From Thiohalobacter sp. IOR34 (GTDB lineage Bacteria > Pseudomonadota > Gammaproteobacteria > Thiohalobacterales > Thiohalobacteraceae): a DNA stretch of 64,000 bases. Position numbers and translations under genes: made by a program. The notes beneath the pieces are model-generated. The model did no database searches. It was not told the origin of the DNA and saw nothing but the letters and a program-made list of their open reading frames with translations. Numbering within the stretch: position 1 is the stretch's first letter; each line of letters starts with the position of its first letter. The DNA lies in contig NZ_CP128988.1 in NCBI RefSeq assembly GCF_030406045.1, forward strand, positions 469,438 to 533,437, given 5' to 3'. Of this stretch, positions 1-64,000 are shown in pieces.

Positions 1-105
1 CCCGAAGCCGCACAGCACGATCAGGCCGAGCAGCAACGGGCCGTCCAGGTGGATGCGCTGCAGCCAGCTGCGGCGGGTGCCCGAGCCGGGGTTAATCAGT
101 TCCAT
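1..105 (-). CDS. rodA: RodA, lipid II polymerase (N-terminal fragment)
   Basis: Only the first 35 codons lie in the window; the rest runs off the left edge. The fragment begins MELINPGSG, then a basic stretch (RRSWLQRIHLDG) and the start of a hydrophobic helix (PLLLGLIVLCGFG), as expected for the N-terminus of RodA, the SEDS-family glycosyltransferase that polymerises peptidoglycan during elongation. The ATG overlaps the last 14 bases of mrdA, the usual mrdA-rodA arrangement. Identification rests mainly on this gene order, because the diagnostic SEDS regions are outside the window. Confidence 0.75.
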   Translation of the reverse strand, partial: MELINPGSGTRRSWLQRIHLDGPLLLGLIVLCGFG

Positions 106-1954
106 CGGCCTGTCCCTCCCCGAAATAGGCGTCGAAGATGCGGCGTGCGATCGGTGCCGCCACGGCCGCTCCGGAGCCACCGTTCTCGACCACCACCGCC
201 ACTGCCAGCCGCGGCTCATCGGCCGGGGCGAAGGCGACGAACAGGGCGTGGTCGTGGAGGCGCTTGGCAATCTTCTCCGCGTCGTATTTCTCCTCCTGGG
301 CCAGTCCGAAGACCTGGGCGGTGCCGGTCTTGCCGGCGATCCGGTAGTCGATGCCCTGGCCGATGCGCCGTGCCGTGCCGCGGCGGCCGTGGACCACCTC
401 GATCATGGCGTCGATGGCGGTCTCCCAGTTGTGCCGCTCGTGGATGGGGATCTGCCGCGGCGGGTCGAGATGGACCGGCTGCAGGCTGCCGTCGGCGGGT
501 GGCTGCAGGGCGCGCACCACATGCGGCCGGTACAGCTTGCCGTAACTGCCGAGGGCGGCAGTGGCCACCGCGAGCTGCAGCGGTGTGGCGAGGTTGAAGC
601 CCTGGCCGATTCCGCTGATCAGGGTCTCGCCAGGGAACCAGGGTTCGTTGCGGGTACGGCGCTTCCAGGCGCTGGAGGGCAGCAGGCCGCCCAGTTCGCC
701 GACGATGTCGATGCCGGTCTTGGCGCCGAAACCGAACTGGGCCAGGAAGTCGTGCATGCGGTCGATGCCCAGCGAGCGGGCCAGGTCGTAGAAGTACACG
801 TCACAGGACTGGCTGATGGCGCCGAGCAGGTCCACGGTGCCGTGACCGCCGCGTTTCCAGTCGCGGTATTTGTGTTCCTGGCCGGGCAGGCTGTAGTAGC
901 CGGGACAGAAGGTGTGGCTGTGCGAGGTGGTGACGCCGAGTTCCAGGCCGGCCAGGCCGATGAAGGGCTTGAGCGTCGAGCCCGGCGGGTACTGGCCACG
1001 CAGGGCGCGGTTGAACAGCGGTCGGTCCGGGTCCGACTGCAGGGCCTGGTAGTCCCGGTATTCGATGCCCTTGACGAAGGGATTGGGGTCGTAGTTGGGC
1101 AGGCTGACCAGCGCCAGCACGGCGCCATTGCGTGGATCGATGGCGACCGCCGAACCGTTGTAGTCGCCAAAGGCCGCCTCGGCTGCCTGCTGCAGGCGGG
1201 CATCCAGGGTCAGGTAGAGGTTGCTGCCGGGTACCGGCGGCTGGCGTTCCAGCACCCGCAGGGTGCGGCCCTGGGCATTGGTCTCCACCTCGCGGTAGCC
1301 CACGGTGCCGTGCAGCACGTCTTCGTAGGTCTTCTCGATGCCCACCTTGCCGGTGTGGGTGGTACCGCGGTAGTTGGCCTCGTCGAGGGTCTGCAGGTCC
1401 TGCTCGTTGATGCGTCCGACATAGCCGATGACGTGGGCCGCTTCGCGGCCCAGCGGGTAGTGGCGGGAGAGGCCGGCGCGGATCTCGATGCCGGGAAAAC
1501 GGTGGCGGTTGCTGGCGAAGCGGGCCACCTCGTCGTCGCTGAGGTGCAGCCGCAGCGGCACCCCCTCGAAGGCGTGCATGCGCCGGCGCGCCTTCTCGAA
1601 GCGCTCCAGGTCGTAGGGACGGATCTCGACCAGTTCGCCCAGTTGCTGCAGGGTTGTGTCCATGTCCGCCACCTGTTCGGGGATCACCTCCAGCCGGTAG
1701 GAGGGCAGGTTCTCGGCCAGCAGGACGCCGTTGCGGTCGAAGATCAGGCCGCGGTTTGGGGGGATGGGTTCAAGCTTGATCCGGTTGTGCTCGGACAGCG
1801 TGCGGTAGTGCTCGTGGGCCACCACCTGCAGATAGACCAGGCGGCCGACCAGGGCCATCAGCAGCAGCGCCGCGCCGAGCAGGGCGGCGATGGCACGGCG
1901 CATGAACAGCCGGCTTTCCAGCAGGTTGTCCTTGATGGTGATGCGGCGGGCCAT
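92..1954 (-). CDS. mrdA: Penicillin-binding protein 2 (PBP2)
   Basis: 620 aa, normal for PBP2, the monofunctional transpeptidase of the elongasome acting in the periplasm. One N-terminal membrane anchor lies at about residues 18-40. A PBP dimerisation region follows, then the transpeptidase domain. The active-site serine motif STLK falls near residue 325 (GSTLKPF), the SxD-type motif SCD near 382 and KTG near 541 (GKTGTAQ). The gene lies 18 bp after mreD and overlaps rodA, so mreB-mreC-mreD-mrdA-rodA probably forms one shape-determining transcription unit on the minus strand. Confidence 0.95.
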   Translation of the reverse strand: MARRITIKDNLLESRLFMRRAIAALLGAALLLMALVGRLVYLQVVAHEHYRTLSEHNRIKLEPIPPNRGLIFDRNGVLLAENLPSYRLEVIPEQVADMDTTLQQLGELVEIRPYDLERFEKARRRMHAFEGVPLRLHLSDDEVARFASNRHRFPGIEIRAGLSRHYPLGREAAHVIGYVGRINEQDLQTLDEANYRGTTHTGKVGIEKTYEDVLHGTVGYREVETNAQGRTLRVLERQPPVPGSNLYLTLDARLQQAAEAAFGDYNGSAVAIDPRNGAVLALVSLPNYDPNPFVKGIEYRDYQALQSDPDRPLFNRALRGQYPPGSTLKPFIGLAGLELGVTTSHSHTFCPGYYSLPGQEHKYRDWKRGGHGTVDLLGAISQSCDVYFYDLARSLGIDRMHDFLAQFGFGAKTGIDIVGELGGLLPSSAWKRRTRNEPWFPGETLISGIGQGFNLATPLQLAVATAALGSYGKLYRPHVVRALQPPADGSLQPVHLDPPRQIPIHERHNWETAIDAMIEVVHGRRGTARRIGQGIDYRIAGKTGTAQVFGLAQEEKYDAEKIAKRLHDHALFVAFAPADEPRLAVAVVVENGGSGAAVAAPIARRIFDAYFGEGQADGTD

Positions 1955-1972
1955 GGCGCGGGGCGGCGGACC

Positions 1973-2464
1973 CTAGCTGACCCGGAAGCCGCGGCGCAAG
2001 CGGCGCAGCAGGCTGAACACCAGCGGCCAGAGCAGGGCGCCGACCAGCGATGGTACCCAGTACAGCCAGGCGTGGATCGGCCGGCCGATGATGCCGTTGA
2101 TCCACAGCATCAGCAGCTGGGCCAGGGTCAGCAGCACCAGGATGCTGAGGCTCTGCTGCCAGAGGGGATAGAGGCGGATGCGCTGGTGCAGCTTGATCAC
2201 CAGGTAGACGGCGACCGCATAGGCCAGGGCATGCTGGCCAAGCAGTGTGCCGGTGAGCACGTCCTGCAGCAGGCCGGTCAGCCAGCCGATGCCGACCCCG
2301 ATCCGTTGCGGCAGGGCCAGGCTCCAGTAGAGCAGTGCCAGCAGGGCCCAGTCCGGCCGCCAGGCGCGCAACCCTTCGGGCAAGGGTACGATGCCGAGCA
2401 GCAGGGCGATGAGCAGGGTCACGGCGATCACTCCGCCACCCTGGTGGCGGCCGAGCACGCTCAT
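1973..2464 (-). CDS. mreD: Rod-shape-determining protein MreD
   Basis: 163 aa, the usual MreD length. The protein is almost entirely hydrophobic, with about five predicted membrane helices beginning at VIAVTLLIALLLGIVPLP, and is part of the MreBCD elongation complex. It overlaps the end of mreC by 4 bases, which indicates translational coupling, and is followed 18 bp later by mrdA. The family has no catalytic motifs, so the call rests on hydrophobicity, length and conserved position between mreC and PBP2. Confidence 0.92.
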   Translation of the reverse strand: MSVLGRHQGGGVIAVTLLIALLLGIVPLPEGLRAWRPDWALLALLYWSLALPQRIGVGIGWLTGLLQDVLTGTLLGQHALAYAVAVYLVIKLHQRIRLYPLWQQSLSILVLLTLAQLLMLWINGIIGRPIHAWLYWVPSLVGALLWPLVFSLLRRLRRGFRVS

Positions 2465-3285
2465 GGCGTGGCCTCCGCTGCCTCGTCAGCGGCGTCGCTG
2501 GCCGTCCCGGCCGGTGCGCGGCGGGCCGGCCAGACCAGCAATACCTCGCGGCTGCGGTCCAGCTCGGCCAGCGGCCGGGCGACGACCCGGGCGAAGGCCT
2601 GACCTGGATCGAGCTGCACCTTGGACACCACGCCCACCGGGTAACCGTGTGGAAAGCGGCCACCGAGACCGGAGCTGACCAGCAGGTCGCCGACCTGGAT
2701 GTCGGCGCTGTTGGGGATGTGGGGCAGCGACAGGCGGTCGATGGAGCCGATGCCGAGGGCGATGGTGCGCAGGCCGTTGCGGTTGACCTGTACCGGGATG
2801 GCATGGGCCGGGTCGGTGATCAGCATGGCGGTGGCGGTGAAGGGTCCGACGTGCACGACCTGGCCCATGATGCCGTTGGCGTCGACCAGCGGCTGGCCGT
2901 CGAATACCCCCTGGCGGCTGCCCTTGTTGAGCACCACTTCGTGCCGATAGGGGTCGAGATCGACCGACAACAATTCGGCGATCAGCACCCGCTCGCCAAC
3001 CTTGAAGGAGGAATCCAGCAGTTCGCGCAGGCGCAGGTTTTCCGCCTGGAGGGCGGAGAGCTTCTGCAACTCGGCCTTGAGCACCAGGTGTTCGGTGTGC
3101 AGCCGGGCGTTCTCCTCGGCCAGGTGACGGCGGGTGGCGAAGGATTCGTGCAGCCATTCGCCGAAGCTGTTGGGCAGGTCGACCACCAGCTGCAGGGGAT
3201 AGACGGCGACCGATAGCGCCGAGCGCAGGCTCTCCAGGTGCTGCTGGCGGTGATCCAGGGTCATCAGCGCCACGGAGGCCAGCAC
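2461..3285 (-). CDS. mreC: Rod-shape-determining protein MreC (start uncertain)
   Basis: 274 aa from a GTG start. The body is typical MreC: an N-terminal membrane helix, a coiled coil (about residues 50-95, AEENARLHTEHLVLKAELQKL) and the periplasmic beta domain, including GSRQGVFDGQPLVDANGIMGQVV cut across residues 120-145 and GLGGRFPHGYPVGVV. The annotated GTG falls inside the membrane helix. The same frame stays open upstream to a TAG at 3355-3357 and encodes IKLLFTQGPSLTVRLAVFV, which is how MreC proteins normally begin. No ATG, GTG or TTG precedes that segment. The upstream TAG belongs to the CTAG flank of a repeat element starting at 3359, so the native start may have been displaced by its insertion. 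Confidence 0.88.
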   Translation of the reverse strand: MLASVALMTLDHRQQHLESLRSALSVAVYPLQLVVDLPNSFGEWLHESFATRRHLAEENARLHTEHLVLKAELQKLSALQAENLRLRELLDSSFKVGERVLIAELLSVDLDPYRHEVVLNKGSRQGVFDGQPLVDANGIMGQVVHVGPFTATAMLITDPAHAIPVQVNRNGLRTIALGIGSIDRLSLPHIPNSADIQVGDLLVSSGLGGRFPHGYPVGVVSKVQLDPGQAFARVVARPLAELDRSREVLLVWPARRAPAGTASDAADEAAEATP

Positions 3286-3358
3286 GAATACCGCCAGGCG
3301 GACGGTGAGGGAGGGGCCTTGTGTGAACAGGAGCTTGATCGGGGGCCTCGCTTGCTAG

Positions 3359-3603
3359 CCCGCATATTGCACGAAGGATTCGAGTTTCAGGGCGAATCTG
3401 GCCAAGCAGTTTGTTCGATCGCCCGCCGAAACATAGCCGTAGCTAGGGTTCAAGGGCGATCGGGCAAAATGCGCCGCCAGATTTGGTCTGAACTCGAATA
3501 GGCACAAACTGTAGCAGGGCACAATTGCTCGCATAGGGAATCACTGCCTTGATATATACCGGAAAAATTACGCTTTCAAGGCCGCCTTCGTGCAATATGC
3601 GGG
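3359..3603. repeat. Family A MITE-like element, copy 1
   Basis: 245 bp with near-perfect terminal inverted repeats CCCGCATATTGCACGAAGG and its complement, flanked on both sides by CTAG (3355-3358 and 3604-3607), as expected for a 4-bp target duplication. It contains no credible ORF. Close full-length relatives lie at 42114, 47870 and 50056. It separates mreB from mreC, so an mre transcript must read through it. Confidence 0.85.
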
Positions 3604-3653
3604 CTAGGCGCAGGGGATGCCTGAATTATACGGAAAAAGATAGCAGGAATCGT

Positions 3654-3680
3654 GCCGTGCCCATTCCGGCAGGGCACGGC
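3654..3680 (-). terminator. Hairpin downstream of mreB
   Basis: GCCGTGCCC pairs with GGGCACGGC around a 9-base loop, 29 bases past the mreB stop. On the minus strand a T-rich run appears only about 15 bases later, so this may be an attenuator or mRNA stabiliser rather than a strong terminator. Confidence 0.4.
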
Positions 3681-3708
3681 AGGCAGCGGCCCCGCCCCGC
3701 CGGGCGGC

Positions 3709-5044
<1,336 letters not shown>

Positions 5045-5244
5045 CTAGGCGCGAGGGGCTGGCGGTGCCCGGCCTGCCGGACGCGCTCCCTCCCTGCCAG
5101 CACCGGGAGCAAGATTTCAGACGCGGGCCGATGCGCCGCGGGCCGATGTCCGGCGTAATGTAACAACGGGTAGGGCTTTGGGCAAGGCGCCAAGTGTGCT
5201 AATTTTCCCGTTTTGCGAAACCCGACCCCAAGCGAGGAGCCGTT

Positions 5245-5532
5245 ATGGCGCTGGAGCCTTCCGAAGTCGAAAAGATCGCCCATCTGGCGCGTCTGGCCAT
5301 CGAGCCGGCCGACGTTCCGGAATATGCCCGCAACCTGAGCGACATCCTGGCCTTCGTCGAGCAGCTGAACGGCGTCGACACCGCCGACGTGCTGCCCATG
5401 GCCCACCCCCTGGATGCTGCCCAGCGGCTGCGCCCGGACGTGGTCACCGAGAGCGACCAGCGCGACAAGTTCCAGGCCATCGCCCCGGCGGTCGAGGCCG
5501 GCCTCTATCTGGTGCCGAAGGTGATCGAGTGA
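5245..5532 (+). CDS. gatC: Aspartyl/glutamyl-tRNA amidotransferase subunit C
   Basis: 95 aa, the standard GatC size. The sequence [21 protein letters not shown] and the later [20 protein letters not shown] are characteristic. GatC is the small clamp subunit of GatCAB, which converts Glu-tRNA(Gln) and/or Asp-tRNA(Asn) to the amidated forms. It starts the gatC-gatA-gatB operon, with gatA beginning 51 bp downstream. Confidence 0.96.
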
Positions 5533-5583
5533 CCACCGCCGTCCCCGGACCGTCCCGCCATTTCTCCGAAGCCGAGTCTGCAC

Positions 5584-7038
5584 ATGCACAATAAATCGAT
5601 CGCCGAGCTGGCCAGCGCGCTGGCGGCAAAGGAATTCTCCAGCGAGGAGCTGACCCGTCACTGCCTGGATCGCATCGCCGCGCACGACGGCCGCCTGAAC
5701 AGCTTCATCAGCGTCACCGAAGACGAGGCGCTGGCAGCCGCGCGCGAGGCCGACGCACGTATCGCCGCCGGCGAGGCCGGCCCGCTGACCGGCATCCCCT
5801 ATGCCCACAAGGACATCTTCTGCACCGATGGCGTGCGCACCAGCTGCGGTTCGAAGATGCTGGACAATTTCATCGCCCCCTACGATGCGACGGTGACGGC
5901 GAAGCTGCGCGCGGCCGGCGCGGTGATGCTGGGCAAGACCAACATGGACGAGTTCGCCATGGGTTCGTCCAACGAGACCAGCTTCTACGGCCCGGTGAAG
6001 AACCCCTGGGACCTGGAGCGGGTGCCGGGCGGTTCCTCGGGCGGCTCGGCCGCGGCGGTGGCGGCCCGCCTGGCGCCGCTCGCCACCGGTACCGACACCG
6101 GTGGCTCCATCCGTCAGCCGGCGGCGCTGACCGGCATCACCGGCATCAAGCCGACCTACGGCCGGGTGTCGCGCTACGGCATGATCGCCTTTGCCTCCAG
6201 TCTCGACCAGGGCGGCCCCTTTGCCCGCAGTGCCGAGGATGCCGCCTGGCTGCTCGCCGCCATGGCCGGCTTCGACGAGCGCGACTCGACCAGCGTCGAC
6301 CGTCCAGTGGATGACTACGCGGCGCACCTGAACGACGACATCCGCGGCCTCAAGGTCGGTCTGCCGAAGGAATATTTCGGCGAGGGGCTGGATCCCGGTG
6401 TGGGGGCGGTGATCGAGACGGCGGTCGAGGAGTTGAAGAAGCTTGGCGCCGAGCCGGTGGAGATCAGCCTGCCCAACACTGCGTTGGCCGTGCCGACCTA
6501 CTACGTCGTGGCGCCTGCCGAGTGCTCCTCCAACCTGTCGCGCATGGACGGGGTGCGTTTCGGCCACCGCTGCGAGAACCCCAGGGATCTCGAGGATCTC
6601 TACAAGCGCTCGCGCGGCGAGGGCTTCGGGCCCGAGGTCAAGCGGCGCATCATGATCGGCACCTATGCCCTGTCGGCGGGCTACTACGATGCCTATTATC
6701 TGAAGGCGCAACAGATGCGGCAGCTGATCGCGGACGATTTCCGCCAGGCCCTGGAACAGGTCGACCTCATCCTCGGCCCCACCTCGCCGAGCACCGCCTT
6801 CCGCCTGGGCGAGAAGGTCGACGACCCGGTCACCATGTACCTGTCGGACATCTACACCATCGCCGTCAACCTGGCGGGGTTGCCCGGCATGTCGATCCCG
6901 GCCGGTTTTTCCGCGGGCATGCCGGTCGGCCTGCAACTGATCGGCAACTACTTCGACGAGGCGCGGCTGCTCAACGTCGCCCATCGGTACCAGCAGGTCA
7001 CCGACTGGCATACCCGGGTTCCGGCGTCGTTCGAATGA
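5584..7038 (+). CDS. gatA: Aspartyl/glutamyl-tRNA amidotransferase subunit A
   Basis: 484 aa, full length for the amidase subunit that releases ammonia from glutamine or asparagine. Amidase-signature elements are visible: the catalytic Lys in [10 protein letters not shown] near residue 76, [18 protein letters not shown] near 148-165 and [13 protein letters not shown] near 167-180, which supply the Ser-cisSer-Lys triad. It is the middle gene of the operon and is followed by gatB after 28 bp. Confidence 0.97.
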
Positions 7039-7066
7039 CGGATTCATATCAAAGGTAAACACGAAT

Positions 7067-8503
7067 ATGGAATGGGAAGCGGTCATCGGGCTTGAGATCC
7101 ACGCTCAGCTCGCCACCAGGAGCAAGATCTTCTCCGGCGCGGCCACGGCCTACGGGGCGCCGCCCAACACCCAGGCCTGCGCCGTCGATCTCGGCCTGCC
7201 GGGGGTGTTGCCGGTGCTCAACGAAGGCGTGGTGCGCATGGCCGCCAAGTTCGGCCTGGCGACCCATTCCACGGTGGCCCGGCGCTCGGTGTTCGCGCGC
7301 AAGAACTATTTCTATCCCGACCTGCCCAAGGGCTACCAGATCAGCCAGTACGAGCTGCCCATCGTGCACGACGGCTGGCTGGACATCGAACTCGAGGACG
7401 GCTCGGTCAAGCGCATCGGCATCACCCGCGCCCATCTGGAAGAAGACGCCGGCAAGTCGCTGCACGAGGATTTTCACGGCATGACCGGCATCGACCTCAA
7501 CCGTGCCGGCACGCCGCTGCTGGAGATCGTCTCCGAGCCGGACCTGCGTTCGGCCAGGGAGGCCGTCGCCTACATGAAGAAGCTGCACTCGCTGGTGCGC
7601 TACCTGGAGATCTGCGACGGCAACATGCAGGAGGGGTCGTTTCGCTGCGATGCCAACATCTCCGTGCGGCCGAAGGGGCAGGAGGAATTCGGCACCCGTG
7701 CCGAGATCAAGAACATCAATTCCTTCCGCTTCGTGGAGCGCGCCATCAACTACGAGATCGAGCGCCAGATCGATCTGCTGGAATCCGGCGGCACGGTGGT
7801 GCAGGAGACCCGCCTGTACGACGCCAACAAGGACGAGACCCGCTCCATGCGCGCCAAGGAGGAGGCCAACGACTACCGCTATTTCCCGGACCCGGACCTG
7901 CTGCCGCTGGTGCTGGACGATGCCTTCATCGAAGAGGTGCGTGCCACCCTGCCGGAGCTGCCGGATGCCAAGAAGCAGCGCTTCATCGACGACTACGGCC
8001 TCAAGGCCTACGACGCCGGCGTGCTCACCGCCACCCGCGAGATGGCCGACTACTACGAGGCGGTGGTGGCCGCCGCCGGCGGCGACGGCAAGCTGGCCGC
8101 CAACTGGGTGATGGGCGAATTTTCCGGTGCGCTCAACAAGGACGGCATCGACATCACCGAATCGCCGATCAGTGCCGAGGCGCTGGGCGGCCTCCTGCAG
8201 CGCATTGCCGACAACACCATCTCCGGCAAGATCGCCAAGCAGGTGTTCGAGGCCATGTGGGCCGGCGAGGGCAGCGCCGACGAGGTGATCGAGAAAAAGG
8301 GCCTGAAGCAGATCACTGATCCGGCCGCCATCGAGGCCATGATCCGCGAGGTGATGGAGGCCAATCCCAAGCAGGTCGAGCAGTACCGGGGCGGTCAGGA
8401 GAAGCTGTTCGGCTTCTTCGTCGGCCAGGTGATGAAGGCCTCGCGGGGCAAGGCCAATCCGGCCGAGGTCAACAAACTGTTGAAGGCGCTCCTCAGCGAG
8501 TGA
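7067..8503 (+). CDS. gatB: Aspartyl/glutamyl-tRNA amidotransferase subunit B
   Basis: 478 aa, full length. It begins [15 protein letters not shown], the typical GatB start, and contains the catalytic-core segments [18 protein letters not shown]-like (here [20 protein letters not shown], residues ~140-160) and [12 protein letters not shown]. The C-terminal YqeY/tail domain ends in [26 protein letters not shown]. GatB is the kinase and transamidase subunit that receives ammonia through the channel from GatA. Confidence 0.97.
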
Positions 8504-8637
8504 GGGACCACCCCGGAAAGCACGAAAATTGCCCCGGGGTTTACGGCGTCGCGTGGCGCGCGGACGCCGCAAAGGACCCTGTGGTGGATTCCGCGGATTT
8601 CGTGGCCATTGTCTTGCGGTCCGCACGTTAAAGAACC

Positions 8638-9516
8638 ATGACCGACCGCGACGTCCTCAACCGTTTCGTCTTCGAGCACACCCATGTGCGCGGTGAGCTG
8701 GTGCACCTGGACGCCACCTGGCAGGCGGTGCTGTCGCGGCACCACTATCCGCCGTTGATCCGCGATCTACTGGGGCAGGCGATGGCGGCGGCGGTGTTGC
8801 TCTCCACCACCCTCAAGTCCGGTGCCTCCCTGACCCTGCAGCTCAGCGGCGACGGGCCGCTCTCCATGCTGGTGGTGCAGGCCAGTGCCGCACGCACCCT
8901 GCGCGGTCTGGCCCACTGGCGTGAGCCGCTGCCGGAGGACGCCCACCTGGGCCGGCTGGCGGGCCGGGCACGGCTGGTCATCACCCTCGATCCGGGCGAG
9001 GGGAAGGAGCGCTATCAGGGCATCGTGGCGGTCGAGGACGAGGCCAGCCTGGCCGATGCCCTGAGTGACTATTTCGCCCGTTCCGAGCAACTGGAGACCC
9101 GGCTCTGGCTGGCGGCCAACGGCGAGCGGGCCGCCGGCTTGTTGCTGCAGGCCCTGCCCGGCGGCAGCGAGGACGCCGATGCCTGGCCGCGCATGCGGCA
9201 CCTCGGCAGCACCCTGAGCGAGGCGGAGCTGCTCGATCTGTCCCACCGCGAGATCCTCCATCGCCTGTTTCACGAGGAGGATGTGCGGCTGTTCGAGGCC
9301 GAGCCGGTCAGTTTCCGTTGCAGTTGCTCGCGCCAGCGCATCGAGAACATGCTGCGCGGCCTGGGTTACGACGAGGTGCAGGGCATCCTCGCCGACGAGG
9401 GCGCGGTACAGGTCGACTGCGAGTTCTGCAATCAGCAGTACGTCTTCGATGCCGTGGACGTGGAGCAGCTCTTCGCCGCTTCCGATCAGCCCCGCGTGCC
9501 CAGCACCCGCCACTGA
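8638..9516 (+). CDS. hslO: Redox-regulated chaperone Hsp33
   Basis: 292 aa, as expected for Hsp33. The zinc-binding redox switch is intact at the C-terminus: CSCS near residue 226 and CEFC near 262, giving the CxC and CxxC pairs. The N-terminal domain has the usual FVFEHTHVRGELVHL opening. In the cytoplasm, oxidation of the four cysteines releases zinc and turns the protein into a holdase. It lies 134 bp after gatB and converges on the JAMM peptidase gene, with a REP-like palindrome between them. Confidence 0.95.
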   Translation: MTDRDVLNRFVFEHTHVRGELVHLDATWQAVLSRHHYPPLIRDLLGQAMAAAVLLSTTLKSGASLTLQLSGDGPLSMLVVQASAARTLRGLAHWREPLPEDAHLGRLAGRARLVITLDPGEGKERYQGIVAVEDEASLADALSDYFARSEQLETRLWLAANGERAAGLLLQALPGGSEDADAWPRMRHLGSTLSEAELLDLSHREILHRLFHEEDVRLFEAEPVSFRCSCSRQRIENMLRGLGYDEVQGILADEGAVQVDCEFCNQQYVFDAVDVEQLFAASDQPRVPSTRH

Positions 9517-9550
9517 TCCCCGATCGTTGCGAAAACCCGGGCGCCGTCTC

Positions 9551-9671
9551 GTAGGTCGGATTAGGCGCGTAGCGCCGTAATCCGACGGACTTCCACGATC
9601 CTCGTCGGATGTATCCCGCATTTCGGTGGAAACACGTCGGATTACGCCGCTACGCGGCTAATCCGACCTAC
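9551..9671. repeat. REP/BIME-like palindrome pair
   Basis: Two inverted copies of GTAGGTCGGATTAG-containing units (9551-9586 and 9636-9671) face each other around a 49-base spacer. Each unit also contains its own small palindrome (GGCGCGTAGCGCC; GCCGCTACGCGGC). It lies in the convergent hslO/JAMM spacer, the usual place for REP elements, and is a different family from the GTAGGAGCGGCC doublets elsewhere in the window. Confidence 0.75.
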
Positions 9672-9682
9672 GCTCTGATTCC

Positions 9683-10090
9683 TCATTCTTCGACGACTTC
9701 GAGTTCGACCGGGCGCACGTGGCCGTCACCCAGCCGGTAGCCGCGCATTTCCAGCACGCCCTCGGTATTGAGTGAGATGATCAGATACAGGGCCTCGGGG
9801 TAGGCGGCCTCCTGCAGGTCGGTTGCCGAGGGCTCGGCCGGGGCATGGGGGTGGGAGTGGTAGATGGCGAACAGCGACTCGCCGCCCTCGCGCATCCGGC
9901 GCATGGCGTCGATCTGGCCGGCGGGGTCCATCTGGAACAGACGGCCCGGCTCGCGGGCGACATTGGGCACCGGGTAGACGTGCAGCCGTCCTTCCGCGTC
10001 GCGGCCGATCAGGCCGCAGACCTCGATCTCCGCTGACTGCTGCGCCTGGCTGAGCAGGCGGTTGACGAGGGTCCGGGGGAGTCGGGTCAT
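9683..10090 (-). CDS. JAMM/MPN (M67 family) metallopeptidase
   Basis: 135 aa from the start MTRLPRTLVNRLLSQAQ; 39 more in-frame codons upstream look non-coding. The JAMM zinc motif is complete: IYHSHPHAPAEPSATD (HSHP-x7-S-x2-D), with the upstream glutamate in EVCGLIG. Bacterial relatives cut C-terminal extensions from ubiquitin-like sulfur-carrier proteins or act in cysteine and thiocarboxylate metabolism. A ThiF/MoeB-type enzyme is encoded two genes upstream in the same direction, which suggests a sulfur-carrier pathway, but no carrier protein is visible nearby, so the substrate is unknown. Confidence 0.85.
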   Translation of the reverse strand: MTRLPRTLVNRLLSQAQQSAEIEVCGLIGRDAEGRLHVYPVPNVAREPGRLFQMDPAGQIDAMRRMREGGESLFAIYHSHPHAPAEPSATDLQEAAYPEALYLIISLNTEGVLEMRGYRLGDGHVRPVELEVVEE

Positions 10091-10157
10091 GGTCGCTGGG
10101 AGGTGAGGATCGATGGCGGCGTATGATACTCGAACGTCCCCTGGTGCGTAACCCGCT

Positions 10158-11132
10158 TCAGTCGGGGCTGGCCACCACCCGGTTGCGGCCGCCATGCTTG
10201 GCCGCATAGAGCGCCTGGTCGGCGCGGTCGATCAGGCCCTGGCGGCTGAGCGTCATCTCCGGGCCGGCCGGCAGGCAGCCGATGCCGGCACTCAGGGTCA
10301 GTACGCCGAAGGGTGACTCGGCATGTTCGATGCCGCGGGCGTGCAGTGATTCGACCAGCCGGCGTGCCAGCAGCGCGGCGCCTTCCAGGTCGGTCTCCGG
10401 GGTGAGGATCAGCAGTTCCTCGCCGCCGTAGCGGTACAGGCGGTCGCAGCGGCGGATGCCTTCCTGCAGGTGCCGGCCGACCTGGCGCAGGGCCTCGTCG
10501 CCCTGGGTGTGGCCGTAGCGGTCGTTGTAGCGCTTGAAGAAATCCACGTCCACCAGGATGACGCAGCAGGAACGGTGATAGCGCCGTGCCGCGGCCAGGG
10601 TGTGGTCGAGGTCGATCTCCATGGCGCGCCGGTTGCCGATGCCGAGCAGGGCATCGGTCATGGACAGGGCGAGCAGCCGTTCGTTGGCCTCGGCCAGCTC
10701 GGCGGTGCGCTGCCGGATGGAGCGTTCCAGGGCCTCGTGCTGGCGTTCGGTAAAGCGCAGATAGGCGTTGGCCAGTTCAAAGAAGGTGATCAGGCCGGTC
10801 AGCCGGCCGCCACCGTCGACCACCGGCAGATGGCGGATCTTGCGGGAATGGGTGATGACCAGCGCCTCGAACACCGTGGCATCCTCGCGCAGCGAGGCGG
10901 GATCGGCTGTCATGATGGCCTCGGCCAGCGCTTCGCCGGGGATGCCGCCCTCGGCGACGAATTTCACCAGGTCACGTTCGGTGATGATGCCCTTGGGCAC
11001 GTCCTGTTCGACGATCACCACGCAGGAACAGCACTGTTCCATCATCGCCTTGAGGATGTCCGTCAGCGGTGTCTGGGCAGTGGCGGTGGCCGGCACGGCC
11101 TGCATCAGTTCGCGGACCTGCATCTCCTGCAT
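10158..11132 (-). CDS. CBS-pair diguanylate cyclase (GGDEF)
   Basis: 324 aa, no membrane segment. Residues about 5-130 form two CBS motifs (VRELMQAVPATATAQTPLTDIL, then IMTADPASLREDATVFEAL and IRHLPVVD), a nucleotide-sensing module. A helical linker of about 25 residues precedes the GGDEF domain (~160-320). The active-site signature is GGEEL near residue 237, compatible with cyclase activity. RRCD five residues before it matches the RxxD inhibitory site for c-di-GMP. Its ATG overlaps the stop of the MoeB-like gene (TGATG), so the two are translationally coupled. Adenylate-nucleotide control of c-di-GMP synthesis is inferred from the CBS pair. Confidence 0.9.
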   Translation of the reverse strand: MQEMQVRELMQAVPATATAQTPLTDILKAMMEQCCSCVVIVEQDVPKGIITERDLVKFVAEGGIPGEALAEAIMTADPASLREDATVFEALVITHSRKIRHLPVVDGGGRLTGLITFFELANAYLRFTERQHEALERSIRQRTAELAEANERLLALSMTDALLGIGNRRAMEIDLDHTLAAARRYHRSCCVILVDVDFFKRYNDRYGHTQGDEALRQVGRHLQEGIRRCDRLYRYGGEELLILTPETDLEGAALLARRLVESLHARGIEHAESPFGVLTLSAGIGCLPAGPEMTLSRQGLIDRADQALYAAKHGGRNRVVASPD

Positions 11133-11911
11133 CAGGCGCGCCCCTGGTCATCGAGCGGGGCCGCGTCACCCGCCTGGCAGGTCGGGCAGGCCGGATCCGG
11201 CCTGAGCCGCAGTTCGCGAAACTCGAGCCGGGCGGCATCGAAGATCAGCAGTCGGCCGTGCAGGCTCTCGCCGACGCCGGTCAGCACCTTGATCGCCTCC
11301 AGGGCCTGCAGGCTGCCGATCACCCCCACCACCGGGGCCAGGATGCCGTTCTCGGCGCAGGTCTGTTCCGCCTCCTCGCCCTCGCGGTACAGGCAGCGGT
11401 AGCAGGGGCCCTCGCCGAGATCGGCGCGGAACACCGCCAGCTGGCCCTCCATACGGATGGCGGCGCCCGAGACCAGCGGACGGCGTGCCGCGACACAGGC
11501 GGCGTTGATGGCGAAGCGGGTGTCGAAGTTGTCGCTGGCGTCGATCACCAGGTCGGCGGCGCTTACCGCTTCGATCAGGGCTGTGCCCTGCAGGCGGGTG
11601 TGCAGTGGGGTGACCCGGAGGTCGGGGTTGATGGCCTGCAGCCGGGTCTCGGCCGAGGCCACCTTGGGCCGGCCGAGGTCGGCCTGGCCGTGCAGGATCT
11701 GACGCTGCAGGTTGGAGAGGTCGACCCTGTCATCGTCGGCGATGACGATCCGGCCGACGCCGGCCGCAGCCAGGTAGAGGGCGGCCGGCGAGCCGAGGCC
11801 GCCGGCGCCGACGATCAGCACCCGGGCGTCGGCCAGCCGCTGCTGGGCCTCGATGCCGAAGGCAGGCAGCATGATCTGGCGGCTGTAGCGCAGCAGTTGT
11901 TCGTCGTGCAT
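11132..11911 (-). CDS. moeB: MoeB/ThiF/HesA-family adenylyltransferase
   Basis: 259 aa, starting at MHDEQLLRYSRQIMLPAFG, the conserved MoeB opening. The ATP-binding loop GAGGLGSPAALYLAAAGVG lies near residue 33, with RQILHG and DASDNFDTRFAIN further on. Two CxxC zinc pairs are present (CYRC and CPTC). There is no C-terminal rhodanese domain. Such enzymes adenylate the C-terminus of MoaD- or ThiS-like proteins. In many gammaproteobacteria the gene follows prmC; here SulP and repeats intervene. MoeB, ThiF and HesA cannot be separated from sequence alone. Confidence 0.88.
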   Translation of the reverse strand: MHDEQLLRYSRQIMLPAFGIEAQQRLADARVLIVGAGGLGSPAALYLAAAGVGRIVIADDDRVDLSNLQRQILHGQADLGRPKVASAETRLQAINPDLRVTPLHTRLQGTALIEAVSAADLVIDASDNFDTRFAINAACVAARRPLVSGAAIRMEGQLAVFRADLGEGPCYRCLYREGEEAEQTCAENGILAPVVGVIGSLQALEAIKVLTGVGESLHGRLLIFDAARLEFRELRLRPDPACPTCQAGDAAPLDDQGRA

Positions 11912-11988
11912 GGGTTGCAGGCCGGAAGTCTCGGGACCGGGCAAGGATACCGGAGTCGCCGGTGTGCGGCCAATGCCGGGCTAGCTAG

Positions 11989-12262
11989 CCCGGATACTGC
12001 ACCAAGGATTCGATGCTCAGGGCGAGGCTGGCAAAGCAGCTTGGGCGATCGCCCAGGATGCGAAGCCAGAGTCGGCATTCAGGCTGTCATACAAGGCCGA
12101 GGTGGCCATGAGGGGTTTGCCTGGACGGGGTGTCTTGCGCCTCGATCGCGGCCTGGAGGCCGCTCCTACCGCCATAGTGCTCCGCCATGCCCCGTAGGAG
12201 CGGCCTCCAGGCCGCGATCCCCGGCGGGTCCAGCCACGCCATCATCCGGGGCCGGAGGCAAT
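11989..12262. repeat. Degenerate family A end joined to REP doublet (B1)
   Basis: A family A left end (CCCGGATACTGCACCAAGG, preceded by CTAG) runs to about 12115 and has internal deletions. It then merges into a REP-like doublet at 12145-12218, made of a unit containing GGCCTGGAGGCCGCTCCTAC and its inverse. The block closes near 12262 with AATATCCGGG, a family A-like terminus. The whole moeB-SulP spacer is made of repeats; no gene is seen. Confidence 0.75.
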
Positions 12263-12270
12263 ATCCGGGC

Positions 12271-14403
12271 TCAGTCCCGCCGGCCGGCCGGCGGAGCCAG
12301 TGGGCAGCTCTCCCGGTGGTCCTCTCCCAGTTGGCGCCAGGCGTGTTCCAGGGCATGTTCGGTGCGCCGGAAGATGTGCTCGCGGCCGATGAGATCGAGG
12401 AAACCGCTGCGTTCCAGTACCTCCAGCACCTGCCGCTTGACCCGTGAGAGCAGCAGCACGACGCCTGTCTCGCGCAGCTGTTCGGCAACCTGGCGCAGCA
12501 TCTCTTCGCCGCTGGCATCGATCTGGTTGATGCCCTCGGCGTCGACGATGACGAAACGCAGGGCCGGTTTCTTGGTGAGCTTCTCGCGCACCTTGTCCTC
12601 GAAATAGCCGGTGTTGGCGAAGTACAGCGAGCCATCGAAACGCAGCAGGGCGATGTTCTCGCAGGTCGGCAGGCGGTGCAGCTCGGCATCGCGCAGGTTG
12701 CCGTCGGCATGGCGGCCGAGCACCACCACCCGCGGCTGCATGGTGCGGTACAGATAGAGGCCAAGCGACAGCAGCACGCCGACGATGATGCCCTGGTCGA
12801 GGTGTGGTGCCAGCAGCAGGGTGAGAACGAAGGTGACCAGGGCGACCAGACCGTCGTGCCGGTCCACCTTCCAGGCATAGCGCATGGGGGCGATGCGCAC
12901 CAGGCCGAACACCGCCAGCATGATCACCGCGGCCAGGGTGGCCTGGGGCAGGTGATACAGCAGCGGGGTCAGCCACAAGAGCACCACCATCACCATCAGG
13001 CTGGTGACCACCGAGGAGAAGCCGGTCACGGCCCCGCTGCGGAAATTGATGGCGGAGCGGGAGAAGGAACCGGCCGTCGGGTAACTCTGGAACAGGCTGC
13101 CGACGATGTTGCCCAGTCCCTGCCCGATCAGCTCCTGGTTGGCATCGAGGTGCTGCTTGGTCCGGGTGGCCATGCTCTTGGCGATGGCAATGGCTTCCAT
13201 GAAGCCGATCAGGGCGATGGTGGCGGCGGCGCTCAGCAATTGCAGGATGGCATCCCAGTCGAAGCGTGGCAGGCGCAGTGACGGCAGACCGGAGGGGATG
13301 CCGCCGACGACATGACCGCCGCGTCGCAGCCGCAGGCCGCCCTCCGCGTCGATGTCGTGCAGCCGCCAGCCGTCGCTGCGCGGCTGGGCGGCCGGTGGCA
13401 GGTGGCCCGGCATGTACAGGCGCAGTCGTCCCTCGCCGTCCTCCGCGAGGGTGAAGGGCACGGCCCTGAGTTCCTTCAGATCGGCTGCCAGGGTCTTCTG
13501 CAGGCGTTCCCGCTGCAGCCGCAGGAGGTCGACGGTATGGCGGGTCTCCAGCAGCAGCTGTTCGTCGACCGCGTCCTGGCGGCGCAGGGTTCTCAACCGC
13601 TGCTGGGCCACGGCCAGTTCCTGTACCAGGCGGGTCAGTCTGGCCGACAGCCGCTGCCGTTCATCGAGGATGCGCTGCACCTCCTTGCCGACCAGCTCCC
13701 CGGGCGTGACGCGCCGCTGCTCGGAAAAGCCGAGGCCCCAGGACAGCAGGCTGGTGATGACCACTGCGGCCAGTACCCCCGGCAGGCGGGGGTTGAGCCG
13801 CTGCAGTCCATACATGACGGCGAAGGCGAGGAGCGCCATCAGCAGCGTCGGCAGGTGGGTCTGCTGCGCGGCGGCCTGGAGGACACGCCACACCGTCAGG
13901 TAGTGCTGCTCCGCCTTCTCCACCTCGACGCCGAAGATCTTGCCCAACTGCGAGGTGGCGATGATGATTGCCGCGGCGTTGGTGAAGCCAAGGACCACGG
14001 GATGGGAGAGAAAGTTGACCAGCACACCGAGCCGCAGCAGGCCCAAGGCCAGCTGGAACAGGCCGACCATCAGCGCAAGCAGTACCGCGTAGGCGACATA
14101 ACCCTCGCTGCCGCCCGCGGCCAGCGGCTCCAGTGCCGCCGCGGTCATCAGCGAGACCACGGCCACCGGGCCGGTGGCGAGCTGGCGTGAGGAGCCCATG
14201 AGGGCGGCGACCAGGGGCGGCAGGAAGGCGGCGTAGAGGCCGTAGTAGGCCGGCAGCCCGGCCAGCTGGGCATAGGCCATGGATTGGGGGATCAGCACCA
14301 GGGCGACGGTGACGCCGGCGATCAGATCGGCGCGCAGGGTGGCCAACGAGCGCAGTTCGCCGAGCCAGTCGAGGAAGGGGGCCAGGGTGTGCGGCCAGTT
14401 CAT
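12271..14403 (-). CDS. SulP-family anion transporter with coiled-coil insertion and STAS domain
   Basis: 710 aa, well above the usual ~560-600. Residues 1-225 contain SulP membrane helices, including AGVTVALVLIPQSMAYA and GLYAAFLPPLVAALMG. About 135-140 residues (~227-365) are then inserted, mostly charged helix with strong coiled-coil character (RLTRLVQELAVAQQRLRTLR, then LLRLQRERLQKTLAADLKEL). The canonical SulP continuation VVGGIPSGLPSLRLP follows, then the remaining helices and a C-terminal STAS domain (~575-690, VIVDAEGINQIDASG). SulP proteins move sulfate, bicarbonate or other anions across the inner membrane; the substrate here is unknown. The gene lies just after a small unknown gene in the same direction. 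Confidence 0.9.
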   Translation of the reverse strand: MNWPHTLAPFLDWLGELRSLATLRADLIAGVTVALVLIPQSMAYAQLAGLPAYYGLYAAFLPPLVAALMGSSRQLATGPVAVVSLMTAAALEPLAAGGSEGYVAYAVLLALMVGLFQLALGLLRLGVLVNFLSHPVVLGFTNAAAIIIATSQLGKIFGVEVEKAEQHYLTVWRVLQAAAQQTHLPTLLMALLAFAVMYGLQRLNPRLPGVLAAVVITSLLSWGLGFSEQRRVTPGELVGKEVQRILDERQRLSARLTRLVQELAVAQQRLRTLRRQDAVDEQLLLETRHTVDLLRLQRERLQKTLAADLKELRAVPFTLAEDGEGRLRLYMPGHLPPAAQPRSDGWRLHDIDAEGGLRLRRGGHVVGGIPSGLPSLRLPRFDWDAILQLLSAAATIALIGFMEAIAIAKSMATRTKQHLDANQELIGQGLGNIVGSLFQSYPTAGSFSRSAINFRSGAVTGFSSVVTSLMVMVVLLWLTPLLYHLPQATLAAVIMLAVFGLVRIAPMRYAWKVDRHDGLVALVTFVLTLLLAPHLDQGIIVGVLLSLGLYLYRTMQPRVVVLGRHADGNLRDAELHRLPTCENIALLRFDGSLYFANTGYFEDKVREKLTKKPALRFVIVDAEGINQIDASGEEMLRQVAEQLRETGVVLLLSRVKRQVLEVLERSGFLDLIGREHIFRRTEHALEHAWRQLGEDHRESCPLAPPAGRRD

Positions 14404-14447
14404 CTCCTCCTCCGGATGGCAGGGGTGGCCGCGCCGGTAGCGCCGCC

Positions 14448-14861
14448 CTACAGATAGCGGCGCCAGTACTCCGGTCGCTGGTCCCGGCAGCCGTGCGGCA
14501 GCTGCCGGTAGCGGTTGATGAAGACCGCCTGGGTGCAGTTGCCGCGGCCACGCTGGCAGTTGAGCTGTGCCTGCTGCACCTCCTCGCTGTAGTAGTAGAG
14601 GGCCCGGCGCAGCTTGTTGAGGAGATGGTTGTCGAGGTGGAAGCCGAGTTCGGCCAGCAGGGCCTCGATCAACTGCAGGCTGACGCGGCTGACATCGTAG
14701 CTGACCGCCAGCAGCTCGGGGCCGCGGGCACTGACCTGGAGGATGCCATCGACGTCGTCCAATACCTGCATGGCGAGGCGCGCCTGATCGGGATGCTCGT
14801 GAGGTCCGCGGAAGCAGATCTCGCGATGCTTGATGGTGTCCACTGAGGCCTGTTCGTCCAT
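14448..14861 (-). CDS. Small conserved-looking protein of unknown function
   Basis: 137 aa, soluble, with no signal peptide. Residues ~13-80 have alternating strand and helix character resembling a ferredoxin-like (HMA-type) fold but lack the CxxC metal motif. The C-terminal half is basic and contains two cysteines about six residues apart (LNCQRGRGNC) and a final HGCRDQRPEYWRRYL. It ends 44 bp before the SulP gene and probably shares its transcript, so a regulatory or partner role for the transporter is possible. I do not recognise the family. Confidence 0.7.
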   Translation of the reverse strand: MDEQASVDTIKHREICFRGPHEHPDQARLAMQVLDDVDGILQVSARGPELLAVSYDVSRVSLQLIEALLAELGFHLDNHLLNKLRRALYYYSEEVQQAQLNCQRGRGNCTQAVFINRYRQLPHGCRDQRPEYWRRYL

Positions 14862-14942
14862 AGGACCAATCCTAGCCAGTGCGGCGATATTATCAAGCGT
14901 TTCTTGGGGTTATTCAGGGGGCGCTAATATACGCCGGCAGCA

Positions 14943-15782
14943 TCAGTGTCCCGGATGGCGAGCGGCGGAGACCCGGGGCCGGCCAGCGCCATCGGGGTGG
15001 CAGGCAAGCTCGCGGTAGCCGCGGGCCGCCAGCAGCTGTCGGACCGCCCCGGCCTGATCGGCCCCCTGTTCCAGCAGCAGCCAGCCGGGTGTCTTCAGGT
15101 ACGCCGGCGCCGCCTCGACGAGGTGACGGATGTCATCGAGGCCGTCGCTGCCCGCGGTCAGGGCGCTGCGCGGTTCGAAGCGGACATCGCCCCGCTCAAG
15201 GTGGGGGTCGCCCTCGGCGATGTAGGGCGGATTGGCGAGCAGCATCTCGAAGCGCTCGCCGGCCAGGGGGGTGAACCAGTCGCCTTGGCGGAACTCGACC
15301 CCGGCCAGGCCGAGCCGCGCGCGGTTGCGCTCGGCCACCGCCAGAGCGGCAGCCGAACGCTCCACGCCGACGATGCGGCATCCTGGCCGCTCGCGGGCGA
15401 TGGCCAGGGCGATGGCCCCGCTGCCGCTGCCGAGATCGGCGATGCGCCAGGCGGCGTCCGCGGGAATGCGCAGCAGGGCCTGTTCGACCAGGGTCTCGGT
15501 CTCCGGGCGGGGGATCAGGGTGTCCGCCGTGACCTCCAGCTCCATCGACCAGAACTCGCGCCGCCCGGTGAGATGGGCCACAGGCTCACCGGCAGCGCGG
15601 CGCTCGATCAGCGTGGCGAAGCGTGCCGCTGTCTCCGCGTCGAGGGGTTTATCGGGCCAGGCGAGAAGATGGCTGCGGGGTTGGCCGAGGGCGAAGGCCA
15701 GCAGCACCTCGGCATCGAGCCGCGGCGATTCCGTATCCAACCGGCTGAGTGCCTCGGCCAGGGCTTCTTTGATGGTCGTCAT
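14943..15782 (-). CDS. prmC: Peptide chain release factor glutamine methyltransferase
   Basis: 279 aa, full length. The N-terminal helical domain (SRLDTESPRLDAEVLL) and HLTGRREFWSMELEV precede SAM motif I (ADLGSGSGAIALAIA near residue 115). The diagnostic NPPY motif appears near 183 (LLANPPYIAEGD). PrmC methylates the GGQ glutamine of RF1 and RF2. prfA lies upstream on the same strand, but a 7-bp tandem repeat tract fills the spacer and reaches to 12 bp before the ATG, leaving no recognisable Shine-Dalgarno sequence. Confidence 0.95.
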   Translation of the reverse strand: MTTIKEALAEALSRLDTESPRLDAEVLLAFALGQPRSHLLAWPDKPLDAETAARFATLIERRAAGEPVAHLTGRREFWSMELEVTADTLIPRPETETLVEQALLRIPADAAWRIADLGSGSGAIALAIARERPGCRIVGVERSAAALAVAERNRARLGLAGVEFRQGDWFTPLAGERFEMLLANPPYIAEGDPHLERGDVRFEPRSALTAGSDGLDDIRHLVEAAPAYLKTPGWLLLEQGADQAGAVRQLLAARGYRELACHPDGAGRPRVSAARHPGH

Positions 15783-15794
15783 TTCAGACAGATC

Positions 15795-15980
15795 AGTCAG
15801 AAGTCAGAAGTCAGAAGTCAGAAGTCAGAAGTCAGAAGTCAGAAGTCAGAAGTCAGAAGTCAGAAGTCAGAAGTCAGAAGTCAGAAGTCAGAAGGGCGGG
15901 CAGTGCCCGCCCTTCTAGTTCCGAGCTTCTAGCTTCTAGCTTCGAGCTCCTAGCTCCTAGCTCCTAGCTCCTAGCTCCTA
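15795..15980. repeat. Heptanucleotide tandem repeats around a palindrome
   Basis: About 14 nearly perfect copies of AGTCAGA (15795-15894) are followed by the palindrome GGCGGGCAGTGCCCGCC. Then come about eight copies of a second heptamer (AGCTTCT changing to AGCTCCT) up to ~15980. It has no coding sense. The same architecture, more degenerate, occurs at 59024-59127. It occupies most of the prmC-prfA spacer. Confidence 0.9.
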
Positions 15981-16044
15981 ACCTTACACCTTTGCACCAG
16001 GCGCAGCCTCCCATCATGGGGTGTTCCCTGGTCATCGAACAGAT

Positions 16045-17121
16045 CTATTCCTGCAGGGCCGCCAGGCGGTCGGCCTGATCCTCGGCGATCAGCGGCTCGA
16101 TCACCAGATCGAGATTGCCGGCCATGATCTCGTCCAGCTTGTACAGGGTGAGGTTGATGCGGTGGTCGGTGACCCGTCCCTGGGGAAAGTTGTAGGTGCG
16201 GATGCGCTCCGAGCGGTCGCCGCTGCCGACCAGGCTGCGGCGGGTCTGCGCCTGTTCCGCCTCGCGTTTCTCGCGCTCCATGGATTCCAGGCGGGCCGCG
16301 AGCAGCGACAGGGCGCGGGCCCGGTTCTTGTGCTGGGAGCGCTCGTCCTGGCATTCGACCACGATGCCGGTCGGCAGGTGGGTGATGCGCACCGCCGAGT
16401 CGGTCTTGTTGACGTGCTGGCCGCCGGCGCCCGAGGCGCGGTAGGTGTCGACCTTGAGGTCGGCGGGGTTGATCTCCGGGGCCTCGGCGTCCGGGATTTC
16501 CGGGAGGATGGCCACGGTGGCCGCCGAGGTGTGGATGCGCCCCTGGGACTCGGTTTCGGGGACGCGCTGCACACGGTGCACCCCGGATTCGAACTTGAGC
16601 CGCGAATAGGCGCCCTGGCCGATGATGCGGGCGATGATCTCCTTGTAGCCGCCATGCTCGCCCTCGCTCTCGCTGAGGATCTCCACCCGCCAGCCGCGCT
16701 GCTCGGCATAGCGCGCATACATGCGGAACAGGTCGCCGGCGAACAGCGCCGCCTCGTCGCCGCCGGTGCCGGCACGGATCTCCAGGAAGATGTTGCTGTT
16801 GTCGTAGGGATCGCGGGGCAGCAACTGCTTTTGCAATTCCAGCTCCAGCGCCTCCAGGCGGTTGCGGGCGTCGGTGATCTCTTCCTCGGCCATTTCCGCC
16901 AGCTCGGGGTCGGCGCGCATCTCCTCGGCCGCGGCCAGGTCCTCGGTCGCCTGGCGCCAGGCGCGGAAGCTGGTGACCACGGGTTCCAGCTGGCTGTATT
17001 CCATCGACAGCTCCCGGAAGCGCTGCTGGTCGCCGATCACCTCCGGCTGGGAGAGCAGGGCGCCGATCTCCTCGAAGCGGTCGACGAGGTTTTCCAGCTT
17101 GTTCTGGATCGAGGGGTTCAC
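16045..17121 (-). CDS. prfA: Peptide chain release factor 1
   Basis: 358 aa from a GTG start at [19 protein letters not shown]; the frame extends 35 codons further but that part overlaps hemA and is rejected. The GGQ motif is in [17 protein letters not shown] near residue 230. The stop-codon recognition tripeptide region [17 protein letters not shown] lies near 190. RF1 ends translation at UAA and UAG codons. It starts 7 bp after the hemA stop, the conserved hemA-prfA-prmC order. Confidence 0.96.
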
Positions 17122-17128
17122 GCTGTCG

Positions 17129-18391
17129 TCACTCGTCCCGGTCGAGGTCGAACAGTTCGCGCGCCGCCTCGATGAGTTCCGGGCGGCCGTCGTAGCCAGC
17201 CTGGCGCAGGCTGTCGCTGGGGGCATGCACCAGCTTGTTGGTCAGGGTGTGGGCAAGGAACTCCAGTACCTGCAGCGGATCCTTGCCCTGGGTGAGCTGC
17301 TGACGGGCCTTGTCCAGCACCGCCTGGCGGTGACGCTCGGCCTGGCCGCGCAGCGCGCGGATGGTCGATACGGCGTCCAGCGAGCGCAGCCAGCCCATGA
17401 AATGCGCGGACTGCACCTCGACGATCTCCTCGGCCTGCAGGGCCGCCTCCTGGCGGGAGCGGAGGTTCTCCTCGATCACCGCCTGCAGGTCGTCGACGGT
17501 GTACAGGTAGACGTCGTCCAGCTCGGCGACGGCGGGATCGATGTCGCGCGGCACGGCGATGTCGACCATGAACATCGGCCGGTGCTTGCGGGCCTTCAGC
17601 GCCTGCTTGACCTCGGCCTTGTGCAGCAGGGGTTCCTGGCTGGCGGTGGAGGCGATGATGATGTCGGCCTCGGCCAGGTGGCCGGGGATGTCCGCCAGGG
17701 CGATGGCATAGGCATTGAATTCGCTGGCCAGGCCGTGAGCGCGTTCCAGGGTGCGGTTGGCGATGATCATCCGCCCGAGCTGCTGCTCGTGGAGATGGCG
17801 GGCGGCCAGTTCGATGGTCTCGCCGGCGCCGATCAACAGCGCCGTCTGCTGTTCCAGGTCGCCGAAGATCTGCCGTGCCAGGCTGACGGCGGCGAAGGCC
17901 ACGGAGACCGGGCTGGCGCCGATCGAGGTGTCGGTGCGCACTTGCTTGGCGACCGAGAAGGTGTGCTGGAACAGTCGGTTGAGCAGGCGGTCGACGGTCC
18001 CGGCCCGGCTGGCGGCCTGGAAGGCGGTCTTCATCTGGCCGAGGATCTGCGGTTCGCCCAGCACCATCGAATCCAGGCCGGAGGCGACCCGCAGCATGTG
18101 CCGGACCGCTTCCAGATCGAGGTGGTGGTAGACGTAGGGCCTGAGCTGTTCGGCGGGCAGGTGGTGATAGTCGCACAGCCAGTCCACCACCGGTCCGCCC
18201 CCGTCACCGCTCTCCAGCAGGCAGTAGAGTTCGGTGCGGTTGCAGGTGGAGAGGATGGCGGCTTCCCGGACGCTGTCCACCCCATGCAGCGCGCGCAGCG
18301 CCGCCTCCAGCTCCTCTGGCGGAAAGGCCACGCGCTCACGAATCTCGACGGGCGCCGTCCGGTGGTTGATGCCAAGGGCGATTAGGGGCAT
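17129..18391 (-). CDS. hemA: Glutamyl-tRNA reductase
   Basis: 420 aa, starting at [19 protein letters not shown]; seven upstream codons were dropped. The catalytic cysteine lies in [10 protein letters not shown] near residue 50. The NADPH-binding region ([16 protein letters not shown]) is near 190. The C-terminal dimerisation helices end the protein. It catalyses the first committed step of C5 tetrapyrrole synthesis, relevant in a genome segment rich in c-type cytochromes. It is divergent from the TPR lipoprotein gene. Confidence 0.96.
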
Positions 18392-18553
18392 GAGAGGCAG
18401 GGCTGGTCGCACGGAACGGGAAATTCTGAGCGATGCCTCAGGCGATTACAAGGGAACACGGCATCGAAGTGCCCGGTGCCCCTGTTGGGTGCCCCTGTTA
18501 GAATAGCCGGACCCCATACAATTGAGGAATCGCGCCAGGCGCGCCCCGTGTCG

Positions 18554-20284
18554 ATGAAACCAGCCACCCTGATCCTTGTCCCGCTCCTTGCCGCGCTCAG
18601 CGGCTGCAATCTGCTGCCGAGTCGTCCTGCCCCCGCCGAGTCGGCGCCTGCCGCGCAGCCTGCCAGCGAGACAGCGACGCTGACGGTGGGTGAGCCACTC
18701 ACTGGTCCGCTGCTGTTCGATATCCTCCTTGCCGAGGTGGCGGGACAGCGGAAGCGGCTGGATGTCGCCGTCAGCCACTATCTGCGCGCCGCCCAGGAGA
18801 GCGCCGACCCGCGGGTCGCGGAGCGCGCCCTGCGCGTGGCGCTGTTCGCCAAGGATCACCAGGCGGCCCTGGTCGCGGCCCGGCGCTGGGTGGCGCTGGA
18901 ACCCGAGCGGGTCGAGGCACGGCAGATGCTGGCGGCCCTGGCCCTGGAAGCCGGCCGCCGGGACAAGGCCAAGGCGCAGCTGGAGGCGATCATCACCCAG
19001 CTTGGCGTGGGCGCCAGCGCCTTTCAGTCGGTGGTGGGGCTGCTGGCCCGCGACCAGGACCGCGAGGCGGCGCTGTCCCTGATGGGCGAGATCGTCGCCG
19101 ATCACCCGCAGCTGCCGGAGGCGCATCTGGCCTACAGCCAGCTGGCCCTGCATGCCGGCCGGGCGGAACTGGCGCTGGCCGAGGTCGAGCAGGCCCTGGC
19201 CCTGAAGCCGGGCTGGATCGAGGCCCTGGTGCAGCGCGCCAAGGTGCAGGTCCGGTTGAAGCGGCTGGATGAGGCGGTGGCGGGGATCGCCGCCGCCGTG
19301 AAGACACAGCCGAAGGATACGCTGTTGCGCCGCACCTATGCCCAGCTCCTGCTGCAGCAGGGAGAGCTGGAGGCCGCACGCAAGCAGTTCCAGGCCCTGC
19401 TGCGCCACGATCCGGACAACGCCGATGCCATCTATTCCCTGGGTCTGCTGGCCCTGGAGCGCAAGGACCTGAAGGCGGCGGAGAAGCGCTTCCGCCGTCT
19501 GCTGGCGCTGGGCAAGCGCGAACAGGCGGCCTATTACTACCTGGGGCGCATCGCCGAGGAGCGCGATGACGTCCAGGCAGCCAGGGACTGGTATGGCCGC
19601 ATCACCCAGGGCGAATACCTGCTCGATGGCCAGGTACGCAGCGTGACCCTGCAGGCCGAGTCTGGCGACCTGTCCGGTGCCCGGCAGCAACTGCACAAGC
19701 TGCGCCTGCGGCATCCCCAGCTCGCCTTGCGTCTGTATCTGCTCGAGGGCCAGCTGCTCACCGAGGGAGGGCAGTATCCCGAGGCGATGAAGCTCTACAG
19801 CTCGGTGCTGGCCGAGTACCCGGACAACGTCGATCTCCGCTATGCGCGCGCCCTGCTGGCGGAAAAGATGGATGATCTGGCGCTGGCCGAGAGCGACCTG
19901 CGCCAGATCATCGAGGCCCACCCGGAAAACGCCCATGCGCTCAATGCCCTCGGTTACACCCTTGCCGATCGCACCGACCGTTTCGAGGAAGCGCTGAGCT
20001 ACATCGAGAAGGCCTACAAGCTGTCGCCCGAGGAGCCGGCCATTCTCGACAGCCTGGGCTGGGTGCACTACCGCCTGGGCAATCTGGATGAGGCCGAGAA
20101 ATGGCTGCGCAAGGCCTACGGGATGAATCCCGATCCTGAGATCGGTGCCCACCTCGCCGAGGTGCTGTGGATGGCCGGCAAGCGCGACGAGGCGCGCCGC
20201 CTCCTGGCCGGGGCTGCCGAGCGGGGGGCAGACAATCCGGTGCTGCGCGAGACCCGGCAGCGGCTGCTGAAGGCGGCGCCCTGA
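18554..20284 (+). CDS. TPR-repeat lipoprotein
   Basis: 576 aa from MKPATLILVPLLAALSGCNL; the LSGC lipobox near residue 17 predicts a lipidated, exported protein, so the longer upstream start is rejected. The rest is a chain of tetratricopeptide repeats, for example AHLAYSQLALHAGRAELALA, AIYSLGLLALERKDLKAAEK and AILDSLGWVHYRLGNLDEAE. Proteins of this type precede lolB in many gammaproteobacteria and are probably outer-membrane scaffolds. lolB follows after 27 bp. Confidence 0.88.
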   Translation: MKPATLILVPLLAALSGCNLLPSRPAPAESAPAAQPASETATLTVGEPLTGPLLFDILLAEVAGQRKRLDVAVSHYLRAAQESADPRVAERALRVALFAKDHQAALVAARRWVALEPERVEARQMLAALALEAGRRDKAKAQLEAIITQLGVGASAFQSVVGLLARDQDREAALSLMGEIVADHPQLPEAHLAYSQLALHAGRAELALAEVEQALALKPGWIEALVQRAKVQVRLKRLDEAVAGIAAAVKTQPKDTLLRRTYAQLLLQQGELEAARKQFQALLRHDPDNADAIYSLGLLALERKDLKAAEKRFRRLLALGKREQAAYYYLGRIAEERDDVQAARDWYGRITQGEYLLDGQVRSVTLQAESGDLSGARQQLHKLRLRHPQLALRLYLLEGQLLTEGGQYPEAMKLYSSVLAEYPDNVDLRYARALLAEKMDDLALAESDLRQIIEAHPENAHALNALGYTLADRTDRFEEALSYIEKAYKLSPEEPAILDSLGWVHYRLGNLDEAEKWLRKAYGMNPDPEIGAHLAEVLWMAGKRDEARRLLAGAAERGADNPVLRETRQRLLKAAP

Positions 20285-20311
20285 GCGCGGCTGGACCCCT
20301 CGAGCGCGGCG

Positions 20312-20905
20312 ATGAGCGGATTGTGCCGTCTTTTCCGAGCGGAGTTGTGGCTGCTGGCGCTGCTGCTGGGCGGCTGTAGCCTGAGCCCGCCGCAGCCCGT
20401 TTCCGCCTGGTCGCCACCGGCCTGGCCTGCCTGGCAACTCGAGGGGCGGATTGCGCTGACGGCTGGCGAGCAGGGCTGGCATGCCGGCCTCTTGTGGCGT
20501 CAGGACCGCGAGCGCTATCGATTGCGCCTCTCGGGGCCGTTCGGCCAGGGGGCGCTGCTGCTGGAGGGCGACGCCGGGGGCGTGGTGCTGCGCGAGGCCA
20601 ACGGCCGTGAGCAGCGCGCCTCCGACGCCGAGGCCCTGCTCTATCGGACCACCGGCTGGGAGCTGCCGCTCGCCGGCTTGCGCTACTGGGTGCGGGCGCA
20701 GGTGCAGCCGGGTCTGCCCTTCGAGCTGCAGCGGGATGCCATGGGCCGTCCGCTCAGGTTGCGCCAGGGTGGCTGGCGGATCGACTACCGCCGCTATCGC
20801 CGCTACGGCGACGGCGAGCTGCCGGCGCTGATCCGGCTCAGCACCGATGGGGTGAGCGTCCGGCTGGTGATCGACGACTGGCGCCGCCTGGAGGCCGGGG
20901 CATGA
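20312..20905 (+). CDS. lolB: Outer-membrane lipoprotein receptor LolB
   Basis: 197 aa. The N-terminal signal ends in a lipobox (LLALLLGGCSLSPP). The mature part has the LolB beta-barrel elements: WQLEGRIALTAGEQGWHAGLLWRQ and YRLRLSGPFGQGALLLEGD, then WVRAQVQPGLPFE. LolB accepts lipoproteins from periplasmic LolA and places them in the outer membrane. The conserved lolB-ispE-tRNA-Gln-prs order supports the call. The stop overlaps the ispE start by 4 bases. Confidence 0.92.
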   Translation: MSGLCRLFRAELWLLALLLGGCSLSPPQPVSAWSPPAWPAWQLEGRIALTAGEQGWHAGLLWRQDRERYRLRLSGPFGQGALLLEGDAGGVVLREANGREQRASDAEALLYRTTGWELPLAGLRYWVRAQVQPGLPFELQRDAMGRPLRLRQGGWRIDYRRYRRYGDGELPALIRLSTDGVSVRLVIDDWRRLEAGA

Positions 20906-21747
20906 GTCTGCCGCAACGCTGGCCGGCGCCGGCCAAGCTCAATCTCTTCCTCCACGTCACCGGGCGCCGGCCGGACGGCTACCACGAGCTGCAGACCCTG
21001 TTCCAGTTCCTCGATTTCGGTGACGAACTCCGCTTCCGCCTGCGACCGGATGGCCAGGTGCTGCGCAGCGCCGCCCTGGCCGGGGTGAGCGCGGAGGCGG
21101 ACCTCTGCCTGCGCGCGGCGCGCCGCCTGCAGGCCTTGGCCGGCGTGAAGGCCGGGGTCGAGATCACGCTCGACAAGCGTCTGCCGATGGGGGGCGGGCT
21201 GGGCGGTGGCAGTTCCGACGCGGCCACCGTGCTGCTGGCCCTGAACCGGCTGTGGGGCTGCGACCTGACGCTGGACGAGCTGGCACGGCTGGGCCTGGAG
21301 CTGGGGGCGGACGTGCCGGTATTCGTGCGCGGCCGGGCCGCCTGGGCGGAGGGCGTCGGTGAGCGGCTGGAGCCGGTCGAGCTGCCGGAGCCCTGGTACC
21401 TGGTGCTGGTGCCGTCCGTCAGCGTCTCGACGGCGGGGGTCTTCTCGGCGCCGGAATTGACACGTGATAGCCGCCGAATCACAATAGCCGACTTTCTTTC
21501 GGGCGCGGGGCGCAATGACTGCGAGCCCGTGGTCCGGGCCCGCTACCCCGAGGTGGCGCGGCTGCTCGACTGGCTGGGACAGCGTGGCGAGGCCCGTCTG
21601 ACCGGCACCGGTGGCTGTGTCTTCGCCGCCTTCGACAGCCGCGAGGCGGCGGAAGGCGTGAAGGCCGAACTGCCGCCCGCGTGGTCCGGCTTCGTCGCCA
21701 GGGGCTGCAACCGCTCGCCGCTGTACCGGGCGCTGGAAGAGGCCTGA
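20902..21747 (+). CDS. ispE: 4-diphosphocytidyl-2-C-methyl-D-erythritol kinase
   Basis: 281 aa, a normal length for this GHMP kinase of the MEP isoprenoid pathway. The N-terminal WPAPAKLNLFLHVTGRRPDGYH is diagnostic. The ATP-binding glycine-rich loop is PMGGGLGGGSSDAAT near residue 95, and LTGTGGCVFAAF near 233 is the third GHMP motif. The TGA is directly followed by the first unit of the 213-bp tandem array. This pathway supplies the prenyl side chains of quinones. Confidence 0.96.
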   Translation: MSLPQRWPAPAKLNLFLHVTGRRPDGYHELQTLFQFLDFGDELRFRLRPDGQVLRSAALAGVSAEADLCLRAARRLQALAGVKAGVEITLDKRLPMGGGLGGGSSDAATVLLALNRLWGCDLTLDELARLGLELGADVPVFVRGRAAWAEGVGERLEPVELPEPWYLVLVPSVSVSTAGVFSAPELTRDSRRITIADFLSGAGRNDCEPVVRARYPEVARLLDWLGQRGEARLTGTGGCVFAAFDSREAAEGVKAELPPAWSGFVARGCNRSPLYRALEEA

Positions 21748-21802
21748 GCCGGCCCGTGGTTTGCTGAGAGGTTGAGGCGACCTGCATATCGGACAGTTTT
21801 AT

Positions 21803-21953
21803 TGGGGCGTCGCCAAGCGGTAAGGCACTGGTTTTTGGTATCAGCATTCGCAGGTTCGACCCGAGCGCGGAGCGCGAGAGAACGGCGCAGCGCAGCGGAG
21901 CCGGCCCCGAAGGGGTGAGGGCCGCAGGCCCGAATCATCCTGCCGCCCTGGCC
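21803..21953 (+). pseudogene. Interrupted tRNA-Gln copy 1
   Basis: The first ~59 bases match the intact tRNA-Gln, including the TTG anticodon. After GCAGGTTCGA in the T loop a ~77-bp insert intervenes before ATCCTGCCGCCCTGG. The acceptor 3' strand ends CTGG rather than CCAG, though wobble pairing would still be possible. As written it would not give a normal tRNA. Confidence 0.75.
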
Positions 21954-22015
21954 GGCGCGAGCCGGCCCGTGGTTTGCTGAGAGGTTGAGGCGACCTGCAT
22001 ATCGGACAGTTTTAT

Positions 22016-22166
22016 TGGGGCGTCGCCAAGCGGTAAGGCACTGGTTTTTGGTATCAGCATTCGCAGGTTCGACCCGAGCGCGGAGCGCGAGAGAACGGCG
22101 CAGCGCAGCGGAGCCGGCCCCGAAGGGGTGAGGGCCGCAGGCCCGAATCATCCTGCCGCCCTGGCC
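22016..22166 (+). pseudogene. Interrupted tRNA-Gln copy 2
   Basis: Identical in appearance to copy 1, displaced by exactly 213 bases. The same T-loop insert and the same altered acceptor end are present. Confidence 0.75.
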
Positions 22167-22228
22167 GGCGCGAGCCGGCCCGTGGTTTGCTGAGAGGTTG
22201 AGGCGACCTGCATATCGGACAGTTTTAT

Positions 22229-22379
22229 TGGGGCGTCGCCAAGCGGTAAGGCACTGGTTTTTGGTATCAGCATTCGCAGGTTCGACCCGAGCGCGGAGCG
22301 CGAGAGAACGGCGCAGCGCAGCGGAGCCGGCCCCGAAGGGGTGAGGGCCGCAGGCCCGAATCATCCTGCCGCCCTGGCC
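22229..22379 (+). pseudogene. Interrupted tRNA-Gln copy 3
   Basis: Third copy with the same T-loop insert and altered acceptor end, 213 bases after copy 2. The next unit is the intact gene. Confidence 0.75.
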
Positions 22380-22441
22380 GGCGCGAGCCGGCCCGTGGTT
22401 TGCTGAGAGGTTGAGGCGACCTGCATATCGGACAGTTTTAT

Positions 22442-22516
22442 TGGGGCGTCGCCAAGCGGTAAGGCACTGGTTTTTGGTATCAGCATTCGCAGGTTCGAAT
22501 CCTGCCGCCCCAGCCA
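22442..22516 (+). tRNA. tRNA-Gln (anticodon TTG)
   Basis: 75 nt including an encoded CCA. Acceptor strands TGGGGCG and CGCCCCA pair, the anticodon arm CTGGTTTTTGGTATCAG presents TTG, and the T arm GCAGGTTCGAATCCTGC is intact. It is the only complete copy in the array and precedes prs. Confidence 0.96.
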
Positions 22517-22550
22517 AACACACAAAACGACAGCCCATCGAGGTTCCCAA

Positions 22551-23510
22551 GTGCCCGACAGAAACGGCCAGATGATGGTGTTCGCGGGGAATGCCAACCC
22601 GCAGCTCGCGCAAAGCATCGTCGACCACCTTCGGCAGCCGCTGGGCAAGGCGGTGGTGGGGCGCTTCAGCGACGGCGAGGTGATGGTCGAGATCATGGAG
22701 AACGTCCGCGGCAAGGACGTCTTCATCGTGCAGCCGACCTGCGAGCCAACCAATGACAACCTGATGGAACTGCTGGTCATGGTGGACGCGCTGCGGCGTT
22801 CATCGGCCGGTCGGATCACCACGGTGATCCCCTATTTCGGCTATGCCCGCCAGGACCGCCGGCCGCGCTCGGCGCGGGTGCCGATCACCGCCAAGGTGGT
22901 GGCGGACATGATCGGCAAGGTGGGCGCCGACCGGGTGCTGACGGTCGATCTGCACGCCGACCAGATCCAGGGGTTCTTCGACATCCCGGTGGACAACGTC
23001 TATGCCTCGCCCATCCTTCTCGGCGACATCTGGCGCCAGAAGTACCCCAACCTGATGGTGGTGTCGCCGGACGTGGGCGGCGTGGTGCGGGCGCGGGCGG
23101 TGGCCAAGCGGCTGGACGACGCCGATCTGGCGATCATCGACAAGCGGCGGCCGAAGGCCAACGTGTCGCAGGTGATGCATATCATCGGCGAGGTCGAGGG
23201 CCGCGACTGCGTGCTGGTCGACGACCTGGTCGATACCGCCGGCACCCTGTGCAAGGCGGCTGCGGCGCTCAAGGCGCATGGCGCGGCGCGGGTCGCGGCC
23301 TACTGTACCCACCCGGTGCTGTCGGGGCCGGCGATCAAGAACGTGGAGAATTCGGAACTGGATGAACTGGTGGTGACCGATACCATCCCGCTGCGGGCGG
23401 AGGCGCAGAAATGCACCCGTATCCGCCAGCTGTCGATCGCGGAGATGCTGGCCGAGACCATGCGCCGCATCAGCGAGGAGGAATCGGTCAGCTCGCTGTT
23501 CATGGATTGA
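22551..23510 (+). CDS. prs: Ribose-phosphate pyrophosphokinase
   Basis: 319 aa. It makes PRPP from ribose 5-phosphate and ATP. Motifs: [10 protein letters not shown] at the N-terminus, [12 protein letters not shown] for ATP contact, [12 protein letters not shown] near residue 125 and the PRPP-binding loop [17 protein letters not shown] near 222. It starts 34 bp after tRNA-Gln, in the common gammaproteobacterial order, and rplY follows. Confidence 0.96.
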
Positions 23511-23582
23511 GTCTTCAAGGCCCTCCCCTGGTCGCGGGGGAGGTAACGCACGCCGCCGAGGCGGCACACTGGAGTAACTGAA

Positions 23583-24212
23583 ATGAGTCTGTCATTCGAA
23601 CTGACTGCCGAAACGCGTACCGACATGGGGAAGGGTGCGAGCCGCCGCCTGCGTCGGGACGGCAAGGTTCCCGCCATCCTCTACGGGGGTGACGCCGAGC
23701 CGCAGGCCCTGACCTTGAGCCACAACGAACTGTGGCACAACCTTGAGCACGAGGCCTTCTTCTCCCACATCCTGACCATCAAGGTCGACGGCCAGCCGCA
23801 GCAGGCCGTGCTGCGTGACCTGCAGCGTCATCCGGCCAAGGCCTTGATCCTGCACGTCGATCTGCAGCGCGTCAACGAGACCGACAAGATCCATGTCCGC
23901 GTGCCGCTGCACGTGATCGGCGAGGAGAGCTGCCCCGGCATCAAGGCCGGCGGCCTGCTGACCCACGACCTGACCGAGGCCGACGTCACCTGCCTGGCCA
24001 AGGATCTGCCGGAGTTCATCGAGGTGGACGTTTCCGCCATGAACGTCGGCGACGCCTTGCACCTGTCCGATCTCAAGCTGCCGGAAGGCATGCAGTTCAC
24101 CGAGCTGCTGAAGGGTGACGAGCATGACCTGGCGGTGGTTTCCATCCACGCCAAGAAGGGTGGTGCCGAGGAGACCGAGACCGGCGAGGAAGAGGGCGGC
24201 AGCGAGGAATAA
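23583..24212 (+). CDS. rplY: Ribosomal protein bL25 (CTC-type, long form)
   Basis: 209 aa; the N-terminal ~90 residues are the 5S rRNA-binding bL25 domain (RTDMGKGASRRLRRDGKVPAILYGG) and the rest is the C-terminal CTC-type beta domain (HVIGEESCPGIKAGG). It ends in an acidic tail rich in Glu and Gly. A GC stem-loop (CCTCCCC...GGGGGAGG, ~23523-23543) precedes the gene and could influence expression relative to prs. Confidence 0.95.
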   Translation: MSLSFELTAETRTDMGKGASRRLRRDGKVPAILYGGDAEPQALTLSHNELWHNLEHEAFFSHILTIKVDGQPQQAVLRDLQRHPAKALILHVDLQRVNETDKIHVRVPLHVIGEESCPGIKAGGLLTHDLTEADVTCLAKDLPEFIEVDVSAMNVGDALHLSDLKLPEGMQFTELLKGDEHDLAVVSIHAKKGGAEETETGEEEGGSEE

Positions 24213-24233
24213 GCCCTGGGACGGGACGCGGCC

Positions 24234-24809
24234 GTGCCGGCGGTGCAGCTCATCGTGGGGCTGGGCAATCCCGGCCCCCAGTACGAATCGACCCGGCACA
24301 ATGCCGGCTTCTGGTTCGTCGATGCGGTGGGCCGCCGCTTCGGCTGCGATCTGCGCCCGGAGGCCCGCTTCCACGGCGAGGCCGGACGCTGCCGTATCGA
24401 CGGTGGCGACTGCCGGTTGCTCAAGCCCGGTACCTTCATGAACCGCAGTGGCCAGGCGGTGGCCGCCCTGGCCCGCTTTTTCCGCATTCCGGCTGAGGCC
24501 ATCCTGGTGGTGCACGACGAACTGGATCTGCCACCGGGCGAGGTCAAGCTCAAGCGCGGTGGCGGTCACGGTGGCCACAACGGGCTGCGCGACCTCATCG
24601 CCCACCTCGGCAGCCGCGATTTTCTGCGCCTGCGCCTGGGCATCGGCCATCCCGGTCACCGGGATCAGGTGGTCGACTACGTACTGCACCGCCCCTCGCA
24701 GGCCGAGCGGCAGGCCATCGAACAGGCCATCGAGGCCGGGCTCGAGGTGTTGCCCGAGGTGGTCGCCGGCGAGCTGGAACGGGCGATGCACCGGCTGCAT
24801 TCGAGATAG
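24234..24809 (+). CDS. pth: Peptidyl-tRNA hydrolase
   Basis: 191 aa from a GTG start ([18 protein letters not shown]). The catalytic histidine lies in [12 protein letters not shown] near residue 23. [13 protein letters not shown] and [26 protein letters not shown] are diagnostic. It recycles peptidyl-tRNAs released early from ribosomes. It lies between rplY and ychF, the usual neighbourhood. Confidence 0.95.
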
Positions 24810-24822
24810 ACAGGAATCCACT

Positions 24823-25914
24823 ATGAGCATCAGATGCGGCATCGTCGGCCTGCCGAACGTCGGCAAGTCCACCCTGTTCAATGCCCTCACCCAGGCCTGT
24901 ATCCAGGCCGAGAACTACCCCTTCTGCACCATCGAGCCGAACGTCGGCGTGGTGCCGGTGCCGGACCCGCGCCTGGACAGGCTGGCGGAGATCGTCAAGC
25001 CGCAGCAGGTGCTGCCGGCCACGGTCGAGTTCGTCGACATCGCCGGCCTGGTGGCCGGTGCCTCCAAGGGCGAGGGGCTGGGCAACAAGTTCCTCGCCAA
25101 CATCCGTGAGACTGATGCCATCGCCCAGGTGGTGCGCTGCTTCGAGGACGAGAACGTGGTGCACGTCGCGGGGCGGATCGATCCGCTTTCGGACATCGAG
25201 GTGATCAACACCGAACTGGCGCTGGCCGACCTGGAGACGGTGGAGAAGGCTATCCAGCGGGTCGGCAAGATTGCCAAGAGTGGCGACAAGGAGGCCCGGG
25301 CCAGGCTGGCGGTGCTGGAGCGGGTCAAGGCACAGCTCGACGAGGCCCTGCCGCTGCGCGCCATGGATCTCGACAAGGACGAGCGCGAGCAGTTGCAGGA
25401 TCTCCATCTGCTCACCATCAAGCCGACCATGTACATCGCCAACGTGGCCGAGGACGGTTTCGAGGACAACCCTCATCTGCAGGCCGTGCGAGAGCATGCC
25501 GCCGGCGAGGGCGCCGAGGTGGTGGCCGTGTGCGCCGCGATCGAGGCGGAGCTGGTGGAGCTGGATGCCGGGGAAAGGGCGGCCTTTCTGCAGGAGCTGG
25601 GGCTGGAGGAGCCGGGGCTCAACCGGGTGATCCGGGCCGGTTACCGGTTGCTGGGCCTGCAGACCTACTTCACCGCCGGCGTCAAGGAAGTCCGTGCCTG
25701 GACCGTCAGGGTCGGTGCCACCGCCCCCGAGGCCGCCGCTGTCATCCATACCGACTTCCAGAAGGGGTTCATCCGTGCCGAGGTGGTGTCCTACGAGGAT
25801 TTCATCCGCTATGGCGGCGAGCAGGGCGCCAGGGAGGCCGGCAAGCTGCGCCTCGAGGGCAAGGACTACGTCGTCCAGGATGGTGACGTGATGCACTTCC
25901 GCTTCAACGTCTGA
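24823..25914 (+). CDS. ychF: OBG-family ATPase YchF
   Basis: 363 aa from [19 protein letters not shown]; a longer open frame upstream overlaps pth and is rejected. The P-loop GLPNVGKST lies at residues 8-16 and [17 protein letters not shown] near 70 is the G3 region. The C-terminal TGS domain contains [15 protein letters not shown]. It starts 13 bp after pth. YchF is a ribosome-associated, ATP-preferring P-loop protein linked to oxidative-stress control. Confidence 0.95.
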
Positions 25915-25939
25915 CCGCCGGTCCGGGGGCGGCCGGGTC

Positions 25940-25968
25940 TGGACAGAACCCCGCCAAACCCCTACAAT
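25940..25968 (+). promoter_or_regulatory. Sigma70-type promoter for tRNA-Met
   Basis: TGGACA at 25940-25945 and TACAAT at 25963-25968 are separated by 17 bases, close to consensus. Transcription would begin about 35 bases before tRNA-Met. Confidence 0.65.
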
Positions 25969-26011
25969 TTCGCCTCTTCCGCCGGTCCCCTTGCCGGCCA
26001 GAGCAGAAAAT

Positions 26012-26088
26012 GGCTACGTAGCTCAGTTGGTTAGAGCACATCACTCATAATGATGGGGTCCCCTGTTCGAGTCAGGGCGTAGCCACCA
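26012..26088 (+). tRNA. tRNA-Met (elongator, anticodon CAT)
   Basis: 77 nt with encoded CCA. Acceptor GGCTACG pairs with CGTAGCC, the anticodon loop ACTCATAA presents CAT and the T arm CCCTGTTCGAGTCAGGG is sound. The acceptor, D and anticodon arms match elongator tRNA-Met as I recall it from enterobacteria. The acquired-looking methyltransferase gene follows downstream. Confidence 0.95.
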
Positions 26089-26199
26089 TATTTTTCAAGA
26101 CCTTCCTCCGATGAGCGCCCGGCGCGGGCGCCTTCGTCAGCATTGCCGTCGTTCCCTATGCCGGTCCTTCGCAGGTTACATTGCTCGGCGACACCATGG

Positions 26200-26345
26200 C
26201 CAAGCCGGTATTGCACCAGGGCCCCGGATGATGGTGTGCCAGGACCCGCCGGGGATCGCGGCCTGGAGGCCGCTCCTACGGGGCATGGCGGCACCCTGGC
26301 AGGGGCGGCCTCCAGGCCGCGATTGGCGCGGTGTCAACAGGCCCT
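26200..26345. repeat. Family B REP doublet (B2)
   Basis: TATTGCACCAGG, then GCCCCGGATGATGG, leads into a REP-like doublet at 26255-26323 and ends GTGTCAACAGGCCC, resembling the TGTTAACAGGCC terminus of the 4782 element. Together with degenerate sequence on both sides it fills 26089-26393; no gene is seen there. Confidence 0.7.
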
Positions 26346-26393
26346 GGCCCGCAGGCAGTCGGTGCCGAACAAAAGTGCGAAGAATTCTGGATA

Positions 26394-27656
26394 CTACCCA
26401 ACTGTCGGCTGAGTAGCATCACTGTTCAGCCCTGATTTATTCCCATCCTTTTGCTGCGCGTAACGACTTTTTACATTTTTTATGGCGTTCTTCAATTGTC
26501 GTGTGCGCTTGGTCAACTGCTTGTTTTTTCTATCCAGATTTACTCCATATTGCTGGCAGGAACGCATCAATCTTGCCAATTCATCGAATGGGTCGGGATA
26601 AGTGACCTTCACATCCCCATCGACCTTCCTTGCCAGAATGCGAATTTGCCAAGGTTCGTAATCTTCCCTGTTTGATTGTGCACGATTGACGTCTGCGTGC
26701 TCTGCGCGGATTATCTTGAACCCCGCTTTTTCTACAAATGCGGATAATGTTGCGATAGAAAACATGTAAGGATGGTCTATTTCGACCACATTGGCAGTAA
26801 AGCCCTTGCTTCTGGATTTAGAGATGCTGTCCTGGATATCGATGAATATATAACCATCGTCTTTAATCCACTCATGGGCATTCTTTAATTCAGTCATTGG
26901 ATCAAGCATGTGGTTGATGGTTCTTATATTCGTTACAAGATCATAGTAATTCCGTGGGATGTCTGGGTTGTCCGAGAATCCTTGAAATAATTTGATGCCA
27001 TTGCTTTCCAATGCTACTTCCACCGTTTTCTTTTTTGGCTCAACGCCACTAACCTCACAGTCGTGCAGTTCTCTCCATGGGAGAAGCAACTGGCCATGGC
27101 TGGCACCCACTTCGAATATCTTGCTTCCTTTTGGAATGTCACTGGATAGGTAATCAAGAATCTCAAGCCCGTATCTGTTGAATGTGGTTGTTTTGTCGGG
27201 AGATTCGGCTTCATGCGGGCCGGCCTTTTCCGTTGCTTCAGATTGCCGCTCAAAATCTTCTATGTCCCTTGGAGTGTGCTTTACTTCATACTCTCCGCCA
27301 AAATACTCCTTGAGGAGATCGTCAATCGAATGAAAATCGATTGTTCGATGGTAAGAGCTGCTAGCTGTTCCGCCACCTTCATAGAAATTGCTATAGCTTG
27401 ACAGTGTGGGGCGGGGATTTAGATATATTAACCCGCACTGTTTGCAGATGACTGTTCTGACCGGCAAGTTGTACTTGTCCGTGTGAGCGACTGTTATCGG
27501 GTCGTCGGCACCACACAGGTTGCATGGAACTTCTTCCAGTTCTGCAAGCAGGGTTTCTCTGGACTTGCCAAATACTTCTCTCAAGCTCAAACCATAATAT
27601 TTGTATAGAAACTGGCCAATCGCATAAGCCTTTTTTCGTTTTTTTGTTGCGGTCAT
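26394..27656 (-). CDS. SAM-dependent methyltransferase with zinc-like CxxC pairs
   Basis: 420 aa from MTATKKRKKAYAIGQFLYKYY; a start 12 codons upstream is also possible. Near the N-terminus CNLCG and CKQCG, ~25 residues apart, suggest a zinc ribbon, followed by LIYLNPRP as in sugar C-methyltransferase-like proteins. A Rossmann methyltransferase core follows (SKIFEVGASHGQLLLPW, ~residue 180; YDLVTNIRTINHMLDP). The C-terminus is a lysine-rich helical tail. The gene is clearly richer in A and T than its surroundings. Lying just past a tRNA gene, it was probably acquired; its substrate may be a surface sugar or polyketide-like compound, unknown here. Confidence 0.82.
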   Translation of the reverse strand: MTATKKRKKAYAIGQFLYKYYGLSLREVFGKSRETLLAELEEVPCNLCGADDPITVAHTDKYNLPVRTVICKQCGLIYLNPRPTLSSYSNFYEGGGTASSSYHRTIDFHSIDDLLKEYFGGEYEVKHTPRDIEDFERQSEATEKAGPHEAESPDKTTTFNRYGLEILDYLSSDIPKGSKIFEVGASHGQLLLPWRELHDCEVSGVEPKKKTVEVALESNGIKLFQGFSDNPDIPRNYYDLVTNIRTINHMLDPMTELKNAHEWIKDDGYIFIDIQDSISKSRSKGFTANVVEIDHPYMFSIATLSAFVEKAGFKIIRAEHADVNRAQSNREDYEPWQIRILARKVDGDVKVTYPDPFDELARLMRSCQQYGVNLDRKNKQLTKRTRQLKNAIKNVKSRYAQQKDGNKSGLNSDATQPTVG

Positions 27657-28184
27657 TTTTTTTCCATCCAATTCGGATTCTGGGGACAGCATGCTTATCG
27701 AGCCATGCGCAAGTGCAGGGCCTTTCCGCAAAGGCAGATCGGTTCGTTCCCAGTGAAGCAGTGACCTGTGTTTCTCTGCGTTGCATGGAACGCAGCCGTC
27801 GTCTTTTGACCTTACTGGTCTGGTGTCATGTGCTGGCGTAAAGGTTGCCGATCTCATGAATCTTGAGATGATTTCACAAGTATTCCACAAGATTCAACTC
27901 CGGTGCATGGGCGGGCATGACTTTTCTGCACCCTCAGCCCATCCCGAGGGATGGGCGGTGACCCAGGGGCTGCCGATGCAGCGCCCTGAGAGGCCCGACG
28001 ATCCATGGCCACTTGGTGCTGTCGGGAAACATATGGAAGTATTAACCCGGCAATCGCCGGGAGTTGATGGCGGGATTGGCTGGGCAAGTTGTCCGTCAAG
28101 TCACACGAATGCAGACCGGGGCTCGCGCAGTATTGCCTCAGAAGGTCTGTGCCACTTTGCGCAAGGGCAAGTTCCCACCCGCTG
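27657..28184. other. 528-bp spacer without a recognisable gene
   Basis: It lies between the divergent start of the methyltransferase gene and the 3' end of the hexaheme cytochrome gene. The first ~200 bases share the AT-richer character of the methyltransferase gene. Near 28034 GTATTAACCCGGCAA matches part of the 32-bp inverted repeat found at 43196 and 45756. CAGCCCATCCCGAGGGATGGGC near 27936 forms a small hairpin. Short open frames here show no familiar protein signature. Confidence 0.5.
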
Positions 28185-29339
28185 TCAATCGTCCAGTATC
28201 GACAGGTAGCTGAGCAGGTCCTGCACCTGGCCGTCGCCGATCTGCTGGAAGATCGCCTGATCCTCCGGGTCGTCGTCGTGCAGCCGTTCGCCGCGGCGGA
28301 AGCGGTTGATCTGTCGCCGCAGGTATTCGGAGTGCTGGCCGGTCAGCGGCGGGATCAGCTCGGCCGGCTTGCCATAACCGTCGTTGCCGTGGCAGGTCTG
28401 GCATTCCTTCTCATAGAAGCGCCGTCCGGCGTCGATGTTGCCGTCCAGGCGGGCGATGTTGATCACCAGCTTGCTTTCCTTCAGTCGGGCGAAGGCATCG
28501 AAGCCTTCCTTGACCTCGACCGGCTCCAGCTTGGTGGGCAACTTGATCTGCTCCAGATAGGCGGCGATGGTGACCACGTCCTCCTCGGGCAGCTCGCGCT
28601 CGCTGGTGTAGGGGACCATGGGGATGTTGATTCGCCGCCGTGCCTTGAAGTCGCGCAGTTGCTTGGCGATGTAGCCGCGCGGCAGACCGGCCAGCCGCGG
28701 GTATTCGCCGTCTGGCTTGCCTTCGCCGTATTCGCCGTGGCAGCCGGCGCAGGTCTCGTTGATCTCCTCGCCGTACTCGAGGTCGATGTCGGCGGTCTGT
28801 GCCGCGGCCTCCGCCTCGGTCTCCTTCGGCAGCCGGTGGGAGATGCCCTTATGGCAGTCGATGCAGGTCATGTCATCGGCCTGGGCCCGGCGGTGCTTCT
28901 TCTGCGCGAACAGACCCTGGCGTTCGAGTTCCATGCTGTCGAAGCGGTGGCAGTTGCGGCATTCCCGCGAGTCGGTGCGTTTCATGGTCTTCCACACCTT
29001 CTCGGCGAGAACGGCGCGCTTGGCCTCGAACTTCTCCGGGGTATCGATGGAGCCCATCAGCCAGTGGTAGACCTCCACCGAGGCCTGGATCTTGCGGATG
29101 ATCTTGGGTGTCCAGTCACGCGGCACGTGGCAGTCCGGACAGGCGGCCTGCACGCCGGAGGGGTTGCGGAAATGGACGCTGTGCCGGTATTCCTGGTAGA
29201 CCGTGCTCTCCATCTCGTGGCAGGAGATGCAGAAGGAGAGGGTGTTGGTGGCCTCCATCGCGGTGTTGAAGCCGCCCCAGAAGAGGATGCCGGCCACGAA
29301 GATGGTGGCTGAGGTGAAACTGAGCAGTTTGATTTTCAT
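28185..29339 (-). CDS. Hexaheme cytochrome: NapC/NirT domain fused to diheme cytochrome c
   Basis: 384 aa. One N-terminal membrane helix (residues ~5-27) anchors the protein with its body in the periplasm. Four CxxCH sites (CISCH, CPDCH, CRNCH, CIDCH) in residues ~37-165 match the tetraheme NapC/NirT/NrfH quinol dehydrogenase family. Two more (CAGCH ~197, CQTCH ~318) with LAGLPRGYIAKQLRDF and LTGQHSEYLRRQI belong to a c4-like diheme unit. Such a protein could take electrons from menaquinol and pass them through its own cytochrome domain to soluble cytochromes. It diverges from nosZ across an FNR/DNR-like box, suggesting co-regulation. The fusion is the odd feature; its partner is inferred. 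Confidence 0.88.
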   Translation of the reverse strand: MKIKLLSFTSATIFVAGILFWGGFNTAMEATNTLSFCISCHEMESTVYQEYRHSVHFRNPSGVQAACPDCHVPRDWTPKIIRKIQASVEVYHWLMGSIDTPEKFEAKRAVLAEKVWKTMKRTDSRECRNCHRFDSMELERQGLFAQKKHRRAQADDMTCIDCHKGISHRLPKETEAEAAAQTADIDLEYGEEINETCAGCHGEYGEGKPDGEYPRLAGLPRGYIAKQLRDFKARRRINIPMVPYTSERELPEEDVVTIAAYLEQIKLPTKLEPVEVKEGFDAFARLKESKLVINIARLDGNIDAGRRFYEKECQTCHGNDGYGKPAELIPPLTGQHSEYLRRQINRFRRGERLHDDDPEDQAIFQQIGDGQVQDLLSYLSILDD

Positions 29340-29479
29340 GCAGGTCCGCTTGTGTGGGTGATAACGGGGTGGCCGGGTCTCGGTTCGCGCCTTTTTCCTG
29401 TCAATTTCTGACGCATAAGCTACTTTTATTGGGACGCTGTGTGGTTTGCCGCATTTTGACCGCCATTTGCCGCATTACT

Positions 29480-29493
29480 TTGACTTGCGTCAA
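29480..29493. promoter_or_regulatory. FNR/DNR-type operator in the nosZ divergent region
   Basis: TTGACTTGCGTCAA is a perfect dyad TTGAC-N4-GTCAA, one base per half-site from the FNR consensus TTGAT-N4-ATCAA and within the range used by DNR/NNR. It lies 120 bp before the nosZ start and about 140 bp before the oppositely oriented hexaheme gene. Oxygen or NO control of both sides is inferred. Confidence 0.7.
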
Positions 29494-29613
29494 GGCCGTT
29501 TGGAGTGGCGGGTGGCAAGTTTAGCCGCAGCGCGAGGGCGCAGTGAAGGCTTTGTTTGGCCTGACTGAAAATCGTGTTTCGAAAACCGACTTGTGTTTTT
29601 AAGGGAGAGGGCT

Positions 29614-31923
29614 ATGAAAAAGCAACCAAAAGGCGTGCTGCGTGCGCTGGTAGGCCTTGCGGGGGGGCTGGCGATCGCGGCGGGCTCGCTGTCGGCGGCG
29701 ACGCTGGACGAGGTCATGAAGGCGCGCGGTTTGACCCAGAAAGACCTGCTGGCAGCCGCCAAGACCTATACCCCGACCGGCGGGCGCGATGAATATATCG
29801 TCTTCAGTTCCGGCGGCCAGAGTGGCCAGGTGATCGTCTACGGCATCCCGTCGATGCGGATCCTGAAGTACATCGCCGTGTTCACGCCGGAACCCTGGCA
29901 GGGCTATGGTTTCGACGAGGAGTCCAAGGCCGTGTTGCGCCAGGGCAACATCCAGGGCAAGGAAATCAATTTTGGTGACACCCACCACCCGGCCATCTCC
30001 GAGACCAAGGGTGAATACGACGGCCAGTACCTGTTCATCAACGACAAGGCCAACCCGCGTGTCGCGGTGATCGATCTGCACGACTTCGAGACCAAGCAGA
30101 TCGTCGTCAACCCGGTGTTCAAGTCGCAGCATGGTGGCGTGTTCGTGTCTCCGAACACCGAATATGCCATGACCGCGGCCCAGTATCCTGCACCCTACGA
30201 GAACAAGTTCGTGCCGCTGGAGCAGTTCAACGAACACTACCGTGGTGGCATGACCTACTGGAAGTTCAACCGCGAGAAGGGGCGCATCGATCCTTCCAAG
30301 TCGTTTACCGTGATGGCGCCGCCGTACAGCCAGGACCTGTCCGACTTCGGTAAGGGGCCGTCATACGGTTGGTCGTTCACCAACTCCTTCTGTTCCGAGC
30401 GTTACGTGGGTGGCATCGAGCGGGGTCGTCCGCCGTTCGAGGCCGGCTGTTCCTCCAAGGACACCGACTTCCTGCACGTGGTGAACTGGAAGAAGGCGGC
30501 CGAGCTGGTCAAGGCTGGCAAGGCAACCAAGATCAATGGCCATGACGTGCTGACCATCGATACCGCCGTGAAGGAAGGCATTCTGTTCCTGATCCCGGAA
30601 CCGAAGAGCCCGCATGGCGTCGACGTCAGCCCGGACGGCAAGTATCTGGTGGTCTCCGGCAAGCTGGACAGCCATACCACGGTATACAGCTTCGACAAGA
30701 TCATGAAGGCGATCAAGAACAAGAAGTTCGAAGGCAAGGATCCCTACGGGATTCCGATCATCGCCCTCAAGGACGTGGTTCATACCCAGGTCGAGCTCGG
30801 TTTGGGGCCGTTGCACACCCAGTTCGACGCCAAGCCCTGCGTGGCCTATACCTCGCTGTACGTGGATTCCATGGTCGGCAAGTGGGATTACTGCAAGGGC
30901 AAGATCCTCGACAAGCTGTCCATCCACTACAACATCGGTCACCTGATGGCGATGGAGGGTGACTCGGTGTCGCCGGACGGCAAGTACCTGGTGGCGCTCA
31001 ACAAGCTGGCCATCGACCGCTTCAATCCGGTCGGCCCGCTGCATCCGCAGAACCATCAGCTGATCGACATCAGCGGCGAGAAGATGGAGCTGCTCTACGA
31101 CATGCCGCTGCCGCTGGGCGAGCCCCACTATGCCGTGGCCATCAAGGCCGACAAGCTGAAGCCGGCGATCCGCTACAAGTCTGGCTGGGACAGCCGTACC
31201 GACAAGCGCTCGCCCTACAAGACCCGCGCCGGTCGCGAGAAGACCGAGCGGACCTGCGATGCCAGCGGCAAGTGCAAGGTCGAGGTGTTTGGTACCACCA
31301 TCCGTTCCCACATCAACCCCGAGATCATCGAGGCTGAGGTTGGCGACGAGGTGATCCTGCACTTCACCAACCTGGAGCGTGCCGAGGACGAGGTGCATGG
31401 CTTCGCCCTCTATGGCCAGAATGTCCAGCTCTCGCTGGAGCCGGGCAAGACGGCCACCGCCCGCTTCATCGCCGATCGGGAAGGCGTCTTCCCCTACTAC
31501 TGCACCGAGTTCTGCTCGGCTCTGCACCTGGAGATGGAAGGCTATCTGCTGGTCAAGCCCAAGGGCTACAAGGCCAAGGCCGTGTCCATGCAGGAAGGCG
31601 TGACCTACACCAAGGCCGACTACGAGAAGCAGGTCAAGACCAACCTGGAGACCCAGGCGGTCATCGACCAGGTCGTGGCCTTCATCACCAGCCACAACTA
31701 CAAGGACTTCCCGCCGGTTGTGGCGCTGGTGGAGGATGCCACCGACCAGCTCGGCTTTGCCGACGAGGCGAAGAAGAAGGCCGAGGCTGCTGCGGCCAAG
31801 GGCGACTGGCAGAATGCCATGCTCTGGGCCAACCAGTGGTGGCAGTATCAGGTGAAGACCGCCGATCTGGGCTTGCGCGCCAAGACCTATCTGGAGGAAC
31901 ATGGCGCCAAGAAGATCAAGTAA
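29614..31923 (+). CDS. nosZ: Nitrous oxide reductase, clade II (Sec-exported)
   Basis: 769 aa, preceded by a good ribosome site (AAGGGAGAGG). The signal peptide (MKKQPKGVLRALVGLAGGLA) has no twin-arginine motif, as in clade II enzymes. The seven-bladed propeller carries CuZ histidine motifs GDTHHP, SQHGG, SPHGVDVS, GPLHTQFD, NIGHL and GEPHYA. The C-terminal cupredoxin domain has the CuA motif YYCTEFCSALHLEM near residue 630. About 110 further residues of helical sequence follow instead of the cytochrome c domain seen in the Wolinella enzyme. It reduces N2O to N2 in the periplasm. Confidence 0.97.
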   Translation: MKKQPKGVLRALVGLAGGLAIAAGSLSAATLDEVMKARGLTQKDLLAAAKTYTPTGGRDEYIVFSSGGQSGQVIVYGIPSMRILKYIAVFTPEPWQGYGFDEESKAVLRQGNIQGKEINFGDTHHPAISETKGEYDGQYLFINDKANPRVAVIDLHDFETKQIVVNPVFKSQHGGVFVSPNTEYAMTAAQYPAPYENKFVPLEQFNEHYRGGMTYWKFNREKGRIDPSKSFTVMAPPYSQDLSDFGKGPSYGWSFTNSFCSERYVGGIERGRPPFEAGCSSKDTDFLHVVNWKKAAELVKAGKATKINGHDVLTIDTAVKEGILFLIPEPKSPHGVDVSPDGKYLVVSGKLDSHTTVYSFDKIMKAIKNKKFEGKDPYGIPIIALKDVVHTQVELGLGPLHTQFDAKPCVAYTSLYVDSMVGKWDYCKGKILDKLSIHYNIGHLMAMEGDSVSPDGKYLVALNKLAIDRFNPVGPLHPQNHQLIDISGEKMELLYDMPLPLGEPHYAVAIKADKLKPAIRYKSGWDSRTDKRSPYKTRAGREKTERTCDASGKCKVEVFGTTIRSHINPEIIEAEVGDEVILHFTNLERAEDEVHGFALYGQNVQLSLEPGKTATARFIADREGVFPYYCTEFCSALHLEMEGYLLVKPKGYKAKAVSMQEGVTYTKADYEKQVKTNLETQAVIDQVVAFITSHNYKDFPPVVALVEDATDQLGFADEAKKKAEAAAAKGDWQNAMLWANQWWQYQVKTADLGLRAKTYLEEHGAKKIK

Positions 31924-31953
31924 TGGTCTGACCTGGTAATCCTAGGCAAGTCC

Positions 31954-31984
31954 GGGGGGGCGAAGTACAGCCCCCCCTTTTTAT
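31954..31984 (+). terminator. Intrinsic terminator or attenuator after nosZ
   Basis: A run of seven G pairs with seven C around a 10-base loop and is followed directly by TTTTTTAT. It would limit readthrough from nosZ into the cytochrome and nosB genes, allowing more NosZ than maturation proteins. Confidence 0.75.
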
Positions 31985-32027
31985 CTACAGTCCGGGATTC
32001 AACCGGACACAGGATGAGGAAATTGGC

Positions 32028-32360
32028 ATGAGAAGAGTACTGAGTAGTATGGTTCTGGCAGTGTCCATGGCGGGGCTGGGGACCGCCCACGCGGCCGGCC
32101 TTGATGGTGCGGCCCTGTTCAGCAACCCGGCCAAGGGCGGCTGCACCGCTTGTCACGGCAAGGATGCCAAGTCGCCGATCATGCCCCAGTACCCCAAGCT
32201 GGCCGGCCAGAACAAGGCGTATCTGATTCAGCAGCTGAAGGACATCAAGAGCGGTGCCCGCAACAACGGCATGACGGCTGCCATGAAGGGTATCATGCAC
32301 ATGGTGAACGAGCAGGAAATCGAGGCTATCGCCGACTACCTGTCGAAGCTCAAGCCCTGA
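32028..32360 (+). CDS. Monoheme cytochrome c (c553/c4-like)
   Basis: 110 aa with a cleavable signal peptide (VLSSMVLAVSMAGLGTAHA). One heme site, CTACH near residue 39, and methionines in GMTAAMKGIMHM for the sixth ligand. MPQYPKLAGQNKAYLIQQL is typical of the c553/c4 group. Located directly after nosZ, it is a likely soluble electron donor to the CuA site, in the position of a NosC protein. Confidence 0.9.
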   Translation: MRRVLSSMVLAVSMAGLGTAHAAGLDGAALFSNPAKGGCTACHGKDAKSPIMPQYPKLAGQNKAYLIQQLKDIKSGARNNGMTAAMKGIMHMVNEQEIEAIADYLSKLKP

Positions 32361-32489
32361 GCCGCCGCAGCCGGCAGCCGCTTTGACCGATATCAAGGCG
32401 ACCTGTGGTCCAGGCTGCCAATATTCCGGCGGCAGGCTGGGCCTACAAGGGGCCGGCTTTCAACGTTCAACGAGTTGCAGGAGAACCCT

Positions 32490-33191
32490 ATGTTAAAGAA
32501 GAGTGTATTGAAGGCCGCGGGACTGGCCGTCAGCATGGTCCTGTCCGGTACCGCCGGAGCGTGGAGCATGCACGGCGAGGAGCTGGACAAGGCAATGGCG
32601 CTGAAGCCGGACCTGGAAAACGGCCTGGACGTCTTCGAGGTCTGTTCCGCCTGCCACATGCCCGAAGGTTGGGGTACCGAGGACGGCACCTTTCCCCAGC
32701 TCGCCGGCCAGCACCGCAATGTGCTGATCAAGCAGCTGGCGGACATCCGCGCCGGTAACCGCGACAACCCGACCATGTATCCCTTCGCCCTGCCGGAGTC
32801 GATCGGTGATGCCCAGGCGCTGGCCGACGTCACCGCCTACATCCAGACCCTGAAGATGAACCCGGACAACGGCGTGGGGCCTGGCACCGATCTGGCGCGC
32901 GGCGAGAAGCTGTACAAGGAAAACTGCGTCAAGTGCCATGGCGAGAAGGGCGAGGGCAGCAACAAGAAGTTCTATCCACGTATCCAGGGCCAGCACTACA
33001 AGTACATGCTGCGCCAGTTCGAGTGGATCCGGGATGGCAAGCGGCGCAACGCCAATCCGGACATGGTCAAGCAGATCGCGAGCTTCACCGACGACGACAT
33101 GCGCGCCGTGATCGACTACGTGTCGCGCATCAAGCCGCCCAAGGAAGACCTGGCGCCGTCCAAGGACTGGAAGAACCCGGACTTCGACTGA
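32490..33191 (+). CDS. Diheme cytochrome c4-like protein
   Basis: 233 aa from MLKKSVLKAAGLAVSM, with GCAGGAGA as ribosome site; five codons upstream are rejected. A signal peptide ends near SGTAGA. Two heme sites, CSACH near residue 50 and CVKCH near 144, each lie in a c4-type fold (FPQLAGQHRNVLIKQL; YPRIQGQHYKYMLRQF). It is a periplasmic electron carrier placed between nosZ and nosB and plausibly shuttles electrons from the quinol side to NosZ. Confidence 0.9.
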   Translation: MLKKSVLKAAGLAVSMVLSGTAGAWSMHGEELDKAMALKPDLENGLDVFEVCSACHMPEGWGTEDGTFPQLAGQHRNVLIKQLADIRAGNRDNPTMYPFALPESIGDAQALADVTAYIQTLKMNPDNGVGPGTDLARGEKLYKENCVKCHGEKGEGSNKKFYPRIQGQHYKYMLRQFEWIRDGKRRNANPDMVKQIASFTDDDMRAVIDYVSRIKPPKEDLAPSKDWKNPDFD

Positions 33192-33212
33192 GGTCCACGC
33201 AGTATCGGCTGA

Positions 33213-33237
33213 CGGGCGGGGGCGTCCTGCCCCCGCC
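33213..33237 (+). terminator. GC-rich stem-loop after the diheme cytochrome
   Basis: GGGCGGGGGC and GCCCCCGCCC form a perfect 10-bp stem around GTCCT. No T-run follows, so it may stabilise the upstream mRNA end or attenuate rather than terminate. The remaining ~200 bp to nosB show no gene. Confidence 0.5.
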
Positions 33238-33434
33238 CCGCCCGCCTTCCCGGTATTCCTGACAGGGCCGTGCGGATTCCGGGATGCCCCGGGCCGCAAG
33301 CGACGTGGCGGCGGAGGGATGTCCTCTGAACGTACGGACTGTCGGTCGTGTGGCAGTTCCTTGCCGCACTGGCCCATGCAGGCCAGAATGCCGCTTCATA
33401 TCCACCTGTCTCTCTCGACGCAAAGGTACTGATC

Positions 33435-34610
33435 GTGAATGCGGACACTCAAAACAGACAGAATCTCATCGTCACCGCCCTGGGCGTGCTTGCCCTGCTG
33501 CTGCTGGTGGCCATCTATTACAGCCCGATCTGGTGGGTGGCGCTGAAGGCACCCAACTATCCGCCGGAGGCCTTCCCCGACGGGGTGCGCATCCATTTCC
33601 ACATGAATGGTGTGTTCAACGGCTGCAAGAAGATCGAGAACCGGGAGATCGAGGAAAGCGAGGCCCTCGACTGCGTTCACGAGATGGACACCATCAACCA
33701 CTATGTCGGCATGTACCCCATTGCCGCCGGCGGCCCGGTAGAACGCGCCTATTCGCAGTTTCTGGTCGTCTTCCTGGGGGTGATGCTGGTCGGTTTCATG
33801 ATTCGCTCACCGGGACTGCGAACCGGAGTCATGACGGCGGGTTTTGCGGCCATCCTGGTATGGATGTACCTCACCCTGTATGCCGAGAACGGCCTGCAGT
33901 ATGAAAACGAGGGCTATATTCGCGCCCTGGTCACCTCGCTGGATCAGGAGGCCACCGCCGAGGGCGCGGAGGAAGAGGCCAGCAGCAGCGCCATCGTCGA
34001 GGCTCTGCGCCGTTCGCTGGAAAGTTCGGGCGTGACTGCGGCCAAACCGGCGGAAACCGAACATCTGAGCGAGAAGCAGCGCCTGATCGAGCAGATGCGG
34101 GTGAACTACGAGAAGGACCGCGAGCGTACCGGCAAGGGTGAACCCTGGAATGGCAGCACCTTCCAGGTGATGACCTGGCACTATGGCAAGAGCCTGGGGC
34201 GCTATTTCAACAACCCGGCCGAGATCGAGCCGATGGTGAAGAAGGTGGCGATTGCCACCCATGCGGTGTTCGCCGGTCTGGTGCTGGCCATGCTGGTGCT
34301 GCTGGCGACGACCCGCCGCACCGGTGGCCTGTTCTACTGGCTGCTGGTGCTGGTGCCCATGGCCCTGCCGGTGTTCTTCGTCATCGACTACGCCGCCTGG
34401 CTGTGGTTCTTCGGTCACAACCTGAATCCCATGGGGGCTTTCACGGTCAAGCCCTTCATGCCCACGGTGTTCGGGCAGGGCAAGGTGGCGCAGTTCGCGA
34501 CCTATTCCTACCCCTACATCGGCTTTGGCCTGATGATGCTCATGTCGCTGCTGCTCGCCGTGGCGGCCGTGATCCGCCATCGCCAGTTGCAGGACAGCTC
34601 CGGGGGCTAG
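33435..34610 (+). CDS. nosB: NosB-like membrane protein of the clade II nos cluster
   Basis: 391 aa from a GTG at NADTQNRQNLIVTALG, with AAAGGT 9 bp upstream; a longer frame starting at 33348 lacks a ribosome site. There are about five to six membrane helices: one near residues 10-30, two near 110-160 and three in the C-terminal third. A long charged soluble section (~175-265, Glu-rich) lies between. It contains FHMNGVFNGCKKIENREIEE with cysteines in an extracytoplasmic region. NosB is a hallmark of clade II clusters and takes the place of NosR there; its function is unknown. The stop is directly followed by nosD. Confidence 0.8.
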   Translation: MNADTQNRQNLIVTALGVLALLLLVAIYYSPIWWVALKAPNYPPEAFPDGVRIHFHMNGVFNGCKKIENREIEESEALDCVHEMDTINHYVGMYPIAAGGPVERAYSQFLVVFLGVMLVGFMIRSPGLRTGVMTAGFAAILVWMYLTLYAENGLQYENEGYIRALVTSLDQEATAEGAEEEASSSAIVEALRRSLESSGVTAAKPAETEHLSEKQRLIEQMRVNYEKDRERTGKGEPWNGSTFQVMTWHYGKSLGRYFNNPAEIEPMVKKVAIATHAVFAGLVLAMLVLLATTRRTGGLFYWLLVLVPMALPVFFVIDYAAWLWFFGHNLNPMGAFTVKPFMPTVFGQGKVAQFATYSYPYIGFGLMMLMSLLLAVAAVIRHRQLQDSSGG

Positions 34611-35849
34611 ATGGGAAGGGACGGAATGGTTCGCCTTCTGCTCGCGCTGTTGCTGATGCTGGCCGGTCTGCCGGTGCTGGCCGCCCGGCCAGGCCTGCAG
34701 GCGATGATCGATGCCGCCAAGCCCGGCGACATCGTCCAGCCCGAGCCCGGCGTCTATGCCGGCCCCATCACCATCGACAAGGGCATTACCCTGGATGGCC
34801 GGGGCAAGGTGACCATCGATGCAGGCGGCAAGGGCTCGGTGATCTATCTGCACACCGATGGTGCCGTGCTGCGCAATCTGCATCTGACCAACTCCGGTGC
34901 CCTGCACAACACCATTGACGCCGGTGTGCAGGTGCGTGGCAAGTTCAATGTCATCAAGGACAACATCATCGATGATTGCCTGTTCGGCCTCGACCTGCAG
35001 CAGTCTGAAAACAACGTGGTGCGTCGCAACCGCATCAGCTCCAAGGAGGTGGCCCTGGGTATGCGTGGCGATGCGGTGCGGCTCTGGTACAGCTTCGGCA
35101 ACAAGATCACGGACAACGTGATCCGCAATGCGCGTGACATGGTGGTCTGGTATTCAAAGGACAATCTCATCGCCCGCAACGACAGTCGCGGCGGCCGCTA
35201 TGCCCTGCACTTCATGTACTCCCAGTACAACAAGGTCGAGGGTAATACCTATACCGACAATTCCGTGGGCATCTTCCTGATGTACAGCGATGGCGTCGAG
35301 ATCCGTGACAATTACATCGCGCGGGCAGTGGGTGCCACCGGGGTGGGAATCGGTTTCAAGGAGACCTCCGATGTGACCATCGAGAACAACCGGATCCTCT
35401 ACAATGCGACCGCCCTGTACCTCGATGTGTCACCCTACCAGCCGGACACCGTCAACCGTTTTACCGGCAACGTCATCGCCTTCAACAACATCGCCGTGCG
35501 TTTCCTCAACGACTGGCAGGGAAATGCCTTTCACCGCAACCTGTTCAAGGGTAACCTGACCGAGGTGGTGGTCAGTGACGGTGCCACCGCCAACCGCAAC
35601 GACTGGCAGGGCAACTACTGGGACAGCTACCAGGGCTTCGATCTTGATGGTGACGGCATCGGTGACACCCCCTACGAGAACTATTCCTATGCCGACCGCA
35701 TCTGGCAGGATGTGCCTGCGGCGCAGTTCTTCCGTGGCACACCGATGCTGGAGGTGCTGGACTTCCTGGAGCGCCTGGCGCCGTTCACGCCGCCGCAACT
35801 GGTGCTGCGTGACCAGCGACCGTTGATGGAAATGGAGAACAGGCTGTGA
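34611..35849 (+). CDS. nosD: Nitrous oxide reductase maturation protein NosD
   Basis: 412 aa; an alternative ATG at 34626 has a better-placed AAGGGA site. The signal peptide (VRLLLALLLMLAGLPVLAA) directs export. The rest is a right-handed beta-helix with repeated units such as NVIKDNIIDDCLFGLDLQQ, NKITDNVIRNARDMVV and NKVEGNTYTDNSVGIFLM, typical of NosD/CASH proteins. NosD works with the NosFY ABC transporter in building the CuZ copper-sulfur cluster. It overlaps nosG by 4 bases. Confidence 0.95.
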   Translation: MGRDGMVRLLLALLLMLAGLPVLAARPGLQAMIDAAKPGDIVQPEPGVYAGPITIDKGITLDGRGKVTIDAGGKGSVIYLHTDGAVLRNLHLTNSGALHNTIDAGVQVRGKFNVIKDNIIDDCLFGLDLQQSENNVVRRNRISSKEVALGMRGDAVRLWYSFGNKITDNVIRNARDMVVWYSKDNLIARNDSRGGRYALHFMYSQYNKVEGNTYTDNSVGIFLMYSDGVEIRDNYIARAVGATGVGIGFKETSDVTIENNRILYNATALYLDVSPYQPDTVNRFTGNVIAFNNIAVRFLNDWQGNAFHRNLFKGNLTEVVVSDGATANRNDWQGNYWDSYQGFDLDGDGIGDTPYENYSYADRIWQDVPAAQFFRGTPMLEVLDFLERLAPFTPPQLVLRDQRPLMEMENRL

Positions 35850-36688
35850 GCGAGATCAAGCCACCGCCACGCCCGCCGGGGCGGCGTCGCCTCAACCCGC
35901 GGCAGCAGAAGCAGCGCCGTGAATTCCTGCGCAGTGTGGCTTTGGGTACCGGTCTGGTATCCCTTTCACTGCTGGGGTTCGTGCCGGTGGTCAAGGGCGG
36001 ACCGCTGCGCCTGCGCCCGCCGGGTGCCCTTGAGGAGGACGAGTTTCTCGCTGCCTGCATCAAGTGTGGCCAGTGCGTGCAGGTCTGTCCGGTGGAGGCC
36101 ATCCACCTGGAAGACATCGACAGCGGTTTCGGGGTCGGCACACCCTACATTGCCGCCCGTGACCAGGCCTGCGACTTTTCCTGCGATGGCCTGCAGTGTG
36201 TGCTGGCCTGTCCCACCGGGGCGCTGACCCACGAGATCAACTACCCGCACGAGACGCGCATGGGCTTCGCCCGCCTGGCGCGGCCCGCGGCCTGCCTGGC
36301 AATCCAGGGCAAGGGCTTCAAGGGGCTGGCCCGCGGCGCCGGCTTCGGCGGCAAGCTGCGTTACGACGAGATCGACCGCTGGAATCCACTCTATGTCCGC
36401 GATCATCCCTACGACCTGGAGATCTGCGACCTCTGCGTGCGCCAGTGTCCGATCGAGATCCGCGCCAGCCAGTGCGAGGCCGGCAAGCCGCCCTCCGGCG
36501 ACCCCAACCAGTGTCCGCCCAAGCATGCCATCCGCCTGGAGCCGATCGAGGGCGAGGATGGCAAGGTGCGCATGACGCCGGTGGTGCTGGAGGGCTGCGT
36601 CGGCTGCGGGGTGTGCGAGATGATCTGCCCGGTGGAGGGCGAGCCGGCCATCGTGGTCGACAGTCGGAAGACGGCGGAGACGGCATGA
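35846..36688 (+). CDS. nosG: NosG (NapG-like) periplasmic ferredoxin
   Basis: 280 aa from a GTG that overlaps the nosD stop. The Tat motif QRREFLRSVALG near residue 25 predicts export with iron-sulfur clusters already inserted. Four 4Fe-4S cysteine groups are visible: CIKCGQCVQVCP, CDGLQCVLACP, CDLCVRQCP and CVGCGVCEMICP. NapG/NosG proteins pair with NapH/NosH as a proposed menaquinol dehydrogenase. The order nosD-nosG-nosH and the overlaps indicate one operon. Confidence 0.93.
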   Translation: MSEIKPPPRPPGRRRLNPRQQKQRREFLRSVALGTGLVSLSLLGFVPVVKGGPLRLRPPGALEEDEFLAACIKCGQCVQVCPVEAIHLEDIDSGFGVGTPYIAARDQACDFSCDGLQCVLACPTGALTHEINYPHETRMGFARLARPAACLAIQGKGFKGLARGAGFGGKLRYDEIDRWNPLYVRDHPYDLEICDLCVRQCPIEIRASQCEAGKPPSGDPNQCPPKHAIRLEPIEGEDGKVRMTPVVLEGCVGCGVCEMICPVEGEPAIVVDSRKTAETA

Positions 36689-37644
36689 GTTACATCAGTG
36701 AATCCTTCATGCAGATGCTGGGGCGGGCGCCGCGCAAGCCGGCCAGGGAGGAGATCCGGCCGGCGGCGCAGGAGATCCATTTCTACAAGAAGACCCACAA
36801 GCTGGACGTGGAACGACTGGAGCGGCTGCACGCCGAGCACAAGAGTCACAAGTGGCGCAACCGCCGCTGGTTGACCCTGCTGGCCATCAATCTCCTGTTC
36901 GTGCTCTCCTACTGGCTCGACATCCAGCTGCTGGAAGGCGCGCTCACCGCCTCGCGCTTCATGGGCTTCCACATGGCGGATCTCAATTCCTCGCTGCAGG
37001 TGATGCTGGCCTTCAAGGAGGTGCTGATCAATCTGGTGATCGGTACCTCGACCGTGCTGGTGATGTGGCTGCTGCTCGGCGGGCGGACCTTCTGTTCCTG
37101 GGTCTGTCCCTACCACCTGCTGGCCGAATGGGCCGAGAGCCTGCATCTGTGGCTGGCGAAGAAGAAGCTGGCGCGCAACTACAGCTTCCATCGCGGGCTG
37201 CGCACGGTGCTGTATCTGGTCTTCGCGCTGCTGGCGCTGGCCACCGGCTACACGGTGTTCGAGACCATCTCGCCGACCGGCATCGTCAGCCGGGCGCTGA
37301 TCTATGGCCCGGGACTGGCGCTGGTCTGGGTCGGCGTGCTGCTGTTGTTCGAGGTCTTCGTGTCACGCCGTGCCTGGTGCCGCTATGTCTGCCCCATCGG
37401 CATGACCTACGGCATCGTCGGCCTGGCCAGCCCGCTGCGGGTCACCTACCATCTGCAGGATTGCGCCCACGAGGGGGATTGCCGCAAGGTCTGCCTGGTG
37501 CCGCACGTGCTGGACATGACCATCAAGGGCCGGGCCCGCGATGCGAAGGTGGACGTCGGTGCCGATTGTACCCGCTGTGGCCTGTGCGTCGATCAGTGCC
37601 CGACCAACTCGCTGCGTTTCGAGTACAAGCTGCCCGGGCGTTGA
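36685..37644 (+). CDS. nosH: NosH (NapH-like) membrane quinol dehydrogenase component
   Basis: 319 aa from the ATG overlapping the nosG stop. A hydrophilic N-terminus of ~60 residues is followed by five or so membrane helices. Two CxxxCP motifs (CSWVCPYHL ~134, CRYVCPIGM ~232) and a C-terminal 4Fe-4S site (CTRCGLCVDQCP ~302) match NapH. With NosG it should pass electrons from menaquinol to the periplasm. A much longer frame that extends upstream through nosG is a shadow. Confidence 0.93.
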   Translation: MSYISESFMQMLGRAPRKPAREEIRPAAQEIHFYKKTHKLDVERLERLHAEHKSHKWRNRRWLTLLAINLLFVLSYWLDIQLLEGALTASRFMGFHMADLNSSLQVMLAFKEVLINLVIGTSTVLVMWLLLGGRTFCSWVCPYHLLAEWAESLHLWLAKKKLARNYSFHRGLRTVLYLVFALLALATGYTVFETISPTGIVSRALIYGPGLALVWVGVLLLFEVFVSRRAWCRYVCPIGMTYGIVGLASPLRVTYHLQDCAHEGDCRKVCLVPHVLDMTIKGRARDAKVDVGADCTRCGLCVDQCPTNSLRFEYKLPGR

Positions 37645-37790
37645 ACCGCTGTGGCAGCCTGCGGCCGGGCGCCGTTTTACGGTATGATCGCGAACCATCG
37701 CCGGGCTGCCGGCCGGTCCCATGAATCCGCGTCGCAGACAGCGCCCCCTTGCGCTGGCCGGCGCCTTGCAACAACCGGAATAGAGACTCG

Positions 37791-38654
37791 ATGATCCGTT
37801 TCCAGCAGGTCGCCAAGCGCTTTCGCAAGTTCCAGGCCCTGAAGGGCATCGATCTGGACATCCCCTCCGGGAGCCGCCTGGCCCTGGTCGGTTCCAACGG
37901 TGCCGGCAAGACCACCCTGATCCGCTGTCTGCTCGGAGAATACCACTTCGAAGGCAGCATCAGCATCGATGGTCAGGACGTGCACGCGCAGCGTACCGAA
38001 GTGCTGAAGCAGGTCGGCTTCGTGCCCCAGTTGCCACCGCCGTTGAAGATGCCGGTCGGTCAGTTGATCCACTTCGCCGCCGACGTCTGCGACGCCGATC
38101 CCGGGCGCATGGAGGCGATGGCCCGGCGCCTCGGCCTCGACCTGGAGCTGCTCCGCAAGCGGCCCTTCGTGCGTCTGTCCGGTGGCCAGAAGCAGAAGAT
38201 CCTGATCAGCATCGCCCTTGGGCGTGACAGCCGCCTGCTGATCATGGATGAGCCGGCCGCCAATCTCGATCCCGAGGCGCGGCACATCTTCTTCCAGCTG
38301 CTGGCCGAGAAGCCGGAGGAGACGGTGATGCTCATCTCCAGCCACCGCCTCGACGAGGTGGCCTCGCTGGTCAACCGGGTGGTGGAGATGGACCAGGGGC
38401 AGGTGGTGCTGGACGATCGGGTGGCAGACCGGGTCGATCTCGACAGCCAACTGCGCTGCGAGCTGCGCATCAATCGAGAGGAGCCGGCCTTTGCCCGCAG
38501 CCTGGCGCAGTGGGGTTTCCAGCCGGCCGGGGGGCTGTGCTGGACGGGGTTGGTGGCGGGGGCCGACCGGCTGCGCTTTCTCGGCGTACTGTCGCGTTAC
38601 GCAGGCCTGCTCAGCGCCATCCGCATGGAAGAGACAGGAGAAGAAACCGCATGA
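37791..38654 (+). CDS. nosF: ABC transporter ATP-binding protein NosF
   Basis: 287 aa from MIRFQQVAKRFRKFQALKG. Walker A GSNGAGKTTL lies near residue 34, the signature LSGGQKQKI near 132 and Walker B LLIMDEPAANLD near 152. With the membrane protein NosY it energises delivery of a sulfur species for CuZ assembly. There are 146 bp between nosH and nosF; nosL follows with a 4-base overlap. Confidence 0.94.
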   Translation: MIRFQQVAKRFRKFQALKGIDLDIPSGSRLALVGSNGAGKTTLIRCLLGEYHFEGSISIDGQDVHAQRTEVLKQVGFVPQLPPPLKMPVGQLIHFAADVCDADPGRMEAMARRLGLDLELLRKRPFVRLSGGQKQKILISIALGRDSRLLIMDEPAANLDPEARHIFFQLLAEKPEETVMLISSHRLDEVASLVNRVVEMDQGQVVLDDRVADRVDLDSQLRCELRINREEPAFARSLAQWGFQPAGGLCWTGLVAGADRLRFLGVLSRYAGLLSAIRMEETGEETA

Positions 38655-39139
38655 ATCTCGTGAAAGCCTTCCGCATCCTGCTGCTTGCTGCCCTTGGCGG
38701 CCTGCTGCTGGCCTGCTCGCGGGGCCCCGAAACCGGCCCGGTAGAGGTCAAGTGGGATCGCGATACCTGCGACCGCTGCCGGATGGTGCTGAGCGACCGT
38801 TTTCATGCCGCCCAGATCCGCAGCGGCCCGGATCGCAAGGTCTACAAGTTCGATGACATCGGCGGTGCCATGCTGTGGCTGGAGGATCAGCCCTGGAAGG
38901 ACGACCCGGCTACCGAGATCTGGGTCACCGACCGGCGTGATGGCCGCTGGATCGACGGCCGCAGCGCGACCTATGTCGACGGCGACGTGACGCCGATGGA
39001 GTTCGGTATCGGCGCCCAGGCGGAGCCGGTCGAGGGCGGCATGAGCTACCAGCAGGCGCGCCAGCTGGTGCTGGAACGCGAGCGGCGCTACAACGCGCCC
39101 GGAGCGAATCTCGAGGAACATGCCCATGAGCATCACTGA
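38651..39139 (+). CDS. nosL: NosL copper chaperone lipoprotein
   Basis: 162 aa from the ATG overlapping nosF; upstream open codons are rejected. The lipobox is LLLACS near residue 20. The metal site region is DTCDRCRMVLSD, with cysteines and a methionine as in NosL copper(I) ligands. The C-terminus is His-rich (EEHAHEHH), which might also bind metal. NosL delivers copper to apo-NosZ. nosY begins 9 bp later. Confidence 0.92.
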   Translation: MNLVKAFRILLLAALGGLLLACSRGPETGPVEVKWDRDTCDRCRMVLSDRFHAAQIRSGPDRKVYKFDDIGGAMLWLEDQPWKDDPATEIWVTDRRDGRWIDGRSATYVDGDVTPMEFGIGAQAEPVEGGMSYQQARQLVLERERRYNAPGANLEEHAHEHH

Positions 39140-39148
39140 GGTGGAGGC

Positions 39149-39976
39149 ATGAGGCATCTGTGGCTGGCCGCCTGGGCCGACATCATCGAATCGCTGCGCA
39201 CCCGCTGGTTCCAGGTCTATACGGCCATCTTCGGCGGCGTGGTGGTGCTGCTGTTCGTGTTCGGCCTCACCGAATCCCGGGTCATGGGCTTCACCGGGCT
39301 CTCCCGGCTGCTCATCACCTACATCCAGCTGACCATGGCCATCCTGCCGATCTTCGTGCTCATCACCACGGTGCGTTCGGTGGCCGGTGACCGCGAGGCC
39401 GGGGTGTTCGAGTACATGCTGTCATTGCCCATCTCGCTCGGCGCCTGGTTCTGGGGCAAGCTGCTGGGCCGCTTCGTGGTGGTCTTCCTGCCGGTGTTCC
39501 TGGCCATGGCCGGTGCCGTGGTCTGGGCGCTGATCAAGTCGGCCGAGGTGCCCTGGTTCATGTTCGGCTATTACACCGCCCTGCTGGTGGTGCTGGCCTG
39601 GTGTTTCCTCGGCATCGGCATGCTGATCTCCAGCGTGGCGCGTACCGCCGATGTCGCCCAGGGCGCCGCCTTCGTCATCTGGCTGGCCCTGATCCTGCTC
39701 CTCGACCTGATCCTGCTTGGGATCCTGATCCGTGGCGGGTTGAGTCCCGAGGGTGCGGTGGCCGTCGCCCTGGCCAATCCGTTGCAGGTGTTTCGCACCG
39801 CGGCGATGATGTTGTTCGATGCCCAGTTGGTGATGCTCGGTCCGACCGCCTTCATCATTCTCGATTTCTTCGGCCACGCCGGCTATCTGATCTGGGCCCT
39901 GGTCTATCCCCTGCTGATCGGCACCCTCTGTGCGGCGGTCGGCTATCAACTGTTCCGGCGCAGCGATCTGCCATGA
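39149..39976 (+). CDS. nosY: ABC transporter permease NosY
   Basis: 275 aa with six predicted membrane helices, starting MRHLWLAAWADIIESLRTRW. VAGDREAGVFEYMLSLPIS after the second helix is typical of NosY/ABC-2 permeases. It partners with NosF. Its stop overlaps the start of the downstream ubiE/menG-type gene by 4 bases, so translation of the nos operon runs directly into quinone biosynthesis. Confidence 0.93.
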   Translation: MRHLWLAAWADIIESLRTRWFQVYTAIFGGVVVLLFVFGLTESRVMGFTGLSRLLITYIQLTMAILPIFVLITTVRSVAGDREAGVFEYMLSLPISLGAWFWGKLLGRFVVVFLPVFLAMAGAVVWALIKSAEVPWFMFGYYTALLVVLAWCFLGIGMLISSVARTADVAQGAAFVIWLALILLLDLILLGILIRGGLSPEGAVAVALANPLQVFRTAAMMLFDAQLVMLGPTAFIILDFFGHAGYLIWALVYPLLIGTLCAAVGYQLFRRSDLP

Positions 39977-40707
39977 GCGGGGGGGCGCCCCTCAAGCACA
40001 GCTTCGGTTTCCAGCAGGTCGATCCGGCCGAGCGCCAGCGGCGCATTCGCCAGGTGTTCGAGTCGGTGGCGCCACGCTACGACCTCATGAACGACTTCAT
40101 GAGCTTCGGCATCCACCGGCTGTGGAAGCGGGTGCTGGTGCGCGAGGCGGCGGCCACTGGCGGCCAGTGCCTGGTCGATCTGGCCGGCGGTACCGGTGAC
40201 GTGGCGCGGGCTCTGAGCGGTGACGGTCGCGCGGTGCTGCTGGTCGATCCCAGCCTGGCGATGATGCAGGCCGGCCGTGCCCGGGGCCTGGACGGCGTGC
40301 GCTGCATCGCGGCGACTGGCGAGGCCCTGCCGCTGGCAGACGCCTCGGTCGACACCCTGACCATCGCCTTCGGCATCCGCAACATGACCGACATGGAGGA
40401 GGCGTTGCGCGAGATGCACCGGGTGCTGAAGCCGGGCGGCCGCTGTCTGTGCCTGGAGTTCTCACGTCCCTGGGCGTTGATCCGCCCCTTCTACAACCTC
40501 TATTCCTTCCTGGTCATTCCCCGCCTCGGTGCCCTGGTGGCGCGTCAGCCGGCTGCCTACCATTACCTGGTGGAATCCATCCGCCGCTTTCCCGACCAGG
40601 AGACGATGAGGGCCATCATGCTGCAGGCGGGTTTCGAGTCGGTGCGCTATCGCAACCTGTCCTTCGGCATCGCCTGCCTGCACATCGGGGTCAAGGCCGA
40701 CGTCTGA
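39973..40707 (+). CDS. ubiE: UbiE/MenG-type demethylmenaquinone methyltransferase
   Basis: 244 aa from MSGGAPLKHSFGFQQVD; the open frame upstream is a shadow of nosY. RYDLMNDFMSFGIHRLWKR and LVDLAGGTGDVARAL (SAM motif I, ~residue 70) are diagnostic, as is FGIRNMTDMEEALREMHRVLKPGG. It methylates the quinone ring in the last step of menaquinone synthesis and in ubiquinone synthesis. Because it is wedged between nosY and menE, a menaquinone-dedicated copy (menG) is likely. Whether a second ubiE exists elsewhere cannot be seen. Confidence 0.9.
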   Translation: MSGGAPLKHSFGFQQVDPAERQRRIRQVFESVAPRYDLMNDFMSFGIHRLWKRVLVREAAATGGQCLVDLAGGTGDVARALSGDGRAVLLVDPSLAMMQAGRARGLDGVRCIAATGEALPLADASVDTLTIAFGIRNMTDMEEALREMHRVLKPGGRCLCLEFSRPWALIRPFYNLYSFLVIPRLGALVARQPAAYHYLVESIRRFPDQETMRAIMLQAGFESVRYRNLSFGIACLHIGVKADV

Positions 40708-42113
40708 TGGAGCCGGCGGCGCCCTGTGACTGGCTGCTGCAGGCTGCGCAATGCCGGCCACGGGCGCCGGCCCTGCTGGGGCCGACCGCCAGTCTCGACT
40801 ACGCCGGCATGCTGGAGCGGACGCGCCGGCTCGCCGCGGCCCTGCGTGAACCCGGTTCGTCGGCCGAGGTGCTGGTCGTGCAGACCCGCGACAGCGAATT
40901 CCTGGTCTGCCTGCTGCATGCCGCGCTGCTCGGCGGCCGGGCGCTGATGCCCCTCGACCCGGACCTGCCGCCCGGCTGGCGGGCAGATCTGCTGGCGGCG
41001 CTGCCGTCTCATCGGCTGATCCGGGATGGGGACGCGGCGGGGGACGGCATGACGCCCGGGGAGCTGCTTGAGGCCGCGGCCATGGCCGAACCCATCGATC
41101 TGCCGCCGGCACAGCCGCCGCTCAGCGCCCGGTTGTGGCTGTCGACCAGCGGTTCCGGCGGCCGCCCCAAGCTGGTGGCGCTCGGTGATGCGGCGCTGGC
41201 GGCCAGCGTCGAGGCGGTCAACCGGCGGTTGCGGCTCGCTCCCTCAGACCTGTGGCTGGCCTGCCTGCCGCTGTTCCATGTCGGCGGTCTGTCCGTGCTC
41301 CTGCGCTGCGCGGCCGCCGGCGCTGCCGTGCGTCTGCATGGCCGCTTCGATGCCGCGGCCGTGGCCCGCGATCTGGAGCGCCAGCCCGTCAGCCATCTGT
41401 CCCTGGTGCCGGCCATGCTGGCGCGTCTGCTGGAGGCCGGTGCGCAGCCCCCCGCCTCGCTGCGGGTGGTGCTGGTCGGCGGCGGGCCGCTGTCACCGGC
41501 CCTGGCCGAGCGGGCCCTGGCTGCCGGTTGGCCGCTGTGGGTCACCTACGGCATGACCGAGACCGCTTCCCAGGTTGCCGCCCGGCCGCTCGCCTTGGGG
41601 GAGGACCCGGCCTGCGTCGGCACGCCACTGCCCGGCTTCGCGGTACGGCTGCTGGATGCGGCGGGACAGCCGGGCGCCTCCGAGGGCGTCATCGAGCTGC
41701 AGACTCCCTGGATGGAGGCTGGCGAATGGTTGCATACCGGGGATCGGGGCCGACTGGACGAGCTCGGGCGGCTGAGCCTGCTGGGGCGGGCCGACCAGGC
41801 GCTGCTGAGCGGTGGCGAGACGGTGCAGCCGGAGGCGGTCGAGGGCCTGCTGGCGGCCTGTCCCGGGGTGGCCGGGGTGGCGGTCAGCGGTCACCGTGAT
41901 CCCGTGTGGGGGGAGGTGCTGGTGGCCTTCTACCGCGGGTCGGCCGGGCCGTCGGCCGTCGAGGACTGGTGCCGGACCCATCTGGCGGGCGCGCTGCGGC
42001 CGCGTATCATCCGCCAGGTGTCGGAGCTGCCGCAGACCGCCAGCGGCAAGCTCGACCGGCGGCGGTTGCGGCGCTGGGCCGAGGAAGGACTCTCAAAGAG
42101 GGGGGGCGGCTGA
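40707..42113 (+). CDS. menE: O-succinylbenzoate-CoA ligase
   Basis: 468 aa; ATG overlaps the ubiE stop (TGATG). It belongs to the AMP-binding enzymes: P-loop-like LSTSGSGGRPKLV near residue 145, LPLFHVGGLSVLLR near 190, VTYGMTETASQV near 280, HTGDRGRLDELGRL near 345 and the catalytic lysine region PQTASGKLDRRRLRRW at the end. Length and the neighbouring men genes point to MenE, which activates OSB for ring closure by MenB. The TGA lies exactly at the left end of a family A repeat. Confidence 0.9.
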   Translation: MEPAAPCDWLLQAAQCRPRAPALLGPTASLDYAGMLERTRRLAAALREPGSSAEVLVVQTRDSEFLVCLLHAALLGGRALMPLDPDLPPGWRADLLAALPSHRLIRDGDAAGDGMTPGELLEAAAMAEPIDLPPAQPPLSARLWLSTSGSGGRPKLVALGDAALAASVEAVNRRLRLAPSDLWLACLPLFHVGGLSVLLRCAAAGAAVRLHGRFDAAAVARDLERQPVSHLSLVPAMLARLLEAGAQPPASLRVVLVGGGPLSPALAERALAAGWPLWVTYGMTETASQVAARPLALGEDPACVGTPLPGFAVRLLDAAGQPGASEGVIELQTPWMEAGEWLHTGDRGRLDELGRLSLLGRADQALLSGGETVQPEAVEGLLAACPGVAGVAVSGHRDPVWGEVLVAFYRGSAGPSAVEDWCRTHLAGALRPRIIRQVSELPQTASGKLDRRRLRRWAEEGLSKRGGG

Positions 42114-42356
42114 CCCGCATATTGCACCAAGGATTCGATGCTCAGGGCGAATCTGGCCAAGCAGTTTGTTCGATCGCCATAGAAGCATGGCCGTAGCTAG
42201 GGTTCAAGGGGGATCGGGCAGAATGCGACGCCAGATTTGCTCTGAACTCGAATAGGCACAAACCGTAACAGGGCACAATTGCTCGCATAGGGGATCACTG
42301 CCTTGATGAATACCGAAAAATTACGCATTCAAGGCCGCCTTCGTGCAATATGCGGG
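42114..42356. repeat. Family A MITE-like element, copy 2
   Basis: 243 bp with ends CCCGCATATTGCACC and its complement. The left flank CTGA contains the menE stop; the right flank is CTAG, so the duplication is not perfect here. It is otherwise closely similar to copies 1 and 4. Confidence 0.85.
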
Positions 42357-42370
42357 CTAGATTCGACAGA

Positions 42371-42520
42371 CTCCCAAGGCCTGTTACATCACGCCAATCG
42401 CGGCCTGGAGGCCGCTCCTACGGGGCATGGCAGAATCCCGGTAGGAGCGGCCTCCAGGCCGCGATCTCCGGTGGGTCCAGGCACGCCTTCATCCGGGGCC
42501 TGATGCAATGTCCGGGCTAG
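42371..42520. repeat. Family B REP doublet (B3)
   Basis: It begins CCCAAGGCCTGTTACATCACGCC split across 42373-42395, contains the doublet at 42397-42465, and ends with GATGCAATGTCCGGG then CTAG. Orientation is opposite to B2 and B4. Together with family A copy 2 it fills 42114-42520. Confidence 0.75.
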
Positions 42521-42571
42521 ATGGGCCGTGCCAGGCAGAAATCCCGAAAGGTCTCTGATCAGCAGTCGCGA

Positions 42572-43042
42572 TCAGGCGCGGATGAGTTTCTCGCAGGCCT
42601 CGATGCAGTCGGCGCAGGCATCGGCGCAGGCCTTGCACTCGGCATGCTTGTCCTCGTGCTTGCGGCAGGCCTTCTCGCAGACCTTGCAGACGTCCGCGCA
42701 GACACGGGCGACGGCCTTGAGCCGGTCGGAGCGGTAGGCGGCCATCTTCTCCAGGGCGCTGCACATGGCCAGCATCTCCTGCACCGAATCGGCGCATTCG
42801 GCAACCGAGGTGTCGCCGCGCTTGAACAGCTCCATGCAGTGGTCGATGCACAGCTGGCCCTTCTTCAGGCAGTCCAGCGCCGTGTCGATCAACGCTTCGT
42901 GGGGATTGCCGGCATGGTGATGCATGTGCTCGCTGGCCAGGGACTGGCTGCTGGCCAGCAGCACGCCGCTCGCCAGGGCGCCCTTCAGCAGGTCGCGGCG
43001 GAAGGGGTTGGAGGGGGATGCGGTCATCGATGCTTTCGCCAT
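42572..43042 (-). CDS. Csp-like four-helix copper-storage protein (Tat-exported)
   Basis: 156 aa. A Tat signal (NPFRRDLLKGALASGVLLA) predicts export in folded form. The mature part is a cysteine-rich helical bundle with 14 Cys spaced as in DUF326/Csp proteins, such as CADVCKVCEKAC and CKACADACADCIEAC, plus an HMHHH patch near the N-terminus. Csp1 proteins hold many Cu(I) ions inside the bundle. Its position beside nosZ, nosL and a nos maturation set suggests it buffers copper for NosZ, which needs six Cu per monomer. That link is inferred. Confidence 0.87.
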   Translation of the reverse strand: MAKASMTASPSNPFRRDLLKGALASGVLLASSQSLASEHMHHHAGNPHEALIDTALDCLKKGQLCIDHCMELFKRGDTSVAECADSVQEMLAMCSALEKMAAYRSDRLKAVARVCADVCKVCEKACRKHEDKHAECKACADACADCIEACEKLIRA

Positions 43043-43195
43043 GTCTTCTTGTCCTTTTATGGTCGTCTCAGGCAGCGCACGCTATGGCATGTCGTCCGCC
43101 GCATGATGACGGCATGCCGGCCGATTTTCAACAGGTGCCGAAAAGTCGGCATGTATCGTGCATTGTTCGAAGGTGCCGACGGTTTTGCGACGGCA

Positions 43196-43227
43196 GAACA
43201 CGGCATATTTAGTTGCCGGGTTAATAA
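43196..43227 (+). repeat. 32-bp inverted repeat, left copy
   Basis: GAACACGGCATATTTAGTTG and the following 12 bases recur as an inverted copy at 45756-45787 with one mismatch. The two copies bracket the GGDEF-EAL gene. Confidence 0.8.
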
Positions 43228-43321
43228 TATGGCACGGGATTCCCCGATGCCGGTCTGTGGGCATGCCGGGACAAGGGGTGGACAAGAGTCGCGCGAGGAC
43301 ATGGCGCTACACGGTGAATCG

Positions 43322-45460
43322 ATGAGCAGCGGCTTGGCAGGCAACGGCGTTTCCCATCTGCGGCGTGAGAAGACCAGCGTCTTTCAGCGTCGCCCGATCA
43401 TTCTCGGCACCCTTACTGCCCTGCTGATGTGGACCGCGTTGAGCGCCTTTTCCCTCTACTGGAATATCAGCAACCTCAATCAGGAGAAGGTCACCCTGGC
43501 CATTTCCGAGGCGCGTGCCAATTGGAACAAGGATCTCGCCTTCCGCCGCTGGGCGACGCGTCACGGCGGTGTCTATGTGCCCCCCGATGAGCGCACGCCG
43601 CCCAATCCCTATCTTGCCCATCTGCCTGACCGTGATGTGGTAACCACCGATGGCAAGCGTCTGACGCTGATGAATCCGGCCTACATGATGCGGCAGATGA
43701 CCCAGGAATTCGAGAAGGAATACGGCATCAAGGGCAAGATCACCGGCAAGGTGCAGATCAATCCGATCAACGCCCCGGATCCCTGGGAGCGCAAGGCGCT
43801 GGATGCCTTCGAGGCCGGTGTCACGGAGGTGATCGAGCAGAGCGAGATCGACGGCAGGCCCTACCTGCGTTACATGAAGCCGATGTACATGACCGAGGGC
43901 TGCGTCAAGTGTCACGGTTATCTGGGTTTCAAGGAGGGCGATCTGCGGGGCGGGATCAGCGTCTCCATACCGTTGCAGCCCTATCTGGACGCGGCGGCGG
44001 CAACCGCGCAATCGATGCAGGTGACGCATGGCATCGTCTGGCTGGTCGGTGTCAGCGGCATTCTGGCCTTTGCCGGTTTCACCCTCCGCCGCCACCGGGA
44101 ACGGCTGCAGCTGCTGGCCCAGCTCGAGCACGATGCGCTGCATGACGAGCTGACCGGGCTGCCCAACAGGCTGCTGTTCACGGACCGGGTCGCTCGGGCG
44201 ATGCAGCGCCGGGAGCGCGCGGACAACTATCTCTATGCCGTCTGTTTCCTAGATCTCGACCGCTTCAAGAATCTCAACGACAGCTACGGTCATCAGATCG
44301 GCGACCAGATGCTGCTGCAGGTGGCGCGGCGGTTCCGCAAGGCGATCCGCCCCACCGACACGGTGGCACGCCTCGGCGGCGACGAGTTCACTTTCCTGCT
44401 GGAGGACTTCGGCAGCGAGGCGGAGGCGGTGCTGGTGGCCGAGCGTATCCTCGAAACCCTGCAGCCGGGCTTCCATCTCGCCTCCGGTGTGCTCTACACC
44501 AACGCCAGCCTTGGTCTGTGTTTCGGCAACCGGAAATACCGCAGTCCCGAAGAACTGATCCGTGACGCCGATACGGCCATGTACCGCGCCAAGGAGGGTG
44601 GTCGCGGCCGCATCCACATCTTCAATCCGGAGTTGCACCAGCGGGCCATGGAGCTGATGCAGATGGAGAACGATCTGCGCAGTGCCCTGCCGAAGGGACA
44701 GCTGGAGGTCTACTATCAGCCGATCATCGACATCGCGGCCAATACCATCAGTGGTTTCGAGGCCCTGTTGCGCTGGCATCACCCGACACTGGGCGATATC
44801 CCGCCGGACCGCTTCATTCCCATCGCCGAGGAAACCGGCCTGATCATGCCAATCGGCGAATGGGTGATGCAGCAGGCCTGCCGGCAGATCGCCGACTGGA
44901 ACCGGCGTTTCGGGATCGAGGAAGCCTTCTTCGTCTCGGTCAACCTGTCCGGCAAGCAACTGGTGCATGAGAATCTGTTGCAGACCCTGGACCGGATCCT
45001 CGCAGAGACTGCACTGGCGCCGGAACAACTGCACTGCGAGATCACCGAGACCATGCTCATCCAGCATCGTCGGCAGGCCGCCAGGGTGATCGACGGTCTG
45101 CGTGGCCGGGGCATCCATGTCAGCCTCGACGACTTCGGCAAGGGCTACTGCTCGCTGACCTATCTGCACGAGTTCCGTTTCGACACCCTCAAGATCGACA
45201 AGGATTTCGTGCAGGACATGGATATGCGTGGCAAGGGGCTGTCACTGGTACGGACCATCATGCTGCTGGCCCGTGACTTCGATGCCCAGGTGGTGGCCGA
45301 GGGGGTGGAGACCGAAAGCCAGTTGCAGCGTCTGCAGTCGCTGAAGTGCAAATGGGCGCAGGGTTATTACTTCCTCAGGCCACAGCCCGCTGCCGAGATC
45401 CTTGCCCTGCTCGATGCCGGCTGTCACAACGATGCCGAGCGGCTGGGCGCTGGGGGTTAG
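43322..45460 (+). CDS. Heme-motif sensor GGDEF-EAL protein
   Basis: 712 aa from MSSGLAGNGVSHLRRE; an ATG at 43301 is an alternative. A membrane helix (~30-50) precedes a periplasmic sensor of about 180 residues resembling Tll0287-like (DUF3365) domains, with a CxxCH heme motif (CVKCHGYLG) near residue 193. A second helix follows near 235-255. The GGDEF domain keeps GGDEF near 350 with RPTD as inhibitory site; the EAL domain keeps FEALLRW near 478 and DDFGKGYCSL. Both catalytic activities toward c-di-GMP look possible. The sensor could respond to redox state, NO or O2; this is inference. The TAG stop lies in the TTAG flank of an inserted element. Confidence 0.88.
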   Translation: MSSGLAGNGVSHLRREKTSVFQRRPIILGTLTALLMWTALSAFSLYWNISNLNQEKVTLAISEARANWNKDLAFRRWATRHGGVYVPPDERTPPNPYLAHLPDRDVVTTDGKRLTLMNPAYMMRQMTQEFEKEYGIKGKITGKVQINPINAPDPWERKALDAFEAGVTEVIEQSEIDGRPYLRYMKPMYMTEGCVKCHGYLGFKEGDLRGGISVSIPLQPYLDAAAATAQSMQVTHGIVWLVGVSGILAFAGFTLRRHRERLQLLAQLEHDALHDELTGLPNRLLFTDRVARAMQRRERADNYLYAVCFLDLDRFKNLNDSYGHQIGDQMLLQVARRFRKAIRPTDTVARLGGDEFTFLLEDFGSEAEAVLVAERILETLQPGFHLASGVLYTNASLGLCFGNRKYRSPEELIRDADTAMYRAKEGGRGRIHIFNPELHQRAMELMQMENDLRSALPKGQLEVYYQPIIDIAANTISGFEALLRWHHPTLGDIPPDRFIPIAEETGLIMPIGEWVMQQACRQIADWNRRFGIEEAFFVSVNLSGKQLVHENLLQTLDRILAETALAPEQLHCEITETMLIQHRRQAARVIDGLRGRGIHVSLDDFGKGYCSLTYLHEFRFDTLKIDKDFVQDMDMRGKGLSLVRTIMLLARDFDAQVVAEGVETESQLQRLQSLKCKWAQGYYFLRPQPAAEILALLDAGCHNDAERLGAGG

Positions 45461-45623
45461 CAGCCTGTCGGACTTAGGCGATCGTAGCGAGCAGGGTGGG
45501 AGAACGAGAACGAATCTTCACGATTTCGAGGCGCATAGCGGGCACTACGCAACGAGAAATCGGGGAGATTCGGGCCGCTCTCCCACCCGCGCAGTAGATC
45601 AGTCCTGAGTCCGACAGGCTGTT
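45461..45623. repeat. 163-bp MITE-like element
   Basis: Terminal inverted repeats CAGCCTGTCGGACTTAGG and CCTGAGTCCGACAGGCTG, flanked on both sides by TTAG (45457-45460 and 45624-45627). Inside, GGGTGGGAGA pairs with TCTCCCACCC. The left TTAG supplies the stop codon of the GGDEF-EAL gene. Confidence 0.8.
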
Positions 45624-45627
45624 AGCC

Positions 45628-45755
45628 CGCATATTGCATCAGGACCCCCGGATGATGGCGGCTGGACCTGCCGGGGATCGCGGCCTGGAGGCCGCTCCTA
45701 CCATGGTGCCGCCATGCCACGTAGGAGCGGCCTCCAGGCCGCGATTGGCGTGGTG
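45628..45755. repeat. Family B REP doublet (B4)
   Basis: It starts CCCGCATATTGCATCAGG immediately after TTAG, contains the doublet at 45677-45745 and ends GATTGGCGTGGTG, directly abutting the 32-bp inverted repeat. It shows a family A-like terminus on one side only. Confidence 0.75.
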
Positions 45756-45787
45756 TTATTAACCCGGCAACCAAATATGCCGTGTTC
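45756..45787 (-). repeat. 32-bp inverted repeat, right copy
   Basis: Reverse complement of 43196-43227 with one mismatch (31 of 32 positions). Confidence 0.8.
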
Positions 45788-45811
45788 AGGGCTTCAGGCC
45801 TGTTCCGGGGC

Positions 45812-47311
45812 CTACTCGCCTTGGGGCTCTGTTTCAACGGCCTCTCCTCTTGCTGGCGGCGGCAGTTCGCGTACCACGCGGAAGCCGGTATCGTCGCTGC
45901 GCCGGCTGGGGAAGTCGCGCCAGCGGTTGGCGGAGCGGCTCTCGCTGGGCGGAAAGCTCCAGGCGCCGCCGCGGATCACACGCTTGCCGCAGCCTGGTTT
46001 GTCCAGCGGCCGGCCATCGGCCGGGGCCTTGGCGAAGCTGTCGTGGTAGCAGTCGGCCACCCACTCGAAGACATTGCCGGCGGTATCGTGCAGGCCGAAG
46101 GCATTGGGCGGGAAGCGGCCGACCGGGGCGGTCTTGTCGCCGTCCCACAGCGAGCCGCAGCCCTCGCAGTTGGCCCGTGCCCGGCCCGGTTCGTCGCCCC
46201 ACCAGAAACGGCTGCGGCTCCCTGCCCGTGCCGCGTACTCCCATTCGGCATCGCTCGGCAGGCGGTAGGTCTGGCCGGTCTTGCGGCTCAGCCAGCGGGT
46301 GTAGGCGACGGCATCCTTCCAGGAGACGTTGATGACCGGCCGTTGGCCGCGGCCCCAGTCGCTGTCGTCCGGCAGCTCGTGCCCGGTCTCCCTGCAGAAG
46401 CGGTCGTACTCCTCGAAGGTCACCTCGTTCAGGCCGATGGCGAAGGGCCGCAGCCGGACCGGCAGCGGCGGCCGCTCGTCATCGTCGCCGTCGCTGGAGC
46501 CGCGCATGAACTCGCCGCCGCGCAGCAGGATCAGCTCCGGTCCCGGGGTGCCATCGACCATGCGGTCGCGCAGCAGGGCCGCGGGGTTGAGATGGCGTCG
46601 GTAGCTGGCGGCGGGCGGCCCCGACCGGTACTGGACGCCGACGGCCAGCCGGCTGATGGCTTCCAGGGGGATGTTCAGGATCCCGCCATAGCGGTTCTCC
46701 ACGCGCAGCAGGGACGTGGCCGGGCGGCCCTGCTGGATACTGCCGCCGTTGAGCTGCACCTGGATGCGCAGCTCGTCGCCGTCCATCAGGCTGGCGACGT
46801 CGAGCAGGTGGATGTCGGAGAAGCCGATACTGCGCCTCCCGTCCGCTGTCTCGAGTACGATGCCGGCGTCGAGCAGGCGGCCAACGAAGCGGCTGCCGTT
46901 GCGTGTTTCCACGACGTCAGGCAGAGCCGGCGGGCGGTGGCGCAGGCGCCGGGGGGTGAAGCTGATCTCGGCGATGTCATCAGGGTGCAGAGGCAGCAGG
47001 GGGTCGAGGACGCGCAGGACGACGATCTCCTCGTCCAGCAGCCGGCCCTCGAAGTGGTCGCCGAGGCGGGTCAGCAGCCGGTCCGGCCGTCGTTCGTTAC
47101 CCATCACCAGGCGGCCCATCAGGCCGTAGGGGATGGACAGGGTGCCGTAGGGCGTCTGGAAGTGGAAGGCCTCCCGGGCGACGGTGCCCTGATGGATGTC
47201 GCCGTTCTTCATGGTGATCAGATCGAAGCCGGGTCCATCGCTGGCTTCGACCGTGCGCAGCAGGCCGAGGCAGGCGATCAACAGCAGGGGCAGCCAGCGT
47301 CGTGCATCCAT
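45812..47311 (-). CDS. Exported SUMF1/FGE-domain protein
   Basis: 499 aa with a signal peptide (WLPLLLIACLGLLRTVEA). Residues ~30-250 are beta-rich with repeated short motifs (LITMKNGDIHQGTV, VETRNGSRFVGRLLD, VQLNGGSIQQGR), suggesting three similar small domains of unknown type. The C-terminal ~240 residues are a formylglycine-generating-enzyme-like domain: GGEFMRGSSDGDDDERPPLPV, VSWKDAVAYTRWLSRKTGQ, LPSDAEWEYAARAG and FRVVRE. No sulfatase is encoded nearby, and many such proteins are not FGEs. The role is unknown; it converges on the repeats after the GGDEF-EAL gene. Confidence 0.82.
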   Translation of the reverse strand: MDARRWLPLLLIACLGLLRTVEASDGPGFDLITMKNGDIHQGTVAREAFHFQTPYGTLSIPYGLMGRLVMGNERRPDRLLTRLGDHFEGRLLDEEIVVLRVLDPLLPLHPDDIAEISFTPRRLRHRPPALPDVVETRNGSRFVGRLLDAGIVLETADGRRSIGFSDIHLLDVASLMDGDELRIQVQLNGGSIQQGRPATSLLRVENRYGGILNIPLEAISRLAVGVQYRSGPPAASYRRHLNPAALLRDRMVDGTPGPELILLRGGEFMRGSSDGDDDERPPLPVRLRPFAIGLNEVTFEEYDRFCRETGHELPDDSDWGRGQRPVINVSWKDAVAYTRWLSRKTGQTYRLPSDAEWEYAARAGSRSRFWWGDEPGRARANCEGCGSLWDGDKTAPVGRFPPNAFGLHDTAGNVFEWVADCYHDSFAKAPADGRPLDKPGCGKRVIRGGAWSFPPSESRSANRWRDFPSRRSDDTGFRVVRELPPPARGEAVETEPQGE

Positions 47312-47395
47312 CGGGTCTTCCTGGCAGTCTGTCGGGCGGGATTATCCGGCGACCAGTCTACTGAATTCGCACCGACCCGCACAGCTCGCCGGCAA

Positions 47396-47806
47396 TCATG
47401 CCGAGAGCGCGGCGCGCAGTCCGCTCGGCAGGGGGCAGGGCTGCCGGCTGCTTGCATCCAGCACGGCATGCACCGTCTGCAGGCGGGCACGTTCCCCGTT
47501 CGCTGCGTCGAGCAGCCGATAGTCGAGGGTGAAACTGTGCTCACCGATGGCTGCCACGCGCAGCGCCATCGTCAGTTGTTCTCCGTGATGCAGGGGTGCC
47601 CGGTAGTCGGCCTCGGCATGGACCACCGGCAGCGCCAGCCGGCCCGCGGCCAGCAGTGCCGGCAGGGCCTGGCCGCGTTCCGCCATGAAGGCCTCGTAGG
47701 CCTCGTGGGCATAGCGGAACAGGTGGGCGAAGAACACCACCCCGGCGGCGTCGACATCCTGCAAGGGGACGGTGATGGCATGGCTGAATGCGGGTGCGTC
47801 GGTCAT
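47396..47806 (-). CDS. menI: Hotdog thioesterase, candidate DHNA-CoA thioesterase
   Basis: 136 aa, a 4HBT-type hotdog protein. The catalytic aspartate sits in PLQDVDAAGVVFFAHLFRYA near residue 17-20, the FcbC/YbgC pattern. It lies downstream of menC in the same direction within the men cluster, which supports release of DHNA from DHNA-CoA, the step between MenB and MenA. A general acyl-CoA thioesterase cannot be excluded. Confidence 0.75.
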   Translation of the reverse strand: MTDAPAFSHAITVPLQDVDAAGVVFFAHLFRYAHEAYEAFMAERGQALPALLAAGRLALPVVHAEADYRAPLHHGEQLTMALRVAAIGEHSFTLDYRLLDAANGERARLQTVHAVLDASSRQPCPLPSGLRAALSA

Positions 47807-47869
47807 GGGGGGATATTACACCACGGTGGAAGTATGCCGCCTGTGGCGATCCCGGCGGGGGACGTCTAT

Positions 47870-48114
47870 CCCGGATATTGCACCAAGGATTCGATTCTCA
47901 GGGCGGAGCTGGCAAAGCAGCCTGGCCGATCGCCCGCGGAAACATAGCCGTAGCTATGGTTCAAGGGGGATCGGCCAGGATGCGCAGCCAGATGCGTTCT
48001 GAGATCGAATAGGCACAAACCGTACCCCGCCACGAGGGCCTATTTGCGAGCCTCCCGGCCTTGTATGTCAGTCTGCACGCCGATCATGCGGGCCGCCTTG
48101 GTGCAATATCCGGG
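47870..48114. repeat. Family A MITE-like element, copy 3 (divergent)
   Basis: 245 bp with ends CCCGGATATTGCACCAAGG and its complement, flanked by CTAT on both sides (47866-47869, 48115-48118). The right CTAT contains the menC stop codon on the minus strand. The internal sequence differs noticeably from copies 1, 2 and 4. Confidence 0.85.
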
Positions 48115-49155
48115 CTATGCGAAGTCTTTCCGGGGCTCGATGCCGAGGCCGGGTCTGTCGGGCAGGTGGATGTACCCTTCCCGGATGGCCGGCGCGGGCG
48201 CGACGTCCTCCGCCAGCCAGTCGCCGGTCGCCAGGCCGTGCGCCAGGCCGTTGTTCAGTGCCGCCGCCAGGTGCACGGCGGCCCAGGCGCCGATGGCGCT
48301 GTCGACCGTGGTGGTGACCACGCATTCCATGCCGTTGGCGAGCGCCTGCCGGCCCAGCCTCAGTGCCGCCAAGGGGCCGCCCAGCACCATGGGCTTGAGG
48401 ATCAGCCGCTCGACCGGGAGCTCCCTCAACAGCCGGTCATGGTCGAAGCGTCCCAGTGATTCGTCCAGCGCCAATGGGCAGGGCGCCGTGGCCTGGAGTT
48501 CGGCCAGCATCTCCAGCGAGGGTTCGGCCAGGGGTTCCTCCAGTGATTCGATCGGCAGCCCGTCGAGCGCCTCCATGAATCCTCGGGCCTGCTCCGGGTT
48601 CCAGGCACGGTTGGCGTCCAGCCGGAGGGTGACGCCCGGCGGCAGACGGTTGGCCAGTCGTTCGAGCGCCTTGAGATCATCTGCCGGCGGTGCCATCCCA
48701 ACCTTGAGTTTGACCACCCGGAAGCCCGCCGCGTCGGCGAGCCGGTCGGCCGTGTCGGCATCGAGGGCGCCGAGGCTGGCGTTTACGGCGACCGAGGCGG
48801 CGGCGTTGATCTCCAGTCGACGAGAGAGCGGCCGGCCCGCCGCCCGCGCCTCGAGGTCCAGCAGGGCGGTCTCCAGGGCGCAGCGCGCGGCGGGCGGCGC
48901 CTCGTCCGGCAGGGATCTCAACAGGGTTCCGGCCGACTGCCCTTCGATCCCGGCCAGTCGCTGTTCCAGCCAAGCGACGGCCTGCCGGGGATCTTCGGTA
49001 CCGGCCTGCGGCAGCGGGGCGCAGTCGCCCCAGCCCCGCCGCCCCTCGTCATCCACCAGTTCCAGCAGCCAGCCGCGGCGCTCCCCGAAGCGGCCGGCGG
49101 CGCTGGACCAGGGGCGTTTCAGCGGCAGTCGATAGGGCAGCAGCCGGCCGTGCAT
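48115..49155 (-). CDS. menC: O-succinylbenzoate synthase
   Basis: 346 aa, enolase superfamily. The catalytic KxK lies in RVVKLKVGM near residue 150. Metal ligands are in LRLDANRAW (~177), LEEPL (~207) and ALDESL (~230), with the second lysine in LILKPMVLGG. It dehydrates SHCHC to OSB. The menA stop is one base from its ATG, so the two are translationally linked. Its TAG stop is formed by the target duplication of a family A element. Confidence 0.92.
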   Translation of the reverse strand: MHGRLLPYRLPLKRPWSSAAGRFGERRGWLLELVDDEGRRGWGDCAPLPQAGTEDPRQAVAWLEQRLAGIEGQSAGTLLRSLPDEAPPAARCALETALLDLEARAAGRPLSRRLEINAAASVAVNASLGALDADTADRLADAAGFRVVKLKVGMAPPADDLKALERLANRLPPGVTLRLDANRAWNPEQARGFMEALDGLPIESLEEPLAEPSLEMLAELQATAPCPLALDESLGRFDHDRLLRELPVERLILKPMVLGGPLAALRLGRQALANGMECVVTTTVDSAIGAWAAVHLAAALNNGLAHGLATGDWLAEDVAPAPAIREGYIHLPDRPGLGIEPRKDFA

Positions 49156-49156
49156 A

Positions 49157-50035
49157 TCAACCGATCAGCGCCAGACCGAGCAGCAGGCCGAACAGCAACT
49201 GGAGCTGGGCGGTGCGGGCCAGCAGGCGGTTCAGGCCGGTGTCGATGGGGGCGCGCCACAGCATCCGGATCAGCCACAGTGCCATCGGCAGCGCCAGGCC
49301 GGTCAGCCAGAGCGCATCGCCGGTCAGCCGGTGCAGCGGCAGGATCAGCGCGAAGGGGAGCAACAGCAGCAGTGCATAGAGCAAGCGGACGGACGGCCGG
49401 CCGAGGGTCACCGCCAGGGTGTGCTTGCCGGCGCGGCGGTCGGTTTCCAGATCGCGGTAGTTGTTGACCAGCAGCACCGCGGCGGCGATCAGCCCGACGG
49501 CGCCACCAGCCAGCAACGCATGGGCCGAGACGCTGTAGGTCTGGAGGTAGCTGCTGCCTGCGACGGCCGCGATGCCGAAGAAGAGGAGGACGAAAAGTTC
49601 GCCCAGCGGGGTGTAGGCGATGGGTTTCGGGCCGCCGGTGTAGGCGTAGCCGGCCGCCAGCGAGACCAGTCCCAACAGCAGAATGGGCCAGCCGCCGACC
49701 CGGACCAGGTAGGCGCCGAGCAGCAGGGCGGCAGCGAAGCTCAGGTGGGCGCCCATCCTCACCCGTGCCGGACTGAGCCAGCCCTCTGCCGTCACGCGCC
49801 TGGGGCCCAGCCGGTCCGGCCCGTCGGCACCGCGCTCGAAGTCGGCGGCGTCGTTGTGCAGATTGGTGCCGGCCTGGATCAGCAGCGCGGCGCCTAGCGC
49901 GGCCAGCAGTGGCCCCCAGGCGAAGGCCCGCTGCTCGGCCCAGGCCAGCGCGGTGCCGACCAGCACTGGGGTCACCGCGAGGCTCAGGGTCTTTGGCCGG
50001 ATGGCCAGCAGCCAGATTTTGAGTGGATGGTTCAT
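49157..50035 (-). CDS. menA: 1,4-dihydroxy-2-naphthoate polyprenyltransferase
   Basis: 292 aa, about eight or nine membrane helices. The UbiA-family aspartate motifs are present: NLHNDAADFERGAD near residue 58 and NNYRDLETDRRAGKHTLAV near 190. The start MNHPLKIWLLAIRPKTL is typical. It attaches the prenyl tail to DHNA, forming demethylmenaquinone in the inner membrane. A family A element separates it from menB upstream. Confidence 0.93.
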   Translation of the reverse strand: MNHPLKIWLLAIRPKTLSLAVTPVLVGTALAWAEQRAFAWGPLLAALGAALLIQAGTNLHNDAADFERGADGPDRLGPRRVTAEGWLSPARVRMGAHLSFAAALLLGAYLVRVGGWPILLLGLVSLAAGYAYTGGPKPIAYTPLGELFVLLFFGIAAVAGSSYLQTYSVSAHALLAGGAVGLIAAAVLLVNNYRDLETDRRAGKHTLAVTLGRPSVRLLYALLLLLPFALILPLHRLTGDALWLTGLALPMALWLIRMLWRAPIDTGLNRLLARTAQLQLLFGLLLGLALIG

Positions 50036-50055
50036 GGATACGAAAAAATCCTTAG

Positions 50056-50300
50056 CCCGTATATTGCACGAAGGATTCGAGTTTCAGGGCGAATCTGGCC
50101 AAGCAGTTTGTTCGATCGCCCGCCGAAGCATAGCCGTCGCTATGGTTCAAGGGGGATCGGGCAAAATGCGACGCCAGATTTGGTCTGAACTCGAATAGGC
50201 ACAAACTGTAACAGGGCACAATTGTTCGCAGAGGGAATCACTGCCTTGATAAATACCGGAAAAATTACGCTTTCAAGGCCGCCTTCGTGCAATATGCGGG
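50056..50300. repeat. Family A MITE-like element, copy 4
   Basis: 245 bp ending CCCGTATATTGCACG and CGTGCAATATGCGGG, flanked by TTAG on both sides (50052-50055, 50301-50304). It is very similar to copy 1 and lies between menB and menA, 20 bp before the menA start. Confidence 0.87.
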
Positions 50301-50302
50301 TT

Positions 50303-50400
50303 AGCCACGGAACACACGGAAAATTTTACCCGGACCCCACGCGAAGCGAGGCTCTGAAAAACATGGATCTTCGTCCGTGCCTTCCGTGTTTTCCGTGGCT
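50303..50400. repeat. Inverted repeat AGCCACGGAA... / ...TTCCGTGGCT
   Basis: AGCCACGGAACACACGGAA at 50303 faces TTCCGTGTTTTCCGTGGCT ending at 50400. The sequence then continues GCGGATTTCGTGGGTTTCGTGG, similar to GCGGATTTCGTGG at 8592 after gatB. With copy 4 it fills the menB-menA spacer. Confidence 0.6.
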
Positions 50401-50454
50401 ATCTCTCTATAACTTTTCGCGGATTTCGTGGGTTTCGTGGCCCTATTTGGATAT

Positions 50455-51276
50455 TCAGGGACGGCGCGGGAAGCGGCCGAAGTCGGGATCACGCTTCTCC
50501 AGGAAGGCGTCGCGGCCCTCCTGGCCCTCCGCGGTCATATAGAAGAGGGCGGTGGTGTTGCCAGCCAGTTCCTGGATGCCGGCCAGGCCATCGGTATCGG
50601 CGTTGAAGGCCGCCTTCAGCACCCTGAGTGCCGTGGGCGAGAGCCGCAGCATTTCGTGGCACCAGGCAAGGGTTTCCTCCTCGAGCCGCTCCAGCGGCAC
50701 CACGGCGTTGACCAGCCCCATCTCCAGCGCCTGCCGGGCGTCGTACTGGCGGCACAGGAACCAGATCTCCTTGGCCTTCTTGAGCCCCACGGTACGGGCC
50801 AGCAGGCCGGCGCCGAGCCCGGCATCGAAGCTGCCGACCCTGGGTCCGGTCTGACCGAAGCGGGCGTTGTCGGCGGCGATGGTGAGGTCGCAGACCAGGT
50901 GCAGCACCTGGCCGCCGCCGATGGCGTAGCCGGCCACCATGGCCACCACCGGCTTGGGCAGGCGGCGGATCTGCATCTGCAGGTCGAGCACGTTGAGGTG
51001 CTGCACGCCCCGGCCGTCCTTGTAGCCGCCCGCATCGCCGCGCACCTTCTGATCGCCGCCGGCGCAGAAGGCCTTGTCGCCGGCGCCGGTGAGGATGATG
51101 GCGCCGATGTCCGGATCATGGTGGGCGTGGTGGAAGGCGCGGGCGAGTTCCTCGATGGTCTCCGGGCGGAAGGCGTTGCGCACCTCGGGCCGGTTGATGG
51201 TGATCCTGGCGATGCCGTCGAGGTGGTGGTAGAGGATGTCCTGGAATTCCAGGCCGTTCACGGTCTGCCAGTGCAT
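50455..51276 (-). CDS. menB: 1,4-dihydroxy-2-naphthoyl-CoA synthase
   Basis: 273 aa from [16 protein letters not shown]; the frame continues 104 codons upstream through repeats and that part is rejected. Crotonase-fold MenB hallmarks: [12 protein letters not shown] near residue 85, [15 protein letters not shown] near 130 and [14 protein letters not shown] near 155. It closes the second ring of the naphthoquinone from OSB-CoA. The gene lies between menD and menA on the same strand, separated from each by repeats. Confidence 0.95.
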
Positions 51277-51338
51277 GGGGTGCCCTTTTCTGGATCTGCG
51301 GGGGACGCCGTAGCATACCCCAAGGCGGGAGGGCCAGG

Positions 51339-51620
51339 ACAGGCCAACTGCACCAAGGCGGCCTGCATGATCGGCATTTGAGCGATTATACAAGCAAGCT
51401 CGAGGTGGTCTTGAGAGAGGGCTGTTTGGACGGGGGTTGTCTTGTGCCTCGATCGCGGCCTGGAGGCCGCTCCTACGGGGCGTGGCGGCACAATGTGTTG
51501 TAGGAGCGGCCTCCAGGCCGCGATTGGGCGGGCGATGCCCGCCACATTTGCCGCAGCGGGCTGACCGGGCTTGCAGGCTAACCCGCATATTGCACCAAGG
51601 ATTCGATGCTCAGGGCGAAT
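51339..51620. repeat. Repeat mosaic: partial family A ends around REP doublet (B5)
   Basis: A reversed, truncated family A end (CTGCACCAAGGCGGCC at 51339) runs into sequence shared with 12070-12140, then a REP doublet at 51452-51524. A forward family A end (CCCGCATATTGCACCAAGG from 51582, preceded by CTAA) closes the block. The last element is cut by menD, whose stop codon lies inside it. Confidence 0.75.
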
Positions 51621-53325
51621 CCGCCAGCGCCGCCCAGTAGGCGCGGCGGCGGTCGAGGCTGAGTTCGGGGTCGACGATCGCCTCGATGAGTCTGACACCC
51701 TCCGTCTCCCCTGCCTCCCCCAGCGCCTGTTCGAAGGCGGCGGCGTCAGCGACGCGCCAGAAGGGCAGCCGGTGGCAGCGGGCCACCTCTGCCACCTCCA
51801 GGCCGGGGGGTGTCAGCCAATAGGGGGCGAACTCCGGCAGGCCGGCCTGCGGCAGCTGGCGGAAGATGCCGCCACCACCGTTGTTGATCACGATCAGGGT
51901 GGCGTCGATGTTGCGGGCACCAAGCAGGCTGGCGTGGTCGTGGGCAAAGGCCAGGTCGCCGATCAGGCCGGTGACCGGTGCTGGCGCGGCGGCGGCCAGG
52001 CCGAGCAGGGTGGCGATGTTGCCGTCGATGCCGCTCGCGCCGCGGTTGGCAAGCAGCCGTAGCGGCCGCGGGCCGCTGCCGGAGAAGCTGTCCAGGTCGC
52101 GGATTGGCAGTGAGTTGCCGGAGAACAGCCAGGCGCCGCCCGGCAGCCTTTCCAGCAGCCGTGCCAGCAGGGGCGCCTCGAACCAGTCGTCCGCCTTGGC
52201 AAGCTCCGCAGCCAGCCCTGCGGCGCGGGCTTCCTCGGCGAGAAAGGCCCCTGTCCAGTCCGTCCTCGCGGAGGCCTGGAGGCGTTCGGCGAGCGCCCGG
52301 CAGAAGCCGGCCGGGCTGGCGCGGACCATCTCGCCGACGCGGTGCAGGGGATCGGGCCAGCGGCCGTGCGGTTCGACCAGGATCAGGGCTCCGGGGGCGA
52401 GGCCCTCCAGGTAGTCCAGCAGAGCACGGGAAACCGGCATGGCGCCGAAGCGCAGCACCCAGGCCGGCCGGTGGCGGCGGTGGAAGGTGTCGCGGCGCAG
52501 GAAGGCGTCGTAGTGGCAGAGCACCCGGCGGCGGTCGTGGGAGCCGAAGCGCAGGCCGGACAGGGGGTCGGCCAGCAGGGGGCAATCGAGGTGTGCCGCC
52601 AGGGTGGTGACGGCCGCGGCGAAGTCCGCCTCGAAGTCACCGGGACCGCAGACGATCAGGCCGGGATGGCCGCTGAGACGTTCCACCACCCGGGCCAGCT
52701 GTTCCTCCGGCACCCGCAGCTGCGGACGCGCTACGGGCACGGCCGGGCCCGGTGCATCGAACCTCACCCCTGCCCCGGGCACCAGCGGCTCGCGGAAGGG
52801 CAGGTTGACATGGACCGGGCCGGGCAGCGGCCACTGTGCCTGGTGGGCGGCGTGCACCCCGAGGGCACGCGCCTGGTCGAGGGTCTCTGTGGCGGGCACG
52901 CCTGCCTGATGGAAGCCGCGCACCGCCGTCCCGAACAGGCGCAGCTGATCGACGGTCTGGTTGGCGCCGCAGTCCTGCTGTTCCGGCGGACGGTCGGCCG
53001 ACAGCAGCAGCAGCGGCACGCCGGCCCGGTCGGCCTCGATCACTGCCGGATGCCAGTGCGCGGGTGCGCTGCCCGAAGTGGCGACCAGCGCCACCGGTCG
53101 CCCCTGGGCACGGGCCAGGCCGAGGGCGAAGAAGGCGGCACTGCGTTCATCGATCTGAAGGTGCGTCTCCAGACCGGGGTGGCGGATGGCGGCCAGGGTG
53201 AGGGGGGTGGATCGGGCGCCCGGCGAGATCACCAGGCTGCCGGTCCCGGCCGCGGCCAGGCCGTCGAGCAGGGCGTAGGCCCAGCGCAGGTTGAGTGCGG
53301 CCCTGTCTGCCGACGGGGCGTTCAT
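51610..53325 (-). CDS. menD: SEPHCHC synthase MenD
   Basis: 571 aa from MNAPSADRAALNLRW, overlapping menF by 4 bases. The N-terminal ThDP-enzyme segments VISPGARSTPLTLAAI and LQIDERSAAFFALGLARA are diagnostic. The cofactor motif runs from GDLAFAHDHASLLGA to VINNGGGGIFRQLP near residue 430-460. It adds 2-oxoglutarate to isochorismate. The final codons (ADSP and TGA) are supplied by the end of a family A repeat, so the natural C-terminus may have been slightly replaced. Confidence 0.94.
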   Translation of the reverse strand: MNAPSADRAALNLRWAYALLDGLAAAGTGSLVISPGARSTPLTLAAIRHPGLETHLQIDERSAAFFALGLARAQGRPVALVATSGSAPAHWHPAVIEADRAGVPLLLLSADRPPEQQDCGANQTVDQLRLFGTAVRGFHQAGVPATETLDQARALGVHAAHQAQWPLPGPVHVNLPFREPLVPGAGVRFDAPGPAVPVARPQLRVPEEQLARVVERLSGHPGLIVCGPGDFEADFAAAVTTLAAHLDCPLLADPLSGLRFGSHDRRRVLCHYDAFLRRDTFHRRHRPAWVLRFGAMPVSRALLDYLEGLAPGALILVEPHGRWPDPLHRVGEMVRASPAGFCRALAERLQASARTDWTGAFLAEEARAAGLAAELAKADDWFEAPLLARLLERLPGGAWLFSGNSLPIRDLDSFSGSGPRPLRLLANRGASGIDGNIATLLGLAAAAPAPVTGLIGDLAFAHDHASLLGARNIDATLIVINNGGGGIFRQLPQAGLPEFAPYWLTPPGLEVAEVARCHRLPFWRVADAAAFEQALGEAGETEGVRLIEAIVDPELSLDRRRAYWAALADSP

Positions 53326-54749
53326 GAGCCCTGGGCGCTCAGGCATCGCGCCGCTCCCGCCTCGCCATGCAGGACCTCCAGCATGGCCTCCAGCTTCATC
53401 TCGGTCTCACGCAGTTCTGCCAGCGGCTCAGAGTCGGCGACGATGCCGGCGCCGGCGAACAGGGTGGCATCGCAGCCCTGGAGCAGGGCACAGCGCAGCA
53501 GCACGGCAAGCTCGCCGTCGCCACCAGGTTCCAGCCAGCCCGCGCCGCCACTGTACCAGCCGCGGGCCAGATCCTCGTGGCGCCGCAGCCAGTCGCAGGC
53601 TGCAGTGGTGGGGGTGCCGGCAACCGCCGGTGTCGGGTGCAGTCGGGCGGCGGCGTCCAGCAGGCCGATGCCAGGACGCAGTCGCCCGCGGATGCCGGTC
53701 CAGAGGTGCTGCAGGTTGCGCAGGCGCACGACTTCCGGTTCGCCGCTGGCGTCGACGGTCTCGCAGAGGGGTTCCAGGCTGCGGCGGATGGCTGTCACCA
53801 CCAGGGCGTGCTCGTGGCGGGCCTTCTTGCTGTTGCGCAGGCGCAGGGCGAGCAGGCGGTCATGGTGCGGGTCGATGTCGCGGCCTGTGGTGCCGCCCAG
53901 GGCATCGCAGCGCAGCACGCCGCCCTGCAGGCTGAGCAGCCGTTCGGGGGTGGCGGAGATCAGCGTCTGCTTCCCCAGGTGGACGGCCAGCAGGGTGCAG
54001 TCGGGATAGAGCCGAGCCAGGCGCCCGAGCAGGACCGGGGCCTGCCAGGGGTGGCGGCTGCGCAGGCGCAGAGCGCGGGCGGCGACCACCTTCTCCAGCC
54101 GTCCGGCGCGGATGTCGGCGGTGGCCTGCTGGACCAGCTGCAGCCAGGCGCTATCGCTGGCCGCCCGGTTCAACTCGCACAGGGGGGCGGTCGGGTTGGC
54201 CGTGGCCGCCGGGGCCAGCAGCGGTGTCAGGGTGTCCAGCCAGCCCTCGATCAGCCGCTGCGGCCGGGCCAACTCGCTGCGGCGGGCGCTGAAGGTCAGG
54301 CTGCCGTGGCCGTCTTGCCACTGCAGCAGCAGGCTGGGAATCTGCAGCAGGCTGTTGGGCAGCCCCTGCCAGGCATCCCCGGGCGTTTCCCCGGGGTCGA
54401 AGGCAAAGGCGCAGAAGGCGGCCGGGCGGTGGCCGCTGTGGTCGGGATCGATCCAGCACCAGTCCCGCCCGGGCAGGGCTGCGGCCAGATCCCGGAAGCG
54501 GCCAGGTCCCTCGCTCCTGACCGCCAGCGTTTCACCCAGACCGAGCCGGTAGCGGCCCTCGGCCGGCCGGGCCCAGTAGAGGTAATGCCCTGTCAGGGGT
54601 GGCAGCCGGCGCGGGTCGAGGTCAGCCGTCGTCAGGGTGATGCTCAGCAGGCCGCTGTCGTTGCCGCTGCCGTCGAACACGGCGAGCTGCCGGGTCAGAC
54701 GTCTCTGGAGCACTTGCCGGAAGCGGAGAGGGTTGAGGGTCTGGGGCAT
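53322..54749 (-). CDS. menF: Isochorismate synthase
   Basis: 475 aa. The C-terminal ~260 residues are the chorismate-utilising domain: EKVVAARALRL, LISATPERLLSL, LGGTTGRD, LHPTPAVAGTP, GWYSGGAGWL and FAGAGIVADSEPLAELRETEMK. The N-terminal part is variable. It isomerises chorismate to isochorismate as the first menaquinone-specific step. It heads the menF-menD pair, which overlap by 4 bases. A siderophore-type EntC is less likely because men genes surround it. Confidence 0.92.
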   Translation of the reverse strand: MPQTLNPLRFRQVLQRRLTRQLAVFDGSGNDSGLLSITLTTADLDPRRLPPLTGHYLYWARPAEGRYRLGLGETLAVRSEGPGRFRDLAAALPGRDWCWIDPDHSGHRPAAFCAFAFDPGETPGDAWQGLPNSLLQIPSLLLQWQDGHGSLTFSARRSELARPQRLIEGWLDTLTPLLAPAATANPTAPLCELNRAASDSAWLQLVQQATADIRAGRLEKVVAARALRLRSRHPWQAPVLLGRLARLYPDCTLLAVHLGKQTLISATPERLLSLQGGVLRCDALGGTTGRDIDPHHDRLLALRLRNSKKARHEHALVVTAIRRSLEPLCETVDASGEPEVVRLRNLQHLWTGIRGRLRPGIGLLDAAARLHPTPAVAGTPTTAACDWLRRHEDLARGWYSGGAGWLEPGGDGELAVLLRCALLQGCDATLFAGAGIVADSEPLAELRETEMKLEAMLEVLHGEAGAARCLSAQGS

Positions 54750-54844
54750 GGGGTGTGACGAAAGCGGTGACGGGGCCTCATTCTACCGGCAGCAGGGCGA
54801 AAATGCTGCCTGCCATGGCCTGCCGCCTCCCGTTGCGGTTTGAA

Positions 54845-55060
54845 CGCCCGGGCTGCTTTTCCGGCTTCCCCCTGCACAGCGAATTCCTGGTGCAATAGGC
54901 GGGCACGGCTGGGCAGGCCCTTGTGGTGAGGTACGCTTTGCGCCTGTTCGACTGACTCCGCGCATTGCCCGCCGTGGATCCCGTCCAATCGCGGCCTGGA
55001 GGCCGCTCCTACATCAGATTGTGCCGCCATGCCCCGTAGGAGCGGCCTCCAGGCCGCGAT
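54845..55060. repeat. Degenerate family A end and REP doublet (B6)
   Basis: CGAATTCCTGGTGCAATAGG near 54879 is a decayed reversed family A end. A REP doublet lies at 54988-55060. No gene is seen in 54750-55072. Confidence 0.65.
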
Positions 55061-55072
55061 CGAGGCAAAGGG

Positions 55073-55522
55073 CTAGTCGCCCGCTTGCCGCCGGGGGGTG
55101 AGGCGCCGGCGCGCCTCCTGCTCGAAGGCGGCCAGCAGCCGGCGGTTGCTCCATTGGAACCAGCGTTGCAGCAGGCCGTCGAGCAGGGGATTGCGGGCCT
55201 GGCCCTCGGCCGTGAATTCGAGGCGGCAGCCCTCGCCCACCGGGTCGAGACGCCAGTCGATGGCCACCCGCACGGGCGCCCCCTGGGGGCTGCGGATGTG
55301 GATGGCATGCGGTGGATCGAGCCGGGCGATGGTGTCCAGCTGCAGTCGGGCCGGACCCATGCCCAGGGTCTGGGTGACGTACAGGGTATCGCCCTGGCGG
55401 CGGGTGATGCGGGCGTCGAGGTAGCCGGGGACGAAGCGGGGGTAGCTCTCGATATCGGCGATCAGCGCGAACAGCGCGTCGGGGGCATAGGGCAGCAGGC
55501 GGCGTTCACGGCAAAGACTCAT
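55073..55522 (-). CDS. ratA: RatA/COQ10-like START-domain protein
   Basis: 149 aa. The opening RERRLLPYAPDALFALIADIESYPRFVPGYLDARI is the conserved N-terminus of the RatA/YfjG/Coq10 family, a lipid-binding START fold linked to quinone handling or ribosome association. WRLDPVGEGCRLEF lies in the central sheet. No antitoxin-like partner or smpB is beside it. Given the quinone genes upstream, a quinone chaperone role is at least as likely as a toxin role. Confidence 0.8.
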   Translation of the reverse strand: MSLCRERRLLPYAPDALFALIADIESYPRFVPGYLDARITRRQGDTLYVTQTLGMGPARLQLDTIARLDPPHAIHIRSPQGAPVRVAIDWRLDPVGEGCRLEFTAEGQARNPLLDGLLQRWFQWSNRRLLAAFEQEARRRLTPRRQAGD

Positions 55523-55625
55523 GGTACTGGCAATGCCCGGATGCCGGGCCGCAAGGCGGCCGGGCGTCGTGCGCTACCGGCCGCGGTTGAAAGGGGGCAT
55601 GGAGGCGCGCCGGCCTCCCGCCGCA

Positions 55626-55847
55626 TCAGGAGGACATCACGTCGGCGTGGAGGCCCATGCTGGAGAGCTGGCTGAGGATACCCATCGGCAGGCCTTCGTG
55701 GGGTTCGTATTCGACCAGCAGGTCGTGGGGCTCCTTTTCGTTCACCTCCACGTCCGTCACGTGCGACAGCCGGCTCAGCTTGCGGCCGATGGCATCGAGT
55801 TGCCTGGCGTCGAGTTCCTCGTCGATATGAATGTAGACCGTGTGCAT
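55626..55847 (-). CDS. Small ferredoxin-fold-like protein of unknown function
   Basis: 73 aa from the third of three consecutive ATGs (AGGAGGATGATGATG); the second ATG is nearly as likely. The sequence HTVYIHIDEELDARQLDAI, then a strand LLVEYEP and a final helix, suggests a beta-alpha-beta-beta-alpha-beta fold like HMA domains, but there is no CxxC. The strong ribosome site supports expression. I do not recognise the family. Confidence 0.7.
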   Translation of the reverse strand: MHTVYIHIDEELDARQLDAIGRKLSRLSHVTDVEVNEKEPHDLLVEYEPHEGLPMGILSQLSSMGLHADVMSS

Positions 55848-55954
55848 CATCATCCTCCTGCATCTGGGTGTCCTTTGACGGCATGGAGCTGTGTCCACAT
55901 GCCCCATCCATTCCTATAGTTCAGGCTTGCAGAGGGGTCAAGGCGGCGGGAGCA

Positions 55955-56455
55955 TCAGGCATCCTCGTATTCCACGCCAGTGATGAGGTAGCGGCACTCA
56001 CCCTGTGGCGTGTGCACCCGGATCTCGTCGTCGACGGCCTTCTTCAGCAGTGCCTTGGCGAGAGGTGAGTCCAAGCTGATCCAGCCCTGTTCCGGATCGA
56101 ATTCGTCCGGCCCGACGATGCGGTAGCGGTGTTCGCTGCCTGCCGCGTCTTCCAGTATCACCCAGGCGCCGAAGAACACACGGCTGCGGTCGCTGGGCAG
56201 GGTGTCGACCACTTTCAGTGTCGGCAGACGCTTCTGCAGATAGCGTATCCGCCGGTCGATCTCGCGCAGCTCCTTCTTGCGGTAGATGTATTCGGCATTC
56301 TCCGAGCGGTCGCCTTCGGCGGCAGCCGCGGCCAGTGCCCGGGTGACGCCGGCGCGGCGTTGCCAGAGTGCCTCCAGCTCGGCCTCCAGACGGCGCCGGC
56401 CGGCGGCGGTGATATAGGGTGCGCCCTGTGGCGCAGGGGGACGATAGCGGCCCAT
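55955..56455 (-). CDS. greB: Transcription elongation factor GreB
   Basis: 166 aa from [19 protein letters not shown]; 70 further upstream codons run into a repeat element and are rejected. The N-terminal coiled coil contains [31 protein letters not shown], whose acidic tip stimulates RNA polymerase cleavage. The C-terminal FKBP-like domain includes [27 protein letters not shown]. The basic residues and Y-I-Y-R-K-K pattern favour GreB over GreA. Confidence 0.93.
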
Positions 56456-56567
56456 CGAGCTGTTCTCCACAGTGTGCGCGGGAGTATAGACGCCGGCGCG
56501 GGGAAGGCGGAAGGCAGGGGGCAGTACTGCAATGGGTCCGATTGGCCGGTGGTAAGATGGCCCAGTT

Positions 56568-56832
56568 ACTAAGACAAACGATAACAAAGCCTCATTCAGA
56601 GCTTGCCAGGCGCCCCGGATCAAGGCGTGCTCCGCAGGGAATGGCCCGCCCTTGCCAAGGGGCACAACGCAGAGCCGGGGCGCCTGGCAAGCTCCCTGCG
56701 GGCGGGCCTCTGGACGGCCATCCGCAACGTTGCAATGGCTTGACAGGGAATCACCCTGCCGGCGCCATTGCGCCTTGCGGGCTGATCGACCAGAGACCCG
56801 CTGAATGAGGCTTTGTTATCGTTTGTCTTAGT
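56568..56832. repeat. 265-bp MITE-like element upstream of tmcA
   Basis: Terminal inverted repeats of 32 bp beginning ACTAAGACAAACGATAACAA. A second inverted pair inside (GCTTGCCAGGCGCCCCGG at 56599 and CCGGGGCGCCTGGCAAGC) makes a nested hairpin. No clear target duplication is seen. The right end lies 18 bp before the tmcA start. Confidence 0.82.
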
Positions 56833-56850
56833 ACTAGTGGGAGAGCGACC

Positions 56851-59025
56851 ATGCCCGATTCCGACTCCCCTGCCGAACTGAGCGCCGCCCTCGATGGCGC
56901 ACGGCGTCGCGCCGCCGCGGCCGGTCACCGACTGCCGGTGCTGATCGCCGGCGGGGCGGACGACTGCCGGCGGCAGGCGCAGGCGCTGCTGGCCGGGATG
57001 ACGGGGCAGGCGCTCGCCTGGTATGGCGGCGAGGCGCCGTCCCAGGTGCCGCAGATCGCGCCCGGCCAGGCCCGCGGCCGCCTGGGCCAGGCGCTGGACG
57101 TGCTGGTGTTCGATGCCCACCAGGGTTTCGACCCGGATGCCTTCGGGGCCCTCTGCGGGACCCTGCGGGCGGGTGGTCTGCTGTTACTGCTGACGCCGCC
57201 GCTGGAGACCTGGCCGGCACGGCCCGATCCGGCCTGTGCGCGCATCGTGCCCGCGCCCTTCGGTATCGCCGATGCCGGTGGACGCTTCCTGCAACGCCTG
57301 GTGCGCCTGATCCGCAGTGAGCTAGGGCTGATGCGGATCGAGGACGGCCGGGTACTGCGCCTGCCGGCGCTCCCGGCGCCGGCTCAGGCCGCGGCGCCGG
57401 TGGATGATGGCGACTGCCTGACGGCGGATCAGCAGCAGGCCGTGGCCGCCGTGATCCAGGTTGCCCACGGCCATCGGCGCCGGCCGCTGGTGCTGGTGGC
57501 GGACCGTGGCCGCGGCAAGTCGGCCGCCTTCGGCATCGCCGCGGCGCGGCTGTTGCGCGACGGATTGGAACGGGTCCTGGTCACCGCCCCCCGCCCGGCG
57601 GCGGCGGAGGCGGTTTTCGAGCAGGCCGCGCGACTGCTGCCTGGGGCGGTCGGCAGCGGCGGGCGGCTGGAATGGGAGGGCCGGGTGCTTGAATTCGCTG
57701 CCCCGGATGCCCTGCTGCGAAAGCCACAGCAGGCGGGTCTGCTGCTGGTCGACGAGGCGGCCGCCATTCCCACGCCCATGCTCAGCGACCTGCTGCAGCG
57801 CCATGCGCGCATCGCCTTTGCCACCACGGTGCATGGCTACGAGGGGACGGGACAGGGGTTCAGCCTGCGTTTCGCCCGGGTGCTCGATCGCCGCACCCCT
57901 GGTTGGCGGCGGCTGGAGCTGCGTGATCCGGTCCGCTGGCAGGCGGGCGATCCCCTGGAGGCCTTCGTGTTCCGCGCCCTGCTGCTGGATGCGGCGGCCG
58001 CGCCCGGGGATGAGCTGGCGGCCGGCAGGCTCGGGCCGGTGGAACGGCTGTCGCAGGACGAGCTGGCCGCCGACGAGGCGCTGCTGGGCGAGGTGTTCGG
58101 GCTGCTGACCCTCGCCCACTACCGGACCCGGCCCTTCGATCTGCGCCAGCTGCTGGATGCCCCCGGTCTGTCCGTGTTTGTGCTGCGCAGTAACGGCCGA
58201 GTGGCGGCCACGGCCCTGCTCACCACCGAGGGTGGCTTCGATGCCGACACCGCCCGGGCCGTCTGGCTGGGCGAACGCCGGCCTCATGGTCACCTGCTGG
58301 TCGAATCCCTGGCCGTTCACCTGGGATTGCGTGAGGCGCCGGAACGGCGGGCGGCGCGCATCCTGCGTATCGCCGTCCATCCCGCGCTGCAGGGGCAGGG
58401 GCTGGGCAGCGCACTGCTTGCCGGCATCGTCGACTGGGCGCGTGAGGCCGGCCTCGACCTGCTCGGGGTCAGTTTCGGACTGACCCGGCCACTGCTGCGT
58501 TTCTGGCGCCGCGGTGGCTTTTTGCCGGTACGGATCAGCGTGCGCCGCGGAGCGGCCAGCGGTGCCCATTCGGTGCTGCTGCTGCACCCCCTGTCGCCGG
58601 CCGGCGAGGCCCTGGCCGGAACGGCGAGGGAACGTTTCGCCGTCCAGCTGCCGCAGCAGTTGGCCGATCCCCTGCGCGATCTCGAACCCCGCCGGGCGGC
58701 GGCCCTGCTCTGCGGATTGTCGCTGCGGGACACCGAATTGACGGCGGCGGACCTGGAGGACCTGGCCGCCTTCGCCTATGGGCGGCGCGCCTGTGCCTCC
58801 ACCCTTGGGCCATTGTGGCATCTGGCGCTGCGCGCCCTGTCCGATCCCGCGCTGGCGGCGCGCCTGGAGCCTGTGCTGCGCGATGCGCTGCTGGCCAAGC
58901 TGTTGCAGAAACGCGACTGGGCGTCGATCGGTGTCGTCTGCGGGGTGCGCGGTAGGGCCGAGGGGGAGGCGCTGCTGCGCCGCGCGGTGCGGCAGGTGCT
59001 GGAGGCGGGGGGCATGAGGGGCTAG
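56851..59025 (+). CDS. tmcA: tRNA(Met) cytidine acetyltransferase TmcA
   Basis: 724 aa, slightly longer than the E. coli enzyme. An N-terminal DUF1726-type domain is followed by a RecD-like ATPase: Walker A LVADRGRGKSAAFG near residue 215 and Walker B LLLVDEAAAIP near 302. The GNAT acetyltransferase domain has RILRIAVHPALQGQGLGSALL near 510. It makes N4-acetylcytidine at the wobble base of elongator tRNA-Met, a gene for which lies at 26012. The ribosome site GGGAGAG sits just after the MITE-like element. Confidence 0.95.
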   Translation: MPDSDSPAELSAALDGARRRAAAAGHRLPVLIAGGADDCRRQAQALLAGMTGQALAWYGGEAPSQVPQIAPGQARGRLGQALDVLVFDAHQGFDPDAFGALCGTLRAGGLLLLLTPPLETWPARPDPACARIVPAPFGIADAGGRFLQRLVRLIRSELGLMRIEDGRVLRLPALPAPAQAAAPVDDGDCLTADQQQAVAAVIQVAHGHRRRPLVLVADRGRGKSAAFGIAAARLLRDGLERVLVTAPRPAAAEAVFEQAARLLPGAVGSGGRLEWEGRVLEFAAPDALLRKPQQAGLLLVDEAAAIPTPMLSDLLQRHARIAFATTVHGYEGTGQGFSLRFARVLDRRTPGWRRLELRDPVRWQAGDPLEAFVFRALLLDAAAAPGDELAAGRLGPVERLSQDELAADEALLGEVFGLLTLAHYRTRPFDLRQLLDAPGLSVFVLRSNGRVAATALLTTEGGFDADTARAVWLGERRPHGHLLVESLAVHLGLREAPERRAARILRIAVHPALQGQGLGSALLAGIVDWAREAGLDLLGVSFGLTRPLLRFWRRGGFLPVRISVRRGAASGAHSVLLLHPLSPAGEALAGTARERFAVQLPQQLADPLRDLEPRRAAALLCGLSLRDTELTAADLEDLAAFAYGRRACASTLGPLWHLALRALSDPALAARLEPVLRDALLAKLLQKRDWASIGVVCGVRGRAEGEALLRRAVRQVLEAGGMRG

Positions 59026-59127
59026 GAGTCAGGAGTCAGAAGTCAGAAGTTAGGGGTCGGGGTCAGAAGTCGGAAGCAGGGCGGGCACTGCCCGCTCCCA
59101 TCCAGCTCCGGGCTTCTGGATTCTAAC
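59024..59127. repeat. Degenerate heptanucleotide repeat locus
   Basis: AGGAGTCAGGAGTCAGAAGT and decayed heptamers are followed by the palindrome GCGGGCACTGCCCGC and then AGCTCCGGGCTTCTGG. It is the same architecture as 15795-15980 with fewer, more mutated units. It starts at the tmcA stop. Confidence 0.75.
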
Positions 59128-59128
59128 A

Positions 59129-59245
59129 TCACGCCAATCGCGGCCTGGAGGCCGCTCCTACCACATTGTGCCGCCATGCCCCGTAGGAGCGGCCTCCAGG
59201 CCGCGATCCCCGGCGGGTCCAGCCACGCCATCATCCGGGGGCCTG
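59129..59245. repeat. Family B REP doublet (B7)
   Basis: ACATCACGCCAATCGCGG leads into the doublet at 59137-59207, followed by CCGGCGGGTCCAGCCACGCC and CATCCGGGGGCC. It lies between convergent tmcA and the GMC dehydrogenase gene. Confidence 0.75.
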
Positions 59246-60925
59246 CTAGAGCCTTTCAAGCAGCCGGTCGGCGACCCGGAAGGCGTTGGCGTAGATGGTC
59301 CAGGTGTAGGGGACGCTGCCGCCGGTGGGCATGAAGCTGCCGTCGGTGACATAGAGGTTGTCGACGTCGTGCACCCGGCAGTCGGCGTCGAGCACCGAGT
59401 GGCGGGGGTCGTTGCCGAAGCGGCAGCCGCCGGCGACCAGGTTCTGCGGCGGGCTGCCGCTGACGCTGGAGCGGACCGCGTCGGCGCCCATGGCGCGGAG
59501 TACCTCTTCCGCGCGTTCGGTGAGATAGGCGCCGATCTTCAGGTCGTGGGGATGGTAGCCGAGCCGTACCCGGGCCACCGGGGTGCCCCAGCGGTCCTTC
59601 ACCTGCGGGTCGAGACTGACGAAGCAGTCGTCGGTCGGCAACCAGTCGCAGAACACCTCGAAGCGCAGCTGCTGGGCCTCGGTGAACAGGGTTTGCAGTT
59701 GCCTCTGCAGTGGCCGGCCCCATTGCAGGCGATCGTCGTCGCCCCACTTGGCACGCATCGCCCGGGCGATGGGGTTGGGGTGGCGCAGCAGGAAGTCGAT
59801 GGTGCCGCCCTTCAGCCGGCTACCGAGGGCACTGTCCTCGACCACGTACCAGTCCTGCAGCCCGCGGTTGACGAAGGGGCCGCGGCGCTTCAGCGCCGCG
59901 GCCTGTTCCGGGTCGAGGCGGTCATAGCGGAACTCGGCGGTGCCGACGCCACCGGCCGAGAACAGCAGATTGCGGCCGACCTGCCCCTGGTTGTTGCCGA
60001 GCCCATGGGGATGGCGCGGGCCGGGGGAGCCAAGCAGCAGCCGGGCCGTCTCGATTGCCTGGCAGGCGACCACGAACAGCCGGGCCCGCGCCTGCCGGCG
60101 ATTGCCCTCGGCATCGAAATACTCGGCGGCCACCACCCGGCCGCGGCCGTCGCTGCGCAGCCGGTGGACCTTGGCCCGGGGCCGCACCTCGCAGCGGCCG
60201 GTGAGCAGGGCACGGTTCAACAGGGCGGCGCGGGCGCTGCCCTTGGCGCCGCTGGAACAGCCGTAGCTGCCGCAGTAACCGGAGTATTCGCAGCTGCGCC
60301 GCCCCTCGACCGGGCGCGAGAGGATGGCGCGGGGCGTCGGCAGCGGATGCAGACCAAGGTCGCGGCAGGCGGCGTCGATACGCGCCGCAATGGGGTGCTC
60401 GGCGGTCGGCGGGAAGGGGAAGTCGGGGGTGGAACGCGGTTCGGCGAAGGGGTGCGGCACCACCCGCCCGGAGATGCCGACCTCGGTCTCCACCCGGGTG
60501 TAATAGGGCTCCAGGTCCTCGTAATCGATCGGCCAGTCGGCCAGGTTGGCGCCCTCGATGGGGCCGAACTCGGAACGCAGCCGGAAGTCGATGGGCTTCA
60601 GGCGGTAGAAGAAGCCACTCATGAAGTTGGACGAGCCACCGACACAGTTGCCGTTCCAGAAGTCCCATCCGGATTCCGCGGTCGGCATGGCCTGCCAGCC
60701 GCCGTCGCCGTCCGCTTCCTCCAGCACGTGCTGTTCTTCCTCCAGGGGCGGGGTGTAGACGCTGCGCCTGCAGCAGGCCAGCTCGTCCTTGTAGAAGTCC
60801 TGTTCGGTGAACCAGGGCCCCTTCTCCAGTACCAGCACCCGGTGGCCGGCGCGCGCCAGCTGCAGGGCCACGGGACCGGCTCCGGCGCCGCTGCCGATGA
60901 TGCAGATGTCGAATGCGCCGTTCAT
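59246..60925 (-). CDS. GMC-family FAD dehydrogenase
   Basis: 559 aa. The Rossmann FAD motif GSGAGAGPVALQLARAG lies at residue ~11 and a glutamate follows in VLEKGPWF. GNCVGGSSNFMSGFFYRL (~92) and the C-terminal DNLYVTDGSFMPTGGSVPYT with HSV near 510 fit the GMC sugar/alcohol dehydrogenases of gluconate-2-dehydrogenase type. A 4-base overlap with the upstream Tat-signal subunit indicates a complex exported together. The substrate is unknown; electrons may go to the cytochrome c encoded divergently. Confidence 0.9.
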   Translation of the reverse strand: MNGAFDICIIGSGAGAGPVALQLARAGHRVLVLEKGPWFTEQDFYKDELACCRRSVYTPPLEEEQHVLEEADGDGGWQAMPTAESGWDFWNGNCVGGSSNFMSGFFYRLKPIDFRLRSEFGPIEGANLADWPIDYEDLEPYYTRVETEVGISGRVVPHPFAEPRSTPDFPFPPTAEHPIAARIDAACRDLGLHPLPTPRAILSRPVEGRRSCEYSGYCGSYGCSSGAKGSARAALLNRALLTGRCEVRPRAKVHRLRSDGRGRVVAAEYFDAEGNRRQARARLFVVACQAIETARLLLGSPGPRHPHGLGNNQGQVGRNLLFSAGGVGTAEFRYDRLDPEQAAALKRRGPFVNRGLQDWYVVEDSALGSRLKGGTIDFLLRHPNPIARAMRAKWGDDDRLQWGRPLQRQLQTLFTEAQQLRFEVFCDWLPTDDCFVSLDPQVKDRWGTPVARVRLGYHPHDLKIGAYLTERAEEVLRAMGADAVRSSVSGSPPQNLVAGGCRFGNDPRHSVLDADCRVHDVDNLYVTDGSFMPTGGSVPYTWTIYANAFRVADRLLERL

Positions 60926-61503
60926 CCCTTGTGCCGACTGAAGCGACGGGCTGCGAGCTGGAACCAGCGCTTGTCCGGCATCGGCGTCGGGTAGCCCGGC
61001 TGGTGTTCAAGCCAGCGCCAGCCGCTGCCATCCGGGTTGCCGCCGTAGACGGGGTCGGCGAGCAGCGCCTCCAGCAGGTAGTCGAGCAGCAGCGACAGCC
61101 AGCGGCTGCCGGCCCGGCTACGCTCGATGCGGCGCAGCAGGGTCTCGCGTCCGGCCGCGTCGAGCTGGGCGAAGTCCCGCTGCCGGGTCTTGCGGGCAAG
61201 ATCGTTCAGCCAGCCGGCGCCGTCGCGGACGAAGGCCAGGTCGGCGCCGGCTGCGGCGGGGTTTTCCAGCGCCTGGCGGAGGTAGCGCAGGGCGCCGATC
61301 TCCCGTGCGCCGGGGATCCCGGGGCCGGGTGGGAAGAGCTGTGCCTGGACCGCGGCCAGGGTCCGCCAGGGTTCCTCGGCCGGCATCGGCTCCGCGTTGG
61401 CGCGCAGTGCGGCCAGTGCGGCGGGAGGACAGGCCGCGGCCAGGCCGCCGAGCAGGCCGAGGCGGCTGATGAATTGGCGGCGGCTGAGGCAGGGTTTGTT
61501 CAT
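60922..61503 (-). CDS. Gluconate 2-dehydrogenase subunit 3-like protein (Tat)
   Basis: 193 aa from MNKPCLSRRQFISRLGLLGG; 15 upstream codons are rejected. The twin-arginine signal LSRRQFISRLG carries the complex to the periplasm, probably taking the signal-less GMC subunit along. The mature part (TLAAVQAQLFPPGPGIPGA, LDYLLEALLADPVYGGNPDGSGW) matches the small-subunit family. It is the first gene of the two-gene unit. Confidence 0.88.
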   Translation of the reverse strand: MNKPCLSRRQFISRLGLLGGLAAACPPAALAALRANAEPMPAEEPWRTLAAVQAQLFPPGPGIPGAREIGALRYLRQALENPAAAGADLAFVRDGAGWLNDLARKTRQRDFAQLDAAGRETLLRRIERSRAGSRWLSLLLDYLLEALLADPVYGGNPDGSGWRWLEHQPGYPTPMPDKRWFQLAARRFSRHKG

Positions 61504-61664
61504 GGACGGTCGTTCCGGGGGCGTGGCGCCAGCCCCAGTATAGGGCATCCGGGTGGCGTCGCGTCCAGCGGCGCGTGGTGGTAAACTTCCGCCATTTTTA
61601 CGCCGGCCCCGGAGTGGCTGGAAGAGCCGGTTTGCAACCCAAGTAACGACAGGAGACGAAGCAG

Positions 61665-61970
61665 ATGAGCAAGAAGTGGTTTTCCCTGGCCGCTGGTGCG
61701 GCGCTGGCCCTCTCGGGCGCCCTGGCCCATGCCGATGGCGAGCAGCTGTTCAAGGCCAAGTGCTTCATGTGCCACGGCACGGGCGCTGCCGGCGCCCCCA
61801 AGATCGGTGACAAGGCGGCCTGGGCGCCGCGCATCAAGACCGGCATGGATGCGCTGATGAACAGCGTCATGAACGGCAAGAACGCCATGCCGCCCAAGGG
61901 CACCTGCATGGACTGCTCCAAGGAAGACCTGCAGGCTGCCGTGGAGTATCTGATCTCCCATTCAAAGTAA
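61665..61970 (+). CDS. Cytochrome c5-type monoheme protein
   Basis: 101 aa with a signal peptide (SLAAGAALALSGALAHA). The heme motif is CFMCH near residue 33. NGKNAMPPKGTCMDCSKEDLQAAVEYL gives the methionine ligand and a second cysteine pair (CMDC), as in c5 cytochromes with an extra disulfide. It is divergent from the GMC dehydrogenase unit and is a plausible acceptor for it or for the nos chain. A strong terminator follows. Confidence 0.92.
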   Translation: MSKKWFSLAAGAALALSGALAHADGEQLFKAKCFMCHGTGAAGAPKIGDKAAWAPRIKTGMDALMNSVMNGKNAMPPKGTCMDCSKEDLQAAVEYLISHSK

Positions 61971-61977
61971 GCAGTCC

Positions 61978-62020
61978 GGCCGTTCCCGGCGATCGTCGGG
62001 AACGGCCATTCCCTTTTCCC
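61978..62020 (+). terminator. Rho-independent terminator of the cytochrome c5 gene
   Basis: GGCCGTTCCCG pairs with CGGGAACGGCC around a short loop, followed by ATTCCCTTTTCCCC. It may also serve the convergent Sel1-SPOR gene. Confidence 0.75.
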
Positions 62021-62059
62021 CTCCATTTCCTCCCGTTGATCGCCCGTTGCCAGGGCGGG

Positions 62060-62980
62060 TCATTCGGCCGCCGCTGGTTCAGACGGCTGCAGGACACGAC
62101 GCCGCAGGCTGCCGATGCGGCGCAGATAGGGTTTGCCCTCGAGAACCCCAGCGGGCAGGGCGCGGCGTGCCCTCTCCGCCCGTTGCCGGTCGGGGTAGGG
62201 TCCGAGCAGCAGGGCATGCCAGCTCTGGCCGCGGCTGTTATAGCTGCAGACGATGCCGGGCGATGGCAGTGGATGGCGGTGCAGGAAGGCGTCGATCGAT
62301 CGCCGCTGGTGGCTGGCCATGAGTTGGATGGCGTAGTCCGTGGCTGCAGCTGTCTTCAGCCAGGACCGGCAGTCCGCGTTTCCACTCGCTTCCGGCTTGC
62401 CTGTCGGTCGGATTGCGGTCGGTTCAGGCGGCGCGGCCAGCTTCTCGAGTACCGCCTGGGCCAGCGGATGCCCTTTGGCCGCGGCTTCCCGGTACCAATG
62501 CAGGGCCTGGTCCATGTCCTTGTCGACGCCGGATCCGAAACGCAGGGCAGTGGCCAGGTTGTACTGGGCCGGCGGGAAGGCCTGCTCGGCTGCCTTGCGC
62601 CACCAGTAGACCGCCATGCCCGGGTCGCCCGGCAAGCCGCGGCCGTTCCTGTAGCTGTTGCCGAGGTTGTACTGGGCCGGCGCGAACCCCTGTTCGGCAG
62701 CGAGCAGGAACCAGTAGTTGGCCTCCTCGAAGCTTTGTTCGACCACCACGCCCTCGAAGTAGAGCATGCCCAGACCGAAGCGGGCATTGGGATCGCCCTT
62801 CTCGGCCAGGGGTTGCCAGAGTTGCAGGGCGCGTTCGGGATCCCCTGCCTCCAGGGCAAGCACGCCTCGTTCGAAATCGTCGACCGCCGGCAGCGAGGGG
62901 CTGGCGGCGGCAAGCAGGCCGCCGAGCAGCAACAGGAGGATGGAGCGGAGGGTTTCGCAGCCGGGGTACACGCCGGCCAT
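62060..62980 (-). CDS. Sel1-repeat protein with C-terminal SPOR-like domain
   Basis: 306 aa from MAGVYPGCETLRSILLLLLGG; nine upstream codons dropped. A signal peptide or anchor ends near residue 30. Four Sel1/TPR-like units follow (ARFGLGMLYFEGVVVEQSFE, AQYNLGNSYRNGRGLPGDPG, AQYNLATALRFGSGVDKDMD, LHWYREAAAKGHPLAQAVLE). The C-terminal ~75 residues (YAIQLMASHQRRSIDAFLHR ... WHALLLGPYPDRQRAERARR) fit SPOR, which binds denuded peptidoglycan. It is probably a periplasmic scaffold. Confidence 0.87.
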   Translation of the reverse strand: MAGVYPGCETLRSILLLLLGGLLAAASPSLPAVDDFERGVLALEAGDPERALQLWQPLAEKGDPNARFGLGMLYFEGVVVEQSFEEANYWFLLAAEQGFAPAQYNLGNSYRNGRGLPGDPGMAVYWWRKAAEQAFPPAQYNLATALRFGSGVDKDMDQALHWYREAAAKGHPLAQAVLEKLAAPPEPTAIRPTGKPEASGNADCRSWLKTAAATDYAIQLMASHQRRSIDAFLHRHPLPSPGIVCSYNSRGQSWHALLLGPYPDRQRAERARRALPAGVLEGKPYLRRIGSLRRRVLQPSEPAAAE

Positions 62981-63039
62981 TATCCGGCCCGCTGGTCCGT
63001 TGGGCAAAATTCTCCCGCCGTGCTGGTCGCCGGCCGCCG

Positions 63040-63834
63040 TCAGTCCAGCAGATTGCAGATCATCTGGCGGACGGTGCTGGCATCGAAGGGCTTGTCGCAG
63101 ATGCCGGAGACGCCGGCCTGCTGCACGGCGGCAAGGCGCCCGCTGTCGCCCTCGCTGGTGACCATGAGGATGGGGATGCCGGACTGGCTGCTGTGTTCGC
63201 GGATGTAGCGGGTCAGCATCTCGCCGTCCATCTCCGGCATGTTGTAGTCGGTCACCACCAGATCGAAGAACTTCGACTGCACCATTTCCACTGCCTGGCG
63301 GCCGTTCTCGACGCTGGTGATGTCATGGATGCCCAGGGCGTTGAGGATGCGGATGATGTACTTGCGGGCCATGGGGCTGTCGTCGACCACCAGGGTGCTG
63401 AGATCCTCCAGCTCCGGTTCCGCCAGCGCCTGCTCGTCCAGGGTGATGAATTCCAGGCTGGTGTTCAGGGCGCGCTGCAGCTCCTCCGGCAGGAAGGGCT
63501 TGGGGAGGATGGCCACCACCCCCGCCTGACGGACGGGATCGAGCATGGCGAACGAGGTCTCGCTGGAGATCAGCATGAAGGACAACGCCTCCAGTGCCTC
63601 GTCCTGGCGCAGTGCCTGCAACAGTTCCGAACCGGTCATGTCCGGCAGATACATGGCGCTGATCACCAGGTCGGGTTGATGGCGCCGACAGTAGTCGATG
63701 GCCTCGCTGCCGCTGCCCAGGGTCTGGATCTGGCTGACGCCGGCTGCGCTCAACTGGCGGCTGATGATCTGGGCCTGCACGGCCGAGGGTTCGACGAGAC
63801 TGATGGACAGATCCTGGATGGTGACGCTGTGCAT
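63040..63834 (-). CDS. Tandem-receiver response regulator with degenerate first REC
   Basis: 264 aa from MHSVTIQDLSISLVEP, with GGGAG six bases upstream. Two receiver domains and no output domain. The first (~5-125) keeps the lysine loop (PKPF) but has DLVISAMYLPDMTG, with Ala in place of the phosphorylated Asp. The second (~140-264) is intact: LVVDDSPMARK, DLVVTDYNMPEMDG, MVTSEG and DKPF. It is CheY-like in layout and probably works through protein contacts in chemotaxis or c-di-GMP signalling. No kinase is adjacent within the window. Confidence 0.88.
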   Translation of the reverse strand: MHSVTIQDLSISLVEPSAVQAQIISRQLSAAGVSQIQTLGSGSEAIDYCRRHQPDLVISAMYLPDMTGSELLQALRQDEALEALSFMLISSETSFAMLDPVRQAGVVAILPKPFLPEELQRALNTSLEFITLDEQALAEPELEDLSTLVVDDSPMARKYIIRILNALGIHDITSVENGRQAVEMVQSKFFDLVVTDYNMPEMDGEMLTRYIREHSSQSGIPILMVTSEGDSGRLAAVQQAGVSGICDKPFDASTVRQMICNLLD

Positions 63835-63938
63835 GGTTGCTCCCTGCATGTTCCATGGTTAGAGATCGGCGCCGGGGAGATAAAGTTGAGGGACATGAGC
63901 AGAGTTCCCTTTCTGCAGCCGCTCGCCATACCACTTAG

Positions 63939-64000
63939 CCCGGATATTGCACCAAGGATTCGATGCCGAGGGCGAGGCTGGCAAGGCAGCCTGGGTGATC
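63939..64000. repeat. Family A MITE-like element, partial at window edge
   Basis: CCCGGATATTGCACCAAGG preceded by TTAG begins at 63939 and runs off the window. The internal sequence resembles the divergent copies at 11989 and 47870 more than copy 1. Confidence 0.75.

Follow-up and report, generated by a model that had tools for sequence, protein, structure and literature searches.

The window analysed here is a stretch of 64,000 nucleotides from the genome of Thiohalobacter sp. IOR34, and it raises the question of why several broken copies of a tRNA-Gln gene stand in tandem ahead of an intact one. An earlier reading made from the letters alone (the sequence-only reading) had described a fourfold array with a 213-bp unit: three identical-looking units, each with a tRNA-Gln broken in the T loop by a GC-rich block of about 77 bp, and a fourth with an intact tRNA-Gln. 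Three explanations had been offered: decayed duplicates, a structured mobile element that targets the T loop, or an insert that is removed from RNA.

The described layout was borne out (Table 1). The three full units did not differ from each other at any position (0/213), and the partial fourth copy of 114 nt matched them throughout its length. A full unit is made up of roughly 57 bp of upstream DNA, then 57 nt of tRNA-Gln(UUG) as far as GTTCGA, then the 77-bp block and finally ATCCTGCCGCCC, after which the sequence diverges from the tRNA. The GC content of the block is 78%, compared with 66.5% for the window. Because the genome assembly is one 2.96-Mb contig, collapse of the repeat is unlikely, and the exact copy number of the array is given as assembled. 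Runs of N were seen within repeat arrays of the draft genomes that hold L028, L038 and L109, which suggests assembler trouble there. The window also holds microsatellite-like arrays (AGTCAGA ×14, CTAGCTC ×9 and a TAGGAGTCAGGAGTCAG-type 27-bp repeat) at 15795-15894, 15915-15980 and 59023-59076.

According to ARAGORN and Rfam, the array holds one tRNA-Gln, the intact copy. The broken copies scored 19.7 bits, below the Rfam tRNA cut-off of 29, and their acceptor end is abnormal, with CGCCCTGGCCG where the intact tRNA has CGCCCCAGCCA. Lacking a normal acceptor end, these copies fall short of being whole tRNA genes into which a block was placed; the earlier description was right about the break in the T loop and incomplete about the copies themselves. 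The tRNA list of the genome contains one tRNA-Gln(UUG), which is the intact copy in the array, and one tRNA-Gln(CUG). As tRNA-Gln(UUG) is present in a single copy, one intact copy must stay.

Table 1. Features of the ispE–prs region, in positions of the window. R1 is the covariance model described in the text.
Feature	Position	Strand	Basis
ispE-like ORF, ends where array starts	20902..21747	+	named from sequence and gene order
Tandem array, 213-bp period, 3.5 copies, 100% identical	21746..22498	+	TRF and unit comparison
Unit 1 tRNA-Gln 5' body up to T-loop GTTCGA	21803..21859	+	57 nt identical to intact tRNA
Unit 1 77-bp hairpin-string block (TLR/RtT core)	21860..21936	+	R1 59.0 bits, E = 1.4e-13; Rfam RtT 37.2 bits
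P2, GCGC-GGA-GCGC, the family's variable-sequence hairpin	21865..21875	+	two-sided changes in 7/8 pairs among relatives
P3, CGGC-GCA-GC-GCA-GC-GGA-GCCG	21883..21903	+	covariation helices 2 and 3, 98-99% paired
P4, CCCC-GAA-GGGG	21905..21915	+	covariation helix 4; GNA triloop in 103/119 relatives
P5, GGGCC-GCA-GGCCC	21919..21931	+	covariation helix 5; two-sided changes in 4/4 pairs
Unit 1 12-nt tRNA 3' remnant (ATCCTGCCGCCC), divergent after	21937..21948	+	right-hand identity 12 nt
Hairpin GGCCGGC-GCGA-GCCGGCC spanning unit 1/2 junction	21950..21967	+	sequence
Unit 2 tRNA-Gln 5' body	22016..22072	+	identity to intact tRNA
Unit 2 hairpin-string block	22073..22149	+	R1 and Rfam RtT scores, unit identity
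Unit 2 12-nt tRNA 3' remnant	22150..22161	+	right-hand identity
Unit 3 tRNA-Gln 5' body	22229..22285	+	identity to intact tRNA
Unit 3 hairpin-string block	22286..22362	+	R1 and Rfam RtT scores, unit identity
Unit 3 12-nt tRNA 3' remnant	22363..22374	+	right-hand identity
Intact tRNA-Gln(UUG), CCA encoded at 22515-22517	22442..22516	+	ARAGORN; Rfam tRNA 58.9 bits
prs-like ORF (ribose-phosphate pyrophosphokinase), directly downstream	22551..23510	+	named from sequence and gene order

The 77-bp block is a covarying string of four hairpins, and the architecture GTTCGA-P2-P3-P4-P5-GARTMATCC is conserved in its family. In an alignment of 73 distinct sequences, 96.3% of the cells pair and 19 of the 21 pairs show two-sided changes. 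The covariation score was 0.603, compared with 0.159 for shuffled alignments (0/500 shuffles as high; slid controls ≤0.06). As the aligned sequences had been fitted to the model, the test leans towards pairing and is not fully independent, but its controls are strong and its margin is large. The folding energy of one unit showed no excess stability over shuffled sequence (z = 0.06 and −0.6), and the claim of structure thus rests on covariation. The tiny hairpins named in the sequence-only reading are present, and it is their covariation, not their folding energy, that supports them. GNA triloops dominate in P3 (83/119) as in P4. The counts of G-U and A-C pairs, compared as a contrast of RNA with DNA, were 35 versus 14 and 28 versus 22, in an alignment that was itself fitted to RNA pairing. 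The suggestion of decayed duplicates is correct in that the copies cannot make tRNA; however, the block keeps its covarying pairs, which is not plain decay.

We compared the block with known RNA families. At default thresholds, Rfam gave no link between the window and RtT; the link came from a permissive search, in which each window unit matched RtT (RF00391) with E = 2e-5, under the gathering cut-off of 45 bits. In the same search, the tRNA-Tyr array of the own genome reached 57.1 and 50.1 bits, and other relatives 52.8 and 49.5 bits. We also used R1, a covariance model that was built from six relatives without E. coli and that spans 10 T-loop positions, which gives it some bias towards tRNAs. 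In this reverse test, with E. coli K-12 compared as sequence stretches holding the tyrT/tyrV repeats, R1 found all four tyrT/tyrV units (E = 1.8e-11 to 1.6e-9). These repeats share the layout GGATGAGAAGC..GGTTCGAC-hairpins-GAGTAATCC-tRNA 3' end. Judged from such matches, the block is almost certainly a hairpin-string core homologous to the TLR/RtT family.

TLRs, which include the 178-bp repeats of E. coli tyrT/tyrV, have been known since 1978, and neither their function nor their mechanism was ever settled (PMC8144298). E. coli K-12 has 22 TLRs at ten loci, and 18-19 bp of their 3' end equal the tRNA or 5S gene just upstream (PMC8144298). Northern signals have been obtained for RtT RNAs in A. 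pleuropneumoniae (PMC4986893), and copy-number variation of a 175-bp unit at rtT has been listed in Salmonella (PMC2658671). In common with this family, the window array has a hairpin-string core flanked by GGTTCGA and GARTMATCC, repeats in tandem with a unit length of about 180-210 bp, and is tied to a tRNA. Its 3.5 copies with a 213-bp period agree with the TLR criterion of tandem copies linked to a tRNA gene. However, they depart from two positional criteria, a location downstream of the tRNA and 18-19 bp of the tRNA 3' end: the window units lie upstream, with the promoter side and 5' body of the tRNA and 12 nt of its 3' end, whereas the E. coli TLRs lie downstream with 18-19 bp (PMC8144298). 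If the definition is taken strictly, the window units are thus not canonical TLRs: their core is homologous and their geometry is different.

The sequence-only reading had proposed a genome search for the block at other tRNA genes, and such copies were found. Further occurrences in the own genome are a 184-bp array downstream of tRNA-Ser(GCU), a D-loop-broken copy upstream of tRNA-Ser(GGA) together with a downstream copy there, a copy beside tRNA-Ser(UGA) and the tRNA-Tyr array. At G000:C1:2053167-2053900, the immediate neighbour of tRNA-Ser(GCU) and its downstream repeat array is csrA. In the bacterial family, 8 of 11 genomes have the block, and in the class R1 matched 113 of 276 genomes, about 40% of those sampled. 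When public genomes were scanned for an exact pattern, the block turned up next to tRNAs in Thioalkalivibrio, Thiogranum, Microbulbifer, several gammaproteobacterial MAGs and one Verrucomicrobiia MAG. The host genes of the examined copies are tRNAs for Gln, Ser, Arg, Tyr, Asp, Glu, Pro, Val, His and Thr, and tmRNA. Beside tmRNA (L128:1020-1240), the left flank of the repeat unit is GGTTCA, which matches the tmRNA T loop, and not GGTTCGA.

It is also conceivable, though we regard it as unlikely, that the array is a plain tandem duplication of the tRNA gene into which a dispersed REP-like repeat happened to insert once, with no specificity for tRNAs. The same hairpin string does occur in dispersed repeats of the own genome off tRNAs (8 of 18 R1 matches), and rtT has been likened to the BIME repeats of enterobacteria (PMC2965389). 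On the other hand, tRNA genes hold the remaining 10 of these 18 matches, and a same-strand tRNA or tmRNA lies within 800 bp of 109 of the 122 examined matches, with two stereotyped junction patterns; the T-loop positions of R1 add some bias to these counts. REP and BIME repeats resemble the block as GC-rich, non-coding, multicopy hairpin strings, and related strings are dispersed in the own genome. They differ in that TLRs are linked to the T loops of tRNAs and contain pieces of tRNA, and in that a REP-type transposase shows no clearly specific association with the elements. Presence of a Y1 (REP-type) transposase was associated with the elements at an odds ratio of 2.9, compared with 2.4 for the unrelated IS110 control, and 21 element-bearing genomes had no Y1 match. 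With so similar a value for the control, the association does not look specific, and the Y1 transposase was set aside as the mover. Inspection by eye of the window ORFs at 16-28 kb revealed no recombinase.

Hairpin strings away from tRNAs were recorded in several settings. In the own genome, a dispersed MITE-like repeat carries the same string (GAC...GAGTCA) within a longer conserved palindromic context, with copies L147, L148, L149, L150, L151 and L158 (C1:387652, 552670, 598077, 2081837, 1264424 and 1029618) and others at 2524544 and 2595819. Genome G226 (e.g., L152 and L159) has 59 model matches, and most of those listed are near-identical dispersed 79-nt copies within CTCCCCCTCTCCCTCTGG...AGGGATGGGGTGAGGG; the hairpin string thus seems to be placed in loops of other palindromes as well. 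Related strings off tRNAs were also seen in L140-L143 (genomes G117 and G128), some of them right at the ATG start codons of genes, so that they are apparently translated (MTNSSGTNLD...).

Across tRNA genes, the block usually lies between GTTCGA, or its equivalent in the D loop or tmRNA, and the 3' half of the T arm, and its copies have two geometries. In downstream copies (n = 92), the 3' part of the tRNA is repeated after the block, usually over at least 18 nt and often through the trailer, and the tRNA 5' body is absent. In many of them, GGTTCGA is also preceded by a piece of the tRNA 3' end in inverted orientation. Among the 17 upstream copies, 10 have, to the left of the block, 43-73 nt of the tRNA 5' body; to its right they retain just 11-16 nt (mode 12) of the 3' part. 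This upstream class includes the window units, with the full tRNA 5' body to the left of the block and 12 nt of the 3' end to the right, whereas the downstream arrays of the own genome carry 33 nt of the tRNA 3' part, the maximum counted.

These junctions bear directly on the idea that the block is an intron-like insert which is removed from RNA, so that the broken copies would also yield tRNA-Gln. The block lies exactly in the T loop, and the flanking tRNA stems are all pairable, even if the first two acceptor pairs are only U-G and G-U. However, the window copies have an altered acceptor 3' strand and CCA, which are missing in other upstream copies, the downstream copies are without a 5' body, and the nearest known relatives are TLRs and not introns. 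Splicing is rejected because the tRNA 3' half is truncated and excision would leave no complete tRNA; what the upstream and downstream copies retain leaves this proposal with hardly any probability. Known bacterial tRNA introns are group I introns in the anticodon loop. The window block shares with them the interruption of a tRNA gene; it lies at another position, and its 3' exon is truncated. No ribozyme match for the block was found in Rfam.

We then compared orthologous tRNA-Gln loci in one bacterial family. The locus is empty in G006, G007 and G009. It holds upstream-type units in G000 (three) and G001 (one) and two downstream units each in G010 and G005; G008 has both types. Between the congeners G009, which is empty, and G010, the difference is an array with a direct repeat of about 22 nt of the tRNA 3' end, directly after which the native flank resumes. 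Since orthologous loci can be empty, of either type or of both, the elements come and go. One complete tRNA is kept at every locus examined. Of the three earlier explanations, the structured mobile element that targets the T loop is the one supported, by these loci with and without the element, and by blocks at T loops (or T-loop-derived sequence) of many tRNAs and of tmRNA.

We consider it probable overall that the array is a TLR/RtT hairpin core in the T loop of tandem promoter-side halves of tRNA-Gln, which was inserted in a way that spared the tRNA and was then tandemly amplified. That the T-loop insertion spares the tRNA is, taken by itself, a reasonably well favoured part of this reading. 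Insertion would occur at the T-loop hairpin and would supply or duplicate a piece of the tRNA so that the essential tRNA keeps working. Downstream units would provide a new tRNA 3' end, and upstream units, including those of the window, a new promoter side and 5' body. An insertion may be survivable only when a functional tRNA remains, and the two geometries may be two ways to this end. Growth to three identical units could have occurred by unequal exchange between the 213-bp repeats. A more far-reaching proposal is that TLRs are distinct tiny mobile elements, hairpin strings that enter the hairpin loops of tRNAs and always make a fresh tRNA end so that the target survives, with both geometries arising from one mechanism on a folded single strand; we offer it tentatively and think it less likely than not to hold as a whole.

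The restored tRNA could also point to small circles, each a repeat with a tRNA piece, that a tyrosine recombinase integrates at the T loop as integron-like, mostly gene-less cassettes. The units stand between direct repeats of the tRNA piece, a working tRNA is restored in the way known from integrases that act at tRNA 3' ends, and in L120 and L122 the repeats have genes between them. Elements that integrate at att sites in the 3' ends of tRNAs similarly restore the tRNA and leave a displaced 3' end; TLR units differ from them in being about 100-200 bp long and gene-less, with a tRNA piece that is that of the local tRNA. A cassette could not have moved such a piece between different tRNAs. With the piece always that of the local tRNA, its transport on a travelling circle is unlikely, and local copying of DNA during insertion or repair fits better.

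Two gene-bearing stretches near repeats were inspected. Between repeat copies downstream of a tRNA-Ser (L120:1349-6710), genes resembling HigBA, a leucine-rich-repeat protein and a MazE/AbrB-type antitoxin were recognised by eye. In L144 (2288-4440), an island at the anticodon region of tRNA-Arg separates the restored tRNA from an older repeat array; this gap was considered as an integron-like cassette, but the integration of an ordinary island at tRNA-Arg accounts for it better.

The units are probably co-transcribed with the ispE/tRNA-Gln/prs region, in which a search for promoter- or terminator-like sites gave none. By analogy with the TLRs of E. coli, whose transcription and release during tRNA processing have been reported (PMC8144298, PMC4986893), the RNA of the units may be discarded or released in tRNA processing.

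Such repeats might also be kept for a working RNA, if hairpin RNAs released from them bind CsrA (and Hfq) and thereby couple CsrA activity to tRNA transcription. GGA occurs in the P2 and P5 loops in 63/119 and 50/119 relatives, compared with 22 and 20 in shuffled loops; the complement TCC occurs there just 2 and 1 times, so that the enrichment is on one strand only. The helices are upheld by compensatory changes, and the host genome has one csrA. The related RrA, RrB and RrF RNAs of E. coli, TLRs after 5S rRNA in rrnA, rrnB and rrnD, have an 18-bp 3'-end repeat, are transcribed, and bind CsrA and Hfq (PMC8144298). However, they stand in the context of rRNA operons, whereas the window array is known from its sequence, and its units have a GGA loop only in P2. 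The P3 and P4 loops favour GAA/GCA, deletion of rrA/B/F in E. coli had modest effects only (PMC8144298), and the loci vary freely among relatives. We judge selection for such an RNA to be unlikely as the reason why the repeats are kept; by analogy, a CsrA-related role for the window array is possible but weak. We lean, with some reserve, towards the array being selfish or neutral and not the product of a selected function. The units would then be tolerated elements whose RNA may sometimes be used.

The TLR/RtT family was already known, and what is new here is the upstream, T-loop-nested arrangement that leaves one tRNA intact. For annotators, it is a warning that tRNA-like fragments near tRNA genes are often TLR-type elements, and not introns or assembly errors. 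Together, the upstream T-loop-nested variant, the empty orthologous sites, the covarying hairpins and the occurrence in about 40% of the sampled genomes of the class make a dataset that is able to separate selfish insertion from RNA function.
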